Program-made: the position numbers and the translations under genes | Assembly (NCBI GenBank): GCA_005503165.1 | Contig: SCNT01000013.1 | Location: 1-64,000 of the forward strand | DNA: 64,000 nt | DNA from: Sphingomonadaceae bacterium 3R27E2-A | GTDB taxonomy: Bacteria > Pseudomonadota > Alphaproteobacteria > Sphingomonadales > Sphingomonadaceae | Reading direction: 5' to 3' | Shown: positions 1-64,000 of the stretch, one piece after another | How positions within the stretch are numbered: position 1 is the stretch's first letter | Layout: each line of letters opens with the position of its first letter | Notes under the pieces: model-generated | Seen by the model: the letters and a program-made list of their open reading frames with translations, nothing else | Told to the model about the DNA's origin: nothing | Database searches by the model: none

Positions 1-980
1 GCGGGCGACCGCGCGTAGGCCATGCGGCTGCCGGTGACCATCACCTCTTCGGCATAGTCCTGTTCGATCTCGACGATCGGCGGCAATTCCCAGAAGGGGT
101 GCGTGCTGGTGATGTCCATCGGCCAGCATTGCAGCCGCAGCGCGCCCGGCGGGGTGCGCGGCAGCGGCGCGCGATAGCCTTTGTTGAGCCGCCCCGCGAT
201 GACGTTGAGCTGAGCGTTCGGAAAGCTCGTCACCCCGCCGTTGGCGACGGTGATCCAGCCGGTCATGTCCAGCGCCTTGCCGTCGCTATTGCGATCGACG
301 ACATAATTGGCCGCCCAGTCGAAACCCTCCGAGAGATAGACGAGCTGGAGCGTGACGGTGCGCGCGCGGCTCGATTCGACGAGGATCGACAGCGTCGGTT
401 TCGCCGACAGATCCTTGGGCACGCGGCTGTAGAGCATGCGCTCGGGCAATCCGGAGCAACCGAGCGCCTCGAAGCCGGCGTCGGTCTGCAGGATCACCCC
501 GCCGTTCGGCCCCGCCTGAATGATCGCGGCCTGCTCGCGGACCTTGCCGGTCTTGCGATCGGTGCGGCGGAGCGTAACGCTGCGCTTGAGGTATGCATCG
601 ACAAGCCCCGCGGGCGACAGCAACCGCGCATCGCGATTCTTCTCGCGCACCCCGTCGGGCATGCCCGAGACGACGGCAGTCTCGGGCAGCAACCCTTCGG
701 CAACGCCCTCGAATCGCAGTACTGCGGTGCCCGCGGGCAAAGTCACCTTGCGCGTTTCGGTGACGAGCGCGAAACCCTGCGGCCAATTTGGGTTGATCGG
801 CCCGGCCCCGCGATAGGGGGCGCGATAGACGGTGACCGCAACGTCCTGCAGCGCCGACGACACCACCACCGGCGCTTCGGGCCGCGGCGGCGCGGCGGGC
901 AGGCGCGCGGCGGTCTGCGCCGCCAACGACAGCGGCGCGAGCAGCGCCAGCAAGGTCGGGATCAGGCGCGCCCAGCGCAT
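1..980 (-). CDS. DUF4139-domain protein, 3' end cut by window edge
   Basis: The reading frame is open from an ATG at 980 to the left edge of the window, so the C-terminus is missing. It begins with a hydrophobic leader (MRWARLIPTLLALLAPLSLA) that fits a Sec signal peptide ending near an AQT site. The rest (VAVTVYRAPYRG, a ...GGVILQTDAGFEALGCSGLPER stretch split over two strands, LVYLSEGFDWAANYVV) has the beta-rich layout of the DUF4139 family, which includes MuiA-like proteins of unknown role. It follows a second DUF4139 gene by only 10 bases, so the two are probably co-transcribed. The exported location is inferred from the leader. Function is unknown. Confidence 0.8.
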   Translation of the reverse strand, partial: MRWARLIPTLLALLAPLSLAAQTAARLPAAPPRPEAPVVVSSALQDVAVTVYRAPYRGAGPINPNWPQGFALVTETRKVTLPAGTAVLRFEGVAEGLLPETAVVSGMPDGVREKNRDARLLSPAGLVDAYLKRSVTLRRTDRKTGKVREQAAIIQAGPNGGVILQTDAGFEALGCSGLPERMLYSRVPKDLSAKPTLSILVESSRARTVTLQLVYLSEGFDWAANYVVDRNSDGKALDMTGWITVANGGVTSFPNAQLNVIAGRLNKGYRAPLPRTPPGALRLQCWPMDITSTHPFWELPPIVEIEQDYAEEVMVTGSRMAYARSP

Positions 981-990
981 GGGCCGCCCC

Positions 991-2382
991 TCAGTAGCGC
1001 GAATCGAAAGTGGCGGTGACCTCGGTCTTGCCGTTCGCGGGCACCGGCACCGCCCATTCGACGCGGTCGGCCGAGATGCGGTTGCTCTTCAGGCTTTCCT
1101 CGGTGATCCGCACGTCGCCCCACAGCCCGGACTGCGCGAGGTCAACCGTCACCGGCCCCGGCCGCGCGTTGGTCACGACATATTTCATCTTGGTCACCCA
1201 GCGCGAATCGCTCTTGCGCGTGCGCGACACCACCGTGGTCTGCACCTTGACGTCGAAGGCGTCGCCGGTGCGCAGGGTCATCGACGACCCCATCGGTGTG
1301 TGGCCGATCTGGTTCTCGCCGATGAACTGCGGGTCGCCGCGGGCGTCGCGCATATAGACGCGGATCGTCCCCGCGGGCAGCTGATCGCCGAGCCCGCCGT
1401 TCGCCGAGGTCGAGAAACGGAGCACGCTCGCCGCGCTGATCGGGTCGGTGCTCGCGCCCAGCCAGCCGTTGACATATTCATAGGTCGAGCGCGCGGGCGC
1501 GCCCTTCACGTCGAGGAAGCTGACCTGCTTCTGCTGCGCATTGGCGATCGTCGTGCGCTCGGCGAGCGGATAGAGATAATAGTCGCCGAGCCGCTCGCGC
1601 TGGTTGCTCTCCGTCCCCGCCTCGTCGAGCGACGCGTTCATCCGCGAAAAACCGCCCCCGCCGCCCGGGCTGCCCGCCACGAGCAAGGTGCGGGCATTGG
1701 TGAAGGTCGTGCCCGTAGAATTGGTGAGCGTGACCCATCCCTGCATGTCCATTGCCCCCTTGGCGGCGTCGAACAAAGCGACATAGTCGGCGGTCCAGCC
1801 GAGGTTGGGCGTGAGATAAGAGAGGCGTGCAGGGACGGTGCCGGCATTCTCGGCCTGCACCGTGACCGAAAGCGTCGGGCGCGCGCGCAAATTGGGTGGC
1901 AGCCGGTCGAACACCGCGCGCACGGGTAGGCCGTCGTCGCGCAGCACCTCGATCCGCTCGCCGATCTGCAGCACGATGCCGCCGTTCGCGGCGAGCACCT
2001 TGGCGCGTTCGCTGCGCTCGGCGCCGGTAGCGGGGTTGGTGCGTACCAGCGTGATCGACTGGCCGACCGCCTTGTCCATGAGCTTGTCGGGGGTGAGCAG
2101 GTCGAAGTCGAAATTCTGCTCGACGATCGCGAGCCCGCCGCCCGACAGCGTCACCGTCTCGGGCCGGATGCGCGCCGAGACGTCGGGAAATTCGATGCGG
2201 TTGCGCCCGGCGCTGACCGCGAGCTGGCGGTCGTCCTGCACCAGCGACTGGCCATTATTGTAGATGGTGACCGCGACGTCGCCCTGCGCGGTGCCGCTGC
2301 GTTCGTCCTGGGCCGAAGCGGGAAGTGCCAGCAGGGGCACCGTCGCCGCTCCCAACAGCCAAGCCTTTGCCAAAGCGCGCAT
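991..2382 (-). CDS. DUF4139-domain secreted protein
   Basis: A 463-residue protein. The N-terminus MRALAKAWLLGAATVPLLAL followed by PASAQ is a clear Sec signal peptide with an ASA-Q cleavage site. The motifs LTPNLGWTADYVALFD, GWVTLTNSTGTTFTNARTLL and a YLYPLAERTTI segment are typical of DUF4139. I chose the ATG at 2382 because GGGGGAGAG lies five bases upstream; an in-frame ATG at 2400 would add six residues but lacks a Shine-Dalgarno. The upstream gene in this strand is the DUF4167 gene, and the neighbour downstream is a paralogue. The ribosome-binding site is buried in a hairpin described separately. Biochemical function is unknown. Confidence 0.85.
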   Translation of the reverse strand: MRALAKAWLLGAATVPLLALPASAQDERSGTAQGDVAVTIYNNGQSLVQDDRQLAVSAGRNRIEFPDVSARIRPETVTLSGGGLAIVEQNFDFDLLTPDKLMDKAVGQSITLVRTNPATGAERSERAKVLAANGGIVLQIGERIEVLRDDGLPVRAVFDRLPPNLRARPTLSVTVQAENAGTVPARLSYLTPNLGWTADYVALFDAAKGAMDMQGWVTLTNSTGTTFTNARTLLVAGSPGGGGGFSRMNASLDEAGTESNQRERLGDYYLYPLAERTTIANAQQKQVSFLDVKGAPARSTYEYVNGWLGASTDPISAASVLRFSTSANGGLGDQLPAGTIRVYMRDARGDPQFIGENQIGHTPMGSSMTLRTGDAFDVKVQTTVVSRTRKSDSRWVTKMKYVVTNARPGPVTVDLAQSGLWGDVRITEESLKSNRISADRVEWAVPVPANGKTEVTATFDSRY

Positions 2383-2387
2383 AATCG

Positions 2388-2415
2388 CTCTCCCCCACAT
2401 GGTTGTGGGGGAGAG
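2388..2415 (-). promoter_or_regulatory. Perfect hairpin that sequesters the ribosome-binding site
   Basis: CTCTCCCCCACA and TGTGGGGGAGAG form a perfect 12-bp stem with a 4-base loop. On the minus strand the 3' arm contains the GGGGGAGAG Shine-Dalgarno of the DUF4139 gene starting at 2382. It lies about 30 bases beyond the stop of the DUF4167 gene. It could limit translation, or act as a weak terminator or processing site between the two genes. There is no T-run after it. Confidence 0.6.
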
Positions 2416-2445
2416 GCTAGGTCATGTCAGAGCGCTTGGCTAGGC

Positions 2446-3294
2446 CTATTCGGCAGCTTCGACGCCGGCGCCGCGCGGCGCGAGCGTGCGGCGGGTGCGG
2501 CGCGCCTTGGGCGCGGGCGCTTCGTCGCCGGCCTCGTCCGTCTCAGCGACGGGGTCGGGCGCGGGGCGGCCGATAGCGGGGGGCAGCACGGCGCTGTCGA
2601 TCCCGCCATTGCCCTCGTCCTCGTCGCGCGGGCGGCGCGGCGAACGGCGCGCGGCGCGGGCGGGCTTGGGCGCCTCTTCGACTGCGGCTTCCTCGTCCGG
2701 CGTTTCGGCTTCGACGCGCTCGGGGCGCTCCTGACGCCCGGGGCGCTCGCGGGCCGGCTGGCGGTTGCCGCGATTGTCGTCCTGCTCGTCGCGGCGGTTG
2801 CCGCGGTTCTGGTTGCGATCGCCGCGGTCGCCACGATCATTGCGCTCGCCACGCTCGCGATTGTCGCGCTCGCCGCGATGGTCCTCGCGGCCCTCGTCCT
2901 GCTCGTCCCGACCCTCGTCGAGATCGGTGTCGTCATGCGCGTCGAAATCCTCGACCCCGCGCACTTCGCGCTGGCGGTCGGGGCGATCCTGCTGGCCGCC
3001 GCTCCGCTCTTCCTGGCGCGCGCGGAAATCGCTGTGCACGCGGAAATAATGGTCGGCGAACTGCAGATAATATTCGGTCTGCACGCGGTCGCCCGCCAGC
3101 TGGGCGTCGCGCGCGAGATTCTTGTATTTCTCGATCATCTGGACCGCGTTGCCGCGGGCCCGGCTGTCGATGCGGTTGGCCTGATCGACCCCGCCGCGGC
3201 CGCCGCCCGATCCCGAGCGGTTATTGTTGTTGTTATTGTTGTTGCGGCCGCGACGGCGACCGCCCTGACGGTTGTTCATGTTCAACTGAGACAT
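2446..3294 (-). CDS. DUF4167-domain protein with low-complexity acidic/arginine tail
   Basis: A 282-residue protein. Residues 1-30 are basic with a run of eight Asn (18-25). Residues about 38-95 (RARGNAVQMIEKYKNLARDA, YYLQFADHYFRVHSDF) are the conserved DUF4167 domain, common in alphaproteobacteria. The remainder is disordered, rich in Arg, Asp, Glu and Gly (repeated RGD/RGN/RDN patterns), then Ala/Pro. Basic ends and RG-like repeats suggest nucleic-acid binding, but this is inference. It sits just downstream of prmC in the same direction with a 243-base gap, which is large enough for its own promoter. Confidence 0.85.
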   Translation of the reverse strand: MSQLNMNNRQGGRRRGRNNNNNNNNRSGSGGGRGGVDQANRIDSRARGNAVQMIEKYKNLARDAQLAGDRVQTEYYLQFADHYFRVHSDFRARQEERSGGQQDRPDRQREVRGVEDFDAHDDTDLDEGRDEQDEGREDHRGERDNRERGERNDRGDRGDRNQNRGNRRDEQDDNRGNRQPARERPGRQERPERVEAETPDEEAAVEEAPKPARAARRSPRRPRDEDEGNGGIDSAVLPPAIGRPAPDPVAETDEAGDEAPAPKARRTRRTLAPRGAGVEAAE

Positions 3295-3537
3295 CCTGTC
3301 GAAATAAGCTCTTAGCTATGCCAACCCCTTTTGGCCGACCGCGCCTTTGCGCGTCGTGCCCGCGCTCCCTTGCGCGGTTCTTCCTGTTACCGCTCGCCCG
3401 GAACATTCGCCCCGCACCAGCATCGTAAATGGGAAGCAGACCCGCCGGACCAGTATCGATGCTCCGCATCGCCAAAGGGACCCTGATCAGGCCTGTATCC
3501 ACGCTCCTACCCCGCTTTCGGCGCAAAACCAAGCAAA

Positions 3538-4407
3538 TTATTGCGAGCCACGCGGCGAACGGGACAAGATGAGAGCGCGGTCGCGGCCGCCGAGGTCCTG
3601 GCGGCAAGCGACATCGAAACCCGCCGCTTCGGCGAGTTCGCGTACCGAGATATGCTGGCTCGCGCCGATTTCAAGCACCGCGATCCCGCGGGGGGCGAGC
3701 AGGCGCGGCAGGTCCGGGACGATGCGGCGATAGTCGTCGAGGCCGTCGGCGCCCGCGAAAAGCGCCTCGGCCGGCTCATGATCGGCGACGTCGGGCAGCA
3801 GCATTTCGCCGTCGCCGATATAGGGCGGATTGCAGAGGATGAGGTCGAACGGCCCGTCGATGCCCGCGCCCCAGTCGCCCGAGCGGAACTCGGACCGGTC
3901 GGCCATGCCCAATTGCTCGGCATTGTCGCGCGCATAGGCGAGCGCGAAATCCGAAGCATCGACGCCGACCCCCGTCGCCTCGGGAAACTCGCTCAGCACA
4001 GCGAGCAGCAAGGTGCCCGGCCCGGTCCCGAGGTCGAGAACCCGCGAGGGCCAGCCCTCCTCCCGTTCGCGCCGTGCAATATCGAGACACGCTTCCACCA
4101 AGGTCTCGCTATCCGGCCGCGGGATCAGAACCCCCGGCCCCACCTCGATACGGATCGTCCAAAAATCGCGGTAGCCGACGATATAGGCCATCGGGGTATG
4201 TGCCATCCGCGTCGCGACCAGGTTTGCGTAATGATCGGGCACCTCATAGCGCCCCGGATCGAGCAGCAGCGCCTGCCGCTCGACCCCAAGCGCATGCGCC
4301 ATCAGCAATTCGGCATCGAGCCGCGGGGTGTCACTGGTCGCGGACAAGAGGTTGGCCGCGGTGCGCAGCGATTCCGCCACGCCCGCGAAGATCGGCGTGT
4401 CAGTCAC
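3538..4407 (-). CDS. prmC: Release factor glutamine N5-methyltransferase PrmC (HemK)
   Basis: A 289-residue SAM-dependent methyltransferase that methylates the Gln of the GGQ motif of class I release factors. SAM-binding motif I is [16 protein letters not shown] (about 123-138). The substrate-binding NPPY motif is at 193-196, followed by the expected pattern of an alpha-helical N-terminal domain and a Rossmann C-terminal domain. The start overlaps the 3' end of prfA by 8 bases, so the enzyme is translationally coupled to its substrate RF1. The gene order hisS-prfA-prmC-DUF4167 is in one direction. Length is normal for the family. Confidence 0.97.
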
Positions 4408-5467
4408 CCAGCCCCGCCAGCCGCTGCGCCTGGTCCTCGGCGATCAGCGCGTCGATCAACTCGTCCATCGCGCCTTCCAAAATCTCGGGCAGGCGGTGGA
4501 GCGTCAGGTTGATCCGGTGGTCGGTCACGCGTCCCTGCGGGAAATTATAGGTGCGGATGCGTTCGGAGCGGTCGCCCGAGCCGACCATCGACTTGCGCGC
4601 CGACGCCTCGGCGCTGTGGATCTTCTCGCGCTCGAGGTCGTAGAGCCGCGCGCGCAGCACCTGCATCGCCTTGGCGCGGTTCTTGTGCTGGCTGCGCTGG
4701 TCCTGCTGGATCACGACGAGGCCCGTCGGAATATGCGTGATGCGGATCGCCGAGTCGGTCGTGTTGACATGCTGCCCGCCCGCTCCGGACGCGCGATAGA
4801 TGTCGATTTTGAGGTCGCTCTCATTGATCGCGACGTCGACCTCCTCGGCTTCGGGCAGCACCGCGACGGTCGCCGCGCTGGTGTGGATACGCCCGCCGCT
4901 CTCGGTCACCGGCACGCGCTGGACGCGGTGGACGCCGCTCTCGAACTTCAATTTGGCGAAGACGCCCTGCCCCGCGACGCTCGCGACGACTTCCTTGTAA
5001 CCGCCGACCTCGGCCTCGTTCGCCGAGATGATCTCGACCTTCCAGCCCTGCCCGTCGGCGTAGCGGCTGTACATGCGCAATAGGTCGCCCGCGAAGAGCG
5101 CCGCCTCATCGCCGCCGGTCCCGGCGCGGATTTCGAGCATCGCGGCGCGCTCGTCGGCGACGTCCTTGGGCAGCAATTTGACCGCGAGGTCGTGCTCGGC
5201 CGCGGGAAGGGCTTCCTCGACGGCGAGGAGTTCCTCGGCGGCCATCGCCTTCATCTCGGGATCGCCAAGCATCTCATTGAGGGCCACGACCTCGCCGCGC
5301 AGCCGCACCACCTCGGCCGCCGCCTGCGCCACGGGTTCGAGCTCGGCGAACTCCTTCGACGCCGCGACGAAGTCGGCGGGCGCCATGTCCCCCGTCGCCA
5401 TCCGCGCCTGCAAGGCGGCGTGGCGTTCGATGATGGCGTCGATCTGGCGGGCGGAAACGGAGGTCAT
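4400..5467 (-). CDS. prfA: Peptide chain release factor 1 (RF1)
   Basis: A 355-residue class I release factor that reads UAA and UAG stop codons. The catalytic GGQ is at 230-232 within [17 protein letters not shown]. The codon-reading tripeptide region is PVT at 186-188, the RF1-type (RF2 would have SPF). The N-terminal coiled region and C-terminal [20 protein letters not shown] segment are standard. It follows hisS by 16 bases and overlaps prmC by 8, so it is part of a translation operon. Confidence 0.98.
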
Positions 5468-5483
5468 TCGACGATTCGAGTCA

Positions 5484-6803
5484 TCAGGTCAGAGGTCGCA
5501 GAGTAAATTCGCGTGTTTCATTGTCTTCTTGGAGTTCAAACGACGTTGCCAACAACTCGCGCAATCGTTTTCGAACGGGCGGAGCGCCGTCCATCAGGTC
5601 ACGGATACGCACAACAATTGCCCCTGAGGTCAATGTAGACGAGACGGTGAGTGCTCGATGTCCTTGTCCCCGCCGTGCCTTTTCGTACCGTTTCTTGGAG
5701 GATCCCGAGAAGCCCATGTCTGCTCTTATGCCGCCCCTTCTGAGAAAACGGAGGAGCATTTGCGCGGTCGCCAGATCTTCCGGATCGTCGGGGATTAGAA
5801 TGAGTTCAGGGAGATGATCCCAATTTTGGGGCCCCACCAACATCGCCAGCCGCTCGATCCCCGCGGCCCAGCCGACCGCCGGCGTAGACGGCCCGCCCAG
5901 CGCCTCGATCAGCCCGTCGTAGCGCCCGCCGCCGAGCACCGTGCCCTGCGCGCCGAGCCGGTCGGTGACGAATTCGAACGCGGTGTGGCGATAATAGTCG
6001 AGCCCGCGCACCAGCCGCGCGTTGCGCTCCCACGCGACCCCCGCGGCGTCGAGCCCGGCGGTCACGGCGCAGAAGAAGTCCTGCGCCTCGCCGGTAAGGA
6101 ACGCGTCGATATCGGGCGCGCTGTCGGCGATCAGCCGGTCGCGCGGGTCCTTGCTGTCGAGGATGCGCATCGGATTCTTGTCGAGCCGCGCGAGGCTGTC
6201 CTCGCTGAGGTCGCCGCGGTGCGCCTCGAAATGATCGACCAGCGCGGTCCGCCAGGCATCGCGGCTCGCCGCATCGCCCAGCGTGTTGAGCGTCAAGGTC
6301 ACGCCCTCGGCGATCCCCAGTTCCTTGAGCAGCTGGTCGGCGAAGACCAGCAGTTCCGCATCGGCAAGCGGGCTGTCGCTGCCCAGCACTTCGGCGTCGA
6401 GCTGGTGGAACTGGCGATAGCGCCCCTTCTGCGGCCGCTCGTAGCGGAACAAAGGTCCGTGCGTCGCGACCTTCAGCGGCGCGAACTGTTGCCAGCCGTT
6501 GGTGATATAGGCCCGCGCGATGCCCGCGGTGAATTCGGGGCGCAGCGTGATCGATTCGCCGCCGCGGTCGTCGAACGAATACATTTCCTTCGACACGACG
6601 TCGGTGGTTTCGCCGAGCGAGCGCGCGAACACCGCGGTCGGCTCGATCACCGGCACCTCGACGCGCTTGTAGCCATAGAGCCGCCGCACCCGGTCGAAGG
6701 TATCGACGACATGGCTAAAGCGATCGGCGAAATCGCCGAGCATGTCCTGCGTGCCCCGTACCGGCTGCGGCGTCGCGACCTTGGCGGATTTGTCCTTGCT
6801 CAT
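5484..6803 (-). CDS. hisS: Histidyl-tRNA synthetase with compositionally distinct C-terminal domain
   Basis: A 439-residue class II aminoacyl-tRNA synthetase. Class II motif 2 is [20 protein letters not shown], and the histidine loop [17 protein letters not shown] and motif 3 [14 protein letters not shown] are intact. The start at [20 protein letters not shown] matches the usual N-terminus; a longer open frame upstream runs through a repeat element and is rejected. From about residue 329 to the end, base composition falls from roughly 75% GC to about 50-58%. The anticodon-binding domain encoded there ([34 protein letters not shown]) is recognisable but diverged, with the usual G-E-x-E-x-x-G signature replaced by SSTLTSG, plus a polar tail of about 20 residues. 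Confidence 0.95.
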
Positions 6804-6846
6804 GGCGGCGGCGTCTAATGAATTTTGCGGCAAAGGCAAAGCCGCG

Positions 6847-7019
6847 TCCTTCTCCCCTTGAGGGAGAAGGATACGAAGCCTTGGCGCGAAGCGCCCAGGC
6901 GCAGTTGGATGAGGGGTTGCGGCGTCACTGGCGCATGCACTGTTTGAACCCCTCACCCAGCTTCGACTAGGCAGCAAGCTGCCAAGTCTGCGCAACCCTC
7001 TCCCGCAAGGGGAGAGGGA
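6847..7019. repeat. Intergenic inverted-repeat element (CTCTCCC type)
   Basis: The interval between divergent hisS and the M61 gene begins with the hairpin CCTTCTCCC/GGGAGAAGG and ends with CCCTCTCCC/GGGAGAGGG around GCAAG. Between them is GGCAGCAAGCTGCC, another short hairpin. It resembles the element after the M61 gene (CCCCTCCCGC/GCGGGAGGGG). It carries no gene. Promoters for the two divergent genes must lie in or beside it. Confidence 0.6.
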
Positions 7020-7061
7020 CATATGCTGGACCTCAACGCCGTTTCCCGCCAAAAAGCCGTC

Positions 7062-8990
7062 ATGAAAAAAACAACGTTCGTCGCAGCCGCCCTCACCATC
7101 CTTCTGACATCCCCCGCGCACGCGCAGGAGAGCAACAGCCGCCCCGATCCCGTGGTCCAGCCGCTGACCATCCCGCTGCCCGCCGACCGTCCCTATCCGG
7201 GCACGATGCAGCTCCGCGTCGACGCCACCGACTTTGCCCGCGGCATTTTCCACGTCCGCCAGACGATCCCGGTCGCCAAGGCGGGCAAATTCACTTTGCT
7301 CTATCCCGAATGGCTGCCCGGCAAGCACGCGCCGCGCGGCGCGATCGCCGAGGTCGCGGGGTTCAGGGCCAACGCGAACGGCAAGCCGCTGACCTGGACG
7401 CGCCAGCCGACCGACGTCTACGCCTTCGACATCGACGTGCCCGCCGGAGTGAAGAGCATCGACATCGCCTTCGACTTCCTGTCGCCGACGCGCACGGCCG
7501 AGGGCCGCGTCGTCGTCACGCCGGCGATGATGAACCTGCAGTGGGAACAGGTCAGCCTCTACCCCGCGGGCTATTTCACGCGCCAGATCCCCGTACAGCT
7601 CGAGGTGATTCTGCCCGAGGGCTGGACCGGCGCCGCGGCGCTCGATGGGCTCAAGGTCTCGGGCAACCGCTACAGCTACAGCACCACCAGCTACGAGAAC
7701 CTCGTCGACAGCCCGATGTTCGCGGGGCGCTGGTTCCGCAAGTGGGACCTCGGCCAGAATGTGACGCTCAACGTCGTCGCTGACGAGGAGAAATATCTCG
7801 CCGCCAGCCCCGACCATATCGCGCGCCACGCTGCCTTGGTATCCGAAGCCGTCGCGCTGTTCGGGGTGCGCCATTTCGACCGCTACGAGTTCCTGCTCGC
7901 GCTGTCGGACGAACTCGGCGGCATCGGGCTCGAGCATCACCGCTCGAGCGAGAACAGCCGCAACCCCGATTATTTCACCAAATGGGACGAGAATGACAGC
8001 GAGCGCGGGCTGCTGCCGCACGAGCTGGTGCACAGCTGGAACGGCAAATATCGCCGCCCCGACAAGCTGTGGACCCCCGATTACCGCACCCCGATGCAGG
8101 ACAATCTGCTGTGGGTCTATGAAGGGCAGACGAGCTATTGGGACCTCGTCCTCGCGGGCCGCTCGGGCATGCAGTCGAAGGACATGATCCTCGCCGAATG
8201 GGCGACCAATGCGGGCTTTTATGCCGTGCAGGCGGGGCGCGCGTGGCGTTCGGTCGAGGACACCACGCTCGACCCGATCGTCGCGGCGCGCAAACAGCGC
8301 GCCTTCCCGAGCGCGACCCGCACCGAGGATTATTACAACGAGGGCGGGCTCATGTGGCTCGAGGCCGACATGCTGATCCGCCAGGCAACGAACAATGCGA
8401 AGACCCTCGACGATTTCGCGAAGCTATTTTTCGGCGGGCGCGAGGGCGACTGGGGGCAGTCGACCTATGATTTCGACGATGTCGTCGCCGCGCTGAATGC
8501 GGTCCACCCGTACGACTGGGCGAAGTTCCTGCGCGAGCGCATGCAGGCGCCGGGCCGCCCCGCGCCGACCGGCGGCATCGAGGCCGCGGGCTACCGCCTC
8601 GTATGGCGCGACGCCCCCAACGCCTATGACCGCGACCGCATGGCGCAGGCGAAAAACGCCGACCTGACGCACAGCCTCGGCCTCGTCGTCGACAAGGACG
8701 GGGTCGCGGGCAGCATCCTGTGGGACGGCCCCGCCTTCAAGGCCGACATCGTCAACGGCACGAAGATCGTCGCGGTCGACGGGGTGAGCTACAGCCGCGA
8801 ACGCATCGAGGCGGCGATCCGCGCCGCGACCGACGGCAAGAACCCGGTGAAGCTGCTCGTCGAGCGCGGCGGGCGCTATCGCGCCGTCGAGATCGACTAT
8901 CGCGGCGGGCTGCGCTGGCCGCATCTGGAGAAAGCCGGCACAGGGCCCGACTGGTTCGACCAGCTTTTGGTGCCGAAACGGGCGCTGTAG
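7062..8990 (+). CDS. Secreted M61-family metallopeptidase with PDZ domain
   Basis: A 642-residue protein with a signal peptide ([20 protein letters not shown], then AQ). The zinc motif HELVH lies near residue 320 in [17 protein letters not shown], as in M61 glycyl aminopeptidases. An N-terminal beta domain precedes it. A C-terminal PDZ-like domain ([31 protein letters not shown]) follows, the standard M61 architecture. I chose the ATG at 7062 because an in-frame ATG 39 bases upstream would put 13 polar residues before the signal peptide. It probably acts in the periplasm on peptides with N-terminal Gly/Ala; substrate is inferred from the family. Confidence 0.92.
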
Positions 8991-8993
8991 CTC

Positions 8994-9112
8994 CTCCCCT
9001 CCCGCAAGCGGGAGGGGCAGCGAGAGTTGCGAGCTTGCTCGCTACTCGCAGCGGGGTGGGCAATGCAACGTCGCTGCCTACCCCTAACCCCTCCCGCCTG
9101 CGGGGGAACTGC
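8994..9112. repeat. Intergenic inverted-repeat element (CTCCC type)
   Basis: Immediately after the M61 stop codon, CCCCTCCCGC and GCGGGAGGGG form a 10-bp stem around AA. Further hairpin-prone stretches follow (GCGAG...CTCGC), and the end CCCCTCCCGCCTGCGGGGG is again self-complementary. It could serve as a transcription end for the M61 gene although no T-run follows. Related in style to the element at 6847-7019. Confidence 0.55.
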
Positions 9113-9187
9113 TAGCTCGCGCCTTCCCTCCCCCGCCCCCAGCGGCTAAGGCGCGCGCGAATCAAAAAAGTCAAAAGGACATCTCCC

Positions 9188-9724
9188 ATGCGCATCGACC
9201 TGATCCCGGCCGGCGACAGCCCGCCCGACAGCCTGAACGTGCTGATCGAAGTGCCGATCGGCGGCGAGCCGGTGAAGTATGAGTTCGACAAGGCGTCGGG
9301 CGCGCTCTTCGTCGATCGCTTCCTGCACACCCCGATGCGCTACCCCGCCAATTACGGCTTCGTCCCGCACACGCTGGGCGAGGACGGCGACCCGCTCGAC
9401 GCGCTCGTCGTCGCGCGCTCGCCGATCGTCGCCGGCGCAGTCGTGAAGTGCCGCCCGATCGGTGTGCTGCTGATGGAAGACGATGCCGGCGGCGACGAGA
9501 AATTGCTCTGCGTGCCGGTCAACAAGACCTTCCCTTATTATGCCGACGTCGCGAGCTACACCGACATGCCGCCGATCGTGCTCCAGCAGATCGAGCATTT
9601 CTTCACCCACTACAAGGACCTCGAACCCGGCAAATGGGCCAAGCTCAACGGCTGGGGCGACGTCGACGAAGCCAAGCGCATCATCGTCGAATGCGTGGAA
9701 CGCGCGAAGAAAGCGGGGCTCTAA
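9188..9724 (+). CDS. ppa: Inorganic pyrophosphatase (family I)
   Basis: A 178-residue soluble pyrophosphatase that hydrolyses PPi to two phosphates and drives biosynthetic reactions. The family signature EDGDPLDALVV with its metal-binding Asp residues is present, as are KYEFDKASGAL and RYPANYGFVPHTLG. The ribosome-binding site AAAAGGAC precedes the ATG at a good distance. It stands alone as a single gene. Length matches the bacterial hexameric family. Confidence 0.98.
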   Translation: MRIDLIPAGDSPPDSLNVLIEVPIGGEPVKYEFDKASGALFVDRFLHTPMRYPANYGFVPHTLGEDGDPLDALVVARSPIVAGAVVKCRPIGVLLMEDDAGGDEKLLCVPVNKTFPYYADVASYTDMPPIVLQQIEHFFTHYKDLEPGKWAKLNGWGDVDEAKRIIVECVERAKKAGL

Positions 9725-9734
9725 GGGTCAACCT

Positions 9735-9829
9735 CGTCATTGCGAGGAGCCGAAGGCGACGCGGCAATCTCCAGCTATCGGTGCCACCGGTTGCTGGCTG
9801 GAGATTGCTTCGCTTCGCTCGCAATGACG
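9735..9829. repeat. Palindromic intergenic element (GTCATTGCGAG type)
   Basis: Ends are CGTCATTGCGAG and CTCGCAATGACG, perfect 12-base complements. Inside are GCAATCTCCAGC and GCTGGAGATTGC, also perfect complements. The whole 95-bp unit can fold into one long hairpin. Elements with this GTCATTGCGAG end are widespread between genes in alphaproteobacteria. It lies between the convergent ppa and mscS genes. Confidence 0.75.
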
Positions 9830-9855
9830 GCGCTTAGGGCATCGGACCCTCGCCC

Positions 9856-10773
9856 TCATCCGTCCTCATCTGCCAGCACCCGCACATCGGTCCGCGGATA
9901 GGGAATGCGTATTCCCGCTTCCTTGAAGCGGTCCCAGATGCCGAGGAACACCTCGCCCTGGATATTGCCGAGCCCCCCCTCGGGGTCGGATATCCAGTAG
10001 CGCAGCTCGTGCTCGACCGCACGTTCGCCGAACGCCGTGATCCACACCACCGGCTCCGGATCGGCGAGGATACGCGGGTTCGCCTTCGCGACATCGACCA
10101 TGATCGCCTGCGCGGCGCGCAGGTCGCAGTCGTAGCTCACCGGCACGCGCATCCGCACGCGGACGTCGCGGCTCGAATAGCTCCAATTCTCGACCGGCTG
10201 GGTCATCAAGAGCTCGTTCGGGATCAGATGCTTCTTGCCGTCGCGCGTCACGACGCTGACGGCGCGCACCCCGATCCTGGCGACGCGCCCGACGTTGGGC
10301 ATGCCATTGAGCGTCGCCGATCCGCCCATGCTGCTGCCGTCGCCGACGACGATCACGTCGCCCGGCTTGATCGATCGGTCCATGAGCAGGATGATCCCCG
10401 CGATCAGATTGCCGACGGTCTTTTGCAGTCCGAAACCGATGGCGAGCCCCGCCGCGCCCGAAAAGACGGCGAGCGCGGTGAGGTCGATACCGAGCAGATC
10501 GATGCCGAAGAGCATCGCAAAGACGAATAGCGCGATCGCGATCAATTTCTCGGTCAGGATACGCTGGGTATCGTCGATCTGGGTGTTGCGGCGCAGCAGC
10601 CATTTGATCGCACGCATCGTGAGCCGCACGCCGACATAGAGGAGCACCGCCACGACAATCGTCGACGCCACGCTGTAGAGCGACAACCGGTACTGGCCGA
10701 CGTCGATTCCGATCGCCTGCATCGACGCCGCGATACCCTCGGCGCCCTCGCGCAGGTCGGCCTTGACGCTCAT
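9856..10773 (-). CDS. Small-conductance mechanosensitive channel (MscS family)
   Basis: A 305-residue inner-membrane protein. Transmembrane helices are visible at about residues 27-47 (LYSVASTIVVAVLLYVGV) and 66-86, and the pore helix region is LAVFSGAAGLAIGFGLQKTV, followed by the MscS beta domain (IKPGDVIVVGDG, GRVARIGVRAVSVVTRDGKK). It should open under membrane tension to release solutes. The ATG overlaps the stop of metC by 4 bases (ATGA), which fixes the start; a longer frame upstream inside metC is rejected. It is the last gene of the sseA-chrA-metC-mscS run. Confidence 0.93.
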   Translation of the reverse strand: MSVKADLREGAEGIAASMQAIGIDVGQYRLSLYSVASTIVVAVLLYVGVRLTMRAIKWLLRRNTQIDDTQRILTEKLIAIALFVFAMLFGIDLLGIDLTALAVFSGAAGLAIGFGLQKTVGNLIAGIILLMDRSIKPGDVIVVGDGSSMGGSATLNGMPNVGRVARIGVRAVSVVTRDGKKHLIPNELLMTQPVENWSYSSRDVRVRMRVPVSYDCDLRAAQAIMVDVAKANPRILADPEPVVWITAFGERAVEHELRYWISDPEGGLGNIQGEVFLGIWDRFKEAGIRIPYPRTDVRVLADEDG

Positions 10774-11978
10774 GCCGTGCCCAGCGCGGCGAAACCGCGG
10801 TCGAGGTCGGCGATCAGGTCGGCGGGATCCTCGAGCCCGATCGACAGCCGCAGCAAAGGGTCGGGGTCGGTCCACGCGGTGGCGGTGCGAATGTCGGCAG
10901 GGTTGCTCGGAACGACCAGGCTTTCATAGCCGCCCCAGCTGAAGCCGATGCCAAAATGCGTCAGCGCCTCGATGAAGCGCGTGCGCCCCGCTTCGTCGGC
11001 GCCCTTGAGCGTGAAGCCGAACAGCCCGCTTGCGCCAGTAAAGTCGCGCGTCCAGATATCATGCCCCGGATCGCCCGCCAGCGCCGGGTGCAGGACGCGC
11101 CCCACCTCGGCCCGGCTCGCCAGCCATTCCGCGACGGCGACCCCGCTCGTCTGATGCCGCGCCATCCGCACGTCCAGCGTCCTGAGGCCGCGCAGCATCA
11201 GCGCGCAATCGTCGGGCGAAACCGCCTGCCCCAGCTGATAGGCCGCGCTGCGGAGCTTGGGCCAGACCGCACGCGTCGCGGTCAGCGATCCCATCATCGC
11301 GTCGCTGTGCCCGCCGACATATTTGGTGAGGCTCATCATCGTCACATCGACGCCGTGCGCCAGCGCGCGAAAGTGCAGGGGCGTCGCCCAGGTATTGTCG
11401 AGCATCGTCGTCACGCCGCGCTGACGCGCCACTGCGGTGATTGCCGGAATGTCCTGCACCTCGAAGGTCAGGCTGCCCGGCGATTCGAGGAAGATCAATT
11501 TCGTCTCGGGCCGGAACAGTTTGGCGATGTCGGCCCCCACCAGCGGGTCATAGTAGGTCGTCTCGATCCCCATCCGCGCCAGCATGCCGTTGCAGAAGGC
11601 GCGCGTCGGCTCATAGGCACTGTCGACCATCAGCAGATGATCGCCCGGCGCGAGCAGCGCGATCATGCCCGCCGAATTGGCCGCCACGCCCGAAGGATAG
11701 AGCAAGGTCCCCTCGGCGCCCGGCTCCATCCCGGTCAGCGCATCGGCGAGCGCCCACACCGTCGGCGTCCCGCGGCGTCCGTAATAGAGCTTGTCGTGCG
11801 TCGCATGGCCCCGCGCCTTGAGGTCGGCGATATTGTCGTAGAGGATCGTCGACGCCCGCCACACCGGCGGATTGACGATGCTGCCGCCCAGCCGCGGGTC
11901 GCCGGTCCATTCGGGCCGCCGCCCGCCCTGCACCAGCTTCGTCGCGGGGCGGAGGCTGTCGTCGTCGCTTTTGCTCAT
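10770..11978 (-). CDS. metC: Cystathionine beta-lyase
   Basis: A 402-residue PLP-dependent enzyme of the trans-sulfuration family. The PLP lysine is in SLTKYVGGHSDAMMGS, and the phosphate-binding region is YPSGVAANSAGM. It would split cystathionine to homocysteine, pyruvate and ammonia in methionine synthesis. The related gamma-synthases and gamma-lyases share the fold, but the N-terminal LVQGGRRPEWTG and SIVNPPVWRASTILYD are typical of MetC. It is 20 bases downstream of chrA and overlaps mscS by 4 bases. Confidence 0.93.
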   Translation of the reverse strand: MSKSDDDSLRPATKLVQGGRRPEWTGDPRLGGSIVNPPVWRASTILYDNIADLKARGHATHDKLYYGRRGTPTVWALADALTGMEPGAEGTLLYPSGVAANSAGMIALLAPGDHLLMVDSAYEPTRAFCNGMLARMGIETTYYDPLVGADIAKLFRPETKLIFLESPGSLTFEVQDIPAITAVARQRGVTTMLDNTWATPLHFRALAHGVDVTMMSLTKYVGGHSDAMMGSLTATRAVWPKLRSAAYQLGQAVSPDDCALMLRGLRTLDVRMARHQTSGVAVAEWLASRAEVGRVLHPALAGDPGHDIWTRDFTGASGLFGFTLKGADEAGRTRFIEALTHFGIGFSWGGYESLVVPSNPADIRTATAWTDPDPLLRLSIGLEDPADLIADLDRGFAALGTA

Positions 11979-11998
11979 TCGCCCCTGTTAGCGCGATG

Positions 11999-13315
11999 CT
12001 AGGCAAAGCCAAGCCCGAGCACGAGTCCTGCCACCGAACAGATCGCCAGCATCGATATGATCCCGAGCCTGAAGCGGAACAGCAGCACCGCGGCGAGCAG
12101 CGCCAGCAGCACCGCGGCCCAGTCGACCGACGCCCACACGGGCACCTCGAAGCCCCAGCCGCTCGGCGCCAGCCGCCGGAACAGCACATGCAGCGCGAAC
12201 CACAAGGACAGGTTGGCGATCACGCCGACCACCGCCGCGGTCACCGCCGCGAGCGCGCCCTTAAGTCCTGCCGCGCGCTCGAGCCTGTCGATCCATGGCG
12301 CAAAGGCGAATATCCAGAGGAAACAGGGCGCAAAGGTCACCCACAAGGTCAGCCCCGCGCCGATGAGCGCCGCGACGAAGGGGGTGAAGGGCGCCGCGTC
12401 GCGATAGGCCGCCAAGAAGCCGACGAACTGCGTCACCAGGATCAGCGGCCCCGGCGTGGTCTCGGCCAGCCCCAGCCCGTCGGCCATTTCGCCCGGCCGC
12501 AGCCAGCCGAAACCCGACACCGCTTCCTGCGCCATATAGGCGAGCACGGCATAGGCCCCGCCGAAGGTCACCACCGCGAGTTGCGAGAAAAAGACGCCGA
12601 TGTCCCACAGCACATGCTGTTTGCCGAGCGTGACGAGGATCAGCAGCATCGGCGCCGCCCAGATCGCGCCCCAGCCGAGCACAGCCGAAAGGCTCTGCCG
12701 CCACGCCGAGCGTGCAGACGGGGATGAGGTCGCCGCGGCGGGCGCGAGCTTCAGCCAGCCCGGCCGCCACCGCCCCGCCGCCCAGCCGATCAGCAGCGCG
12801 CCGAGGATGACGAGCGGGAAAGGCAGGGTCAGGATCGCGATCGCGACGAAGGACGCCACCGCAATACCGCGCTGCAGCGCGGTCTTCAGCGCCCGCCCGG
12901 CAATGCGCAGCAGCGCCTGCACCACGATCGCGAGCACCGCCGCCTTGATCCCCAGGAACAAAGCCGCGAACCAGTCGAGTCCGGCCGCCAGAACATAGAG
13001 CGTCGACAGCGCCAGCATTACCAGCGCGCCGGGAATCACGAACAGCAGCCCTGCCGCGAGACCGCCGCGGATCCCGTGCAATCGCCAGCCGATCCAGGTC
13101 GCGAGCTGCTGCGCCTCGGGGCCGGGCAGCAGGTGGCAGAAATTGAGCGCGTGAAGGAAGGTCGGCTCGTCGAGCCAGCGGCGCTCGTCGACGAATTCGC
13201 GGTGCATCAGCGCGATCTGCCCCGCGGGGCCGCCGAAACTCAAACAGCCGATCCGCGCATAAGCGCGCACCGCTTCGGCGAAACTCGGCGTTGTGGAAGG
13301 GGAAAGTTCGATCAT
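11999..13315 (-). CDS. chrA: Chromate transporter, two-domain CHR family
   Basis: A 438-residue inner-membrane protein with about ten hydrophobic segments. Two CHR domains are recognisable: FAEAVRAYARIGCLSFGGPA with LNFCHLLPGPEAQQLATWIG in the N-terminal half, and VVTFGGAYAVLAYMAQEAV with LAETTPGPLILVTQFVGFLA in the C-terminal half. This is the long chromate ion transporter type. The start at MIELSPSTTP has GGAGAAG nearby upstream. It lies between sseA and metC, so a role with sulfate or another sulfur oxyanion is conceivable; chromate efflux is the family assignment. Confidence 0.93.
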   Translation of the reverse strand: MIELSPSTTPSFAEAVRAYARIGCLSFGGPAGQIALMHREFVDERRWLDEPTFLHALNFCHLLPGPEAQQLATWIGWRLHGIRGGLAAGLLFVIPGALVMLALSTLYVLAAGLDWFAALFLGIKAAVLAIVVQALLRIAGRALKTALQRGIAVASFVAIAILTLPFPLVILGALLIGWAAGRWRPGWLKLAPAAATSSPSARSAWRQSLSAVLGWGAIWAAPMLLILVTLGKQHVLWDIGVFFSQLAVVTFGGAYAVLAYMAQEAVSGFGWLRPGEMADGLGLAETTPGPLILVTQFVGFLAAYRDAAPFTPFVAALIGAGLTLWVTFAPCFLWIFAFAPWIDRLERAAGLKGALAAVTAAVVGVIANLSLWFALHVLFRRLAPSGWGFEVPVWASVDWAAVLLALLAAVLLFRFRLGIISMLAICSVAGLVLGLGFA

Positions 13316-13439
13316 CGTCACGCTTCTCCAGCCGGCAAAGCCGGGTGAAAAAGCAACGCTTGGGCGAATGCCTGACCGGGAGGTTGCCTCGCCCCGATGC
13401 GACCGGACTAACGCGGCGCAGCGGGGACGAGCAAGCAAG

Positions 13440-13468
13440 AAAAAGGCGCGCGGCCCGAAAGCCGCGCT
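13440..13468 (-). terminator. Intrinsic terminator after sseA
   Basis: On the minus strand a GCGCGGC/GCCGCGC stem with a 6-base loop (TTTCGG) is followed by GCC and TTTTT. It lies a few bases beyond the sseA stop codon and would end sseA transcription before chrA, implying a separate promoter in the 125 bases upstream of chrA. Confidence 0.75.
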
Positions 13469-13474
13469 TGGGCG

Positions 13475-14314
13475 TCAGGCCGCGCCGGTCGCCTTCGGCG
13501 TCGCGGGGTCGGCCCCCCACTCGGTCCAGCTGCCGTCGTAGACCGCCACATCGTCCTTGCCGAGCAGGTGTGCGGCGAAGGCGACGACGGTCGCGGTCAT
13601 GCCGCTGCCGCAGGTGGTGACAAGCGGCTTGTCGAGGTCGACCCCCGCGGCGTCGAACGCGGCCTTGAGGTCGTCGCCGCGCTTCCACGTGCCGTCGGCG
13701 TTGAACAGCTCGCCATAGGGCAGGCTCTTCGACCCCGGAATATGGCCCGGCGCGACGCCGGGGCGCGGGTCGCGCTCTTCGCCGGTGAAGCGCGCCGACG
13801 AGCGCGCATCGACGAGCTGCTCGGCGCCGCTGTCCACATTGGCCAGCACTTCGTCCTTGGTGCGCACGGCTTTCGCGTCGCGCCAAACGGTGAAGTGACG
13901 GTGGCGGAGCGTCTGCTTGCCCATTTCGAGCGGGCGGCCCTCGGCCTTCCACTTGGCGAGCCCGCCGTCGAGCAGCGCGACATCATGCGCACCGAACAGC
14001 TTCAAGAGCCACCAGGCGCGCGCCGCGCTCTTGAGCGGGCTGTCGTCGTAGAGCACGATGCGGCTGCCGTCGCCGAGGCCCAGCGACTGCATGCGGCTCG
14101 CGAATTTTTCGGCGGGGGGCGCCATATTGTCGATGCTGCTGTTCGGGTCGGTCAGTTCGGCCAGGTCCATGAACACCGCGCCCGGAATGTGGCCCGCTTC
14201 ATATTCGCCGCGCGCGTCGCGGTCGGCCTCCAGGAATTTCGTCGCATCGACGACCCGCAGGTCCGATGCCCCCAGTTCGCGTTCCAGCCAGTCGGTTGAG
14301 ACCAAGGCGTCCAT
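13475..14314 (-). CDS. sseA: 3-mercaptopyruvate sulfurtransferase
   Basis: A 279-residue protein with two rhodanese domains. The catalytic loop is CGSGMTAT in the C-terminal domain; CGSG-type loops mark mercaptopyruvate sulfurtransferases as opposed to thiosulfate sulfurtransferases. The N-terminal domain (VDALVSTDWLERELG-like start, GHIPGAVFMDLAELTDPNS) is the inactive rhodanese fold. It moves sulfur from mercaptopyruvate, a cysteine breakdown product, to acceptors. A good ribosome-binding site (CAGGAGC) precedes the ATG. It heads the sulfur-related run. Confidence 0.95.
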   Translation of the reverse strand: MDALVSTDWLERELGASDLRVVDATKFLEADRDARGEYEAGHIPGAVFMDLAELTDPNSSIDNMAPPAEKFASRMQSLGLGDGSRIVLYDDSPLKSAARAWWLLKLFGAHDVALLDGGLAKWKAEGRPLEMGKQTLRHRHFTVWRDAKAVRTKDEVLANVDSGAEQLVDARSSARFTGEERDPRPGVAPGHIPGSKSLPYGELFNADGTWKRGDDLKAAFDAAGVDLDKPLVTTCGSGMTATVVAFAAHLLGKDDVAVYDGSWTEWGADPATPKATGAA

Positions 14315-14489
14315 GTCATGCTCCTGTTACGACCCGGCGGCGGACCTGTGCCTGTCCCCTCGCCTGCCAACCTGCTCTTTCCGGGGACGGCAAGCCTATG
14401 CCCCCACCGGCGCCTTTTCAAGCGCCGCGGTGTCCTGCCCGAGCAGATGCTGCACTGCAACAGAAAAGCGTGACGCGCATTCGGCGCCT

Positions 14490-15842
14490 CTATTGGGCGC
14501 GGCGCACCGCGGTCGCGCGCGAACCGGGGCGGTCGACCGCGTAGGATGCGCGGTCGAGCGGGAGCGGCGCGAGCTTCTCGCTGCCGCTCGCTCCCTGTTC
14601 GCGCCCGAGCACGAAGCTGCCCGCATTCTGGCCGAAGGCGTCGGGATCGTCGCCCTCCCAATGATAAGTGACGTCGAAGGCCATCACCGGGACCAGCATC
14701 GGTTTGCCGCCGATCATCAGCGGCTCGACGATCGCGCGCGGCAGCATCGCTTCGGTGCTGAGTGATTCGCCGGCACCGACCTTGAGCTCCATATCGTCGC
14801 GTAGCACGCTGCCGCCCGCGCCGTCGAAAAAGCGCGCGAGCACGGATTCGGGCATCGCCGAGCCCTGATTGAGCGCGATGCGCACCATCAGCCCGGTGGC
14901 ATCGGCCGACCCCTGGTTGGCGAGGTTGAGCACGAAGCCGACGACGACATGCTCGGGGGTCATGCGGATCGACACGACGTCGAGCGCGATCGACACGACG
15001 GCGCGGCGTTCGGCGGCGGGACGCGTGACCAGCGGCGACGGCGCGCGCTGGCCTGCAACGGCGCCTTCGAGCACCGGCTGGCGCGCAGGCGCCACGGGCT
15101 GCGGGCGCCGCGCCGGTGGCGGCGGCGTGACGGCACGGGGCGCGGGCTGAGGCGAAGGAACGGGCGGCGGCGGCGGCGGCGCGGCCGGCGGGCGAGGCTC
15201 GACCCGCGGACCGTCGGCGACCACGGGCCGATGGCGCCAATACCAGTAGCCGGCGCCGCCTGCCACGAGCAGCGCGAGCAGCCAAGTCCAGACCGGCATT
15301 CCCGGGTCGGGCGCGGGCGCCGCGGCCACGGTATCGGCCACCGGCGCATCGTCGGCGCCCCTCTCGCTCGCAACCGTCGCCGACGGCCGGCTCAGCACCG
15401 GCGCCGTGTCGCTCGTGGTCGGCAGCGTATCGGCGGGCGCGGCGGTGTCGGTCGGTGTCGCCGCGCGGGGGGTGGTCGCGGCGGCGGTATCGCGCGGCGT
15501 CGACGGGGTCACTGCAGGGCGAGTCGCCGCCGGCGCGCTCGGTTGCGGCTGGGCCTGCGGCTGGGTCGGGGTGACGCGCGGGGGCGCGGGCGTCGGGGTC
15601 GGCGCCGGGCGCGTCTCGTTCGGGCCGGTCGGGGCGATGCCGTTGTTCGACGGGCCCTGCACGCCGGGCGCGCGGCCGTCGTTCTCGGTCGCGGGGGGCA
15701 GGCGGAAGTCGATCGAACGCGGCGGCACGGGCGCCGGGGCCTCGGCCTGCTGAGCGATGGCGGGTGCGACAAGCCCCGCCGCCAGCGCGAACGCCAGCAC
15801 CGCCCGCGCGCTGCCCGTCATCCCGAAATGCCTGTGCGTCAT
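14490..15842 (-). CDS. Proline-rich membrane-anchored protein of unknown function
   Basis: About 450 residues. An N-terminal signal (AVLAFALAAGLVAPAIAQ) is followed by a Pro/Ala/Thr-rich region of some 150 residues. One transmembrane helix (WTWLLALLVAGGAGYWYWRH) comes next, then a second Pro-rich linker. The folded C-terminal domain of about 170 residues (VVSIALDVVSIRMTPEHVVV, VMAFDVTYHWEGDDPDAFG) looks like a beta-sandwich. I do not recognise a named family. The C-terminal domain is probably cytoplasmic if the signal is cleaved. The start could also be the ATG at 15821; neither has a strong ribosome-binding site. The 175 bases between its stop and sseA hold no gene that I can support. Confidence 0.75.
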   Translation of the reverse strand: MTHRHFGMTGSARAVLAFALAAGLVAPAIAQQAEAPAPVPPRSIDFRLPPATENDGRAPGVQGPSNNGIAPTGPNETRPAPTPTPAPPRVTPTQPQAQPQPSAPAATRPAVTPSTPRDTAAATTPRAATPTDTAAPADTLPTTSDTAPVLSRPSATVASERGADDAPVADTVAAAPAPDPGMPVWTWLLALLVAGGAGYWYWRHRPVVADGPRVEPRPPAAPPPPPPVPSPQPAPRAVTPPPPARRPQPVAPARQPVLEGAVAGQRAPSPLVTRPAAERRAVVSIALDVVSIRMTPEHVVVGFVLNLANQGSADATGLMVRIALNQGSAMPESVLARFFDGAGGSVLRDDMELKVGAGESLSTEAMLPRAIVEPLMIGGKPMLVPVMAFDVTYHWEGDDPDAFGQNAGSFVLGREQGASGSEKLAPLPLDRASYAVDRPGSRATAVRRAQ

Positions 15843-15955
15843 TCTATCCGTACGATCCCGATCGTGCCTTTCGCGCCCGATCCGCTGAATTGGCGCTGAA
15901 TGGCCGCACGTCATCGACGGATGACATGGGCCGCGCGGCTCCCTAGATGGTTTCC

Positions 15956-16426
15956 ATGTCCGATTCCACCCCCCCGCCGCTCGCGCCCAAACATCTCGGC
16001 CAATCGAGCGAACTGCCCGCCTCACCCGCGGACGCGCAGCTCGACTATGTACCCAACCCGCGCGCGGGCGAGCTTTATCTCGTCCGCTTCGCCGCGCCCG
16101 AATTCACCTCGCTCTGCCCGGTGACCGGACAGCCCGATTTTGCACATCTGGTGATCGATTATGCCCCCGGCGACACGATCGTCGAATCGAAGAGCCTGAA
16201 GCTCTTCCTCGGCTCGTTTCGCAACCATGCGGGCTTCCACGAGGATTGCACCGTCGGCATCGGCCGCCGGCTGTTCGACGAGATGCGACCGAAGTGGCTG
16301 CGGATCGGCGGTTACTGGTATCCGCGCGGCGGCATCCCGATCGACGTCTTCTGGCAATCGAGCGCGCCGCCTTCGGGCCTGTGGCTCCCCGACCAGGGGG
16401 TCGCGCCCTATCGCGGGCGGGGATGA
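15956..16426 (+). CDS. queF: 7-cyano-7-deazaguanine reductase QueF (short type)
   Basis: A 156-residue enzyme of the short, unimodular QueF type. It reduces preQ0 to preQ1 with NADPH in queuosine synthesis. The nucleophile Cys54 and Asp61 lie in [10 protein letters not shown], and [15 protein letters not shown] contains the QueF substrate motif. The start at [11 protein letters not shown] is preferred; an in-frame ATG 9 bases upstream is possible, and neither has a clear ribosome-binding site. Queuosine partner genes are not in this window. Confidence 0.95.
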
Positions 16427-16474
16427 CCCTATTTCAGCAGATTTCCTCGAAAATTCATCTTCCCGTCACAGTTT

Positions 16475-16492
16475 GTTGACATTAGTGTCAAC
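16475..16492. promoter_or_regulatory. 18-bp palindromic operator candidate
   Basis: GTTGACATTAGTGTCAAC has 7-base complementary arms around TTAG and ends three bases before the thioesterase start codon. It occupies the place of the Shine-Dalgarno. Its framework TTGAC-N6-GTCAA resembles sites of MerR-family regulators of branched-chain and fatty-acid catabolism (LiuR type). The regulator assignment is inference. Confidence 0.55.
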
Positions 16493-16495
16493 GAT

Positions 16496-16906
16496 ATGAC
16501 GAAAGCATCGCTCCCGCACGATCACGCCATTGCCGTCGGCGCCGAGGCGATCGACTTCATGGGGCATGTGAATAACGCGCACTATCTGAGCTGGGTGCAG
16601 GACGCGGTGCTGGCACACTGGCGGCACATCGCGCCGCCCGACGCGGTCGCGGCGCATCTGTGGGTCGCGCTGAAGCACGAGATCACCTATCGCCGCCCCG
16701 CCTTCCTCGACGATCAGGTCATCGCCACGGTGATCCTCGAAAAGGTCCAGGGCGCGCGCGCCTTTTACGAGACGATCATCAAGCGGGGCGAGGAAGTACT
16801 GGCCGAGGTCAAGTCGAGCTGGTGCTGCATCGACGCGGAGACGCTGCGGCCAGCACGCCTCGCGAGCGAGGTCATCGCGCGCTTCTTCCCGGGCGAAAAG
16901 GCCTAG
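16496..16906 (+). CDS. Acyl-CoA thioesterase, hotdog fold (4HBT/YbgC type)
   Basis: A 136-residue hotdog-fold thioesterase. The pattern IDFMGHVNNAHYLSWVQDA is the active-site helix region of the YbgC/4-hydroxybenzoyl-CoA thioesterase class, with the Asp replaced in the usual D-x-x-G-H-V-N-N arrangement. It should hydrolyse an acyl-CoA; the substrate is unknown. No ribosome-binding site is visible, and a palindrome fills the space before the ATG, so the transcript may be leaderless. Its TAG stop shares the palindrome CTAG with the stop of the convergent gene. Confidence 0.88.
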   Translation: MTKASLPHDHAIAVGAEAIDFMGHVNNAHYLSWVQDAVLAHWRHIAPPDAVAAHLWVALKHEITYRRPAFLDDQVIATVILEKVQGARAFYETIIKRGEEVLAEVKSSWCCIDAETLRPARLASEVIARFFPGEKA

Positions 16907-17307
16907 CTCGACCCTTCGAGCATCGCATCGACGAGCGTTTCGAGGAATTTGCAATTCTCGTCGATATCCTGCACCCGCTTGATATTGTCCGGATCTTCGG
17001 GGTTTTTGACGATCAGAAAGAACTCGTTCATCTGGCGGTCGAAGTCGGTCTTGATCTGCGTGTCGTCCTCGTCGGCCAGGACCGTTGCGACGGCAAGGAA
17101 TTTGGTGCCCGCTTCGACCATCTTCGGGTCTTCGGCGACGCCTTCGCTGCCCAGCCCCGCCATGATCCCGAAATAGGCCATGCACTGGATGCTGTTGTCG
17201 TAAAGCTCGCGCTCGTCGGCGTCGATCGCCATCGCCATCGCATGGGCCGCGGGTGTCGTGGCGGCGGCGGCGAGAAGGAGAGTGGCGGCAAGGGTCGGAT
17301 ATTTCAT
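16903..17307 (-). CDS. Small secreted protein of unknown function
   Basis: A 134-residue protein. The leader MKYPTLAATLLLAAAATTPA ending in AHA is a good Sec signal peptide. The mature part is acidic and helical (ELYDNSIQCMAYFGIMAGLG, FDRQMNEFFLIVKNPEDPDN) and has two Cys (IQCM, ENCKF) that could form a disulfide. I recognise no family. It lies 97 bases downstream of the P450 gene in the same direction and shares stop-codon bases with the convergent thioesterase gene. Confidence 0.75.
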   Translation of the reverse strand: MKYPTLAATLLLAAAATTPAAHAMAMAIDADERELYDNSIQCMAYFGIMAGLGSEGVAEDPKMVEAGTKFLAVATVLADEDDTQIKTDFDRQMNEFFLIVKNPEDPDNIKRVQDIDENCKFLETLVDAMLEGSS

Positions 17308-17404
17308 GGTTTCCCCCGATATCGACCCGCCAGCAGTCTTGGCATGGCGCGGCGCCGGCGCAAAGCGGAAAATGCGGATGGCGCCCGCCCCCCGAGCACC
17401 GCCG

Positions 17405-18691
17405 CTAGGCCGCCTCGAACCGGATCGGCAGGCGTTTCAGCCCGCCGACGAACACCGATTGCACCCGCGCCGGCTCGCCCGTCAGTTCGAGGCCTTTGAT
17501 CCGCGGCAGCAGTTCCTCCATCAGGATGCGCATCTCCATCCGCGCCAGGTGCTGGCCGAGGCACACATGCGCGCCGAAGCCGAAGGCGAGCTGCTGGTTC
17601 TTCGGCCGGTCGGGGTCGAAGGCGAAGGGCGCGTCGAACACCGTCTCGTCGCGGTTCGCCGAGACATAGTTGAGCATCAGCCAGTCGCCAGCGCGCAGCC
17701 GCTGCCCGCCGATCTCGACATCCTCGCGCGCGCTGCGCATAAAATGCTGGACCGGGGTCGTCCAGCGGATCGCTTCCTCGATCAGCCCCGCCTTGTCGCT
17801 GTCGGCGGCGCGGAAGCGTTCCAACAGCGCGGGGTCCTTTGCCAGCTCCATGATCGCGCCCGCGGTCGATGCGCTCGTCGTGTCATGGCCGGCGGTCGCG
17901 ATGATCATATAATAGCCCGCGAGCTCGCGGTCGGGGATCTGCCCGCCGTCGATCGTGGCGTTGGCGATCACCGTCGCGATATCCTCGCGCGGACTGGCGC
18001 GGCGTTCGGCGGTGAGCGCGCCGAAATATTGCTCGAAATCGCCGATGACATAATGAAGCATCGCGATGGCCTGTTCGGCGCTGGTGATCGCCTCGCGGCT
18101 GCGATTGAGCTCGGGATCGGTCGATCCGAACAGCTGCTGCGTCAGCATCAGCATGCGCGGCTCGTCCTCGGGCGGCACGCCGAGGATATCCATGATCACG
18201 CGCAACGGATAATGCGCCGCAACGTCGCGCGCGAAGTCGCATTCGGGTCCCGCGGCGAGCATCGCATCGACCGTCTCGCGCGCCAGCGTCCGGATGCGCT
18301 CTTCGACGATCTTCAGATTCTTGGGCATGAACCAGCTCTGGGTGAGCAGGCGGTATTTCATATGGTCGGGGGCATCCATCTGCACCAGCGAGCGAATCAG
18401 ATGGCCGTCGCCCCCCGGGGTCGCGGCGCGGGCGATCGCCTCGCCGTCGCGGTTGGTCAGCACCGTCGGGCGGACGCCGCTGGCGAAACGCTGCGAATCC
18501 TTGCCGATCGCCATGATGTCGGCGTGGCGCGTGACGAGCCAGAAGGGGTCGAACTCGGCATTCTCGGCGACCGCGAGCGGCGCGTTGGCGCGCGCCCAGG
18601 CGAGCTGTTCGTGAAGCCGGTCCCACTGCCCGTAAGCGACGGGATCGACGACCGCAGCGGCGACCTCTCCAGGCAATACCGGTTTTGTCAT
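17405..18691 (-). CDS. Cytochrome P450
   Basis: A 428-residue soluble bacterial P450. The heme-binding loop FGFGAHVCLGQ places the axial Cys at 377. The oxygen-activation motif AGHDTTS is at 267-273 in helix I, and the ExxR pair is EAIR at 307-310. It would hydroxylate a small hydrophobic substrate using a ferredoxin partner that is not in this window. The ATG at 18691 gives the usual length; upstream sequence in frame is low-complexity and rejected. It follows the globin-like gene by 40 bases. Confidence 0.95.
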   Translation of the reverse strand: MTKPVLPGEVAAAVVDPVAYGQWDRLHEQLAWARANAPLAVAENAEFDPFWLVTRHADIMAIGKDSQRFASGVRPTVLTNRDGEAIARAATPGGDGHLIRSLVQMDAPDHMKYRLLTQSWFMPKNLKIVEERIRTLARETVDAMLAAGPECDFARDVAAHYPLRVIMDILGVPPEDEPRMLMLTQQLFGSTDPELNRSREAITSAEQAIAMLHYVIGDFEQYFGALTAERRASPREDIATVIANATIDGGQIPDRELAGYYMIIATAGHDTTSASTAGAIMELAKDPALLERFRAADSDKAGLIEEAIRWTTPVQHFMRSAREDVEIGGQRLRAGDWLMLNYVSANRDETVFDAPFAFDPDRPKNQQLAFGFGAHVCLGQHLARMEMRILMEELLPRIKGLELTGEPARVQSVFVGGLKRLPIRFEAA

Positions 18692-18731
18692 GAAACCCAA
18701 GCTGCCGCGATTCGAGGAGCTTGTCGAGCCG

Positions 18732-19184
18732 CTATTCCGCAAGCTGCGGCGCGCCCGCGGGCATCGCATCGGCCCATTCGGCGCGCGCCTTGCGGATCAT
18801 CGCCTTGAGCGCCTCGGCGCTGCATATCCATGCCGCGGCGGTTGCCTCATCCCATGCCGCGCCCGTCGCCCGGCCCAGTTCCGCGACTGTCATGTCGATG
18901 AAGGCGTCATATTCCGCGATCGGCAGTGCGCCATAGCTGCGGTGGGTAAACACCAGCTCGGCAATGAGCGGCCACACCCAGCCCGCGCCCTCGGCGAGAC
19001 CGAACATCATCTGCAGCGTCTCGTCGGTCATCCGCCGCGACGCGGCGTCGATCGAGATGAAGCTCGACCGCCGGTCGGGAAAGGCCGCGAAGAAGCGCTC
19101 GAAAAGCGGCAGGCGGATATCGATGCCGGCTTCGGCGACGGCGGCCAGGCTCGCCTCCATCAACGCTGCATCGCCCACCGTCAC
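18732..19184 (-). CDS. Globin-like protein
   Basis: A 150-residue protein. The segment [22 protein letters not shown] has the F-helix pattern of globins, with His81 as the likely proximal heme ligand. The next part ([20 protein letters not shown]) matches the G-H helix layout of flavohemoglobin-type globins, and [13 protein letters not shown] fits helices A-C. It contains no reductase domain. The ATG overlaps the DUF853 stop by 4 bases. Function could be O2 or NO binding; heme binding itself is inferred. Confidence 0.65.
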
Positions 19185-20782
19185 TTGAACAGGCTGCCCA
19201 ATATCCCGCGCATCAGCTGGCCGCCGAACTTGCCCGCGACCTGCCGGCCGAGGTTGGTCGCCGCCGAGCGCGCCGCCGATTCGACCATCTTCTCGGCAAA
19301 GCTCGGCTTGGCGGCCTCGCGCGCCGCGGCCTTTTCCTGCCGGAGCCGCTCTTTCTCCTCGGCGACCCTGCGCTTCGCCTCTTCCTTGGCGGCGATGGCG
19401 GCAGCCTTGTCGGCCTCTTCCTGCGCCTTGGCCTCGACCGCGGCCGCCTGCGCCTGCTCGGCCTTGGCGGCGAGCAGTTCTTCGGCGCTCTCGCGGTCGA
19501 CGGCGGTGTCATATTTGCCCTCGACGGGCGAGATCGACCTGATGATCGCCCGCTCCTTGGTCTCGAGCGGCCCGGCGCGCGAGCAGGGCGGCTTGATCAG
19601 GGTGCGCTCGACCGGCGACGGCGCGCCGTCCGCCATCAGCAACGACACCAGCGCCTCGCCGACCTTGAGTTCGGTAATCTCGCGCGCGACATCGACCTTG
19701 GGATTGGGGCGGAAGGTGTCGGCCGCCGCTTTCACAGCCTTCTGGTCGCGCGGAGTGAAGGCGCGCAGCGCGTGCTGCACGCGGTTGCCGAGCTGACCCG
19801 CGACATCCTCGGGAATGTCGATGGGGTTCTGCGTCACGAAATAGACGCCGACGCCCTTCGAGCGGATCAGGCGGACGACCTGCTCGATCTTCTCGGCAAG
19901 CGCCGGCGGCGCGTCGTCGAACAGCAGATGCGCCTCGTCGAAGAAGAAGACGAGCCTGGGCTTGTCGGGGTCGCCGACCTCGGGAAGCGTCTCGAACATC
20001 TCCGAGAGCAGCCAGAGGAGGAAGGTCGCATAGAGCTTGGGGCTCGCCATCAATTTGTCGGCGGCAAGGATGTTGACATAGCCGCGGCCGCTCTCGTCGC
20101 TCTGGATCATGTCCATGATGTCGAGCGCGGGTTCGCCGAAGAAATGGTCGCCGCCCTGGCTTTCGAGCGTCAGCAGCTGCCGCTGGATCGTGCCCACGGT
20201 CGCCTTCGACACATTGCCATATTTGACCGTCAGCTCGTCGGCATTCTGCGCGCACCAGGCGAGCATCGCCTGCAGGTCGCCCAGATCGAGCAGCAACAGA
20301 TTCTGTTCGTCGGCAATGCGGAAGGCGATGGCGAGCACCCCCTCCTGCACCTCGTTCAGTCCCATCAGCCGCGCGAGCAGCAGCGGCCCCATTTCCGAAA
20401 TGGTGGTGCGAATGGGGTGCCCTTGCTCACCGAACAGGTCCCAGAAGATTACCGGATTGTCGCGGTAGGCCCATTCGGCGTCGCCGATCTCGGTGGCGCG
20501 CGCGGCGAAAATCTCGTGCAGCTTCGACGTCGGGCTGCCCGCCATCGCCATGCCCGCGAGGTCGCCCTTCACGTCGGCGACGAACACCGGGACGCCGACC
20601 GCCGAAAAGCCCTCGGCGAGCCCCTGCAGCGTCACCGTCTTGCCGGTGCCGGTCGCGCCTGCGATCAGCCCGTGCCGGTTGGCGCGCTTCAGCACCAGCG
20701 ACTGGCGCGGCCCGTCCGCGGCGCCGCCGCCGCCGAGGCCGATATAGATTTCGCTGGCCGTGCTGCCGTCGCTCACGCTCAA
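19181..20782 (-). CDS. HerA-like ATPase, DUF853 family (YjgR type)
   Basis: A 533-residue protein. Walker A is GATGTGKT in the first 60 residues, and Walker B is [12 protein letters not shown]. The sequence around [20 protein letters not shown] and [20 protein letters not shown] is characteristic of DUF853. The C-terminal 100 residues are a charged coiled coil (repeated Glu, Lys, Ala), ending with a Gly/Phe-rich tail. The biological role of the family is not established. It is first in a run with the globin-like and P450 genes. Confidence 0.92.
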
Positions 20783-20995
20783 TTCCTCCGCTGGTCCATG
20801 CCTGGCCTCGGTCTAGAACGCGGCACAGGCAATCGGCAAGAGCGGGGTGTGGCTTCGGCTTTGATGCCGACGCGCCATCGAATCGGCGGGTTCGGGGCGA
20901 CTAGCTCCCGTTCCTTATTCTTCCCCGCTTGCGGGCAGGAATCATAGGGCCCCCTGCCGCCCCAGACCGACGTCCCATCCCGAAAGAATCTGCCA

Positions 20996-21019
20996 ATGAG
21001 ACATTGTAACCTTTGTCAT
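20996..21019. promoter_or_regulatory. Imperfect inverted repeat before merC
   Basis: ATGAGACA and TTGTCAT flank an AT-rich centre in the 281-base gap between divergent DUF853 and merC. The stretch is the most AT-rich part of the gap and lies about 45 bases before the merC start. Because a Zur-like gene follows merC, this could be a Fur/Zur-type site, but the match to a known Zur box is poor. Confidence 0.3.
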
Positions 21020-21063
21020 GATATGCCATATCCGGGATCGCAATTGCACCAACGGAGAATCGG

Positions 21064-21498
21064 GTGACCCAAGTCGCCGGCCACAGCCATGCCACGACGC
21101 GCCTCGGCGCGCTGGTTCGGGCTGCGCGCGATTCGCGGCCGCTGACATCGCTTTCGGGCGACCAGCTCGCGATGGGGCTGTCGGGACTGTGCCTCGTCCA
21201 TTGCCTCGCGACCACTGTCTTCTTCGCTTCGCTCGCCTCGGTCGGCGGGGTGTTCCTCGACAATCACCTGTTCCACGAGATCGGGCTGGTCGTCGCGATC
21301 GGCTTTGCGCTGGTGACGCTCGTCTCGGGCGTGCTCAGCCACGGCTATATCATGCCCTTCGCGGTCGGCAGCTTCGGGCTGGGCATGATGGCGGGCGCGC
21401 TGTCGCGGCCGCACGACGGCACCGAAGTGCTCGCGACGATGATCGGCGTGGCGGTCGTCGCATTGGGCCACGACCTCAACCGCCGCGCGCGCAGCTGA
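21064..21498 (+). CDS. MerC-domain membrane protein
   Basis: A 144-residue membrane protein starting with GTG, five bases after GGAGA. The Cys-containing first helix (MGLSGLCLVHCLATTVFFAS) has the C-x-x-x-C arrangement of MerC metal transporters. Four hydrophobic segments are visible. In Sphingomonadales, merC-like genes are often found beside fur/zur-type genes, as here. Mercury transport is the namesake activity, but the Zur-like neighbour points to zinc or another divalent metal. The rest of a mer operon is absent. Confidence 0.85.
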   Translation: MTQVAGHSHATTRLGALVRAARDSRPLTSLSGDQLAMGLSGLCLVHCLATTVFFASLASVGGVFLDNHLFHEIGLVVAIGFALVTLVSGVLSHGYIMPFAVGSFGLGMMAGALSRPHDGTEVLATMIGVAVVALGHDLNRRARS

Positions 21499-21611
21499 CC
21501 CGGCGCCGTAACGGACCCGTCCGCAGCTTGCGGGCGCCGGTCAAACAACATACATTGCACCAGATAGGGGCATGATCGCGCGGCACCGCCGCGCGGCACA
21601 AGGAAACGCGA

Positions 21612-22076
21612 ATGGGCAAGCATGATCATCCGCACGTCGAGGCCAGCGGCGCCTCGCTCGCCAGCGCGGCGCAGGCTGCGCTCGAAAGTGCCGGTGAAGC
21701 CTGGACCGACATGCGCGCGCAGATTTTCGACGCGGTCGCCAGGATCGGCAAGCCCGCGAGCGCCTATGAAATCGCCGACATCGTGTCGAAAAACCGCGGC
21801 AAGCGTGTCGCGCCGAACAGCGTGTATCGCATCCTCGACCTGTTCGTCGCGAACAATCTCGTCCGCCGCGTCGAGAGCGCCAACGCCTTCGTCGCCAACA
21901 GCCATCCCGGCTGCCTGCACGACTGCATCTTCCTGATCTGCGACAGTTGCGGCAGCGCGGTCCACATCGATAACGACAAGCTTTCCGATGGCGTACGCGC
22001 CGCGGCGGGCGCGACGGGCTTCGCCGCCGAGCGGCCGGTGATCGAGGTGCGCGGCAAATGCGCCGAGTGCCAATAA
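21612..22076 (+). CDS. zur: Fur-family regulator, Zur-like
   Basis: A 154-residue protein. The winged-helix part (YEIADIVSKNRGKRVAPNSV, YRILDLFVANNLVRRV) is followed by the dimerisation domain with HPGCLHDCIFLICDSCGSAV and a C-terminal CAEC pair. The two C-x-x-C motifs form the structural zinc site of the Fur family. The absence of Fur-type iron-site spacing makes Zur the better guess. A good ribosome-binding site (AAGGAAA) precedes the ATG. It follows merC by 113 bases. Confidence 0.82.
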   Translation: MGKHDHPHVEASGASLASAAQAALESAGEAWTDMRAQIFDAVARIGKPASAYEIADIVSKNRGKRVAPNSVYRILDLFVANNLVRRVESANAFVANSHPGCLHDCIFLICDSCGSAVHIDNDKLSDGVRAAAGATGFAAERPVIEVRGKCAECQ

Positions 22077-22100
22077 TTTGATCCCTCGCGGGCGCGGCGC

Positions 22101-22967
22101 ATGAGCGGGGGGCTCCAGCGCTGGGTCGAGGCGCAGCGGATGCGGGCGCCCGCACCGACCGGCTGGTGGTACGCGACGCTCGCGCTCGGTATCTGCACCT
22201 TGCTGTTCGGCCTTTCGTTGGCGCAGGTCTTCCCGCAAAGCGGCTATGCCCATGCGCCCGGCTATGGCGCGCCCGTCATCGCGTTCGAATTCGCCCGCAG
22301 CCAGGCCGATCTGCTCGCGGTATTCGGCCCCGAAAGCGATCCCGGCCAGGTCGCACGGCTCGCGGCGATGCGCGCGGGGAACGAACAGGATTATCTGTTC
22401 ATGCTGCTCTATGCGGCTTTCGTGACGAGCGGGCTGGTCGCGCTGTGGCGCGAGCTGCGGCTGCGCTGGCTGCTCGCCGCGGCGCTGTTGCCGGTCGCGG
22501 CGGCGCTGTGCGACGCCTATGAGAATTGGCTGCTGTTCGACATCCAGGCGGCTTTCACCGTCGGCGAATATTCGCCCGCGATGGCCAGCCTGCCGTGGCC
22601 CGTCGCGGCGAAGTTCTTGGCTCTCGCGCTCGCCAACGTCGCGATCGGCGCCGCACTCACCCAGATGTCGCGGCGCTGGCAGCTCGCGGGCACGCTGATC
22701 CTCGTTCCCCTGCTCACCGTCCCGATGGCGCTCATCTCGCCCCCCGCCTTCGGCTGGACGCTCACCGCGGCCGTCGGTGCGGGATGGATCGGGCTGCTCG
22801 GCACCGCGCTCATCGGCTGCATCAATGCTCTCTTCAAAAAGGCGCCGCTGGTCGATTTCGAGCCCGAGGCGCCGCAGCGCCGCGCGACCGACCGCGGCGA
22901 GCCCGAGCAACCGCCGCCGCCCGGCACCGCGCCGCGCAGCTTCGGCCGCCGCAAAAGCGATATCTAA
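22101..22967 (+). CDS. Multi-pass membrane protein of unknown function
   Basis: A 288-residue protein with about six hydrophobic segments (for example WYATLALGICTLLFGLSLAQ, LLAAALLPVAAALCDAY, LAGTLILVPLLTVPMALI). The C-terminal 40 residues are hydrophilic and proline-rich (EPEQPPPPGTAPRS). It begins 24 bases after zur and may be co-transcribed. I do not recognise a family. Confidence 0.75.
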   Translation: MSGGLQRWVEAQRMRAPAPTGWWYATLALGICTLLFGLSLAQVFPQSGYAHAPGYGAPVIAFEFARSQADLLAVFGPESDPGQVARLAAMRAGNEQDYLFMLLYAAFVTSGLVALWRELRLRWLLAAALLPVAAALCDAYENWLLFDIQAAFTVGEYSPAMASLPWPVAAKFLALALANVAIGAALTQMSRRWQLAGTLILVPLLTVPMALISPPAFGWTLTAAVGAGWIGLLGTALIGCINALFKKAPLVDFEPEAPQRRATDRGEPEQPPPPGTAPRSFGRRKSDI

Positions 22968-23042
22968 GCCTCTTCCCGTCGGTCGCGTGCGGGTCTAGGG
23001 ATTCGGTCGAATCCTGAAACAGGGCAAAGGGGGGCTGCACCC

Positions 23043-24566
23043 ATGAAGACCGTCATCATCCGCGAAGACGACCTGATCGAAACCATCGCCGACGCGCTCC
23101 AGTACATCAGCTATTTCCATCCGATGGACTATATCCGCGCGCTCGCCGCCGCCTATGAGCGCGAGGTGTCGCCCGCGGCCAAGGACGCAATGGCGCAGAT
23201 ATTGTCGAACAGCCGCATGTGCGCCGAGGGGCACCGCCCGATCTGCCAGGATACCGGCATCGTCACGGTGTTCATCAAATGGGGCATGGACTGCCGCCTC
23301 GACTCGCCGCGCAGCCTGCAGCAGGTCGTCGACGAGGGCGTGCGCCGCGCCTATCTCCACCCCGACAACAAGCTCCGCGCCTCAATCCTCGCCGACCCGG
23401 CGTTCAGCCGCGTCAACACCAAGGACAATACGCCGTCGGTGCTCAACGTCGAGATGGTCCCCGGCGCCAAGGTCGTGATCGACGTCGCGGCGAAAGGCGG
23501 CGGCAGCGAGAACAAGTCGAAGTTCAAGATGATGAACCCGTCGGACTCGATCGTCGACTGGGTGCTCGAAATGGTGCCGCAGATGGGCGCCGGCTGGTGC
23601 CCGCCGGGCATGCTCGGCATCGGCATCGGCGGCACCGCGGAGAAGGCGATGCTGCTCGCCAAACAGTCGCTGATGGACCCGATCGACATGACCGAGCTGC
23701 TCGCGCGCGGACCGTCGAACCCGACCGAGGAGCTGCGCATCGAGCTCTATGAAAAGGTCAATGCGCTCGGCATCGGCGCGCAAGGGCTCGGCGGCCTCGC
23801 CACGGTGCTCGACGTCAAGATCGCCGACTGGCCGACGCATGCCGCGTCGAAGCCCGTCGCGATGATCCCCAATTGCGCCGCGACAAGGCATGCCCATGTC
23901 ACGCTCGACGGCAGCGGGCCCGCCTATCTCGAAAAGCCGGTGCTGGCGGATTATCCGCAGATCGACTGGAAGCCCGACCAGGCGGCGATCCGCGTCGACC
24001 TCGACACGCTCACGCCCGAGGTGGTGGCCAGCTGGAAGCAGGGCGACCGCCTCCTGCTCAACGGCAAGATGCTCACCGGCCGCGACGCCGCGCACAAGCG
24101 CATCGCCGACATGCTGGCCAAGGGCGAGCAGCTCCCCGTCGAGTTCAAGGGCCGCGTCATCTATTATGTCGGCCCGGTCGATCCGGTCGGCGAGGAAATC
24201 GTCGGCCCCGCCGGTCCCACGACCGCGACGCGCATGGACAAGTTCATGGACATGATGCTCGAACAGGGCCTGCTCGCGTGCGTCGGCAAGGCCGAACGCG
24301 GCCCCGCGGCGACGCAGGCGATCGCCAGGCACAAGAGCGCGTACCTCATGGCGGTCGGCGGCGCGGCCTACCTCGTGGCGCGCGCGATCAAGGGCAGCAA
24401 GGTCGTCGGCTTCGCCGATCTCGGCATGGAAGCGATCTACGAGTTCGAGGTGCAGGACTTCCCGGTCACCGTCGCGGTCGACAGCGAAGGCCAGAACGTC
24501 CACGTCAACGCGCCGATGCTGTGGCAGAAACGCATCAAGGACGAGGGGCTGCTGGAGAAGGCCTGA
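23043..24566 (+). CDS. Fumarate hydratase class I
   Basis: A 507-residue iron-sulfur fumarase that interconverts fumarate and malate in the TCA cycle. The three expected cluster Cys are in RPICQDTGIV, GAGWCPPGMLG and MIPNCAATRHAH. The C-terminal domain (IVGPAGPTTATRMDKFMDMM) is the class I beta-domain. It is a single-chain FumA/FumB-type enzyme. A strong purine-rich site (AAAGGGGGG) precedes the ATG. The next gene begins 5 bases downstream. Confidence 0.97.
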   Translation: MKTVIIREDDLIETIADALQYISYFHPMDYIRALAAAYEREVSPAAKDAMAQILSNSRMCAEGHRPICQDTGIVTVFIKWGMDCRLDSPRSLQQVVDEGVRRAYLHPDNKLRASILADPAFSRVNTKDNTPSVLNVEMVPGAKVVIDVAAKGGGSENKSKFKMMNPSDSIVDWVLEMVPQMGAGWCPPGMLGIGIGGTAEKAMLLAKQSLMDPIDMTELLARGPSNPTEELRIELYEKVNALGIGAQGLGGLATVLDVKIADWPTHAASKPVAMIPNCAATRHAHVTLDGSGPAYLEKPVLADYPQIDWKPDQAAIRVDLDTLTPEVVASWKQGDRLLLNGKMLTGRDAAHKRIADMLAKGEQLPVEFKGRVIYYVGPVDPVGEEIVGPAGPTTATRMDKFMDMMLEQGLLACVGKAERGPAATQAIARHKSAYLMAVGGAAYLVARAIKGSKVVGFADLGMEAIYEFEVQDFPVTVAVDSEGQNVHVNAPMLWQKRIKDEGLLEKA

Positions 24567-24571
24567 GCCGC

Positions 24572-25483
24572 ATGGCGGCGCCCGGACTCCCACGGATCGC
24601 TCCCTTCCTCGCCGCGGGTATCGCCACCGCGCTCGCCTTTTTTTTCTTCGTCCCCTTCTCCGAAGGCACGGGGACAGGCGCGAAGCTCTTCTTTTCGGCG
24701 ATTATGGGTGCCTTCGCGGCCTACGGGTTGTGGTGCCTTTGGGGGATCCCGGCGCTCGTCGGCGATCTCTGGCGCGTGGCGCGCAGGCGGCGGTCGAAGC
24801 CGCGCTCGGCCCTGCCCGTGCACCACAATGGCCCGCTGCCCGAACTATCCGCGTCGCGCCAGGCCGATGTGCGCCGGGTCGTGCGCGTCATGACCGAACA
24901 GGGCGTCTTCGCGCCCGAGGTTCCCGACGCCGCGCTCTTCTATCCGGGGGTCGCCGAGATGGACGAGAGCGTGAAGCCCGACACGATCCTCGCCGCGCTC
25001 GGCGAGCTCGATTATTATCATCCCGGCACCGACCCGGCGCGCTTCATGGCCAACCTCGTCATGCTCGATTCGAAGACCGAGCAGGAACCCGCCTATTTGC
25101 GCGAGCAGGTCGAAGCCCTCGCACGCATTGCGGATTTGCCGATCACCGACCTGACCGTCAACGCTGACTGGCCGCCGCGCGATGGCCCGATACCCGTGCG
25201 GATCACCATGCAGGCGGGCGGGTCACCGCTCGCGATCGAATATGCAGGAGCGGTCAAATATGCGAGTTCGCACATCGCGCACGCGATCGATGCGCGAGCG
25301 GGCGCGGTCGCAACAGGCCGCCGCCTCGCCTGGCTGTGGACCGACCAGGGCGCGTGGATCAGCGCGCTCCCCGCCGGCGCGGTCGAGGCAATGAATATGG
25401 CGCTGAAGCTCAAACCGCAGGGCCGCTGCCATTGGGAATGGATCAGCGACAGCAAGCCCTTCGCGGCGGGCGAAGCGCCTTAA
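24572..25483 (+). CDS. Membrane-anchored protein of unknown function
   Basis: A 303-residue protein. Two hydrophobic helices at the N-terminus (residues about 8-27 and 35-58, LFFSAIMGAFAAYGLWCLWG) are followed by a soluble domain of about 230 residues. That domain has no motif I recognise (ADVRRVVRVMTEQGVFAPEV, ITMQAGGSPLAIEYAGAVKY). The ATG lies just after the fumarase stop, so it is likely in the same transcript. Its TAA stop shares the palindrome TTAA with the convergent SDR stop. Confidence 0.75.
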   Translation: MAAPGLPRIAPFLAAGIATALAFFFFVPFSEGTGTGAKLFFSAIMGAFAAYGLWCLWGIPALVGDLWRVARRRRSKPRSALPVHHNGPLPELSASRQADVRRVVRVMTEQGVFAPEVPDAALFYPGVAEMDESVKPDTILAALGELDYYHPGTDPARFMANLVMLDSKTEQEPAYLREQVEALARIADLPITDLTVNADWPPRDGPIPVRITMQAGGSPLAIEYAGAVKYASSHIAHAIDARAGAVATGRRLAWLWTDQGAWISALPAGAVEAMNMALKLKPQGRCHWEWISDSKPFAAGEAP

Positions 25484-26298
25484 TCGCGCCGCCTGACCAC
25501 CATCTGCGATTCGATGACCTTCTGCACGTCCCACGCCTCGTCGCCCGGCACACGCGGCGCATATTTGGCATAGGCGGCATAGGCCTCGCCCCAGCGCTCT
25601 TCCATCCGCACGACGTTGTACGGGTGGCTGACGAGGTAAAATTCACCCGCCTCCATCTGCGGCACGATGCGGTCGGCGAAGGCGTCGGCGTCCATCGCGG
25701 GTTCGGCGTGGCGCGTCAGGTCGGACTGAACCCAGCCGGGGATGATCACGCCGACGTCGATCGCGGGCGAAACCTCGTTCCGGAGCATGTCCATCAGCCC
25801 GAGCACGGCATGCTTGCTCGCGACATAAGCCCCGCCGTTGACGCGCAGCGCGTTGAAGAAGCTATTCTCCGACGCGGTTGCATAGAGGCCCGACGGCTTG
25901 CCATCGGCCTGGAAGCGGCGACCGAACGCCGCGAGCACATTCCACACGCCCCAGAAATTGACCTCAAACAGCGCGCGCGCTTCGCCGGGATCGCAGTCGA
26001 TCACCGACGCGCGCGGGCCGCCGATGCCGGCGTTGGCGATCACCGCATCGGCGCGCCCATGCCTCTCCCATGCGAAGTCGGCGAGCGCCTCGACCGACGC
26101 CGCGTCGGTAACGTCGCCCGCGAAGGCGAGCGCCTCGATGCCGAGCGCTTCGAGCGCGGCGACAGCCTCGGCCAGCTTTTCCGCGCGCGGCTCGCTCAGG
26201 ATTACGCGCGCGCCCGCAGCACCGAGACGTTTTGCCAATGCCAAACCGATCCCCGTCGCGCCGCCGGTAATCGTGACGCTCTTGCCCGCAAAATCCAT
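25480..26298 (-). CDS. Short-chain dehydrogenase/reductase
   Basis: A 272-residue classical SDR. The cofactor motif is TGGATGIG, the NAG motif is NAGIGG, and the catalytic pair is in YVASK. It starts at MDFAGKSVTITGG with GGGAGGCG upstream. It should oxidise or reduce an alcohol/ketone with NAD(P); the acidic residue pattern after the second strand (LSEPRAEKL) does not settle NAD versus NADP. Substrate is unknown. It is divergent from trmO, with about 70 bases between the starts. Confidence 0.93.
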   Translation of the reverse strand: MDFAGKSVTITGGATGIGLALAKRLGAAGARVILSEPRAEKLAEAVAALEALGIEALAFAGDVTDAASVEALADFAWERHGRADAVIANAGIGGPRASVIDCDPGEARALFEVNFWGVWNVLAAFGRRFQADGKPSGLYATASENSFFNALRVNGGAYVASKHAVLGLMDMLRNEVSPAIDVGVIIPGWVQSDLTRHAEPAMDADAFADRIVPQMEAGEFYLVSHPYNVVRMEERWGEAYAAYAKYAPRVPGDEAWDVQKVIESQMVVRRRD

Positions 26299-26371
26299 CG
26301 CTCGCCTCCCTGCTGCCGCGACGCTATGCGCGGTGGGCGACCGCGGCGTCAATCTTGGAGGAGAGCCATCG

Positions 26372-26845
26372 ATGAGCTTCACCCTGCTCCCAATCGGCCA
26401 TGTCCGCGGCGGGCGCGCCGAGGCGGTCGACAACGATTGGGGCGCGAGCCGCGCGGCGATCACCCTCGACCCCGACCGCTTCACCCCCGACGCGCTCGCG
26501 GGCCTCGCCGATTTCAGCCATGCCGAGGTGATCTTCGTTTTCGACCAGGTGCCCGACGAAAAGATCGAGACTGGCGCGCGCCACCCACGGAACCGGAAGG
26601 ACTGGCCGCTGGTCGGCATCTTCGCGCAGCGCGGCAAGAACCGCCCCAACCGCCTCGGTCTCACCACCTGCCGGATTATCGGAGTCGACGGGTTGACGGT
26701 CGCAGTCGAGGGGCTCGACGCGATCGACGGCACGCCGGTGCTCGATATCAAACCGGTGATGCGCGAATTCCTGCCGCGGGGCGCCATCGACCAGCCGGCA
26801 TGGGTCGGCGAGTTGATGGCCGATTATTGGCGAAAACCCGGCTGA
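26372..26845 (+). CDS. trmO: tRNA-t6A37 methyltransferase TrmO (TsaA/YaeB family)
   Basis: A 157-residue protein of the TsaA/UPF0066 family, which adds a methyl group to t6A37 in threonine tRNAs using SAM. The motif GIFAQRGKNRPNRLGLTTC is the family signature, and VLDIKPVMREFLP is the second. GGAGGAG precedes the ATG. The open frame extends upstream across the SDR start region in another sense, but that is rejected because the signature domain starts here. Confidence 0.9.
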   Translation: MSFTLLPIGHVRGGRAEAVDNDWGASRAAITLDPDRFTPDALAGLADFSHAEVIFVFDQVPDEKIETGARHPRNRKDWPLVGIFAQRGKNRPNRLGLTTCRIIGVDGLTVAVEGLDAIDGTPVLDIKPVMREFLPRGAIDQPAWVGELMADYWRKPG

Positions 26846-26918
26846 ACGCTGCGCGGCTTGCGTTCCTTAGCCGATGCGCCAAAATGCTTCGCATACGAAC
26901 AGCTCAAGGGGACGCCGA

Positions 26919-28454
26919 ATGGATTTCCGTAACGTCAACGCCTGGAACCGCCGCGACCTGATTCGCGGCGGCGCGATGCTTTCCGCCGGGGCGATGCTGA
27001 TGCGCCCGCTGCCGGGGCTCGCGGCGAACGGGCCGATGGCGGCGATCCGGAAAGCGGCCGAGGCGGGCAAGGACGCGTCGATCAAACGGATCCGCGACTG
27101 GATCGCGCTCCCCTCGATCGCCGCCGAGAACCGCGCCATGGCCGAGGGCGCGGCCTATATGGCCGAGCTCGCGCGCGACGCCGGCTTTACCGATGTCGAG
27201 ATTGTGCCCACCGACGGCCACCCCGGCGTCTTCGGCACGATCGACGTCGGCGCGCCGCGCACGCTCGGCATCTATTTCATGTACGACGTCAAGCAGTTCG
27301 ACCCCGCCGAATGGTCCTCCCCGCCGCTCGAGGGTAGGATGGTCGACCGCCCCGGCTTCGGCCAGGCGATCATGGGCCGCGGCGCGGTGAACCAGAAGGG
27401 CCCCGAGGCCGCCTTCCTCGCCGCGCTCCACGCGATCCGCGCCGCCAAGGCGAAGCTGCCGGTGAACATCGTCCTCGTCTGCGAGGGCGAGGAGGAGATC
27501 GGATCGCCGCATTTCCGCCAGATCGCGACCAGGCCCAACATCCTCGCCGCGCTCAAGAAATGCGAGGGCATCTTCATCCCCTTCGCCTCGCAGGGCAAGT
27601 CAGGCAATGTCACGGTCAACCTGGGGTCGAAGGGGATCATCGAGCTCGAGCTCGTCGCCAGCGGCGAGAAATGGGGCCGCGGGCCCAAGGGCGACGTGCA
27701 CTCCAGCCTGAAGGCGATGGTCGATTCGCCCGCGTGGCGGCTGGTGCAGGCGCTGCAGACGCTCGTCGCCGACGGCGGCAACACGCCCGCGATCGAGGGC
27801 TGGTTCGAAAATGTCCGCCCGCTGACGACCCGCGAGAAGGACCTCATCCGGGCCGCGGCTAAGGCGGGCGACGAGGCGCAGCAGAAACAGGCGCTCGGCG
27901 TCACCCACTGGATCGACAATCTGTCCTACGACGACGCGCTGATCCGCCTCGCGCAGGAACCGACGGTCAATATCGAGGGGCTGGTCGCGGGCTATACCGG
28001 CCCCGGCGGCAAGACGATCCTGCCCGGCAAGGCGGTCGCCAAGCTCGACCTCCGCCTCGTCCCCAACCAGACGCGCGCCGAGGCCGAGAAGAAGCTGCGC
28101 GCGCATCTCGACAAGCATGGTTTCACCGACGTCGAGATCAATGTCTCGGGTGGCTACGACCCGACCGAGGTCGCCGAGGACAGCCGCCTCGTCCGCTCCG
28201 AACTCGCGACCTACAAGAAGCTCGGCATCGCGACGAGCCTCAACCCGCGCATGGCGGGCAGCTGGCCGGGGTCGACCTTCACCGCGCCGCCGGTGTCGAT
28301 CCCCGCGGCGCATTTCGGCATCGGCCACGGATCGGGCGCGCACGCCCCCGACGAATATTTCCTGATCGATTCGACCAACCCCAAGGTCGCGGGGCTGGTC
28401 GACGCGACGATGGGCTTCGCCGAATTCCTCTATGTGCTGGCGGCGATAAAATGA
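26919..28454 (+). CDS. M20-family peptidase-like protein with altered metal ligands
   Basis: A 511-residue protein with a twin-arginine-like leader (WNRRDLIRGGAMLSAGAML). The M20 fold is clear: EGEEEIGSP holds the general base and a metal Glu (192-193), and AHAPDEYFLID holds the last ligand His. Two standard ligands are changed. Met121 stands where the first metal His is expected (FMYDVKQ in place of GHYDVxP), and Asn158 replaces the bridging Asp (GRGAVNQKG in place of GRGAxDxKG). Activity as a two-metal peptidase is therefore doubtful. The start at 26919 follows AAGGGG. The next gene overlaps by 4 bases. Confidence 0.88.
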   Translation: MDFRNVNAWNRRDLIRGGAMLSAGAMLMRPLPGLAANGPMAAIRKAAEAGKDASIKRIRDWIALPSIAAENRAMAEGAAYMAELARDAGFTDVEIVPTDGHPGVFGTIDVGAPRTLGIYFMYDVKQFDPAEWSSPPLEGRMVDRPGFGQAIMGRGAVNQKGPEAAFLAALHAIRAAKAKLPVNIVLVCEGEEEIGSPHFRQIATRPNILAALKKCEGIFIPFASQGKSGNVTVNLGSKGIIELELVASGEKWGRGPKGDVHSSLKAMVDSPAWRLVQALQTLVADGGNTPAIEGWFENVRPLTTREKDLIRAAAKAGDEAQQKQALGVTHWIDNLSYDDALIRLAQEPTVNIEGLVAGYTGPGGKTILPGKAVAKLDLRLVPNQTRAEAEKKLRAHLDKHGFTDVEINVSGGYDPTEVAEDSRLVRSELATYKKLGIATSLNPRMAGSWPGSTFTAPPVSIPAAHFGIGHGSGAHAPDEYFLIDSTNPKVAGLVDATMGFAEFLYVLAAIK

Positions 28455-28906
28455 GCGACCTCAACGGCGTCGCCCACGTCATTTTGACCGCGGGCGATTT
28501 CGCGCGCTCGACCGCCTTCTGGCGCGACGTCATTCTTTATCTCAAGCTCAAGGTCGTGCTCGACAATGACGCGATGCTCTATGGCGTCGGCGGGCGCACC
28601 GCGATCGGTATCCGCACCGGCAGCCCGGAAAATGCCGGCAAGCGCTTCGACCAGGGCGCGCCGGGGCTCCACCACGCCTGCTTCCGCCTGCGCGACCGCG
28701 CCGCGGTCGACCGCATCTACGCCTTCCTCGCGGACCGCAGCGACATCGTCTTCGTCCACGGCCCGCAGGAGGAGCCCTGGGCGCCGGGATATTATTCCAT
28801 ATTGTTCGAGGACCCCGACGGCATCCGCATCGAATTCAACCATGTCCCCGGCATCGGCCTGCTCGCCGAGGGCGAGACGATCGGCGGCGCGGAGGTGTTC
28901 GACTGA
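28451..28906 (+). CDS. VOC-family (glyoxalase-like) protein
   Basis: A 151-residue vicinal-oxygen-chelate protein. The two beta-alpha-beta-beta-beta repeats are visible, with His in GVAHVILTAGD and GLHHACFRL and an Asp/Glu-rich end (DPDGIRIEFNHVPG) that usually provides metal ligands. It could be a dioxygenase, lyase or isomerase; the substrate is unknown. It overlaps the M20 gene by 4 bases (ATGA), so the two probably act together. Confidence 0.88.
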   Translation: MSDLNGVAHVILTAGDFARSTAFWRDVILYLKLKVVLDNDAMLYGVGGRTAIGIRTGSPENAGKRFDQGAPGLHHACFRLRDRAAVDRIYAFLADRSDIVFVHGPQEEPWAPGYYSILFEDPDGIRIEFNHVPGIGLLAEGETIGGAEVFD

Positions 28907-28914
28907 CATCTCGA

Positions 28915-28958
28915 CTCCCTGTCGCGAAGCAATGGGGAGGGAGCAGCGGCGTAGCCGC
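28915..28958. repeat. Partial copy of the CCTCCCTGTCGCGAAGC element
   Basis: CTCCCTGTCGCGAAGCAATG followed by GGGAGG matches one arm of the element at 57348-57482. The other arm is missing, so this is a half copy or a decayed copy. Confidence 0.55.
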
Positions 28959-29001
28959 AAATCCGCTGGCATTTCCACCCCGCGCCCCCCATTTGCATAG
29001 T

Positions 29002-29277
29002 ATGTGGATCGCCATCATCGCCATTTTCGCCGCGGGCATCGGTAATTTCGCGATGCACCGCGCCTTCATGGAAAGCGACGACCCGCTGGTCCGGCAGATG
29101 GTGAAGCCGCTGGCCGATAAGGTCGGGCCGAACATCACCTATATCTTCGAATTTCTGCTGCTCGTCGGCGCGATGGCGATCGCGACGCGCAACTGGTTCA
29201 CCGCGCTGCTGCTCTACGGCCTCTACACCATCTTCAACGCCATGGCGTTCAGCTGGGTGATGAACCGGCCGAAGTAA
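29002..29277 (+). CDS. Small membrane protein of unknown function
   Basis: A 91-residue protein with two or three hydrophobic segments (MWIAIIAIFAAGIGNFAMH, IFEFLLLVGAMAIA, LLLYGLYTIFNAM). It is predicted to sit in the inner membrane. The ATG is preferred to a TTG 9 bases upstream. No ribosome-binding site is obvious. I do not recognise a family. Confidence 0.65.
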   Translation: MWIAIIAIFAAGIGNFAMHRAFMESDDPLVRQMVKPLADKVGPNITYIFEFLLLVGAMAIATRNWFTALLLYGLYTIFNAMAFSWVMNRPK

Positions 29278-29343
29278 CGGCTTGGGCAGAGGTCGCGCGA
29301 GACAGAGACGGACCGCTATTTCGCGAGCGTCGGTCCTGTTGGT

Positions 29344-29491
29344 TTCGCGCAAAGACGCAAAGACATGAAGACGTTAGCGTGCGACTGCCAAGGTCGCTTC
29401 GTCATCAACGCAGCGCCATGATATGGCATTGGCGGAAAATGCCGCTTCGCGGCCCGCAAGACATCTTCGTGCGTTTGCGTCTTTACGCGAA
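29344..29491. repeat. Inverted-repeat element (AAAGACGCAAAGAC type)
   Basis: The left end TTCGCGCAAAGACGCAAAGA and the right end, whose complement is TTCGCGTAAAGACGCAAACG, pair over about 28 bases with a few mismatches. The 148-bp unit lies in the 255-base gap after the small membrane protein and contains no gene. It looks like a miniature inverted-repeat element. Confidence 0.65.
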
Positions 29492-29532
29492 GCAAAATGG
29501 AACAGGCCTGTCAGCACCGCACCGGCGGAACG

Positions 29533-30447
29533 TCAGCAAGCACCCGAAACCGGTCGTTCAGCCTGCGCATCCGCCAAGTCGAGCGCCGCCGCCCGGCCGA
29601 AGATTTGCGCGAGCAGCGGTTCGCTATCCGACACGCGCATCGCGACGTGGAATTCGACCGGCGCCAGCGCCGGCATGCCATCGATCTCGACCAGCGCGCC
29701 GCTGGCGAGCTCGTCGCGCACCATCGGTTCGGGGAAGATGCCGATGCCGCCGCCCGTGCGCGCGATGTCGATCATCGTGCGCGCATTGTTGCAGAGGTTG
29801 AGCGATTTCTGCGCGATACGCGACGCGGTGATCGCCTCGCGCATGCGGCCATGGATCGGCGACGGGCTGGCGAGCGACCAGACGGGCACGCTCGCGCCCT
29901 CCGCGAAGGCCGCGGCGACCGCGGGGCTCGCCAGCCAGACGAGCGCGACCTGACCGATCGGGCGGGTTTTGAGCGCGGGATGCGCGACGGGCCCCGCGGC
30001 GAAGACCATGTCGGTGCGCCCCGTGAGCAATTGCTGGATCAGGTTGGCGGTGAGGTCGATCTCGATCTCGAGGCCCACGTTGGGCATATCGGCCTTCAGC
30101 GCCGCAACGAAACCGGGGAGGCAGCTCGCCGCCGCGATCTCGCCGGCGCCGATGCGCACCACGCCGCTCGCCTCGCCATAGCCGCCGCTGCCGAGCAGCG
30201 CGAGCTGCATGTCGCGCAGCAGCGGGTCGCAGTCGCGCACCAGCTTGCGTCCCGCCGCGGTCAGCGACATCGTCCGCCCGTCGCGGCGAAACAGCGTCGA
30301 ACCGAGCCGCTGCTCGAGTTCGCGCATCCGCGCCGACACCGCGGGCTGCGTCGTGTTCAGCCGCTCGGCCGCCGCCGAGAAGGTGCCGAGCCGGTCGATC
30401 CACAACAGGGTTTCGAGATGATAGAGCGAGACGCGACTGATAGACAT
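29533..30447 (-). CDS. LysR-family transcriptional regulator
   Basis: A 304-residue protein. The winged helix-turn-helix is at residues about 6-65 (FSAAAERLNTTQPAVSARMR), the rest is a periplasmic-binding-like effector domain. It is divergent from scoA, 90 bases away, and so is a candidate regulator of the CoA-transferase operon. There is no Shine-Dalgarno before the ATG, and a TATGCA box sits six bases upstream, so the transcript may be leaderless. Confidence 0.95.
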   Translation of the reverse strand: MSISRVSLYHLETLLWIDRLGTFSAAAERLNTTQPAVSARMRELEQRLGSTLFRRDGRTMSLTAAGRKLVRDCDPLLRDMQLALLGSGGYGEASGVVRIGAGEIAAASCLPGFVAALKADMPNVGLEIEIDLTANLIQQLLTGRTDMVFAAGPVAHPALKTRPIGQVALVWLASPAVAAAFAEGASVPVWSLASPSPIHGRMREAITASRIAQKSLNLCNNARTMIDIARTGGGIGIFPEPMVRDELASGALVEIDGMPALAPVEFHVAMRVSDSEPLLAQIFGRAAALDLADAQAERPVSGAC

Positions 30448-30450
30448 TGT

Positions 30451-30460
30451 TTATGCATAA
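30451..30460. promoter_or_regulatory. Palindrome in the lysR-scoA divergent promoter region
   Basis: TTATGCATAA is a perfect 10-bp palindrome three bases before the lysR start codon and lies in the AT-rich 90-base divergent gap. It fits the T-N11-A style of LysR-type sites when one extra base is taken on either side, and it overlaps the possible -10 box of lysR. This would allow autorepression. Confidence 0.4.
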
Positions 30461-30536
30461 TCGAAAAATAGAATAATTAGAATTGATGGATTTTGTCGGC
30501 CAAAGTCGCCGCGCCGCAACCACGAGGAGTCCGTTC

Positions 30537-31247
30537 ATGGGTAACAAGCGCTATGCCGACGCAGCCGCCGCACTCGAAGGACTGCTGTTCGACGGCATGC
30601 ATATCTGCGCGGGCGGGTTCGGCCTCTGTGGCATTCCCGAGCGGCTGATCGACGCGATCCGCGACGCGGGCACCAAGGACCTGACCATCGCGAGCAACAA
30701 CGCCGGCATCGATGGCGAAGGCCTCGGCAAGCTGCTCCGCACGCGCCAGATCAGGAAGATGATCAGCAGCTACGTCGGCGAGAACAAGGAGTTCGAGCGG
30801 CAATATCTGGCAGGCGAGCTCGAGGTTGAATTCTGCCCCCAGGGCACGCTTGCCGAACGCTGCCGCGCGGGCGGCGCGGGCATCCCCGGCTTTTACACCA
30901 AGACCGGCGTCGGCACGCTCGTCGCCGAGGGCAAGGAAGTGAAGAATTTCGACGGGCAGGATTATATCCTCGAGCGCGGCATCTTCGCCGACCTCGCGAT
31001 CATCAAGGGGTGGAAGGCCGACGAGAGTGGCAACCTCATCTTTCGCAAGACCGCGCGCAACTTCAACCAGCCGATGGCGACCGCGGCCAGGATCTGCGTC
31101 GCCGAGGTCGAGGAAATCGTGCCCACCGGCAGCCTCGATCCCGACGCGATCCACCTGCCCGGCATCTATGTGAAGCGCATGATCGTCGGCGCGCCCTACG
31201 ACAAGAAGATCGAATTCCGCACAGTGCGCCCCCGCGAGGCGGCGTGA
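30537..31247 (+). CDS. scoA: 3-oxoacid CoA-transferase subunit A
   Basis: A 236-residue alpha subunit of succinyl-CoA:3-ketoacid CoA-transferase. [14 protein letters not shown] and [15 protein letters not shown] are typical, as is [20 protein letters not shown]. It moves CoA from succinyl-CoA to acetoacetate or another 3-oxoacid with subunit B. A GAGGAG site precedes the ATG. The subunit B gene is separated from it by a HAD phosphatase gene. Confidence 0.96.
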
Positions 31248-32128
31248 TGCGCGGGCTGCTGCTCGGCGCGGCCGCGCTGACGCTCGGGATCACTCCAGCC
31301 TGGGCACAGGCCCCGGCCAAGAAGCCGGTCGTGATCGAAACCGAGCAAGCGCTCGGCATCCGCTATCTTTACGGTTCGGCCGAAGCCGCGAGCCTTTCGC
31401 GGCAAACCTATCGTGCACTGACGGCCTATGCGCTGGACAAGGTGAACCATCGCCCTACCGACGCGGTGGTGCTTGCGCCGAACGCGACCGTCGAGGCGCC
31501 TGGTTTCGATGGCTGCGGCAGGAAGAAAGATCTCGCGGTGATCTTCGACGCGGATGAAACGCTGATCTGGAATATCGGCGGCACGCGGTGGCTCGGCGAA
31601 CATGGCATGACCTTTGACGCCAAGGTCTGGTCCTGGTGGGAAGCGACCGGCGCGCAAAAGATATTACCGGTCCCCGGCGCAGTCGAGGCGGTCAATGCGC
31701 TAAAGAATGCCGGTATTGCAGTCATCGTGATTTCGAATCGCGATGCCGCCAGCACCGACGTGCCCACCGGCGCCGATCATTGGAAAGCGACCGCGGCGGC
31801 GCTGAAGGCGGCCGGTTTCGGCGACTTCACGCAAGGGGAGAATATGTTCCTGCGCGGGACCGGCCCCGATCGCTCCAACAAGGACGACCGGCGGCGGATC
31901 GTCTCGGAGCAATATTGCGTGATCGCGATGGCGGGCGACCAGCTGGGCGATTTCTCGCAGCTGTTCAACGCGGAAGGCTTGTCACCCAAGGATCGACAGG
32001 CGCGCGCCGCGCTTCCGGCTTTCGACGCGCTTTGGGGCAACGGCTGGTTCCTGCTGCCCAATCCGCTTTATGGTCCGTGGGACAAAGCGAAGCTCGAAGA
32101 CATCTTCGACGACGCCCAGAAATGGTAG
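31247..32128 (+). CDS. Secreted HAD-superfamily acid phosphatase (class B/P4-like)
   Basis: A 293-residue protein with a signal peptide ([20 protein letters not shown]). HAD motif I is IFDADETLIWN with Asp101 and Asp103, motif II is the Ser in VIVISNRD, the Lys of motif III is in RSNKDDRR, and motif IV is AGDQLGDF. This matches the IIIB acid phosphatase group (lipoprotein e(P4), AphA). It would remove phosphate from nucleotides or other monoesters in the periplasm. There is no lipobox Cys. It overlaps the scoA stop by one base (TGATG) and is placed between scoA and scoB. Confidence 0.88.
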   Translation: MRGLLLGAAALTLGITPAWAQAPAKKPVVIETEQALGIRYLYGSAEAASLSRQTYRALTAYALDKVNHRPTDAVVLAPNATVEAPGFDGCGRKKDLAVIFDADETLIWNIGGTRWLGEHGMTFDAKVWSWWEATGAQKILPVPGAVEAVNALKNAGIAVIVISNRDAASTDVPTGADHWKATAAALKAAGFGDFTQGENMFLRGTGPDRSNKDDRRRIVSEQYCVIAMAGDQLGDFSQLFNAEGLSPKDRQARAALPAFDALWGNGWFLLPNPLYGPWDKAKLEDIFDDAQKW

Positions 32129-32145
32129 ATTTCAAGGAGTAGAAC

Positions 32146-32781
32146 ATGCCCTGGACCCGCGACGACATGGCGGCACGCGCCGCGAAGGAACTGCAGGATG
32201 GCTATTACGTCAACCTCGGCATCGGCATCCCGACACTCGTCGCGAACCATATTCCCGCGGGGATGACGGTGACGCTGCAGTCGGAAAACGGCATGCTCGG
32301 CATCGGCCCCTTCCCCTATGAGGGCGAAGAGGATGCCGACCTGATCAACGCGGGCAAGCAGACGATCAGCGAGTTGCCGCAGTCGGCCTATTTCAGCTCC
32401 TCGGACAGCTTCGCGATGATCCGCGGCGGGCATATCGACCTGACCGTATTGGGCGCGATGGAGATTGCCGAGAACGGCGACATCGCCAACTGGATGATCC
32501 CGGGCAAGATGATCAAGGGCATGGGCGGTGCGATGGACCTCGTCGCCGGGGTCAAGAAGATCATCGTCGTGATGGAGCACAACGCCAAGGACGGCAGCCC
32601 GAAGTTCATCCCGGCGTGCACGCTGCCGCTGACCGGCCAGAATGTCGTCGACATGATCATCACCGACCTCGCGGTATTCAAGCGCGACGATCATGACAGC
32701 CCGTTCCGGCTGATCGAACTCGCGCCCGGGGTGACCGCCGAGGAAGTCGCCGAAAAGACGACGGCGCATTATATTGCCTGA
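32146..32781 (+). CDS. scoB: 3-oxoacid CoA-transferase subunit B
   Basis: A 211-residue beta subunit. The catalytic Glu47 is in LQSENGMLG; it carries the CoA thioester intermediate. [18 protein letters not shown] is typical. A strong AAGGAG site precedes the ATG. It works with subunit A encoded 900 bases upstream across the HAD phosphatase gene. Confidence 0.96.
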
Positions 32782-33223
32782 CGTCGCCGCGCATCCCGGC
32801 GCCCCCTGGCTGATCGTCGGCGGGTGGCTGTCGGTGGCTGCAGCGCTGCTCCATCTCGCCTGCATCTTCGGCGGGCCCGACTGGTATCGTTTCTTCGGCG
32901 CCGGTGAGGGCATGGCGCGCGCCGCAGCGCGCGGCGATCTGAGGCCAACGCTGATCACGCTGGGGATCGCGGCGGTGCTCCTGATCTGGGCGGCCTACGC
33001 CTTTTCGGGCGCGGGTTCGCTGCCGCGCCTGCCCCTGCTGCGCACGGGGCTTGTCGTCATCACCGCGATCTACCTGCTGCGCGCGCTGCTGTTCGTGCCG
33101 CTGCATGTCTGGCGGCCGCAGCATAGCGACGCTTTTGCGATCGGGTCGTCGCTGATCGTGCTCGCCTATGGCGTCGTTTACGCGGTCGGAACGCTCAAGG
33201 CGTGGCCCTTTCTGGGGCGTTGA
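32774..33223 (+). CDS. Small four-helix membrane protein of unknown function
   Basis: A 149-residue protein with four hydrophobic segments ([70 protein letters not shown]). The best start is TTG, overlapping scoB by 8 bases; no ATG is available near the N-terminus. Family unknown. Confidence 0.65.
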
Positions 33224-33274
33224 TCGCAGCGGGGGTGACGAGGGCGCCCGTCGCGGCTAAGACCACGCCAAAAT

Positions 33275-34594
33275 ATGAAGTCGCAACCTTCCAAGAAGAA
33301 ATCCACGAAGCGCGTCATCGCCGCGCTGGCCGCGATTGCCGCGCTGGGATCGGCCGGCTGGCTTGGCTTGCGCGCGCCCGGCGGCGACCATCATGCGCTC
33401 GCCAGCGTCGCGATCCCGATCAAGCCGCCCGCGAATCTGCCCGACACTCCCGCCGAATGGCGCGGGCGGATCGACTATCGCGCGCTCGACAAGCAGCTGA
33501 CCGAGCTCGCGCAGCGCCCCGAAATGGCGGGGCTGGCGGTCGCGGTGGTCGAGGACGGCAAGCTCAGCTTCGTGCGCGGCTATGGCGTGGCCGACGCGGC
33601 GACCGGCGCGCCGGTTACCCCGCACACGGTCTTCCGCTGGGCCTCGGTCTCGAAGACCGCGACCGGCGTGCTCGCCGCCAAGCTCGCGAAGGACGGCACG
33701 GTCGACCTCGACCGCCCGGTCGCGGGGTGGCGCAGTTCATCGCTGCGCCTGCCGGGCGGCGCCGAGACGCAGCTGCGGCTCGACGACCTGCTCGCACAGC
33801 GCACCGGGCTCACGAAGAATGCCTATGACGAGAAACTGGAGGAGGGGCAGAATCCGCAGTTCCTGCGCGCCGGCCTCGCGACCGCGCCGCTGCAATGCCA
33901 GCCCGGCACCTGCTACACCTATCAGAATATCGCCTTCGACACAGCGAGCGAGATCCTCGCCGAGGCCGCGAAGGAGCCCTTCGCCGACGCGGTCGAGGAT
34001 CGTTTCTTCCGCCCGCTCGGCATGGTCAGCGCGGGTTATGGCATGGCGCGGCTGACCGGCGCCAAGGACTGGGCGCGGCCGCATCGCAACGGCCAGCATG
34101 TCCGCGAGGTCAAGGAAGCCTATTGGCGCGTGCCCGCCGCCGCAGGGGTCGAGAGCGACATCGTCGATTTCGCGACCTGGATGCAGGCGATGATGGGCGC
34201 GCGGCCCGACGTGCTGCCCGGCGGGGTGTTGCAACTGGCGCATAGCCCGCGCGTCGGCACCGGACGCCTCTATGGCGGCGCGCTGCGCCAGGCCACCAGC
34301 GACGCGTCCTACGGCCTCGGCTGGCGGAGCTTCGCCTATGGCGACCGCCGGCTCGAGGGCCATTCGGGCGCGGTCGCGGGCTATCGAGCCACGATGATCT
34401 TCGAGCCCGCGACGCGGACCGGCGTCGTCGTGCTGTGGAACAGCGACTGGGGCTTCCCCTTCCGCGTGCCCTTTGCAGTGATCGACAGCTATCATCGCCG
34501 CGAAGGCAGCAACTGGCTCGACACGAGCGAGCTGCCGCATCGCGGCGTGGCACCGGCTGCGGCACCCGCGGCGACCGAGCACGCCAACGGCTGA
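33275..34594 (+). CDS. Class C beta-lactamase-like serine hydrolase
   Basis: A 439-residue protein with an N-terminal membrane segment (VIAALAAIAALGSAGWLGL). The serine-hydrolase motifs of the beta-lactamase/DD-peptidase family are present: SVSK at 124-127, YQN in CYTYQNIAFD, and HSGAVAGY in place of KTG. This pattern is common in esterases and peptidases as well as beta-lactamases, so beta-lactam hydrolysis is not implied. It is probably periplasmic and membrane-anchored. No partner gene is evident. Confidence 0.88.
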   Translation: MKSQPSKKKSTKRVIAALAAIAALGSAGWLGLRAPGGDHHALASVAIPIKPPANLPDTPAEWRGRIDYRALDKQLTELAQRPEMAGLAVAVVEDGKLSFVRGYGVADAATGAPVTPHTVFRWASVSKTATGVLAAKLAKDGTVDLDRPVAGWRSSSLRLPGGAETQLRLDDLLAQRTGLTKNAYDEKLEEGQNPQFLRAGLATAPLQCQPGTCYTYQNIAFDTASEILAEAAKEPFADAVEDRFFRPLGMVSAGYGMARLTGAKDWARPHRNGQHVREVKEAYWRVPAAAGVESDIVDFATWMQAMMGARPDVLPGGVLQLAHSPRVGTGRLYGGALRQATSDASYGLGWRSFAYGDRRLEGHSGAVAGYRATMIFEPATRTGVVVLWNSDWGFPFRVPFAVIDSYHRREGSNWLDTSELPHRGVAPAAAPAATEHANG

Positions 34595-34667
34595 GCCGGT
34601 CGTGCTTTCGCCCGGCCCGTCGCCTGTGTATCAGGCGCGCGTCGGAGAGCGGAGAGGAGATTCATCG

Positions 34668-35645
34668 ATGCGCGTGCTGCTGACCGGATCGTCGGGCTGG
34701 CTGGGGCGGTATCTCGCCCCCCTGCTGACCGAAAGCGGCCATAAGGTGACCGGGCTGGACGTCGTGCCAGGCGCGCATACGCAGGTGGTCGGCACCGTCG
34801 CCGACCGCGCGCTGGTCGAGCGCGTCATGGGCGAACATGGCATCGAAGCGGTCATCCATGGCGGCGCGCTGCACAAGCCCGACATCGTCCGCTATCCGCG
34901 GCAGGCGTTTATCGACGTCAACGTCACCGGCACGCTCAACCTGATCGAGGCGGCGGTCGCCGCAGGCAACGACCGCTTCCTCTTCACCTCGACCACCTCG
35001 CTGATGGTGCGCGCCGATGTGCGCGCGGGCGCGGGCGCACATGGCGCCTGGTGGATGGACGAGGATTTCGGTCCGATCGAACCGCGCAACATCTATGGCA
35101 TCGCCAAGCTCGCCGCCGAGCAGACGTGCAAACTCGTCCACCGCGAGCATGGCATCCATGTCGCCATCCTGCGCACCGGTCGCTTCTTCCCCGAGGACGA
35201 CGACACCCACGAGGCGCCGTGCGGGGAGAATCTGAAAGCCAACGAGTTGCTCAACCGCCGCCTGACCGTCGAGGATGCCGCGGCGGCGCATCTCGCCGCG
35301 CTGGAAGCCGCGCCCCAGATCGGCTGCGACACCTTCATCCTCTCGGCCCCGCCGCCCTTCGTCCGCGAGGAGGCCGAGGAACTCGCCCGCGACGCGCGCG
35401 CGGTAGTCGCGCGGCATCATCCAGACGCCGCCGAACTCTATGCCGCAGCGGGCTGGGTGCTGCCCGAGACCATCGACCGCGTATACGACCCGTCGCGCGC
35501 GGAGCGCCGCTTCGGGTGGCGCGCGGCGACCGACTTCGGCAGCGTGCTGGCCGCACTCCGCGAAGGCCGCCCGCTGCCCTTCGCACACCACCCCGACTAC
35601 ACCTCCCCCATCGTCGCCCGGGAGCGCGAAACATGTATGTGCTGA
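34668..35645 (+). CDS. NAD-dependent epimerase/dehydratase family protein
   Basis: A 325-residue extended SDR. The cofactor motif TGSSGWLG is at the N-terminus, and the YGIAK motif contains the catalytic Tyr and Lys. The start at MRVLLTGSSG is preceded by GGAGAGGAGA. It would act on a nucleotide sugar or a related ketone; the target is not known. The C-terminal end overlaps the GST gene by 13 bases. Confidence 0.9.
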   Translation: MRVLLTGSSGWLGRYLAPLLTESGHKVTGLDVVPGAHTQVVGTVADRALVERVMGEHGIEAVIHGGALHKPDIVRYPRQAFIDVNVTGTLNLIEAAVAAGNDRFLFTSTTSLMVRADVRAGAGAHGAWWMDEDFGPIEPRNIYGIAKLAAEQTCKLVHREHGIHVAILRTGRFFPEDDDTHEAPCGENLKANELLNRRLTVEDAAAAHLAALEAAPQIGCDTFILSAPPPFVREEAEELARDARAVVARHHPDAAELYAAAGWVLPETIDRVYDPSRAERRFGWRAATDFGSVLAALREGRPLPFAHHPDYTSPIVARERETCMC

Positions 35646-36313
35646 TCACCGCCAACCGCAATTATTCGAGCTGGTCGCTGCGCCCGTGGATGCTGATGCA
35701 GGGGCTGGGCATCGCGTTCGAGGACCGCATCGAACCGTTCGCGCAGCCGGTGAATTACGACGCCTTCCGCAGCTTCTCGCCGACCGGCCAAGTGCCCGCG
35801 CTGCTGCACGAGGGGCGCACCATATACGATTCGCTCGGCATTACGCTCTATCTCGCCGACCGGCACGAGGGTGTGTGGCCTGCAGATGCCGACGCGCGCG
35901 CCTGGGCCCAATGCGCGGCGGCCGAGATGCACAGCGGCTTTTCGGCGCTCAGGAACGATTGCACGATGAACGTCGGGGTGCGCGTGACGCCCAAGCCGAT
36001 GTCCGATGCGCTGCGCGCCAATGTGATGCGGATCCGCGAATTGTTCGAGGAAGGGCTGGCGCGCTTCGGCGGCCCTTGGCTTGCGGGCTCCGCTTTCTCC
36101 GCCGTCGACGCCTTTTTCGCGCCGGTGGCGTTCCGCATCCGAACCTATGGGCTCGACGTCGGCGCCGGGCCGGCGTGGGTCGATCATATCCTTGCCGACC
36201 CCGCGATGCGCGAATGGGAGCGGCAGGCGCTCGCCGAAAGCTGGCGCGAGGAAAGCCATGAGGAAGAGCTTGCCGCCGCGGGCGCGATCACGGCAGACTA
36301 TCGCCATGGCTGA
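35633..36313 (+). CDS. Glutathione S-transferase
   Basis: A 226-residue GST. The N-terminal thioredoxin-like domain (LITANRNYSSWSLRPWMLM, FSPTGQVPALLHEG, IYDSLGITLYL) includes the conserved Pro and the Ser-Trp active-site region of the YfcF/zeta-like group, and the all-alpha C-terminal domain follows. The start overlaps the epimerase gene by 13 bases and the end overlaps the hydroxylase gene by 8. The substrate is not known. Confidence 0.93.
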   Translation: MYVLITANRNYSSWSLRPWMLMQGLGIAFEDRIEPFAQPVNYDAFRSFSPTGQVPALLHEGRTIYDSLGITLYLADRHEGVWPADADARAWAQCAAAEMHSGFSALRNDCTMNVGVRVTPKPMSDALRANVMRIRELFEEGLARFGGPWLAGSAFSAVDAFFAPVAFRIRTYGLDVGAGPAWVDHILADPAMREWERQALAESWREESHEEELAAAGAITADYRHG

Positions 36314-37478
36314 TAAGACTCTGACCGTCGCCGAGGCGACCAGACTGGCGCAGGACGGAGGCGCAGCCTTGCAGCGCGGCGATGCCCCCGCGGCCAAGAC
36401 GGCTTTGCAGGCCGTGGCGGAAGCCGGGCTGGCCAATGCGCAGATCTGGATGATGCTCGGCGAAGCCTGCCGCCTGACGGACGATCGCGCCGGACAGGAA
36501 GCCGCGGCCGATGCGATCCTCGATCGAGACGCCCGTGCTTTGCGCGCGATCATATGGAAGGCCGATTGCCGCCGCGCCGCGGGCGATCGGCGAACCGCTG
36601 CGAGTTGGTATATCAACGCGATCCGCCTCGCGGAGACGATGGCCGGGCTGCCGTCCTCGCTGGTCCCGCTGATCGAGGACGCCAAAGTCGCGCGCGCCGA
36701 GCTCGACGCCGAGTTCGGCGCCGCGCTGGAGTCGGGGCTTGCCGAACGCGGCCTGCCGCCGGAGGCGCGCAGCCCCGCCTTTGCGCGCTCGATCGCGATC
36801 GTACGCGGCGACGAGCAGGTCGAAATGGACCTGCAGAAACCGTCGAACTTCTATTTCCCCGGCCTGCCGCAGCGGGCCTTCTATGAACGCGAGCAGTTCG
36901 ACTGGGCGCCGGCGATAGAGGCGGCGACGCCGGCGATCCGCGCCGAGTTGGAAACCGCGCTGACCGACCCCGGGCTGTTCAGGCCTTATCTGACGCACCA
37001 GCCCGGACGCCCGCGCATCGATTTCGACGGCATGCACGACAACCCCCAATGGTCGGCACTGCACCTGATCGACAGCGGGGCACCGATCCCCGAGATGGCG
37101 GCCCGCTTCCCCGCCACACTGGCCGCACTCGAGGCCGCGCCCCTGTGCCGGATTTCGGTGCGCTCGCCCTCGATCATGTTCTCGCTGCTCCAGGCCGGCG
37201 CGCGCATCGCGCCGCATCACGGCATGATCAACGCGCGGCTGATCTGTCACTTGCCGCTGATCGTTCCCGGCGCCGGCGCGCTGCAGGTTGCCGACGAGGC
37301 GCGGCAGTGGGAAGAGGGGAAACTGCTGATCTTCGACGATTCGGTGCAGCATGAGGCCTGGAACGACGCCGACGGCGACCGCATCGTGCTGATCTTCGAC
37401 GTGTGGCGGCCCGAATTGACCGAGGCCGATCGCAAGGGCGTTGCGGCGCTTTTCGAAACGGTCGACGCCTATCGCTAA
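36306..37478 (+). CDS. Aspartyl/asparaginyl beta-hydroxylase-family protein
   Basis: A 390-residue protein. The N-terminal 150 residues look like TPR-style helical repeats (LQRGDAPAAKTALQAVAEAG). The C-terminal domain has the iron-binding pattern of the AspH group, with His in GARIAPHHGMINARLICHLP and in FDDSVQHEAWN, and an Arg in RIVLIFDVWRPEL that would bind 2-oxoglutarate. It would hydroxylate Asp or Asn side chains, but the substrate is unknown. It ends in a TAA that shares bases with the crtZ stop. Confidence 0.88.
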   Translation: MADKTLTVAEATRLAQDGGAALQRGDAPAAKTALQAVAEAGLANAQIWMMLGEACRLTDDRAGQEAAADAILDRDARALRAIIWKADCRRAAGDRRTAASWYINAIRLAETMAGLPSSLVPLIEDAKVARAELDAEFGAALESGLAERGLPPEARSPAFARSIAIVRGDEQVEMDLQKPSNFYFPGLPQRAFYEREQFDWAPAIEAATPAIRAELETALTDPGLFRPYLTHQPGRPRIDFDGMHDNPQWSALHLIDSGAPIPEMAARFPATLAALEAAPLCRISVRSPSIMFSLLQAGARIAPHHGMINARLICHLPLIVPGAGALQVADEARQWEEGKLLIFDDSVQHEAWNDADGDRIVLIFDVWRPELTEADRKGVAALFETVDAYR

Positions 37479-37993
37479 TCGGCGAGCGCGTCGCGCACCA
37501 CGGCGATTCCCGCTTCGCGCTGTGCCTTCAGCTCGGCCTTGAGCCTCGCCGGGTCGCGCGCGAAGACGAAGCCGAAGCTGACCCCGCCCTCCTTGCCGAT
37601 CGTCGCATGGTGGAGCTTGTGCGCCTGCACCAGCCTTTTGGCGTAGCCGCGTCGCGGCACCCAGCGGAAATAGCGCTGGTGGACGAGCCCGTCGTGCACC
37701 AGCGTGTAGATGATGCCGTAGAAGAGCACGCCTAGCCCGATCCACGTCCCCGGCTCCCATGCCGCGCCGTCCATGATCATCGGGCTGCCCAGCGTAAACA
37801 TCGAAATGCTGAGCGCCGCGCCGAAGATCGCGAACAGGTCGTTCTTTTCGAGCAATCTGTCGTGGGGCTCGTGATGATCGCGGTGCCAGGCCCAGCCGAA
37901 GCCGTGCATGATATATTTGTGGCTGCCCCAGGCGACGCCCTCCATTGCCACGACGGTGGCAAAGACGAGAACGATGATGGCGAGCGTCGACAT
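37475..37993 (-). CDS. crtZ: Beta-carotene hydroxylase (CrtZ)
   Basis: A 172-residue membrane di-iron hydroxylase. The histidine boxes are HKYIMH (25-30), HRDHH (37-41), HDGLVHQRYF and HKLHH. It adds hydroxyl groups to the beta rings of carotenoids to give zeaxanthin-type products. No other carotenoid gene is adjacent. The ATG at 37993 is preferred over an upstream GTG. A TATAAT box six bases upstream suggests a leaderless transcript. Confidence 0.96.
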   Translation of the reverse strand: MSTLAIIVLVFATVVAMEGVAWGSHKYIMHGFGWAWHRDHHEPHDRLLEKNDLFAIFGAALSISMFTLGSPMIMDGAAWEPGTWIGLGVLFYGIIYTLVHDGLVHQRYFRWVPRRGYAKRLVQAHKLHHATIGKEGGVSFGFVFARDPARLKAELKAQREAGIAVVRDALAD

Positions 37994-37999
37994 GACGGG

Positions 38000-38005
38000 A
38001 TTATA
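38000..38005 (-). promoter_or_regulatory. -10 box of a likely leaderless crtZ promoter
   Basis: TATAAT on the minus strand lies six bases before the crtZ ATG, so the transcript would begin at or beside the A of the start codon. There is no Shine-Dalgarno between. I see no good -35 box. Confidence 0.5.
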
Positions 38006-38040
38006 CGCTTGTTGTCCGTGCGAGGCCACCATCCGCTTCG

Positions 38041-38109
38041 TCACGCCGGACTTGATCCGGCATCCATTCCCGCGGCCGATGCTGTGGACGCCGGATCAAG
38101 TCCGGGTGA
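38041..38109. repeat. Palindromic intergenic element (GGACTTGATCCGG type)
   Basis: TCACGCCGGACTTGATCCGG and the complement of CCGGATCAAGTCCGGGTGA form arms of about 20 bases with one base difference. The 69-bp element lies upstream of crtZ and leuC. Elements of this sequence type are common between genes in alphaproteobacteria. Confidence 0.75.
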
Positions 38110-38201
38110 CGAGGGGTAGCATGAGACGCCCCGCGACCGAAAATTGCGTTTTTGATCGCCACTCGCTTGCAAAGTTATCCGACGCGCGTAAGTGAACCCG
38201 C

Positions 38202-39632
38202 ATGACCCGGCCTCGCACCCTCTATGAAAAAATCTGGGACGCGCATGTCGTCGAACAGCGCCCCGACGGTACCTGCCTGATCTTCATCGACCGCCACCTC
38301 GTCCATGAAGTCACCAGTCCGCAGGCCTTCGCCGGGCTTCGCGCGAGCGGGCGCACGGTGCGCCGCCCCGACCTGACGCTCGCCGTGCCCGACCATAATG
38401 TGCCGACCACCGCGCGGCTCGACGCGAGCGGCAACAGGCTGCCGATCGCCGACCCCGAAAGCGCCGCGCAGCTCGCCGCGCTCGAAAAGAACGCGCCCGA
38501 ATTCGGCATCCGCTACATCGACGCGGTCGCGCCCGAGCAGGGCATCGTCCACGTCGTCGGGCCCGAACAGGGCTTTTCGCTGCCCGGTACGACGATCGTC
38601 TGCGGCGACAGCCACACCGCCTGCCACGGCGGCATCGGCGCGCTCGCCTTCGGCATCGGAACGAGCGAGGTCGAACATGTGCTCGCGACGCAGACCCTGC
38701 TGCTCCAGCCGTCGAAAACGATGGAAGTGCGCGTCGAGGGCGAGGTCGGCCCCGGGGTCAGCGCCAAGGACATCATCCTCCACATCACCGGCACGATCGG
38801 CGCCGCGGGCGGCACCGGCCATGTCATCGAATATACCGGCAGCGCGATCCGCGCGCTGAGCATCGAGGGGCGGCTGACGATCAGCAACATGGCGATCGAG
38901 GGCGGCGCGCGCGCGGGCCTGATCGCGCCCGACGAGACGACCTTCGCCTATCTGAAAGGCCGTCCCTATGCGCCCAAGGGCGCCGACTGGGACGCGGCGG
39001 TGGCTTATTGGGAGAGCCTCGCGACCGATCCGGGCGCGACCTACGACAAGGTCGTGATCATCGACGCCGCCGATATCGCGCCGAGCGTCACCTGGGGCAC
39101 CAGCCCCGAGGATGTCGTGCCGATCACCGGAGTCGTCCCCGATCCCGCGAGCTTCGCCGATCCCTCGAAGCAGGTCGCGGCGGCCAAGTCGCTCGCCTAT
39201 ATGGGCCTCGAACCTGGGACGCGGATGCAGGACGTGCCGGTCGAGAATATCTTCATCGGCAGCTGCACCAACAGCCGCATCGAGGACATGCGCGCCGCCG
39301 CCGCGGTGATCAAGGGCCGCAAGAAGGCCGCCAACGTCAAATGGGCGATCGTCGTCCCCGGCTCGGGGCTGGTGAAGGCGCAGGCGGAGGCCGAGGGGCT
39401 CGACCGCATCTTCACCGACGCCGGCCTCGAATGGCGCGAGCCCGGCTGCTCGGCCTGCCTCGCGATGAACCCGGATAAAGTGCCCGCAGGCGAACGCTGC
39501 GCCTCGACGAGTAACCGCAACTTCGTCGGCCGCCAGGGACCGGGCAGCCGCACCCACCTCGTAAGCCCCGCGATGGCGGCGGCGGCGGCGGTGACCGGCA
39601 GGCTGACCGACGTGCGGGAGTTGATGGCATGA
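38202..39632 (+). CDS. leuC: 3-isopropylmalate dehydratase large subunit
   Basis: A 476-residue aconitase-family enzyme for the isomerisation of 2- to 3-isopropylmalate in leucine synthesis. The [4Fe-4S] Cys are in [25 protein letters not shown] and [13 protein letters not shown]. Length is typical. The gene overlaps leuD by 4 bases. The ribosome-binding site is weak (GTAAGTGAA). Confidence 0.98.
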
Positions 39633-40219
39633 CCCCGCTGAACCTAATCGATGGCCGTGCGATCCCGTTCGGGCTCAAGAATGTCGACACCGACGTCATC
39701 ATCCCCGCGCACTGGCTGAAGACCACGACGCGCGAGGGCATGGGCCGCGGCGCGTTCGAGGCGATCCGCAAGGACCCGGACAATATCTTCGATAGCGCCG
39801 AATATAAGGGCGCGCCGATCCTGATCGCGGGCGACAATTTCGGCTGCGGGTCGAGCCGCGAGCATGCGGCCTGGGCGCTCGGCGACCTCGGCATCCGCGT
39901 CGTCATCGCGCCCAGCTATTCGGACATCTTCTCGGGCAATGCGGTCAAGAACGGCATCCTGCCCGTCGTGCTGCCGCAGGCGGCGATCGACCGCTTGATG
40001 GAGGTCGCACAGACCGACCCGATCCATGTCGACCTCGAAAACCAGACGGTCACGACGATGTTCCAGGATCGCTTCACCTTCGAAATCGACCCGTTCCGCA
40101 AGATGTGTCTGCTCGAAGGACTCGACGAGATTTCGCTCACCGAGAAAAGCGCCGCCGCGATCGGTGCCTATGAACAGAAACTGGCGCAGGACCGGCCCTG
40201 GCTGCAACCTTCGCTATAG
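39629..40219 (+). CDS. leuD: 3-isopropylmalate dehydratase small subunit
   Basis: A 196-residue swivel-domain subunit. [19 protein letters not shown] is the substrate-binding loop. It pairs with LeuC, whose gene it overlaps by 4 bases (ATGA). Confidence 0.98.
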
Positions 40220-40237
40220 ACCCCGTGTGAGGAGAAG

Positions 40238-41236
40238 ATGATGAAGGCTCTCTTGTCGACCGCCACCGGCGGCCCCGAAACGCTGACGCTCGGCGAATTG
40301 CCGCGCCCGACCGCGGGGGCCGGGCAGATCGTGATCGACGTGAAGGCCTGCGCGGTCAATTTTCCCGACGTGCTGATCATCGAGGATAAATATCAGTTCA
40401 AGCCCGAGCGTCCCTTTGCGCCGGGAGGCGAGGTCGCGGGCTTGGTCGCCGAGGTCGGCGAGGGCGTGACCGGCTTCAAGGTCGGCGACCGCGTCATCGC
40501 GGGCTGCGGCAACGGCGGCATGGCCGAAGCGATCGCGGTGTCGGTGCATAATGTCTATCACCTGCCCGAAGGTCATGACTTCGCCGCGGGCGCCTCGCTG
40601 TTGATGACCTATGGCACCAGCATCCACGCGCTGGTCGATCGCGGGCATATCAAGGAGGGTGATACGCTGCTCGTCCTCGGCGCTTCCGGCGGTGTCGGCA
40701 TCGCCGCGGTCGAGCTGGGCAAGGCGTTCGGCGCGCGCGTTGTCGCGGGCGTGTCGAGCGAGGAGAAGGGCGAGGTCGCGCGTCAGGCGGGTGCCGACGA
40801 AGTCGTCGTCTATGGCCGCCAGCCGTTCGACAAGGACCAGTCGAAGTTACTTGCCAACAAGTTCAAGGAGGCCGTCGGTCCGAACGGCGCCAACGTTATC
40901 TACGACGCGGTCGGCGGCGATTATGCCGAACCCGCGCTGCGTTCGATCGCCTGGGAGGGCCGCTACCTCGTCGTCGGCTTCCCCGCAGGCATCCCGCGAC
41001 TGCCGCTGAACCTGACCCTGCTCAAGAGCTGCGACGTCGCGGGGGTCTTCTGGGGCGCCTTCGTCGCGCGCGAGCCGCAGCGCAACCGCGCCAATATCGC
41101 GCGCCTGTTCCAGCTGTGGGAGCAGGGCAAGATCAGCCCGCGCGTGACCGAAAGCTTTGCGCTCGCCGACGGCGGCAAGGCGATCGCCAAGCTCGGCGAC
41201 CGCAGCGCGGTGGGCAAGCTGGTGATCACCATCTGA
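40238..41236 (+). CDS. NADPH:quinone oxidoreductase-type MDR protein
   Basis: A 332-residue medium-chain dehydrogenase/reductase of the quinone reductase class. The Rossmann motif is LGASGGVGIAAVELGKAFG. N-terminal Cys/His zinc ligands of alcohol dehydrogenases are absent, as expected for quinone or enoyl reductases. GAGGAGAA precedes the ATG. The gene follows leuD by 18 bases and is followed by the DUF167 gene at its stop codon. Confidence 0.92.
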   Translation: MMKALLSTATGGPETLTLGELPRPTAGAGQIVIDVKACAVNFPDVLIIEDKYQFKPERPFAPGGEVAGLVAEVGEGVTGFKVGDRVIAGCGNGGMAEAIAVSVHNVYHLPEGHDFAAGASLLMTYGTSIHALVDRGHIKEGDTLLVLGASGGVGIAAVELGKAFGARVVAGVSSEEKGEVARQAGADEVVVYGRQPFDKDQSKLLANKFKEAVGPNGANVIYDAVGGDYAEPALRSIAWEGRYLVVGFPAGIPRLPLNLTLLKSCDVAGVFWGAFVAREPQRNRANIARLFQLWEQGKISPRVTESFALADGGKAIAKLGDRSAVGKLVITI

Positions 41237-41514
41237 AATACCGTCCTGATCCCGCACTGACGGCGGCGCTGCAAGCGCTCGCGGCGCCCGCCGGGCGGAT
41301 CGAGGTGCGCGTAACGCCGGGCGCGCGCAACGAGGCGGTGGCGATCGAGGGCGAGACCGTGTCGGTGCGCGTGGCCGCTCCACCCGCCGATGGCGCGGCG
41401 AACGAGGCCGTGCTGCGGCTGCTTGCCGCCGCGCTCGATCGGCCGCGCCGCGACCTGACACTGCTCCGCGGCGCGAACGCGCGCATCAAGCTCATCGCGA
41501 TTGCGACGAGTTGA
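41233..41514 (+). CDS. DUF167 (YggU-like) protein with a non-standard start
   Basis: The DUF167 pattern is clear (RIEVRVTPGARNEAVAIEG, APPADGAANEAVLRLLAAAL). There is no ATG, GTG or TTG near the expected N-terminus. The only suitable codon is CTG at 41233, overlapping the quinone reductase TGA as CTGA, which gives 93 residues starting LKYRPDPALTAAL. A GTG at 41116 within the preceding gene would give 132 residues with an Arg-rich extension. The CTG start with translational coupling is my preference but is uncertain. Confidence 0.75.
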   Translation: MKYRPDPALTAALQALAAPAGRIEVRVTPGARNEAVAIEGETVSVRVAAPPADGAANEAVLRLLAAALDRPRRDLTLLRGANARIKLIAIATS

Positions 41515-41603
41515 GCCGCCGCCGAGGCGGCAATTAACCCTTTGTCAGGGGCTGGCCTCTATCGTGGAAGGCCTGAAATTGCCGTTTTGCGCAGGGTAGG
41601 AAC

Positions 41604-41894
41604 ATGGCAACTCGCCGACCGACGGGTGACGAACAGAGCGCGAGCCTCGCGAATATTTCGCGTACCCGCCGCGCGCAGCTCGTCGCCGAATTCGAAGGCG
41701 ACCTGGGCATCGACTACAAGGCGCGGGCGCGCGCAGCGTACGAGGCGAAGCGCTGGCAGGTCATCAAGACGATCATCGTCTGGACGATCGCGCTGATGTT
41801 CTTCGCCATCGCCTGCCAGAAATTGTGGGTGCTAGGCCAGAATGTCGACGAGCCCTTTTCGGACCTCAACCCGATCAGCGGGTGGTTGGAGTAA
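41604..41894 (+). CDS. Small single-helix membrane protein
   Basis: A 96-residue protein. The N-terminal half is charged and helical (RRAQLVAEFEGDLGIDYKAR), then one transmembrane helix (TIIVWTIALMFFAIACQKL). A GTAGGAAC site precedes the ATG. Unknown function. It converges on the sdh operon. Confidence 0.7.
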   Translation: MATRRPTGDEQSASLANISRTRRAQLVAEFEGDLGIDYKARARAAYEAKRWQVIKTIIVWTIALMFFAIACQKLWVLGQNVDEPFSDLNPISGWLE

Positions 41895-41900
41895 GGCCGC

Positions 41901-42251
41901 TCAGCCGTACATCGGCGGATCGGCGCGCGAGCGCAGATATTTCCCGAACAGATAGCCGGCAAAGAAGGCGGCGGTGTAAACGGCCGCCGTCATCGCCGCG
42001 AGCAGCAGGATTTCGGGCCAGCTGGTGGGCAGGAACAAGGGGATCTGCGTCAGCATCGCCCAGCCGACGAGCCAACCTCCGACGCGCAGCCCGGTAAGCA
42101 GCTGAATCGGCCCGATCTGCACCCCCAGCGCGATCACCGCCATTGCCAGAAACGCGCGGACGTCGATCCGTTGGCTCATTCGGCCCACCGCAAAGAATAC
42201 GATGATCGGGACGACCATCAGGATCGACGCCGTCGCGTCAACCGGCTGCAT
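41901..42251 (-). CDS. Membrane protein of unknown function at the end of the sdh operon
   Basis: A 116-residue protein with three or four hydrophobic segments (ATASILMVVPIIVFFAVGRM, AFLAMAVIALGVQIGPIQLL, ILLLAAMTAAVYTAAFFAGY). The ATG overlaps the sdhA stop by one base (TGATG), so it is coupled to sdhA. Position in an sdh operon suggests a link to respiratory complex II, but the sequence does not resemble SdhC, SdhD or SdhE. I do not recognise a family. Confidence 0.75.
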   Translation of the reverse strand: MQPVDATASILMVVPIIVFFAVGRMSQRIDVRAFLAMAVIALGVQIGPIQLLTGLRVGGWLVGWAMLTQIPLFLPTSWPEILLLAAMTAAVYTAAFFAGYLFGKYLRSRADPPMYG

Positions 42252-44053
42252 CAGTAAACGCGCGCCTTCGGCTTGATATATTCCGCGTCGTCCGAGAGCG
42301 TATATTCGTGGACCGGGCGGTAATCGAGGCGGACGCCGCCGCCCTTGCCGCCCCATCCGTCGAACCAGCTGATGCTGTGCTTCATCCAGTTCGCGTCGTC
42401 GCGGTTCGGAAAGTCCTCGTGCGCGTGAGCGCCGCGGCTTTCCTTGCGGTTGAACGCCGAATGCATCGTCACCGTCGCCTGGCTGATGAGGTTGTCGAGC
42501 TCGAGTGTTTCGACGAGGTCGGTGTTCCAGATCAGGCTGCGGTCGGTGACGCCGACGTCGTTCATCCGCTGATAGGTCTTGGCGAGCTTTTCCTTGCCCT
42601 CGGCCATCAGCTCGTCGGTGCGGAACACCGCGGCGTGCGCCGACATCGCTCGCTGCATCTCGTCGCGGATCACCGCGGTCGGCGAGCCGCCCCTGGCGTT
42701 GCGGAAATGGTCGAGGCGGCCGAGCGCCAGGTCGGCGCTGTCCTTGGGCAGCGCAGGCTGCGCAGCGCCGGGCTTGACGATATCGCGCAGGCGATGCCCC
42801 GTCGCGCGGCCGAACACCACGAGGTCGATCAGGCTGTTCGAGCCGAGGCGGTTCGCACCGTGCACCGAGACGCAGGCCGCCTCGCCGACCGCGAACAGGC
42901 CGGGGACGACGGTGTCGGGATTGCCGTCCTTCAGCGTCACGACCTCGCCATGATAATTACAGGGAATGCCGCCCATATTGTAATGGACGGTGGGCACCAC
43001 GGGCAGCGGCTGCCGCGTCAGGTCCACCCCTGCGAACACCTTGCCGCTTTCGGTGATGCCGGGCAGGCGCTCGGCGAGCACGCTTTCCTCGATATGGTCG
43101 AGGTGCAGGTAGATATGGTCCTTGTGCGGCCCGACGCCGCGACCCTCGCGGATTTCGAGCGCCATCGAGCGCGACACCACGTCGCGCGACGCGAGATCCT
43201 TCGCCGACGGGGCGTAGCGTTCCATGAACCGCTCGCCCTCGGAGTTGGTGAGGTAGCCGCCCTCGCCGCGCGCGCCTTCGGTAATGAGCACGCCCGCGCC
43301 ATAGATGCCGGTTGGGTGGAACTGGACGAATTCCATGTCCTGCAGCGGCAGGCCGGCGCGCAGCACCATGCCGCCGCCGTCGCCGGTGCAGGTGTGCGCC
43401 GAGGTCGCGGTGAAATAGGCGCGGCCATAGCCGCCGGTCGCCAGCACGACCGCCTGCGAACGGAAACGGTGGATGCTGCCGTCTTCCATGCACAGCGCGA
43501 TCACGCCGCGGCACGCGCCGTTCTCCATGATCAGGTCGAGCGCGAAATATTCGATGAAGAAGTCCGCGTCATACTTCAGGCTCTGCTGGTAGAGCGCGTG
43601 GAGCATCGCATGGCCGGTGCGGTCGGCCGCGGCGCAGGTGCGCTGCACCGGCGGACCCTCGCCCATATTCTGCATATGGCCGCCGAACGGGCGCTGGTAG
43701 ATCGTGCCGTCCTGGTTGCGGCTGAACGGCACGCCGGCGTGCTCGAGTTCGTAGACCGCGGCGGGCGCCTCGCGCACCATATATTCGATCGCATCCTGGT
43801 CGCCGAGCCAGTCGGAGCCCTTGACCGTGTCGTACATGTGCCACTGCCAATGGTCGGGCGAATTATTGCCGAGGCTGGCGGCGATGCCGCCCTGCGCCGC
43901 GACGGTGTGGCTGCGCGTCGGGAACACCTTGGTGATGCAGGCGGTCTTGAGGCCGGCTTCGGCGCTGCCCATCGTGGCGCGCAGCCCCGATCCGCCGGCG
44001 CCGACGACGACGGTGTCATAGACATGGTCGATGATCTTGTACGCGTCGGTCAT
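42251..44053 (-). CDS. sdhA: Succinate dehydrogenase flavoprotein subunit
   Basis: A 600-residue FAD-binding subunit of respiratory complex II. The N-terminal Rossmann motif is [19 protein letters not shown]. The covalent FAD His is in [16 protein letters not shown]. The active-site part includes [20 protein letters not shown] and the Arg/His in the capping domain. It starts one base after the sdhD stop. Confidence 0.98.
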
Positions 44054-44054
44054 G

Positions 44055-44459
44055 TCACATCCCCCCCGGGCCGGGCACCACGGGCGCCAATGCGATGCGG
44101 ACGATGGTGAAGATCCCGAAGGCCGCGCCGCCGATCGCGTAGAAATTCAGAGCGACGAGCGCGAGCAGCCGCGTCGCCTCGCCATGGACATAGTCCTCGA
44201 TCAGCACCTGGAGCCCGAGGCGCAGGTGCCAGAAGACGCTGACGACGAGCATGATCAGCGCGAAGGCGACCAGCGGGTCGGCCGCCCAGCGCGCGACCTC
44301 GCGATGATCGCCGAGCGGCAGGCGGAGCAGCGAGGCGACAAGGAAGCCGACGAGCAGCAGGTTGCCGAGCGCCGAGAGCCGCTGTTGCAGCCAGTGGTGC
44401 GAACCATGCTGCGCCGAGCCGAGCCCGCGGACCTTGCCGAGGTGCGTGCCGTTACCCAT
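44055..44459 (-). CDS. sdhD: Succinate dehydrogenase membrane anchor subunit
   Basis: A 134-residue protein with three transmembrane helices ([55 protein letters not shown]). The segment [16 protein letters not shown] is characteristic of SdhD, and its His is the probable heme b ligand region. The start overlaps sdhC by 8 bases. Confidence 0.92.
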
Positions 44460-44901
44460 TGAGGTTCCCCCACAGGATGAAGAGCCAGGTCGCGGCGGTG
44501 GCGAACAGCCCGGCGGCGATGACGACCGCCGACCAGAGCTTGTTGGTCTTGAGCTCATAGCCCGCGCCCGCGTCGAGCACGAAGTGGCGAAGGCCCGAGA
44601 AGAGATGCTGGAAAAAGGCCCAGGTCAGCCCGACCAGCACGACCTTGCCCAGGATGTTGGTCACCTGGTGGACCAGCGTGATTTCCGGGCTGGGGTCCTT
44701 CCACACGATCGCCACGAAGGCCGCATAGGCCTCGGGTCCCGCGGCGATGGCATAGAGCCACCAGAGGAACATGCTGGCGCCGACGATCGCGAGACCGTCG
44801 CCGCTGATGCGGTGGAGGATCGAGACCGTCATCGCCGGTCCCCACTTATACACCTGTAAATGCGGCGAGCGCGGTCGCCCGCTCGTTTCCTTGCCAGCCA
44901 T
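44452..44901 (-). CDS. sdhC: Succinate dehydrogenase cytochrome b556 subunit
   Basis: A 149-residue protein with three transmembrane helices. RPRSPHLQVYKWGPAMTVSI and LHRISGDGLAIVG are the SdhC signatures, and HLFSGLRHFVLDAG contains the heme-ligand His. The start at MAGKETSGRP is preferred over a long upstream extension. It is the first gene of sdhC-sdhD-sdhA. Confidence 0.95.
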   Translation of the reverse strand: MAGKETSGRPRSPHLQVYKWGPAMTVSILHRISGDGLAIVGASMFLWWLYAIAAGPEAYAAFVAIVWKDPSPEITLVHQVTNILGKVVLVGLTWAFFQHLFSGLRHFVLDAGAGYELKTNKLWSAVVIAAGLFATAATWLFILWGNLNG

Positions 44902-45023
44902 ATCAGCCCCGCTTTTCTGACTCTGATGGTCGATGGGGCCGGTTAAGCCTTCCGCGCGGGATATGCAAATGCTTAGGATGGTCAGGGTGCAATTTTGGGG
45001 AGTGGGATCGGCGGCCCTTCTTG

Positions 45024-45166
45024 ATCCTCCCTGCGGCGAAGCCGTGGGGAGGGGGACCACCCGAAGGGTGGTGGAGGGGCCGATGACCCGAACCTCTGCT
45101 TAGGCAGCCGCCCCTCCACCATGCTTCGCATGGTCCCCCTCCCCATCGCTACGCGACAAGGAGGAT
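45024..45166. repeat. Inverted-repeat element (ATCCTCCCTG type), full copy
   Basis: The left arm ATCCTCCCTGCGGCGAAGCC and the right arm ending ACAAGGAGGAT pair as the ends of a 143-bp unit. Internal parts GACCACCCGAAGGGTGG and GGTGGAGGGGC pair with CCCCTCCACC. Related copies are at 57348-57482, 63447-63564 and, in half, 28915-28958. It lies between sdhC and the small protein gene. Confidence 0.75.
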
Positions 45167-45175
45167 TATTGTCGC

Positions 45176-45418
45176 CTACTTGATCTTTCCGCGGTTCGCG
45201 TAGAGCAAAGCCGCCAGAACCGCGGCCGAGCCGATGCCGATGCCCGCGGCCGCGGCGGTTTTCCAGCCGATCTTCTTGCCGCCCGCAACGCCCTTGTCGG
45301 CGGCTTCGGTCGCCTCAGCGGCTTCCTTCTGCGCCTGGAGTTCGCGCGCGGCGCGCAGCACTTCGTTTTCGGTCTCTTCGCCGGTGCCGGTGTCCGGGAG
45401 GTCTTCCTGGGGAGTCAT
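45176..45418 (-). CDS. Small protein with C-terminal transmembrane helix
   Basis: An 80-residue protein. The N-terminal 45 residues are acidic and probably a coiled coil (NEVLRAARELQAQKEAAEAT). The C-terminal helix (TAAAAGIGIGSAAVLAALLY) would anchor it, with a short basic end. It lies 21 bases after ald in the same direction. Unknown function. Confidence 0.7.
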   Translation of the reverse strand: MTPQEDLPDTGTGEETENEVLRAARELQAQKEAAEATEAADKGVAGGKKIGWKTAAAAGIGIGSAAVLAALLYANRGKIK

Positions 45419-45439
45419 GTCCGTCTCAAGTCCTTGTTA

Positions 45440-46555
45440 TCAGGCGAGTGCCTGCGCGACAGGCACATAGTCCGTCCCCACCGCTTCGGCGACGGCATCG
45501 AACGTGACCTTACCATTCCAGACGTTGAGTCCCTGCGCAAGATGCACGTCGCGTTTCAGCGCTTCCTTCCATCCCAGGTCGGCGATGCGCAGCGCGTGTG
45601 GCAGGGTGACGTTGTTGAGCGCATAGGTGCTGGTGCGCGCGACCGCGCCGGGCATGTTGGCGACCGCATAATGGACGATGCCGTCGACCACATAGGTCGG
45701 ATCGGCGTGCGTCGTGGCATGGCTGGTTTCGAAGCAGCCGCCCTGGTCGATCGCGACGTCGACGAGCACCGATCCCGGGCGCATCGTCTTCAGCATGTCG
45801 CGGCTGACGAGCTTGGGCGCCTCGGCGCCGGGGATCAGCACCGCGCCGATCACGAGATCGGCTTCGGCGACACATTCGGCGAGGTTGGCGCGGTTCGAAA
45901 AGCGCGTCTTGGCGCGCGCCTCGAAAAAGGTGCCGACGCGTTCGAGCACTTCGGGGTCGCGGTCGAGGATGGTGACGTCGGCGCCGAGGCCCGCCGCCAT
46001 CTGCGCCGCGTTGAAGCCGACGACGCCGCCGCCGATCACGCAGACCTTGCCGGGTGCCACACCGGGGACGCCGCCGAGCAGCACACCGCGGCCGCCATGC
46101 GCCTTTTCGAGCGCGGTCGCGCCGGCCTGGATCGACATGCGGCCCGCGACCTGGCTCATCGGCTTGAGGAGCGGCAGGCCGCCATGCGGCGAGGTCACGG
46201 TTTCATAGGCGATGCACACCGCGCCCGATTGCATCAGGTCGCGCGTCTGGTCGGGGTCGGGCGCGAGATGGAGGTAGGTGTAGAGGATCTGATCGGGGCG
46301 CAGCATCGCGCGCTCGCCGGGCTGCGGTTCCTTGACCTTCACCACCATCTCGCATTGCGCGAAAATTTCCTCGGCGGTGCCGACGATCTCGGCGCCGGCT
46401 TCCTCATAGAAGCGGTCGTGTGCGCCGATCCCCTCACCCGCGCCGGTCTGCACCAGCACGCGGTGGCCGTGCGCGTGCATTTCGCGCGCGCTCTCGGGAG
46501 TCAGGCCGACGCGATATTCGTGATTCTTGATTTCCTTGGGGGTGCCGATGATCAT
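45440..46555 (-). CDS. ald: Alanine dehydrogenase
   Basis: A 371-residue NAD-dependent enzyme that interconverts alanine and pyruvate plus ammonia. The nucleotide motif is [19 protein letters not shown], the N-terminal [20 protein letters not shown] is the family signature, and the catalytic region [11 protein letters not shown] and [14 protein letters not shown] are present. A GGAGAG site precedes the ATG. It is divergent from an Lrp/AsnC regulator, which is the usual arrangement for control of ald. Confidence 0.97.
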
Positions 46556-46673
46556 GGTCGCTCTCCATCCGCGGGTGCCGCGGACCCGGTCCGCCGACGC
46601 CCTTTGTGATGACGCGCTAATAGCAAGTTTGTTGCGCGAGGTGCTTGCATATCGCCCGCCCATCGCCGAGAAA

Positions 46674-46692
46674 GACGCACAATTTTTGCGTC
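46674..46692. promoter_or_regulatory. Inverted repeat in the ald-lrp gap
   Basis: GACGCA and TGCGTC flank seven AT-rich bases (CAATTTT). A second inverted repeat, GCAAGTTTGTTGC, lies at 46623-46635 nearer to ald. Both are in the 160-base divergent gap. Paired sites with an AT-rich centre fit an Lrp/AsnC regulator; the assignment is inferred from position. Confidence 0.45.
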
Positions 46693-46715
46693 ATTTGCAA
46701 GGAACGCGCATAATC

Positions 46716-47180
46716 ATGGACCGGATCGACATAAGGCTGCTCAACTTGCTGCAACGCGAGGGGCCGCGCCCCGCCGCCGAACTCGGCGAAAAGGTCGGGC
46801 TGTCGGCGTCGGCGTGCCACCGCCGCATCCGCGCGCTCGAGGCCGGGGGGATCATCACCGGCTATACCGCGCGGCTCGCCCCCGACAAGATCGGGCTCGG
46901 GCTCGACGTGTTCGTCGACATCAGCCTCCATTCGCAGAGTGAGGAGGCGCTGACCGCGTTCGAGGCGGCGGTGAAGAGCTTCGATGAAATCCTAGAGTGC
47001 CAGCTGCTCTCGGGCGCCTCGGATTACCGCCTCCGCGTCGCGGCGCGCAACGTCGCCGACTTCGACCGTCTGCACCGCCATTGCCTGTCGCGGCTGCCCG
47101 GGGTCGCGGCGATGCACAGCGCCTTTGCGCTGCGCACGATCAAGGCGTTCGAGGGTTATCCGGTGCGCTGCGAGGGCTGA
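46716..47180 (+). CDS. Lrp/AsnC-family transcriptional regulator
   Basis: A 154-residue protein. The helix-turn-helix (PRPAAELGEKVGLSASACHR) is followed by the RAM ligand-binding domain (LQSEEAL-type region, ECQLLSGASDYRLRVAARNV). It starts with MDRIDIRLLNLLQ, the usual N-terminus of this family; longer upstream frames are rejected. It is divergent from ald and probably activates it in response to alanine. Confidence 0.95.
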   Translation: MDRIDIRLLNLLQREGPRPAAELGEKVGLSASACHRRIRALEAGGIITGYTARLAPDKIGLGLDVFVDISLHSQSEEALTAFEAAVKSFDEILECQLLSGASDYRLRVAARNVADFDRLHRHCLSRLPGVAAMHSAFALRTIKAFEGYPVRCEG

Positions 47181-47306
47181 ACCCAAAATTTGCGGGCCTG
47201 GTTAACGCCGAATTTACCCCTTCCCCACATAGATCGGTCATGATTTTCGCCGGTGACAGCGGACGGCAGCGCCGCGCGCCACGAACATGGTGAGGGAAGC
47301 AGGATC

Positions 47307-48659
47307 ATGGTGAAGGACAATCCGATTCATAAGCAGCAGATCGACCCGATTTCGATGTCGGAGCGCTTTCCCTTCTATGACCTCGACGGGCGGCTCGCCG
47401 CCGACGGCGCCGAAATCTATCAGATCATCGCGGGGCGCGAGGAAGCGATCGCGCGCGCCTATTGGGATATGTTCAACGCGCTTCCCTCGGTCGACCGCCG
47501 CGTCGAGGGGGAGCTTTACGACAGTTATGTCCGCGGCAGCGCGCACCACAGCGCGGTCAAATATCGCGACGCCGCAGGGCAGGAGGTCGCGACGATCGCG
47601 TGCCAGAACACGCATATGGCGCGGCGCGTGAACCTGCCGCTCGCGTCGGTCCTGTCGTGCATGGCCGAAAGCCAGCGGTTGACCTTCGAATATATCGTCG
47701 AGGCGTGCCGCGGTGACGAAGCGCGGCTGGTCCGCCTGACGAGCGCGATGAACCGCCTCGGCCTGCTCGAATATGACATCATGCAGCGCTACGCCGAAAA
47801 GCTCGACCGCGCGGTCGTCTCGTCCGAGCGCCAGGCGCTGGCGGGCGATTTCGACCAGTCCATCGCGTCATTGGTGCAGGATACGGACGGGGTGCGCCGC
47901 GAACTCGCCAAGCAGGCCGCCTCGGCCGACCAGGCGGCGAAGGGCATGATCGCCAAGACGAGCGAGGTCGCCGCGGCGTCCGAACAGTCGGCGATCGCGA
48001 TGCGCGAAGCCGCCTCGACCGCCGCCGGCCTGATTCGCGCGATCGAGGATGCCCGGAGCGAGGTCGAAGCCTCGGCCAGCGTCGCAACGCGCGCCTCCGA
48101 ACAGGCGGGCGAGGCCGTCGCCATGTCCGAAGCACTGTCGCACCACGCCGAATCGATCGAATCCATCTTGGGCCTGATCCGCGAGATCGCGGGGCAGACG
48201 AACCTCCTCGCGCTCAACGCCACCATCGAGGCCGCGCGCGCGGGCGAGTCGGGCCGCGGTTTCGCGGTCGTCGCGCAGGAGGTGAAAAGCCTCGCCAACG
48301 AGACCGCGCGCGCAACCGACGATATCGCGGGCAAGATCACCGCGATCCAGCAGGCGACGCGCGGATCGGTGAGCGCCAACCAGTCGATCCAGGCGACGAT
48401 CGTCGAGGTCCAGCATTCGGCGCAGCGCATCCGCGACGCGATGGACGCGCAGGCGCAGACGGTCACCTCGATCACCGCGGCCGTCGACGAGACCGCGCTC
48501 GCCGCCGATTCCATGTCGTCGACCATCGCCAGCATCCGCAACGATTCGGGCATGGTCGCCGGCGAGATCAGCGTGCTCAGCGAGGAATTCTCGCGCATGG
48601 GCGAGCGGCTGCAGTCGCTCGAAAAGGCCGCGAGCGAATTCAGCCGCCGGGTGGCGTAA
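47307..48659 (+). CDS. Soluble methyl-accepting chemotaxis protein with globin-like sensor
   Basis: A 450-residue chemoreceptor without transmembrane segments. The signalling hairpin tip is [20 protein letters not shown], and the surrounding coiled coil is standard for MCPs. Residues 1-165 form a helical domain; [20 protein letters not shown] with His103 resembles the proximal-His region of globin-coupled sensors. It may sense O2 or redox state in the cytoplasm; heme binding is inferred. A GAGGGAAG site precedes the ATG. No che genes are in the window. Confidence 0.85.
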
Positions 48660-48668
48660 CGAGTTGCC

Positions 48669-48737
48669 CCCCCGCGAAAGCCGGGGCCCAGATCGCGAAT
48701 ACGACGCTTTTCTCACGGGCCCCGGCTTTCGCCGGGG
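48669..48737. repeat. Palindromic element (CGAAAGCCGGGGCCC type)
   Basis: CCCCCGCGAAAGCCGGGGCC and the complement GGCCCCGGCTTTCGCCGGGG form 21-base arms with one mismatch, separated by 27 bases. It lies just after the chemoreceptor stop codon. A related element is at 62444-62544. Confidence 0.75.
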
Positions 48738-48780
48738 AACACATCTAGCCTAGCCCCCGCATGACCTCTAAGGCGAGGCG

Positions 48781-49473
48781 ATGCAGACCCATATCCTGAT
48801 CAGCGGCGCGAGCCGCGGCATCGGCGCGGCGATCGCCGAAACGCTGGTGTCCGACGCCACAAAGGTCATCGCGCTGTCGAGCGCCGACGGCGACCTCGCC
48901 GATCCCGCGGCCCCCGACCGCATCTGGAACCGCGCGCTCGCGCACCTCGACGGACGCATCGACGTGCTGGTGAACAACGCCGGAGTGTTCGAGGCGAACC
49001 CGGTCGACGCCGACAACGCCGAATGGCTCGCGAGTTGGAACCGCACGCAACAGATCAACCTGACCGCGAGCGCACTCTTCTGCCGCCGCGCGGTCCTGCA
49101 CTGGCAGGAGCGCGCCGCGGCGGGCCGCATCGTCAATATCGCGAGCCGCGCCGCGCATCGCGGCGACAGCCCTGCGCACTGGCACTATGCCGCGTCGAAG
49201 GCGGGCATGGTCGCGATGACCAAGACCATCGCGCGCGCCTATGCGAAGGAGAATATCCTCGCTTTCGCCATCTGCCCCGGCTTCACGATGACGGGCATGG
49301 CCGACGAGTATCTGGCGAGCCGCGGCGGCGACAAACTGCTCGCCGATATCCCGCTCGGTCGCGTCGCGATGCCAGGCGAAGTCGCCGAAATGGCGCGCTG
49401 GTGCGCGCTGGATGCGCCCGCGTCGATGACCGGCGCGGTGCTCGACGTGAACGGGGCGAGCTATGTCCGCTAG
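48781..49473 (+). CDS. Short-chain dehydrogenase/reductase
   Basis: A 230-residue SDR. Cofactor motif SGASRGIG, NNAG motif VNNAGVF, catalytic YAASK. It resembles FabG-type enzymes. Its end overlaps the metallo-beta-lactamase gene by 11 bases. Substrate unknown. Confidence 0.93.
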   Translation: MQTHILISGASRGIGAAIAETLVSDATKVIALSSADGDLADPAAPDRIWNRALAHLDGRIDVLVNNAGVFEANPVDADNAEWLASWNRTQQINLTASALFCRRAVLHWQERAAAGRIVNIASRAAHRGDSPAHWHYAASKAGMVAMTKTIARAYAKENILAFAICPGFTMTGMADEYLASRGGDKLLADIPLGRVAMPGEVAEMARWCALDAPASMTGAVLDVNGASYVR

Positions 49474-50359
49474 GCTCGGGCTCGTCGCCGCATTCGCGCT
49501 CGCCGGCTGCGCGCCGGGGCCGGCGCCCGCCACCGCCGCGCCCGCCCCGAACGGCAAGGCGCTCGCCATGGCCTGCGAAGGCCGCGACGGATGGAGCGAC
49601 CCCGCGCCGCCCGCGAGGATCCACGGCAACACCTATTATGTCGGCACCTGTGGCATCGCCGTCCTGCTGATCGCGACCCCCGACGGGCTGGTGCTGCTCG
49701 ACGGCGCGACCGAAAAGGCCGTGCCCTCGATCTTGGCCAATATCCGCACGCTCGGTTTCGACCCGAAGAATGTCCGCTATCTTCTCGCCAGCCACGAACA
49801 TGACGACCATGTCGGCGGGCTCGCCGCGCTGCAAGCGGCGACGGGCGCCAGGCTGCTCGCGCGCCGCGAGGCGGTGGCGGCGCTAACCAGCGGCACCCCC
49901 GATGCCACCGACCCACAGCGCGAGATCGCCAGCCCGTTCGCGGGGGTGGCCGTATCGCGCACGGTCGTCGACGGCGAGGTGGTGGGACTGCGCGACATCG
50001 CCCTGACCGCGCACGCCACCCCCGGCCACACGCCGGGGAGCACGAGCTGGACCTGGCGGTCGTGCGAAGGCGGCGATTGCCGGACCATCGCCTATGTCGA
50101 CAGCCTGACCGCGATCTCGGGCGACGCCTATCGCTTCGCCGACCATCCCGATTATGTCGCAACCTTTCGCGCGACGCTGGCCAAGGTCCCGACCCTGCCC
50201 TGCGACCTGCTGATCACCCCGCATCCGTCGGCGAGCAATTTGTTCACGCGGCTGGCGGGCGACGCGCGGTTGGTCGATGCGGACGCGTGCCATTTTTATG
50301 CCGCGGGCGCGGCGAAACGGCTCGACGAGCGGCTGGCGAAAGAAAACGAAGCAAAATGA
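49463..50359 (+). CDS. Subclass B3 metallo-beta-lactamase
   Basis: A 298-residue protein with a signal sequence (LGLVAAFALAGCAPGPAPA), which includes an AGC that may be a lipobox. The zinc motif SHEHDDHVGG matches the B3 His-x-His-x-Asp-His arrangement. HTPGSTSWTW holds the next His, and ITPHPSASN holds the last ligand His of B3. There is no Cys ligand, as is normal for B3. It is predicted to hydrolyse beta-lactams including carbapenems, in the periplasm or outer membrane. It is embedded between an SDR and prmA with short overlaps, so it looks like a resident chromosomal gene. Confidence 0.9.
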   Translation: MSARLGLVAAFALAGCAPGPAPATAAPAPNGKALAMACEGRDGWSDPAPPARIHGNTYYVGTCGIAVLLIATPDGLVLLDGATEKAVPSILANIRTLGFDPKNVRYLLASHEHDDHVGGLAALQAATGARLLARREAVAALTSGTPDATDPQREIASPFAGVAVSRTVVDGEVVGLRDIALTAHATPGHTPGSTSWTWRSCEGGDCRTIAYVDSLTAISGDAYRFADHPDYVATFRATLAKVPTLPCDLLITPHPSASNLFTRLAGDARLVDADACHFYAAGAAKRLDERLAKENEAK

Positions 50360-51327
50360 GCTGGATCGTCTCGCTGCCCTGCACACGCGCCGAGGCCGAG
50401 GCGCTGTCGGGCGAAATCCCCGCGCTCGATGCCACGCCCGAGGCGCCTGTCGTCGTCACGCGCGAGATCGACGAGGAGGCCGGGCTGTGGCAGCTCGACG
50501 CCTATATGGGCGACAAGCCGGGCGGGGCGCTTCTGAAGCTGCTCCAGTCGCTCGTGCCGAGCGCGAAGGGCACCAAGCCGGAGGTCGCCGAGCTGCCCGA
50601 GGAAGATTGGGTCACGCTGTCGCAGCAGGGGCTCGAGCCGGTGCAGGCGGGGCGCTTCTTCGTCCACACCAGCAGCCACGCCGACCGCGTGCCGACGGGC
50701 ACGACGCCTTTCCTGATCGATGCGAGCCAGGCCTTCGGCACCGGCGGGCACGACACCACCGCGGGCTGCCTCGCGATGCTCGACCGGCTGGCGCGGCAGG
50801 GCGCGAGCCCGCGCAACATCGCCGACATCGGCACCGGCACCGGGCTGCTCGCCTTTGCCGCGATGGCGCTGTGGCCGCGCGCGCGGACGATCGCATCGGA
50901 CATCGACCCCGCGAGCATCTTCGTGACCAGGGACAATGCCGGGATCAACGGCGTGCCGCTGGGACGCAGCGGCGGGCGGCTGGCGGTCGCGGTCGCGCCG
51001 GGGACCGACCATCCGTCGATCAAGCATCGCGCGCCCTATGACCTCGTCATCGCGAACATCCTCGCGGGGCCGCTGATCACCCTCGCCCCCGATATCGCCA
51101 GCGTCACGGCGCCCGGCGGCCGCGCGATCCTCGCGGGGCTGATCGCGCGCCAGATGGAGCCGGTGCTCGCCGCCTATCGCGCGCAGGGCTTCCGCCTCGC
51201 CGCGCGCGGCGGCAGCGCCGACTGGCCGTGCCTGCTGCTCGTCAAGCGCCGTCGTTACGGCTGGCGCCGCAAGGAGCGCGCTTTGCATCGCGCGGACCCT
51301 GCCGACGCGAGTTTCGGCAGCTGGTAG
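50356..51327 (+). CDS. prmA: Ribosomal protein L11 methyltransferase
   Basis: A 323-residue SAM-dependent methyltransferase that trimethylates L11. The motif ADIGTGTGLLAFAAMAL is SAM motif I, and IANILAGPLITLA is the NxL catalytic region. GTGGHDTTAGCLAMLD is also characteristic. It starts with a 4-base overlap (ATGA) with the metallo-beta-lactamase gene. Confidence 0.95.
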   Translation: MSWIVSLPCTRAEAEALSGEIPALDATPEAPVVVTREIDEEAGLWQLDAYMGDKPGGALLKLLQSLVPSAKGTKPEVAELPEEDWVTLSQQGLEPVQAGRFFVHTSSHADRVPTGTTPFLIDASQAFGTGGHDTTAGCLAMLDRLARQGASPRNIADIGTGTGLLAFAAMALWPRARTIASDIDPASIFVTRDNAGINGVPLGRSGGRLAVAVAPGTDHPSIKHRAPYDLVIANILAGPLITLAPDIASVTAPGGRAILAGLIARQMEPVLAAYRAQGFRLAARGGSADWPCLLLVKRRRYGWRRKERALHRADPADASFGSW

Positions 51328-51330
51328 GCG

Positions 51331-52200
51331 TCAGGCTTTCGCCGTCGCATAATCCTGTGTGCCGCGCGTGATCACGTCGTCGCCCGGCAAAATGTCGGCG
51401 ATGGCGATCGACGGCAAGGCGTCGTTCGCGGCGTAGAGCGGCGCGAAATCGGTGTTCACCGTGGTGTCGAGAAGTTGCTCGAGGCTGTCGACCACAAAAT
51501 AATTCTGCTGGAAATCGTCGATCCGGTAGTCGGTGCGCATCACGCGCGCGAGGTCGAAGCCGATGCGGTTCGGGCTGTCGCTGTCGAGCGCGAAGACGCT
51601 CTCGGCGTAGCTCGACACGATGCCCGCGCCATAGATGCGCAGGCCGCCGGCCTCGCGGATCAGCCCGAATTCGACGGTGTACCAGTAGAGCCGCGCGAGC
51701 TGTTTCAGCGCGTCGAACTTCAGGCTGCGGAGGCCCCCTTCGCCGTATGCCACCATATAGTCGGCGAAGACGGGATCGGCGAGCATCGGGACATGGCCGA
51801 AGACGTCGTGGAAGACGTCGGGCTCTTTCAGATAGTCCAGCTGTTCGGGGGTGCGGATGAAATTGCCCGCGGGGAAGCGGCGGTTCGCGAGATGGTCGAA
51901 AAACACCGCGTCGGGGACGAGCCCCGGCACCGCGACGACCTGCCACCCCGTCGCCGCCGTCAGCCGCGCGTTGAGCTCGCGGTAATCGGGAATGCCCGGC
52001 TTTTCGAGCCGCAGTACGTCGATCCCGCGCAGAAATGCCTCCGACGCGCGGCCCGGCAGCATCGCCGACTGGCGCGCGAAGAGCCGGTCCCACATCGCAT
52101 GTTCGTCGGCGGTGAAGGCGCCCCAGTTCTGCGCAATCGTCCAGTCGGCCGCGGCCTCGGGCGGCGGGCGATCGTGGACGTGGGTAAAGCCGTCTTTCAT
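51331..52200 (-). CDS. phhA: Phenylalanine-4-hydroxylase
   Basis: A 289-residue monomeric iron enzyme that converts phenylalanine to tyrosine with a pterin. The two iron His are in DVFHDVFGHVPML, and the Glu ligand is in YWYTVEFGLI. The start at MKDGFTHVHD is preferred to an ATG 30 bases upstream. It converges on prmA with three bases between the stops. Confidence 0.96.
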   Translation of the reverse strand: MKDGFTHVHDRPPPEAAADWTIAQNWGAFTADEHAMWDRLFARQSAMLPGRASEAFLRGIDVLRLEKPGIPDYRELNARLTAATGWQVVAVPGLVPDAVFFDHLANRRFPAGNFIRTPEQLDYLKEPDVFHDVFGHVPMLADPVFADYMVAYGEGGLRSLKFDALKQLARLYWYTVEFGLIREAGGLRIYGAGIVSSYAESVFALDSDSPNRIGFDLARVMRTDYRIDDFQQNYFVVDSLEQLLDTTVNTDFAPLYAANDALPSIAIADILPGDDVITRGTQDYATAKA

Positions 52201-52239
52201 GGCGCTGGGCCTAGCATGATATGGTAACAAATGAAACCT

Positions 52240-53583
52240 TCAGGCATGCGCGACTCCGAGCCAACGCGCTGCACGCGGCACGCGCGGCAAGATGAGCCTT
52301 TCGGTGATCCACAGCAAGAGGAGCGAGGCCGCCAGCAAGGGCAGCAGAGCGGCGAGCAGCAGCAGGATCGCCGCCACCCCCTTCAGCCGCGCCGGCTCGC
52401 GGGCCGGTGGCGGCGCCCCGAGCGCGTCCTCGGGCTTGCGGCGGCGCCACATCAGAAAGCCCGAGATCGCGAGCGTGAAGAGCGCGACCGCGGTCGCCAC
52501 GCCGACCAGTTGGTTGACCCAGCCGAACAGCTGCCCCTCGTGCCAGGCGATCCCGTACCCGACCGCACGGTCGATGCCATGCTTGTCGGCAAACGCGCTG
52601 CGCGACACTTCGGCGCCGGTCATGGGGTCGTAGCCGACCTTGCGCACCAGCGGCCGGTTCTGCGTCTGCGTCGTCAATGTCCAGACCTGGCCGTTGGGCG
52701 GCCCGAACAGATTGGGTGCGCCGGGCGGCTGGACGATCGCCGGGGCGGGCATATGTTCGGCCTTGGCCTGCGCGACGATCCGCGCGAGCGGGACCGTCGG
52801 CGCCGCATGGCCGCCATGATCGGCCATCGCCATCGCAGCATGGTCGTGCGAAGCATGATGGTCGGCGCCGCCGCTCTTCCAGTCCTGCGCGCCCGACACC
52901 CAGCCCATCTCGGCGCGCAGCGCGCGAAAGCCGCTCGCCCAGACGTCGGTCCAGGGCAGCGCGGTGAGCAGCAGGACGAGCGCGAGTCCCGACACCCAGA
53001 AGCCCGTCACCGCGTGCAGGTCGCGCAGCGCCGCTCGCCCGCCGAGCGAAAGCCGCGGCCAGACCACCCCCGCCATCCCGCGCCCGCGCGGCCACCAGAG
53101 GTAAAGCCCGGTCAGGATCATCACGATCGCCCAGCTCGCCGCGAGCTCGACGATCAAGCCCCCGGCGCGCCCGATCAGCAGGCTGCCATGGATTTTCGCG
53201 AGCCATGCCGAGATTCGTCGCTCGGGATCGGCCGAGCCGATGACCCTTCCCTGCGGCGACACCGCGACGTCGCGCATCGTGCCGTTGGAGAGGCCGAGAT
53301 GGACGACCGCAGCGTCGCCCGGCGACTCGGGAATCCGGTAATAGTGAAAGCTGGCGCCCGGAAAATCGCCAAGCGCGGCGGCGACTTGCTGATCGGCATC
53401 GACCGCGCCGGCAGTCGGCAGGCCGCGCCAGCCGCGCTCTTCCCACCGGTCGAGCTGCGGCTTGAACAGATAGACCGCGCCCGTCAGCGACAGGATGAGG
53501 ATAAAGGGGATGACGAACAGCCCGGCATAGAAATGCCAGCGCCAGATCGTGCGATAGAGCGGAATATGGTTGCTGTCGGTCAT
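52240..53583 (-). CDS. PepSY-associated transmembrane protein with His-rich loop
   Basis: A 447-residue inner-membrane protein with four or more helices, starting with IWRWHFYAGLFVIPFILILS, the signature of the PepSY-TM (PiuB/FpvG-like) reductase family. The PepSY segments are present between helices. Residues 241-259 form a metal-binding-like loop (six His, several Asp and Met). It probably reduces iron in a siderophore or handles a metal at the inner membrane. It follows the TonB receptor gene by 11 bases. Confidence 0.88.
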   Translation of the reverse strand: MTDSNHIPLYRTIWRWHFYAGLFVIPFILILSLTGAVYLFKPQLDRWEERGWRGLPTAGAVDADQQVAAALGDFPGASFHYYRIPESPGDAAVVHLGLSNGTMRDVAVSPQGRVIGSADPERRISAWLAKIHGSLLIGRAGGLIVELAASWAIVMILTGLYLWWPRGRGMAGVVWPRLSLGGRAALRDLHAVTGFWVSGLALVLLLTALPWTDVWASGFRALRAEMGWVSGAQDWKSGGADHHASHDHAAMAMADHGGHAAPTVPLARIVAQAKAEHMPAPAIVQPPGAPNLFGPPNGQVWTLTTQTQNRPLVRKVGYDPMTGAEVSRSAFADKHGIDRAVGYGIAWHEGQLFGWVNQLVGVATAVALFTLAISGFLMWRRRKPEDALGAPPPAREPARLKGVAAILLLLAALLPLLAASLLLLWITERLILPRVPRAARWLGVAHA

Positions 53584-53594
53584 CCCCTGCCCCC

Positions 53595-55619
53595 CTAGAA
53601 GCGCGCGCGCAGGCCGGCGGCGAACGCCCGCCGCTCGACCGGGTAATAGATCGCCGATGCGGTCGATGTGACGTTCGACGGCGGCGTCACGTTGATCGCG
53701 GCGCTGATGTCGCCGATCGCCTTCTTCCCCGTGATGTTGCGGACATCGATGAAGGCGTCGACCCCCGAGGCGACCCGCGCCCCGGCCGTCACGCCCAGCA
53801 GCGCATAGCCCGGCGTCCGGACCAGATTGCGGTAATCGGCATAGGGGCCGTCGGGCACCCATTCGACGTTCGGCGCGATGTGCAGCGCGTCGGTGCCGAC
53901 CCGCGCCTCGGCGCGATAGACGTGCTTCGGCACCACCGGCAGGCGGTTGTTGCCGTAGCTGGCGTCGCCGCGGAATCGGAAGTCGCTGTAATTATAGATT
54001 TGCCGCAGCCGCAGCCACGGCGCAGGGTTTATTTCGAGCGAGGCCTCGACACCCTGATGCAGCGTCCGGTCGGCGTTGAAGGTCGCCGCCGGGATGCTGA
54101 CATTGGTGGTGAGTTGCAGCAATTCGCCCTTCAGCGTCGCGCGGTAGAGCGCGAGATCCCAGCTGACGATGCCCGCCTTGCCGCGCGCGCCGACCTCGGC
54201 GGTCCAGGCGCGCTGCGGGCGGATGGTGGCGACGACCTGGCTGATCGGCGGCGTGCCGATATTCTGGAACACTTCGCCGAAACCGGGGAATTCCGCCGAG
54301 CGGCTGTAATTGGCGAAGAGCAGGATATTCTCGCTCGGTTCGAACAGGAGGCCGAACTTGGGCGAGAAGGCGTTGAAGTCGATCCCGCCGTCGCGCGACG
54401 TCGACAGTTTGACGTCGCGCCTGCGATAACCGTCGGCATAGACGCCGCCGGCGATCAGCGTCAGCTGTTCGACCGGCCGGACGCGCATTTCGCCATAAAG
54501 GTTCGCGGTGCGCGCGCGCTGGTCGGCATCGAAAACAAGCGCGCCGCGCCGCCCGGCGACATTGAGGAACTGGCGCGCGCGGGTCTTGCCGCTTTGCAGC
54601 GCGCCGCCCAGCGTGAATTCGACCGGTCCCGTCGCATAGTCGGCGCGAAAAAAGCCGCCGAGATCGAGCGAATCCTGGTCGATCACCTGAAAGATCGGGT
54701 GATAGAGCGACTTGGCGTTGACGAAACCGCCGACGTCGAGCTTGAACGCGCCCCAGTCGAAAGATGTGCGGTTCTGCAAGCGCAGCGACACGATGTCGCG
54801 CGCCTGATCGCCCGCCACCGCCGCGGCGCTGGCGACGCGCGGCGTGGTCAATGCCTGGTTGAAGGTCAGCGCGCCGGGGATTTCCTGCGCGATGTCGTTG
54901 TAGCTGGCGTAAAAGCGCGTCGAGATCACCTCGCTCAATTTCAGCCCGACATTGCCGTGAAAGCGAAAGCTCCGCCGCTTCACATGATCGCGGTCGCCGT
55001 CCGATGTGTCGGCGCTGATCGCTCCCCAGGCATCAACGCGGTCGCCGGCAACGCCCGCCGACACCAGCCCGCGATAGCTGTCGAAGCTGCCAATATCGCC
55101 GCGCAGATAAGGCCCCTCGGCGGTGCGCCCGGTCGGGGTCACGCCATTGACCGCGCCGCCCAAGGTGCCCGAGCCGAAGCGCAGCGCGTTGGCGCCGCGG
55201 TACACTTCGAGATGGTTGAAGAAGATCGGTTCGAGCTCCTGAAAATCGCCATTGTCGTCGGCGAGGTTGATCGGCACCCCGTCCTGCAGCAGCGTGATCC
55301 CGCGCATGTGAAAGCCGCGCGACAGGCCCGAGCCGCGGATCGAGATGCGCACCTCCTGCCCATAGCGCGGCTGGAGATAGACCCCGGGCGAAAAGGCGAG
55401 CGTGTCGCGTAGCGAGACGATCGACTTGTCGGCATAATCTTCGTAGCCAACGACGTCGGCGCCACCGGGGGTCTTGGCGACTTGGTCTTCGGCGGCGTCG
55501 GTGAGCTGCGGCGCGGTGACGATGATCGTGGTGTCGGAATCAGCCTCGTCGGCATGCGCAGCGAAAGGAACAAGGGCGAGCGCGAGCAAGGGCGCCGCGC
55601 GGTTTACGTGGTTCTTCAT
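53595..55619 (-). CDS. TonB-dependent outer-membrane receptor
   Basis: A 674-residue receptor. A signal peptide (LLALALVPFAAHA) is followed by a TonB-box-like segment (DTTIIVTAP), the plug (GADVVGYEDYADKSIVSLRD, SIRGSGLSRGFHMRGITLLQ) and a 22-strand barrel ending in the aromatic FAAGLRARF. It resembles FecA-like and siderophore receptors. It would import a metal complex across the outer membrane with TonB. The AGGGAAG site supports the start at 55619. It is in an operon with DUF2946 and PepSY genes. Confidence 0.95.
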   Translation of the reverse strand: MKNHVNRAAPLLALALVPFAAHADEADSDTTIIVTAPQLTDAAEDQVAKTPGGADVVGYEDYADKSIVSLRDTLAFSPGVYLQPRYGQEVRISIRGSGLSRGFHMRGITLLQDGVPINLADDNGDFQELEPIFFNHLEVYRGANALRFGSGTLGGAVNGVTPTGRTAEGPYLRGDIGSFDSYRGLVSAGVAGDRVDAWGAISADTSDGDRDHVKRRSFRFHGNVGLKLSEVISTRFYASYNDIAQEIPGALTFNQALTTPRVASAAAVAGDQARDIVSLRLQNRTSFDWGAFKLDVGGFVNAKSLYHPIFQVIDQDSLDLGGFFRADYATGPVEFTLGGALQSGKTRARQFLNVAGRRGALVFDADQRARTANLYGEMRVRPVEQLTLIAGGVYADGYRRRDVKLSTSRDGGIDFNAFSPKFGLLFEPSENILLFANYSRSAEFPGFGEVFQNIGTPPISQVVATIRPQRAWTAEVGARGKAGIVSWDLALYRATLKGELLQLTTNVSIPAATFNADRTLHQGVEASLEINPAPWLRLRQIYNYSDFRFRGDASYGNNRLPVVPKHVYRAEARVGTDALHIAPNVEWVPDGPYADYRNLVRTPGYALLGVTAGARVASGVDAFIDVRNITGKKAIGDISAAINVTPPSNVTSTASAIYYPVERRAFAAGLRARF

Positions 55620-55689
55620 GGCAAATCTTCCCTGGATACAGGCATCGGTCCGCACCGCGCAGGACGCGCGGACGGCGGTTCAAGCTGGA

Positions 55690-56079
55690 TCAGGCGAAGG
55701 AAGGTGGACCGGTACTCGGCGGCAGCGGCGAGGCGATGCCGGGGGCAAAGCCCAGCGAAGGGATCGCGACGGGCATGGGTTCGGCCGCAACAGGTGCGGC
55801 AGGCAGGACGGGTTCGACCGGGACGATCGGCGCAACGGCGAGCGCTCCCCAAGGACAATGTTGCTGCGCCTCGCCGTCATGGCCCGCGGCCTTTTCGATC
55901 GGGATCGTCATCGTGCCGCCGGGGTTGCTCGGGTCCGAGCAGACGCGCACGGTAATTGACCCGCCGTCGTCGACCTCGATCATCCAGCCCGGCGCGACCA
56001 GAATGCGCGCGGCGAGCGCGAGCAGCAGCGGCAGCAGAAGGAGGGTGCCCGGACGGCGAAAGGCGGCGAGAAGGCCCAC
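55690..56079 (-). CDS. DUF2946-family protein
   Basis: A 129-residue protein with a GTG start preceded by AGGAG. The hydrophobic N-terminus (LLLLPLLLALAARILVAPG) continues as WMIEVDDGGSITVRVCSD, the DUF2946 pattern, with a Cys pair in VCSD and QHCPWG. The C-terminal part is Pro/Ala-rich. DUF2946 genes are often next to TonB receptors or copper-related genes; its function is not known. It is the first of three genes in the TonB receptor operon. Confidence 0.7.
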   Translation of the reverse strand: MGLLAAFRRPGTLLLLPLLLALAARILVAPGWMIEVDDGGSITVRVCSDPSNPGGTMTIPIEKAAGHDGEAQQHCPWGALAVAPIVPVEPVLPAAPVAAEPMPVAIPSLGFAPGIASPLPPSTGPPSFA

Positions 56080-56119
56080 GTCGCGGCTCCTATGCGCGAC
56101 GCCCGCGACTGGCAAGCCG

Positions 56120-57289
56120 CTATTCCGCCGGCGTCTCGTCGGTCTTCTTGCCGGTGCGCGTCCAGGGGTAGAGCAATTGTCCCCAGTAATTCTTTGGCAC
56201 GTCCTCGGGGATGCCGTAATTTTCGGGCCAGCGGTCCTTGGGCAAATGGAAGGTGCCGAAGAGCTTGTCGATCCACGGGAAGTGGATCGCGAAATTGACG
56301 TCGAACGCTTCGCGCTCCAGCCCATGGTGCCAGTGGTGGAAGCGCGGCGTCGCGATCCAGTGGCCGAGGCGATTGAAATTGCCCCCGACATTGGCGTGGA
56401 GCAGCGACGACCAGACATAGACGAAGCCGATATAGGCCTGCATTACCGACGGGCTGAACCCGAGCGTGAACAGCGGCAGCGAGGTGATCGCGCGGAGCAG
56501 GATGATCTCGACGAAGTGCATCCGCGATCCCGCCAGCCAGTCCATCGATTTCGCGCTGTGATGCACCGCGTGGAAGCCCCAGAGGAAGGGGTAGCGATGA
56601 AAGGTGCGGTGGAAGAAATATTGCACCACGTCCGACGCGACGAGCACGATCAGGAACTGGACGATCCACGGCAGCGACGCGACCCCGGCGCGGAAGGCGT
56701 CCCAGCTGTTCGTATGCGCGTTGACGAACTGCTGTGGCGCGAGCGCGAGGAAGCTCAGCACCTGCACGAACATCGTGCTGACGAGATAATAGAAAAGATC
56801 CTCGCGCCATTCGGTGCGGAACAGCCGCTGCGCGCGGCGGTGCGGGAAGGCGCGTTCGAGCGGCGCGAACATGAAACCGGTGATCAGCAGGTTCACGACG
56901 AAGAAGTCGAGCCCGAAGAAAATCCCCCAGTCGCGCGTCTCGGCGGGCTGGACGTTCGCGCCGCCGATCAGCGCGGCGGCGAGCGCGATCATCAGCGCGG
57001 TCGCGCCGAGCACCTTGCGCGGGCGCAGCAGCAGGCTGAGCAGTGCGAGGCCGTAGCTGGCGAGCAGCACGACGTGCACCACGCCGCGGAAGCCGCCCCA
57101 ATTTTTGACGATCTCGAGCTCGGGGGTCGCGAACCAATCGGGGAAACGCAGCGCGATCACCATGAAGAAACTGGCGATCGCGAAGAGCAGCCCGAAGAAG
57201 CCCGACAGCCAGCCGCTGCCGAAGCGCCGCACCTCGGTATGCGATTCGAGATCGCGCATCAGATGGTCGAGATAGTCACGCTTTGCCAT
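56120..57289 (-). CDS. Sterol desaturase-family membrane hydroxylase
   Basis: A 389-residue membrane protein of the fatty acid hydroxylase/sterol desaturase superfamily. The histidine boxes are HRTFHR, HAVHHS and FHHWHH, as expected for a di-iron site. About six hydrophobic segments are visible. It would hydroxylate or desaturate a lipid; the substrate is unknown. It lies 40 bases before the DUF2946 gene. Confidence 0.92.
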   Translation of the reverse strand: MAKRDYLDHLMRDLESHTEVRRFGSGWLSGFFGLLFAIASFFMVIALRFPDWFATPELEIVKNWGGFRGVVHVVLLASYGLALLSLLLRPRKVLGATALMIALAAALIGGANVQPAETRDWGIFFGLDFFVVNLLITGFMFAPLERAFPHRRAQRLFRTEWREDLFYYLVSTMFVQVLSFLALAPQQFVNAHTNSWDAFRAGVASLPWIVQFLIVLVASDVVQYFFHRTFHRYPFLWGFHAVHHSAKSMDWLAGSRMHFVEIILLRAITSLPLFTLGFSPSVMQAYIGFVYVWSSLLHANVGGNFNRLGHWIATPRFHHWHHGLEREAFDVNFAIHFPWIDKLFGTFHLPKDRWPENYGIPEDVPKNYWGQLLYPWTRTGKKTDETPAE

Positions 57290-57347
57290 GTGTCCCCCTC
57301 ACGGCATTTCGGCCACGCCGTCTGTGATGACGCGCACCGTCTAATAT

Positions 57348-57482
57348 ATCCTCCCTGTGGCGAAGCCATGGGGAGGTGGCAGCGCGGAGCGCTGACGGAG
57401 GGGCTATAACGCGGCGTCGCGGCCCCTCCACCACGCCCTTCGGGCGCGGTCCCCCGCCCCATCGCTTCGCGACAGGGAGGAT
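57348..57482. repeat. Inverted-repeat element (ATCCTCCCTG type), best copy
   Basis: The left arm ATCCTCCCTGTGGCGAAGCC and the right arm ending GCTTCGCGACAGGGAGGAT are complementary over 26 bases with two mismatches. The inner part (GGCAGCGCGGAGCGCTGACG, then GGAGGGGC...GGCCCCTCC) is also self-complementary. The unit is 135 bp and lies between ligA and the sterol desaturase-family gene. Confidence 0.8.
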
Positions 57483-57484
57483 CA

Positions 57485-60724
<3,240 letters not shown>

Positions 60725-60728
<4 letters not shown>

Positions 60729-62395
60729 ACCACCGTCTCCAGCAACCGCTCGGCCTGCGCCCTTGCCTCGTCGGTGACTTCCGCCCCCGACAGCATGCGC
60801 GCGATTTCCTCGCGGCGTTCGGCTTCGTCGAGCGCGCGGACGCCGGTGCGGGTGACGGTGCCCTCGCTTGACTTGGCGATCAGGAAATGCGCCGCGCCTT
60901 TCGCTGCGACCTGCGGGCTGTGGGTCACCGCGAGCAATTGCTTGCCCCCGCTAGCCAGTCGCGCGAGCCGCTCGCCGATTGCGCTTGCGACCGCGCCGCC
61001 GACGCCGCGGTCGATTTCGTCGAATATGATCGTGTCGGCGCCCCCCTCCTCGGCAAGCGCGACCTTGAGCGCGAGAATGAACCGCGACAGTTCGCCGCCC
61101 GAGGCGATCTTGACCAGCGGCGCGAAGGGTGCGCCGGGGTTGGTCGAGATGAGAAATTCGACGCGGTCCATGCCCTCGGCGCCCCAGCGCTCCGCAGGCA
61201 GGCGCTCGACGAGGGTCTGGAAACGCGCGGCGTCGAGTTTGAGCGGGACGAGTTCGCCCGCCACCGCCTTGTCGAGCCGCGCCGCGGCCTTGCTGCGCGC
61301 ATCGGACAGCGCGGTCGCGGCATGGGTATAGGCGGCCGCCTTCGCGGCGACCTCGGCCTCGAGCTTGGCGAGCCCCTCGCTGCCGCCCTCGATCGCATCG
61401 AGCCGCGCCGCGAGATCACCCGCGAGCGTGGCGAGTTCGTCGGGCTGGACATGATGCTTGCGCGCCATCGCGCGGAGCTCGAACAGCCGCGCCTCGGTCT
61501 CCTCGAGCCGCGCGGGATCATATTCGAGCGCGCGCGCCGCCTCGACCAGCCTTTGCTCGGCCTCGTCAGCCTCGATGATCGCGCGGTCGAGTCCAGCCAG
61601 CGCCTCGGCGAGCAAGGGATGGTCGCCCGCGAGCCGGTCGAGCCGCCGCGCCGCGGCGCGCAGCTGCGCCGGGCCGCTGTCGCTGCCCTCGAATGCCGCC
61701 ATGATCGCGCCCATGTCGGCGGCGATGCGCTCGCCCTTCTGCATCGTGCTCCGCGCCTCGGCGAGTTCGGCTTCTTCGCCCGGCTGGGGAGCGAGCGCAG
61801 TCAGTTCGGCGACGCAATGCTCGAGCCATTCGCGGTCGCGCTCCGCCTCGTCGAGCGCGCCGCGCGCCGCCGCCAGCCGCGCCTCGGCGCCGCGCCATTC
61901 GCCATGCGCCGCCGCGACCGCTGCGCTGTCGCAGCGGCCATAGGCGTCGAGCAGCGCGCGATGTCCCGCGGGCGCGAGCAGGCCGCGGTCGTCGTGCTGC
62001 CCGTGGATCTCGACCAGATGCCCGCCGACTTCACGCAACAGCGCCGCCGAACAGGGCTGGTCGTTGAGGAAGGCGCGGCTGCCGCCGTCGGCCTTCAAGG
62101 TGCGGCGGATGAGCAAAGGCTCGCCGGGTTCGATCTCGACATCGTTGTCGGCGAGCAGCGTCGCGAGCGACGTTCCGGCGGCGGGCGGCGCGAAGCTGGC
62201 GGTCACCTGCGCCTTGTCGCTGCCCTGGCGCACCAGCGCGCTGTCGGCGCGCGCGCCGAGCGCGAGCCCCAGCGCGTCGAGCAGGATCGACTTGCCGGCC
62301 CCGGTCTCGCCGGTAAGCACGCCGAGCCCGGCCGCGAAATCGAGGTCGAGCCGTTCGATGAGGACGATATTGGCGATGGACAAAGCGGTCAGCAC
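60725..62395 (-). CDS. recN: DNA repair protein RecN
   Basis: A 556-residue SMC-like ATPase of double-strand break repair. Walker A is GETGAGKS in the first 40 residues, and the C-terminal half has the signature FLISTNPGAPFAPLVKIAS, GGELSRFILALK and the Walker B IIFDEIDRGVGG. The middle is a coiled coil. It starts at MLTALSIANIVLIE. It is first in recN-GNAT-ABM-ligA. Confidence 0.97.
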
Positions 62396-62443
62396 GCGCC
62401 GTCCTTACCGCAGAACAAAATGCGAATCTATTCGGTAGTTACA

Positions 62444-62544
62444 CGTCGCCCCCGCGAAGGCGGGGCCGTTGTCGGCGTAGCGCAAAGCTGCCAGCGGCCG
62501 CGTTCAGAGGCACGTGACTCTGAGACGCCCTTCGCGGGGCGACG
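62444..62544. repeat. Inverted-repeat element (CGTCGCCCCCGCGAAGG type)
   Basis: CGTCGCCCCCGCGAAGGCGG and the complement CGTCGCCCCGCGAAGGGCG of the right end (with one inserted base) bound a 101-bp unit. Inside, TCAGAG and CTCTGA form a hairpin with CACGTG in the loop. It lies between recN and bamD. Confidence 0.6.
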
Positions 62545-62552
62545 CCTAAACG

Positions 62553-63347
62553 TCACGCCGTGGGCGCGTGCCGCTGCATCAGCTTGTACGCGCGCTCATA
62601 CCATTCGCTGCCCGGATAGTTCGCGCCGAGCACCGCGGCCGACTTTTTGGCCTCCGCGGGCACGCCCAAGGCCAGATAGCATTCGGTCAGGCGATAGAGC
62701 GCCTCGGGCGTGTGGCTGGTCGTCTGGAACTTCTCGGTCACTTCGCGGAAACGGATCGACGCGGCGAGCCAGTTCGAGCTGCGCTGGTAGAAACGCCCGA
62801 TCTCCATCTCCTTGCCCGCGAGATGGTCCTGCACCAGATCGACCTTCAGCCGCGCGTCGGCGGCGTAGCGGCTGTCGGGATAGCGACGGATCACCTCGCC
62901 GAGCGCAGCGAGCGCCTGCTGCGTGATCTTCTGGTCGCGGGTGACGTCGCTGATCTGCTCGTAATAGCTGAGCCCGATCAGATAATAGGCATAGGGCGCG
63001 TCCTTGTTGCCCGGGTGGATCGCGAGGAAGCGCTGCGCCGCCTCGATCGCCGGGGTATATTCGCGGTCCATATAATAGCTGAAGCTGCTCATCAGCTGTG
63101 CGCGGCGCGCCCAGGGCGAATAGGGGTGCTGGCGCTCGACCTCGTCGAACAACGCGGCGGCGAGGCCATATTGCTGGCGGTCGAGCCGGTCCTGCGCCGC
63201 GCGGTACAGCGTGCTCACGTCGCGCGCGACATAGCGCGTGTCCTTTTTGACGCCGCTGCCCCCGCCGCAGGCGGCGAGCAGGGGGGTGATCACGAGGGCG
63301 GCGGCGAGCAGGCGCGTCGAGGCGCGCAGGGTGGGACGCTGAGTCAT
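62553..63347 (-). CDS. bamD: Outer-membrane assembly lipoprotein BamD
   Basis: A 264-residue lipoprotein. The lipobox is LLAACGG after a signal peptide. The TPR-like repeats (LYRAAQDRLDRQQYGLAAAL, YSPWARRAQLMSSFSYYMDR, YYEQISDVTRDQKITQQALA) are those of BamD/YfiO. It is a core part of the BAM complex that inserts outer-membrane proteins. It is separated from recN by a repeat element. Confidence 0.96.
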   Translation of the reverse strand: MTQRPTLRASTRLLAAALVITPLLAACGGGSGVKKDTRYVARDVSTLYRAAQDRLDRQQYGLAAALFDEVERQHPYSPWARRAQLMSSFSYYMDREYTPAIEAAQRFLAIHPGNKDAPYAYYLIGLSYYEQISDVTRDQKITQQALAALGEVIRRYPDSRYAADARLKVDLVQDHLAGKEMEIGRFYQRSSNWLAASIRFREVTEKFQTTSHTPEALYRLTECYLALGVPAEAKKSAAVLGANYPGSEWYERAYKLMQRHAPTA

Positions 63348-63446
63348 GCGCGCGGTATAGCCACAGCGCGCATGAACGCAAAATAAATGATCGGGGGGAC
63401 TAGCGGACCCTCCCGCAAACGCCCTCATGCACCATCATCAAGATAC

Positions 63447-63564
63447 AAGGTGGCAGCGCGAAGCGCTGACGGAGGGGGTGGCGGCCTTGAGCGGCGCGTC
63501 AGGCCGATAGCCCCCTCCACCGCCGCCTGTGGCGGCAGTCCCCCTCCGCGCAAGCGGGGAGGAT
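63447..63564. repeat. Truncated copy of the ATCCTCCCTG-type element
   Basis: GGTGGCAGCGCGAAGCGCTG is shared almost exactly with the element at 57348-57482. The right end (CCGCGCAAGCGGGGAGGAT) is complete, whereas the left arm is missing. Together with the sequence to 63788 this makes a 441-base gap between bamD and the last gene. The rest of the gap holds the RNA candidate below. Confidence 0.65.
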
Positions 63565-63599
63565 CTGAATGTCCGGTAACGCCCGAAAGCCGACATTTC

Positions 63600-63728
63600 C
63601 TGCCCCGACCTTGCAAAAGAAACACCGATCTCATCTTTTCGCTTGTATTTGCGAATACCTCGCAATAGCAAGATTGGGCAGTCCCCTCCTGCCGGCCGCT
63701 GCACCTCGCAGCGGCCGGCGGCTTTTTT
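63600..63728 (+). ncRNA. Candidate small RNA or structured leader
   Basis: A low-GC segment holds a two-part hairpin at 63642-63672: CTTG pairs with CAAG and TTGCGA with TCGCAA, with TAT/TAG bulges and an ATACC loop. It is followed 18 bases later by a perfect terminator. No gene on this strand precedes it, so it is either a free RNA or an attenuator for the gene at 63789. The 5' end is not certain, and I could not define a promoter. Confidence 0.45.
63691..63728 (+). terminator. Strong intrinsic terminator
   Basis: GCCGGCCGCTGC and GCAGCGGCCGGC form a perfect 12-bp stem with a 5-base loop (ACCTC), followed by GGC and TTTTTT. It points in the plus direction and lies 60 bases before the last gene. 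Confidence 0.85.
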
Positions 63729-63788
63729 AAGGCCCCCGGCCCGGGACTGCGCCAATCGGCCAGGCCGCAAGGGAAAGGGACGCCCCCC

Positions 63789-64000
63789 ATGGAATCGACC
63801 GGCCTGATCCGCAGGCTCACCGAACAGCCGCTGATCCGCGACCTCTCCGTCGACGCCGCGCAGACGGTGCTGGCGCTGCGCTACTGCATCCTCTGTCGCC
63901 GCGGCGAGCGCGACCCGATGCCCGAACTCGAACGCCGCTGGGGCAATGTCCTCGCCGCGCGGCGCTATCGGCTGGTGGTCGAGGCGATCGGCCATTGCTG
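63789..64000 (+). CDS. Start of an unidentified gene, cut by window edge
   Basis: An ATG preceded by GGGAAAGGGA starts an open frame that reaches the window end (about 70 residues). The peptide begins MESTGLIRRLTEQPLIRDLS and continues with VDAAQTVLALRYCILCRRGE. It is charged and probably helical. A C-x-x-C pair is present in YCILCRR. I do not recognise it. The terminator upstream may control it. Confidence 0.6.
   Translation, partial: MESTGLIRRLTEQPLIRDLSVDAAQTVLALRYCILCRRGERDPMPELERRWGNVLAARRYRLVVEAIGHC

Follow-up and report, generated by a model that had tools for sequence, protein, structure and literature searches.

The hisS locus and its compositional step

The window (the whole stretch of DNA analysed here, 64,000 nucleotides long) was placed in Sphingopyxis, and its family taken as the Sphingomonadaceae, from named relatives in sequence comparisons; the Sphingomonadaceae are soil and water bacteria. 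The window carries on the minus strand a gene for histidyl-tRNA synthetase (HisRS), hisS, which runs in an unbroken frame from an ATG at 6803 to a stop codon at 5484-5486. The features of the locus are as follows.

5484..6803, minus strand: hisS, histidyl-tRNA synthetase, 439 aa (TIGR00442, 415 bits; one genome-wide match above the cut-off)
5838..6803, minus strand: conserved catalytic core, ending with the GIERLAML codons (93.8% median identity in 75 Sphingopyxis; edge from identity changepoints)
5838..5861, minus strand: GIERLAML codons, 5' limit of the exchanged tract (in all 22 qualifying pairs identity breaks between -3 and +9 nt relative to where they end)
5487..5837, minus strand: exchangeable low-GC C-terminal (anticodon-binding) domain, 117 aa, type T11 (type clustering; predicted fold)
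5487..5540, minus strand: C-terminal extension of about 18 residues, an additional beta-hairpin in the model (from its secondary structure, and from profile matches elsewhere)
4400..5467, minus strand: prfA, flanking the exchange on its 3' side (16 bp past the hisS stop; next gene downstream in 74 of 74 Sphingopyxis)

An earlier note on this DNA, made from the sequence alone, had claimed an abrupt drop in GC within hisS at the anticodon-binding domain, inside one uninterrupted frame, and both parts of the claim were borne out. The GC content of positions 5484-5819 was 0.545, compared to 0.674 for the whole window. Only 0.05% of all 336-bp intervals were as low, and these formed one single stretch (5426-5840), the lowest in GC for its length in the window. 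The likelihood changepoint within hisS fell at 5828, near codon 325, with GC of 0.540 versus 0.688 on its two sides; the log-likelihood gain was 11.9, compared to 8.8 for the highest among 300 permutations. The GIERLAML codons end 10 bases away, at 5838. GC3, which the note had proposed to compute along hisS, dropped from 0.89 (core) to 0.53 (C-terminal domain).

The catalytic domain had been described as normal, and it is: the protein, with a class II core, scored 415 bits compared to the TIGR00442 cut-off of 286.75, and the whole genome had a single HisRS above that cut-off. The C-terminal domain had been said to match the usual HisRS only loosely, with a missing G-E-type segment and a polar tail. 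This description proved accurate as well: no match to HGTP_anticodon (PF03129) was found in the window protein or in its C-terminal part at E values up to 1, and the hydrophobic-G-[acidic]-x-E segment was absent by eye.

An assembly artefact was considered and ruled out. Low-GC domains were also present in single-contig genomes (e.g., G044), and the domain type of the window recurred, with open frames, in three other genomes, two of which are metagenome-assembled (MAGs).

Nature of the C-terminal domain

A profile of type T11 picked up the C-terminal domain of HisRS in other families of the class, with a best E value outside the window of 9e-11. The matches listed were open frames of at least 410 residues, except one of 196 residues (G405), and those checked by eye against hisS positions were within hisS. 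Among the matches listed, all ended at or before position 101 of the 117 profile positions, save the window's own and one in G447, which reads through a stop codon. In a PF03129 scan of five other domains of the family, the canonical domain of L136 matched at 2.8e-16, those of L131 and L172 stayed below the cut-off, and those of L181 and L189 gave no match. An alignment of 41 diverse family domains had one invariant Arg, as well as two Gly and one Ala that were nearly so.

The core of the full-length HisRS model was poorly predicted (mean pLDDT 67.6); therefore, only its C-terminal domain and a separate model of that domain (mean pLDDT 85.7) were used. In a fold search of the PDB with the domain model, 23 of the 24 chains found at E values up to 0.001 were synthetases (HisRS, ThrRS, ProRS, GlyRS and one titled only 'a tRNA synthetase'), with TM-scores of only about 0.5; the one other match, at rank 2, was PelC. 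The same kind of search among viral models returned none at E values up to 0.001. The anticodon-domain fold is thus predicted to be kept. Given the profile homology and the synthetase fold matches, the domain of the window is most likely an anticodon-binding domain that has diverged very far and carries an additional hairpin at its C-terminus.

Diversity of the domain in the genus and the family

We searched 80 Sphingopyxis genomes and read 75 complete hisS genes (74 plus L125, a named copy of G046). No close hisS match was found in G110, G048, G030 and G117, and the gene of G042 was cut by a contig end. The set of 74 was used for GC3, prfA and pair identities, the set of 75 for trees, medians and clusters, and a set of 73 for the boundary. 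For comparison we used 78 rows from other members of the family (at least one genome is present in duplicate, as L166 and L253 with the same domain), 34 loci from the order outside the family, and a class-level set made of the best 30 of 114 class genomes by score, from 30 families.

In the 75 Sphingopyxis the median identity was 93.8% for the core and 35.2% for the C-terminal domain (5th percentile 17.0%). In the class-level set the respective medians were 62.9% and 41.6%. Therefore, the C-terminal domain is less identical within one genus than it is across the best-scoring 30 class members. Clustering at 40% identity divided the Sphingopyxis domains into 20 clusters and left the cores in one; the 153 family rows gave 39 domain clusters. 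These counts are independent of the resolution that we chose for the graph clustering into domain types T1-T33. Clusters T1, T2, T3, T6, T9 and T11 spanned genera, which may reflect either transfer or old shared polymorphism. Besides the window, T11 was carried by Sphingopyxis G039, the Sphingobium MAG L153 and the Sphingomonadaceae MAG L189; G039 was the only other Sphingopyxis that clearly matched the domain of the window. Equally varied domains were observed in Sphingobium, Sphingomonas and their relatives.

The loose hydrophobic-G-[acidic]-x-E pattern was present in 30/30 class-level and 34/34 order-level HisRS, compared to 3/75 in Sphingopyxis and 24/78 in the other members of the family. 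A domain GC3 more than 0.15 under the core GC3 was found in 30/74 Sphingopyxis and 29/64 other named family members, and in none of the 30 class-level and 34 order-level loci. The class genomes past the best 30 were covered by profile match alone, which extended to position 396 or further (of 406) in 106 of the 109 genomes above the cut-off; G000, G128 (same family) and G193 fell short. The best reading of these data is a recombining polymorphism in an essential synthetase that, within what was read, is confined to the family of the window. Part of the diversity may be vertical, since 47-49 of the 75 Sphingopyxis domains cohere at 40-50% identity and many have matched GC.

One hisS locus, L145 (RPSH01000001.1), is titled Bacillus sp. 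2B10. Its hisS core is 81% identical to that of the window, so the label is probably wrong.

Exchange of the domain between genomes

Across 2775 pairs of Sphingopyxis, core identity and C-domain identity had a Spearman correlation of -0.03. Among 817 pairs with cores at least 95% identical, 405 had C-domains below 35%, which ruled out a one-off import into the genome of the window. We observed near species with core DNA 94-98% identical and domains only 26-28% alike in residues, as well as other pairs with domain DNA 97-99% identical on cores of about 90% identity. For example, G043 and G108 had a DNA identity of 95.7% upstream of the gene, 97.9% in the core and 41.5% in the domain; 4.3% of their core fourfold sites differed, and the domain residues were 26% identical. 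In G040 and G114 core DNA was 94.0% and C-domain residues were 28% identical. Conversely, G108 and G109 had a DNA identity of 47.5% upstream, 89.5% in the core, 99.3% in the domain and 99.7% in the following 300 bp.

The case of G108 could be followed along the sequence. At informative sites G108 was like G043 over most of the core and most of prfA. Within prfA its sites were like G109 until about nt 273, and mixed from nt 213, placing the 3' crossover at about nt 195-286. The 5' crossover was past core nt 924; besides a short G109-like stretch at 831-870, a few isolated sites resembled G109. Since it is like G043 on both sides of the domain, G108 is the recipient of a G109-like domain.

Synonymous distances gave the same picture. 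For G011/G057 the dS was 0.471 in the core and 0.039 in the domain, and for G108/G109 it was 0.385 and 0, respectively. In two other pairs the domain dS exceeded the core dS (1.58 vs 0.34 for G004/G056 and 1.64 vs 0.53 for G029/G100, values above 1 being rough). Domain values far below or far above those of the core are what separate histories of the two parts would produce.

The genome of the window fits into this pattern. G031, one of its closest relatives by core, had 92.1% identity in core DNA and 32.5% in the domain, and its closest domain relative, L189, comes from outside Sphingopyxis (domain 41%, core 81%). The earlier note had suggested that the anticodon-binding domain was replaced by recombination (or evolved separately), and replacement is supported by the discordant identities of cores and domains and by the tracts between the hisS core and prfA. 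The contrary outcome that the note had named, close relatives sharing the window's domain vertically with agreeing trees, was absent: the trees disagree, and most relatives are without the window's domain. Nor is this one event in one genome. There are many divergent yet homologous versions of the domain, recombination replaces the short tract from the hisS core to prfA, and exchange of many domain types is recurrent in Sphingopyxis, with recent transfers within the genus.

Separate trees of the core and of the C-terminal domain, also proposed in the note, did disagree: in the 75 Sphingopyxis, 31 of 36 well-supported domain splits contradicted well-supported core splits. In the 28 genomes used for controls, conflicting splits numbered 12 of 14 between the two parts of HisRS, 3 of 7 between those of ThrRS, and 7 of 10 between the HisRS core and ThrRS. 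Since control genes conflict too, tree conflict was not used as proof.

Identities and GC3 set HisRS apart from other synthetases of the same genus. In the 28 genomes the catalytic part and the C-domain of ThrRS had median identities of 87.5% and 88.7%, with a mean GC3 step of 0.010, i.e., none. For HisRS in the same genomes these values were 94.1%, 34.2% and -0.127. The anticodon domain of ProRS had a median identity of 90.0% (25 genomes), likewise with no fall in GC3. In lineages of other families with canonical domains, the core and domain medians were 80.7% and 55.6% in genus g5 (8 genomes) and 84.5% and 65.0% in g17 (6 genomes). Thus, the anticodon domain is faster than the core in canonical lineages too, yet far less so.

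Boundaries, flanks and possible carriers

The 5' boundary was constant: in each of the 22 qualifying pairs, the identity changepoint lay between -3 and +9 nt from where the GIERLAML codons end. These pairs, with core DNA at least 91% and domain below 36% identical, were drawn from 2628 and are not independent of each other (26 genomes). A constant edge is what one would expect of a mobile element that integrates at the GIERLAML site of hisS with its own 3' end, the replaced domain staying after the element is lost. We consider this very unlikely. The gene prfA directly followed hisS in 74/74 Sphingopyxis and in 63/64 other family loci, the last one being cut by a contig end 84 bp after hisS. 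No displaced remnant of a domain was found in the hisS-prfA intergenic regions, where the best blastx match covered 30 residues on the opposite strand at an E value of 9e-4. The 3' crossover of G108 fell within prfA. With synonymous differences of 0.243, the last 18 codons of the core were inside the range of the remaining core (0.162-0.393), so the DNA at the edge shows no unusual conservation.

The searches for carriers gave a similar answer. Neither plasmids nor phages contained the window's domain in tblastn searches, and plasmids did not contain the VEDD-type domain of L181. A scan of viral contigs with two domain alignments, one of the window's type and one of a VEDD-type set, returned nothing, and the window's domain by itself, when run against genome contigs, gave no confirmed relative. 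There was no second close hisS in the 80 Sphingopyxis genomes. A silent cassette was likewise absent from the window's own genome, where a profile of the 41 diverse domains matched hisS alone and the next match had an E value of 0.58.

One replicon named plasmid, L439 of Sphingomonas parapaucimobilis (NZ_CP155751.1, 425 kb), carried ppa, an M61 peptidase gene, hisS, prfA and prmC in a neighbourhood like that of the window. It may be a piece of the chromosome or a second chromosome.

The hisS-prfA gap itself was variable. It was longer than 60 bp in 25/74 Sphingopyxis and nearly absent in the rest, and most of the long gaps inspected displayed REP-like palindromes (CGTCATCCCGGACTTGATCCGGG and similar, by eye); this is another sign of turnover there. 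In G108 the gap contained a small GIY-YIG nuclease frame (L064:958-1428; PF01541, E value 1.4e-16) with palindromic repeats alongside, and the same frame was seen by eye in G109, G002 and G107. In G108 this frame seems to have arrived with the G109-like import.

Constraint on the domain

A simpler account would be relaxed constraint. The domain would be nearly dispensable since G-1:C73 of tRNA-His suffices, would drift fast, become AT-rich by mutation bias and be swapped without consequence. Low domain GC3 is in line with this account (at most 0.58 in 13/74 genomes). We estimated dN/dS for 20 pairs with like domains, chosen by us, of which two recent transfers were set aside (dN/dS of 0.61 on a dS of 0.039 in one, undefined in the other). 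In the remaining 18 pairs, several of which had an unreliable dS above 1, dN/dS was 0.04-0.27 in the domain and 0-0.13 in the core. The domain value was higher than the core value in 9 pairs, as relaxed constraint would have it (0.27 vs 0.08 and 0.18 vs 0.02, for example), equal in 3 and lower in 6. Like domains are therefore under purifying selection, in half of the pairs weaker than that on the core. The good confidence of the predicted fold and the invariant or near-invariant Arg, Gly, Gly and Ala of the 41 diverse domains also speak against near dispensability. Finally, drift alone cannot give 26% domain identity beside 97.9% core DNA identity. We judge relaxed constraint to be unlikely.

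tRNA-His

The gene for tRNA-His was located by similarity search in 78 of the 80 Sphingopyxis genomes; it was missing from G048 and G030, both incomplete. The earlier note had suggested comparing the identity elements of this tRNA, and here the domain found no counterpart: the anticodon arm was identical, G-1 was encoded and C73 was present in 78/78 genomes. The domain could otherwise have followed changes in the anticodon arm or in the identity elements, and the 14 sequence variants of tRNA-His in the 78 genomes might appear to favor such coevolution. All of the variants, though, were outside the anticodon arm, and at the level of base sequence the identity elements were constant. Furthermore, a single tRNA-His sequence, shared by 45 genomes, was paired with unlike domains (e.g., in G028, G038, G044, G011/G057, G108 and G024). 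Coevolution with the tRNA sequence is therefore no explanation, and we rate it as the least probable of the alternatives.

The variants fell into two main classes (loci L311-L340 and L341-L388) that co-differed at body positions 26/44, 57 and 60 (standard numbering, our count). Such variation of tRNA-His within one genus seems unusual.

Passages of a review on tRNA identity (PMC9976931) rank G-1 as the major determinant for HisRS and the anticodon as a minor one, list G34, U35 and G36 among the identity elements of bacterial tRNA-His, and describe the role of the anticodon in E. coli as important in vivo. HisRS may thus tolerate change in the domain, since the bacterial enzyme reads mainly G-1:C73 and the anticodon secondarily; this, along with G-1 and C73 in 78/78 genomes, is on the side of relaxed constraint. 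The importance of the anticodon in E. coli speaks against free tolerance. The tRNA sequence gives no reason for the domain to change.

Proposed explanation

We propose that HisRS of the Sphingomonadaceae carries its anticodon-binding domain as an exchangeable allele cassette, with the diversity of the domain kept by balancing selection, probably via an antagonist; as a whole we regard this account as rather probable. The core keeps one history, and the domain is imported from elsewhere. The low GC of many versions would then be a mark of their separate history. Balancing selection, suggested by the pattern among genomes that represent one per species, would keep the versions diverse, and an agent other than the tRNA-His sequence would act on the domain. 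That agent would most likely be a hypothetical antagonist (a phage protein, a delivered toxin or a natural inhibitor) that binds common versions, such that rare ones are favored. We prefer an antagonist because an advantage of rare types easily accounts for the circulation of dozens of divergent domains. A lineage-specific partner, or simple tolerance, is less probable.

In its more specific form the proposal is tentative: the domain could be the contact site of a common putative antagonist, which is escaped by importing a rare domain, leading to a balanced, horizontally shared polymorphism. Another agent to be weighed is a non-translational function of HisRS (a protein partner, autoregulation of mRNA or stress signalling) that differs by lineage in the absence of any antagonist. 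It would agree with a known ligand that is invariant and a domain that is for the most part variable; according to passages of PMC9976931, several yeast synthetases, HisRS included, bind their own mRNA at anticodon-like structures. Sister-like species, however, differ in domain type and distant ones share it, a distribution that fits a rare-type advantage better than adaptation of lineages, and we give such a function little credence.

Aminoacyl-tRNA synthetases are usually taken as slowly evolving and tuned to their own tRNA. Here, one domain of a synthetase varies more within a single genus than across the best-scoring 30 class members, which come from as many families, with the tRNA arm constant. 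The system sets tRNA recognition apart from any other influence on the HisRS domain and gives a direct experimental handle on it. It may also lead to a toxin or natural inhibitor directed at HisRS. If the antagonist reading is true, HisRS would resemble a phage-receptor or antigen locus, only inside the cell.

Comparison with known systems

Our literature search, which covered few subscription papers, found none joining histidyl-tRNA synthetase and Sphingopyxis, nor any joining hisS, Sphingomonas, recombination and tRNA synthetase. In a wider search, nothing of this kind was found in the titles and abstract beginnings of the matches listed.

The canonical HGTP_anticodon domain (PF03129) and the domain of the window are alike in position, predicted fold and remote sequence homology. 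The latter differs in having neither a Pfam match nor the G-[acidic]-x-E segment, in its low GC, in its extra C-terminal hairpin and in not being inherited together with the core.

Among transfers of synthetases, Ardell and Andersson (2006) reportedly described the lateral transfer of an alphaproteobacterial HisRS, as a whole synthetase, with changed rules for tRNA-His. As in that case, HisRS sequence moves between lineages; unlike there, it is the C-terminal domain alone that does so, and the identity bases of the tRNA stay the same. Essential genes are also known to have mosaic alleles when selected from outside; in mosaic penA of Neisseria, for example, short recombination tracts replace part of an essential gene, as they do here. 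The segment replaced in hisS is far more divergent than in penA, and the selecting agent here is hypothetical.

Outside pressure on hisS has one precedent among the matches listed in our search: in Pelobacter carbinolicus a CRISPR spacer against hisS was linked to the loss of histidine-rich genes (PMC2923632). That spacer acts on the DNA or RNA of hisS and, as described there, involves no exchange of a protein domain, unlike the case considered here.

The nearest known concept, going by the passages of Zheng, Roberts and Kasif (2004; PMC387263) on the subject, is that of segmentally variable genes, among which aminoacyl-tRNA synthetases are named. Like the HisRS described here, the product of such a gene is conserved apart from a variable segment, 70 residues or longer, that is taken as a binding surface; the C-domain of Sphingopyxis has 90-136 aa and a median identity of 35.2%, compared to 93.8% for the core. 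In those passages the variability of synthetases is ascribed to tRNA recognition across organisms, whereas in hisS it arises within a genus, by exchange, beside an invariant tRNA arm.
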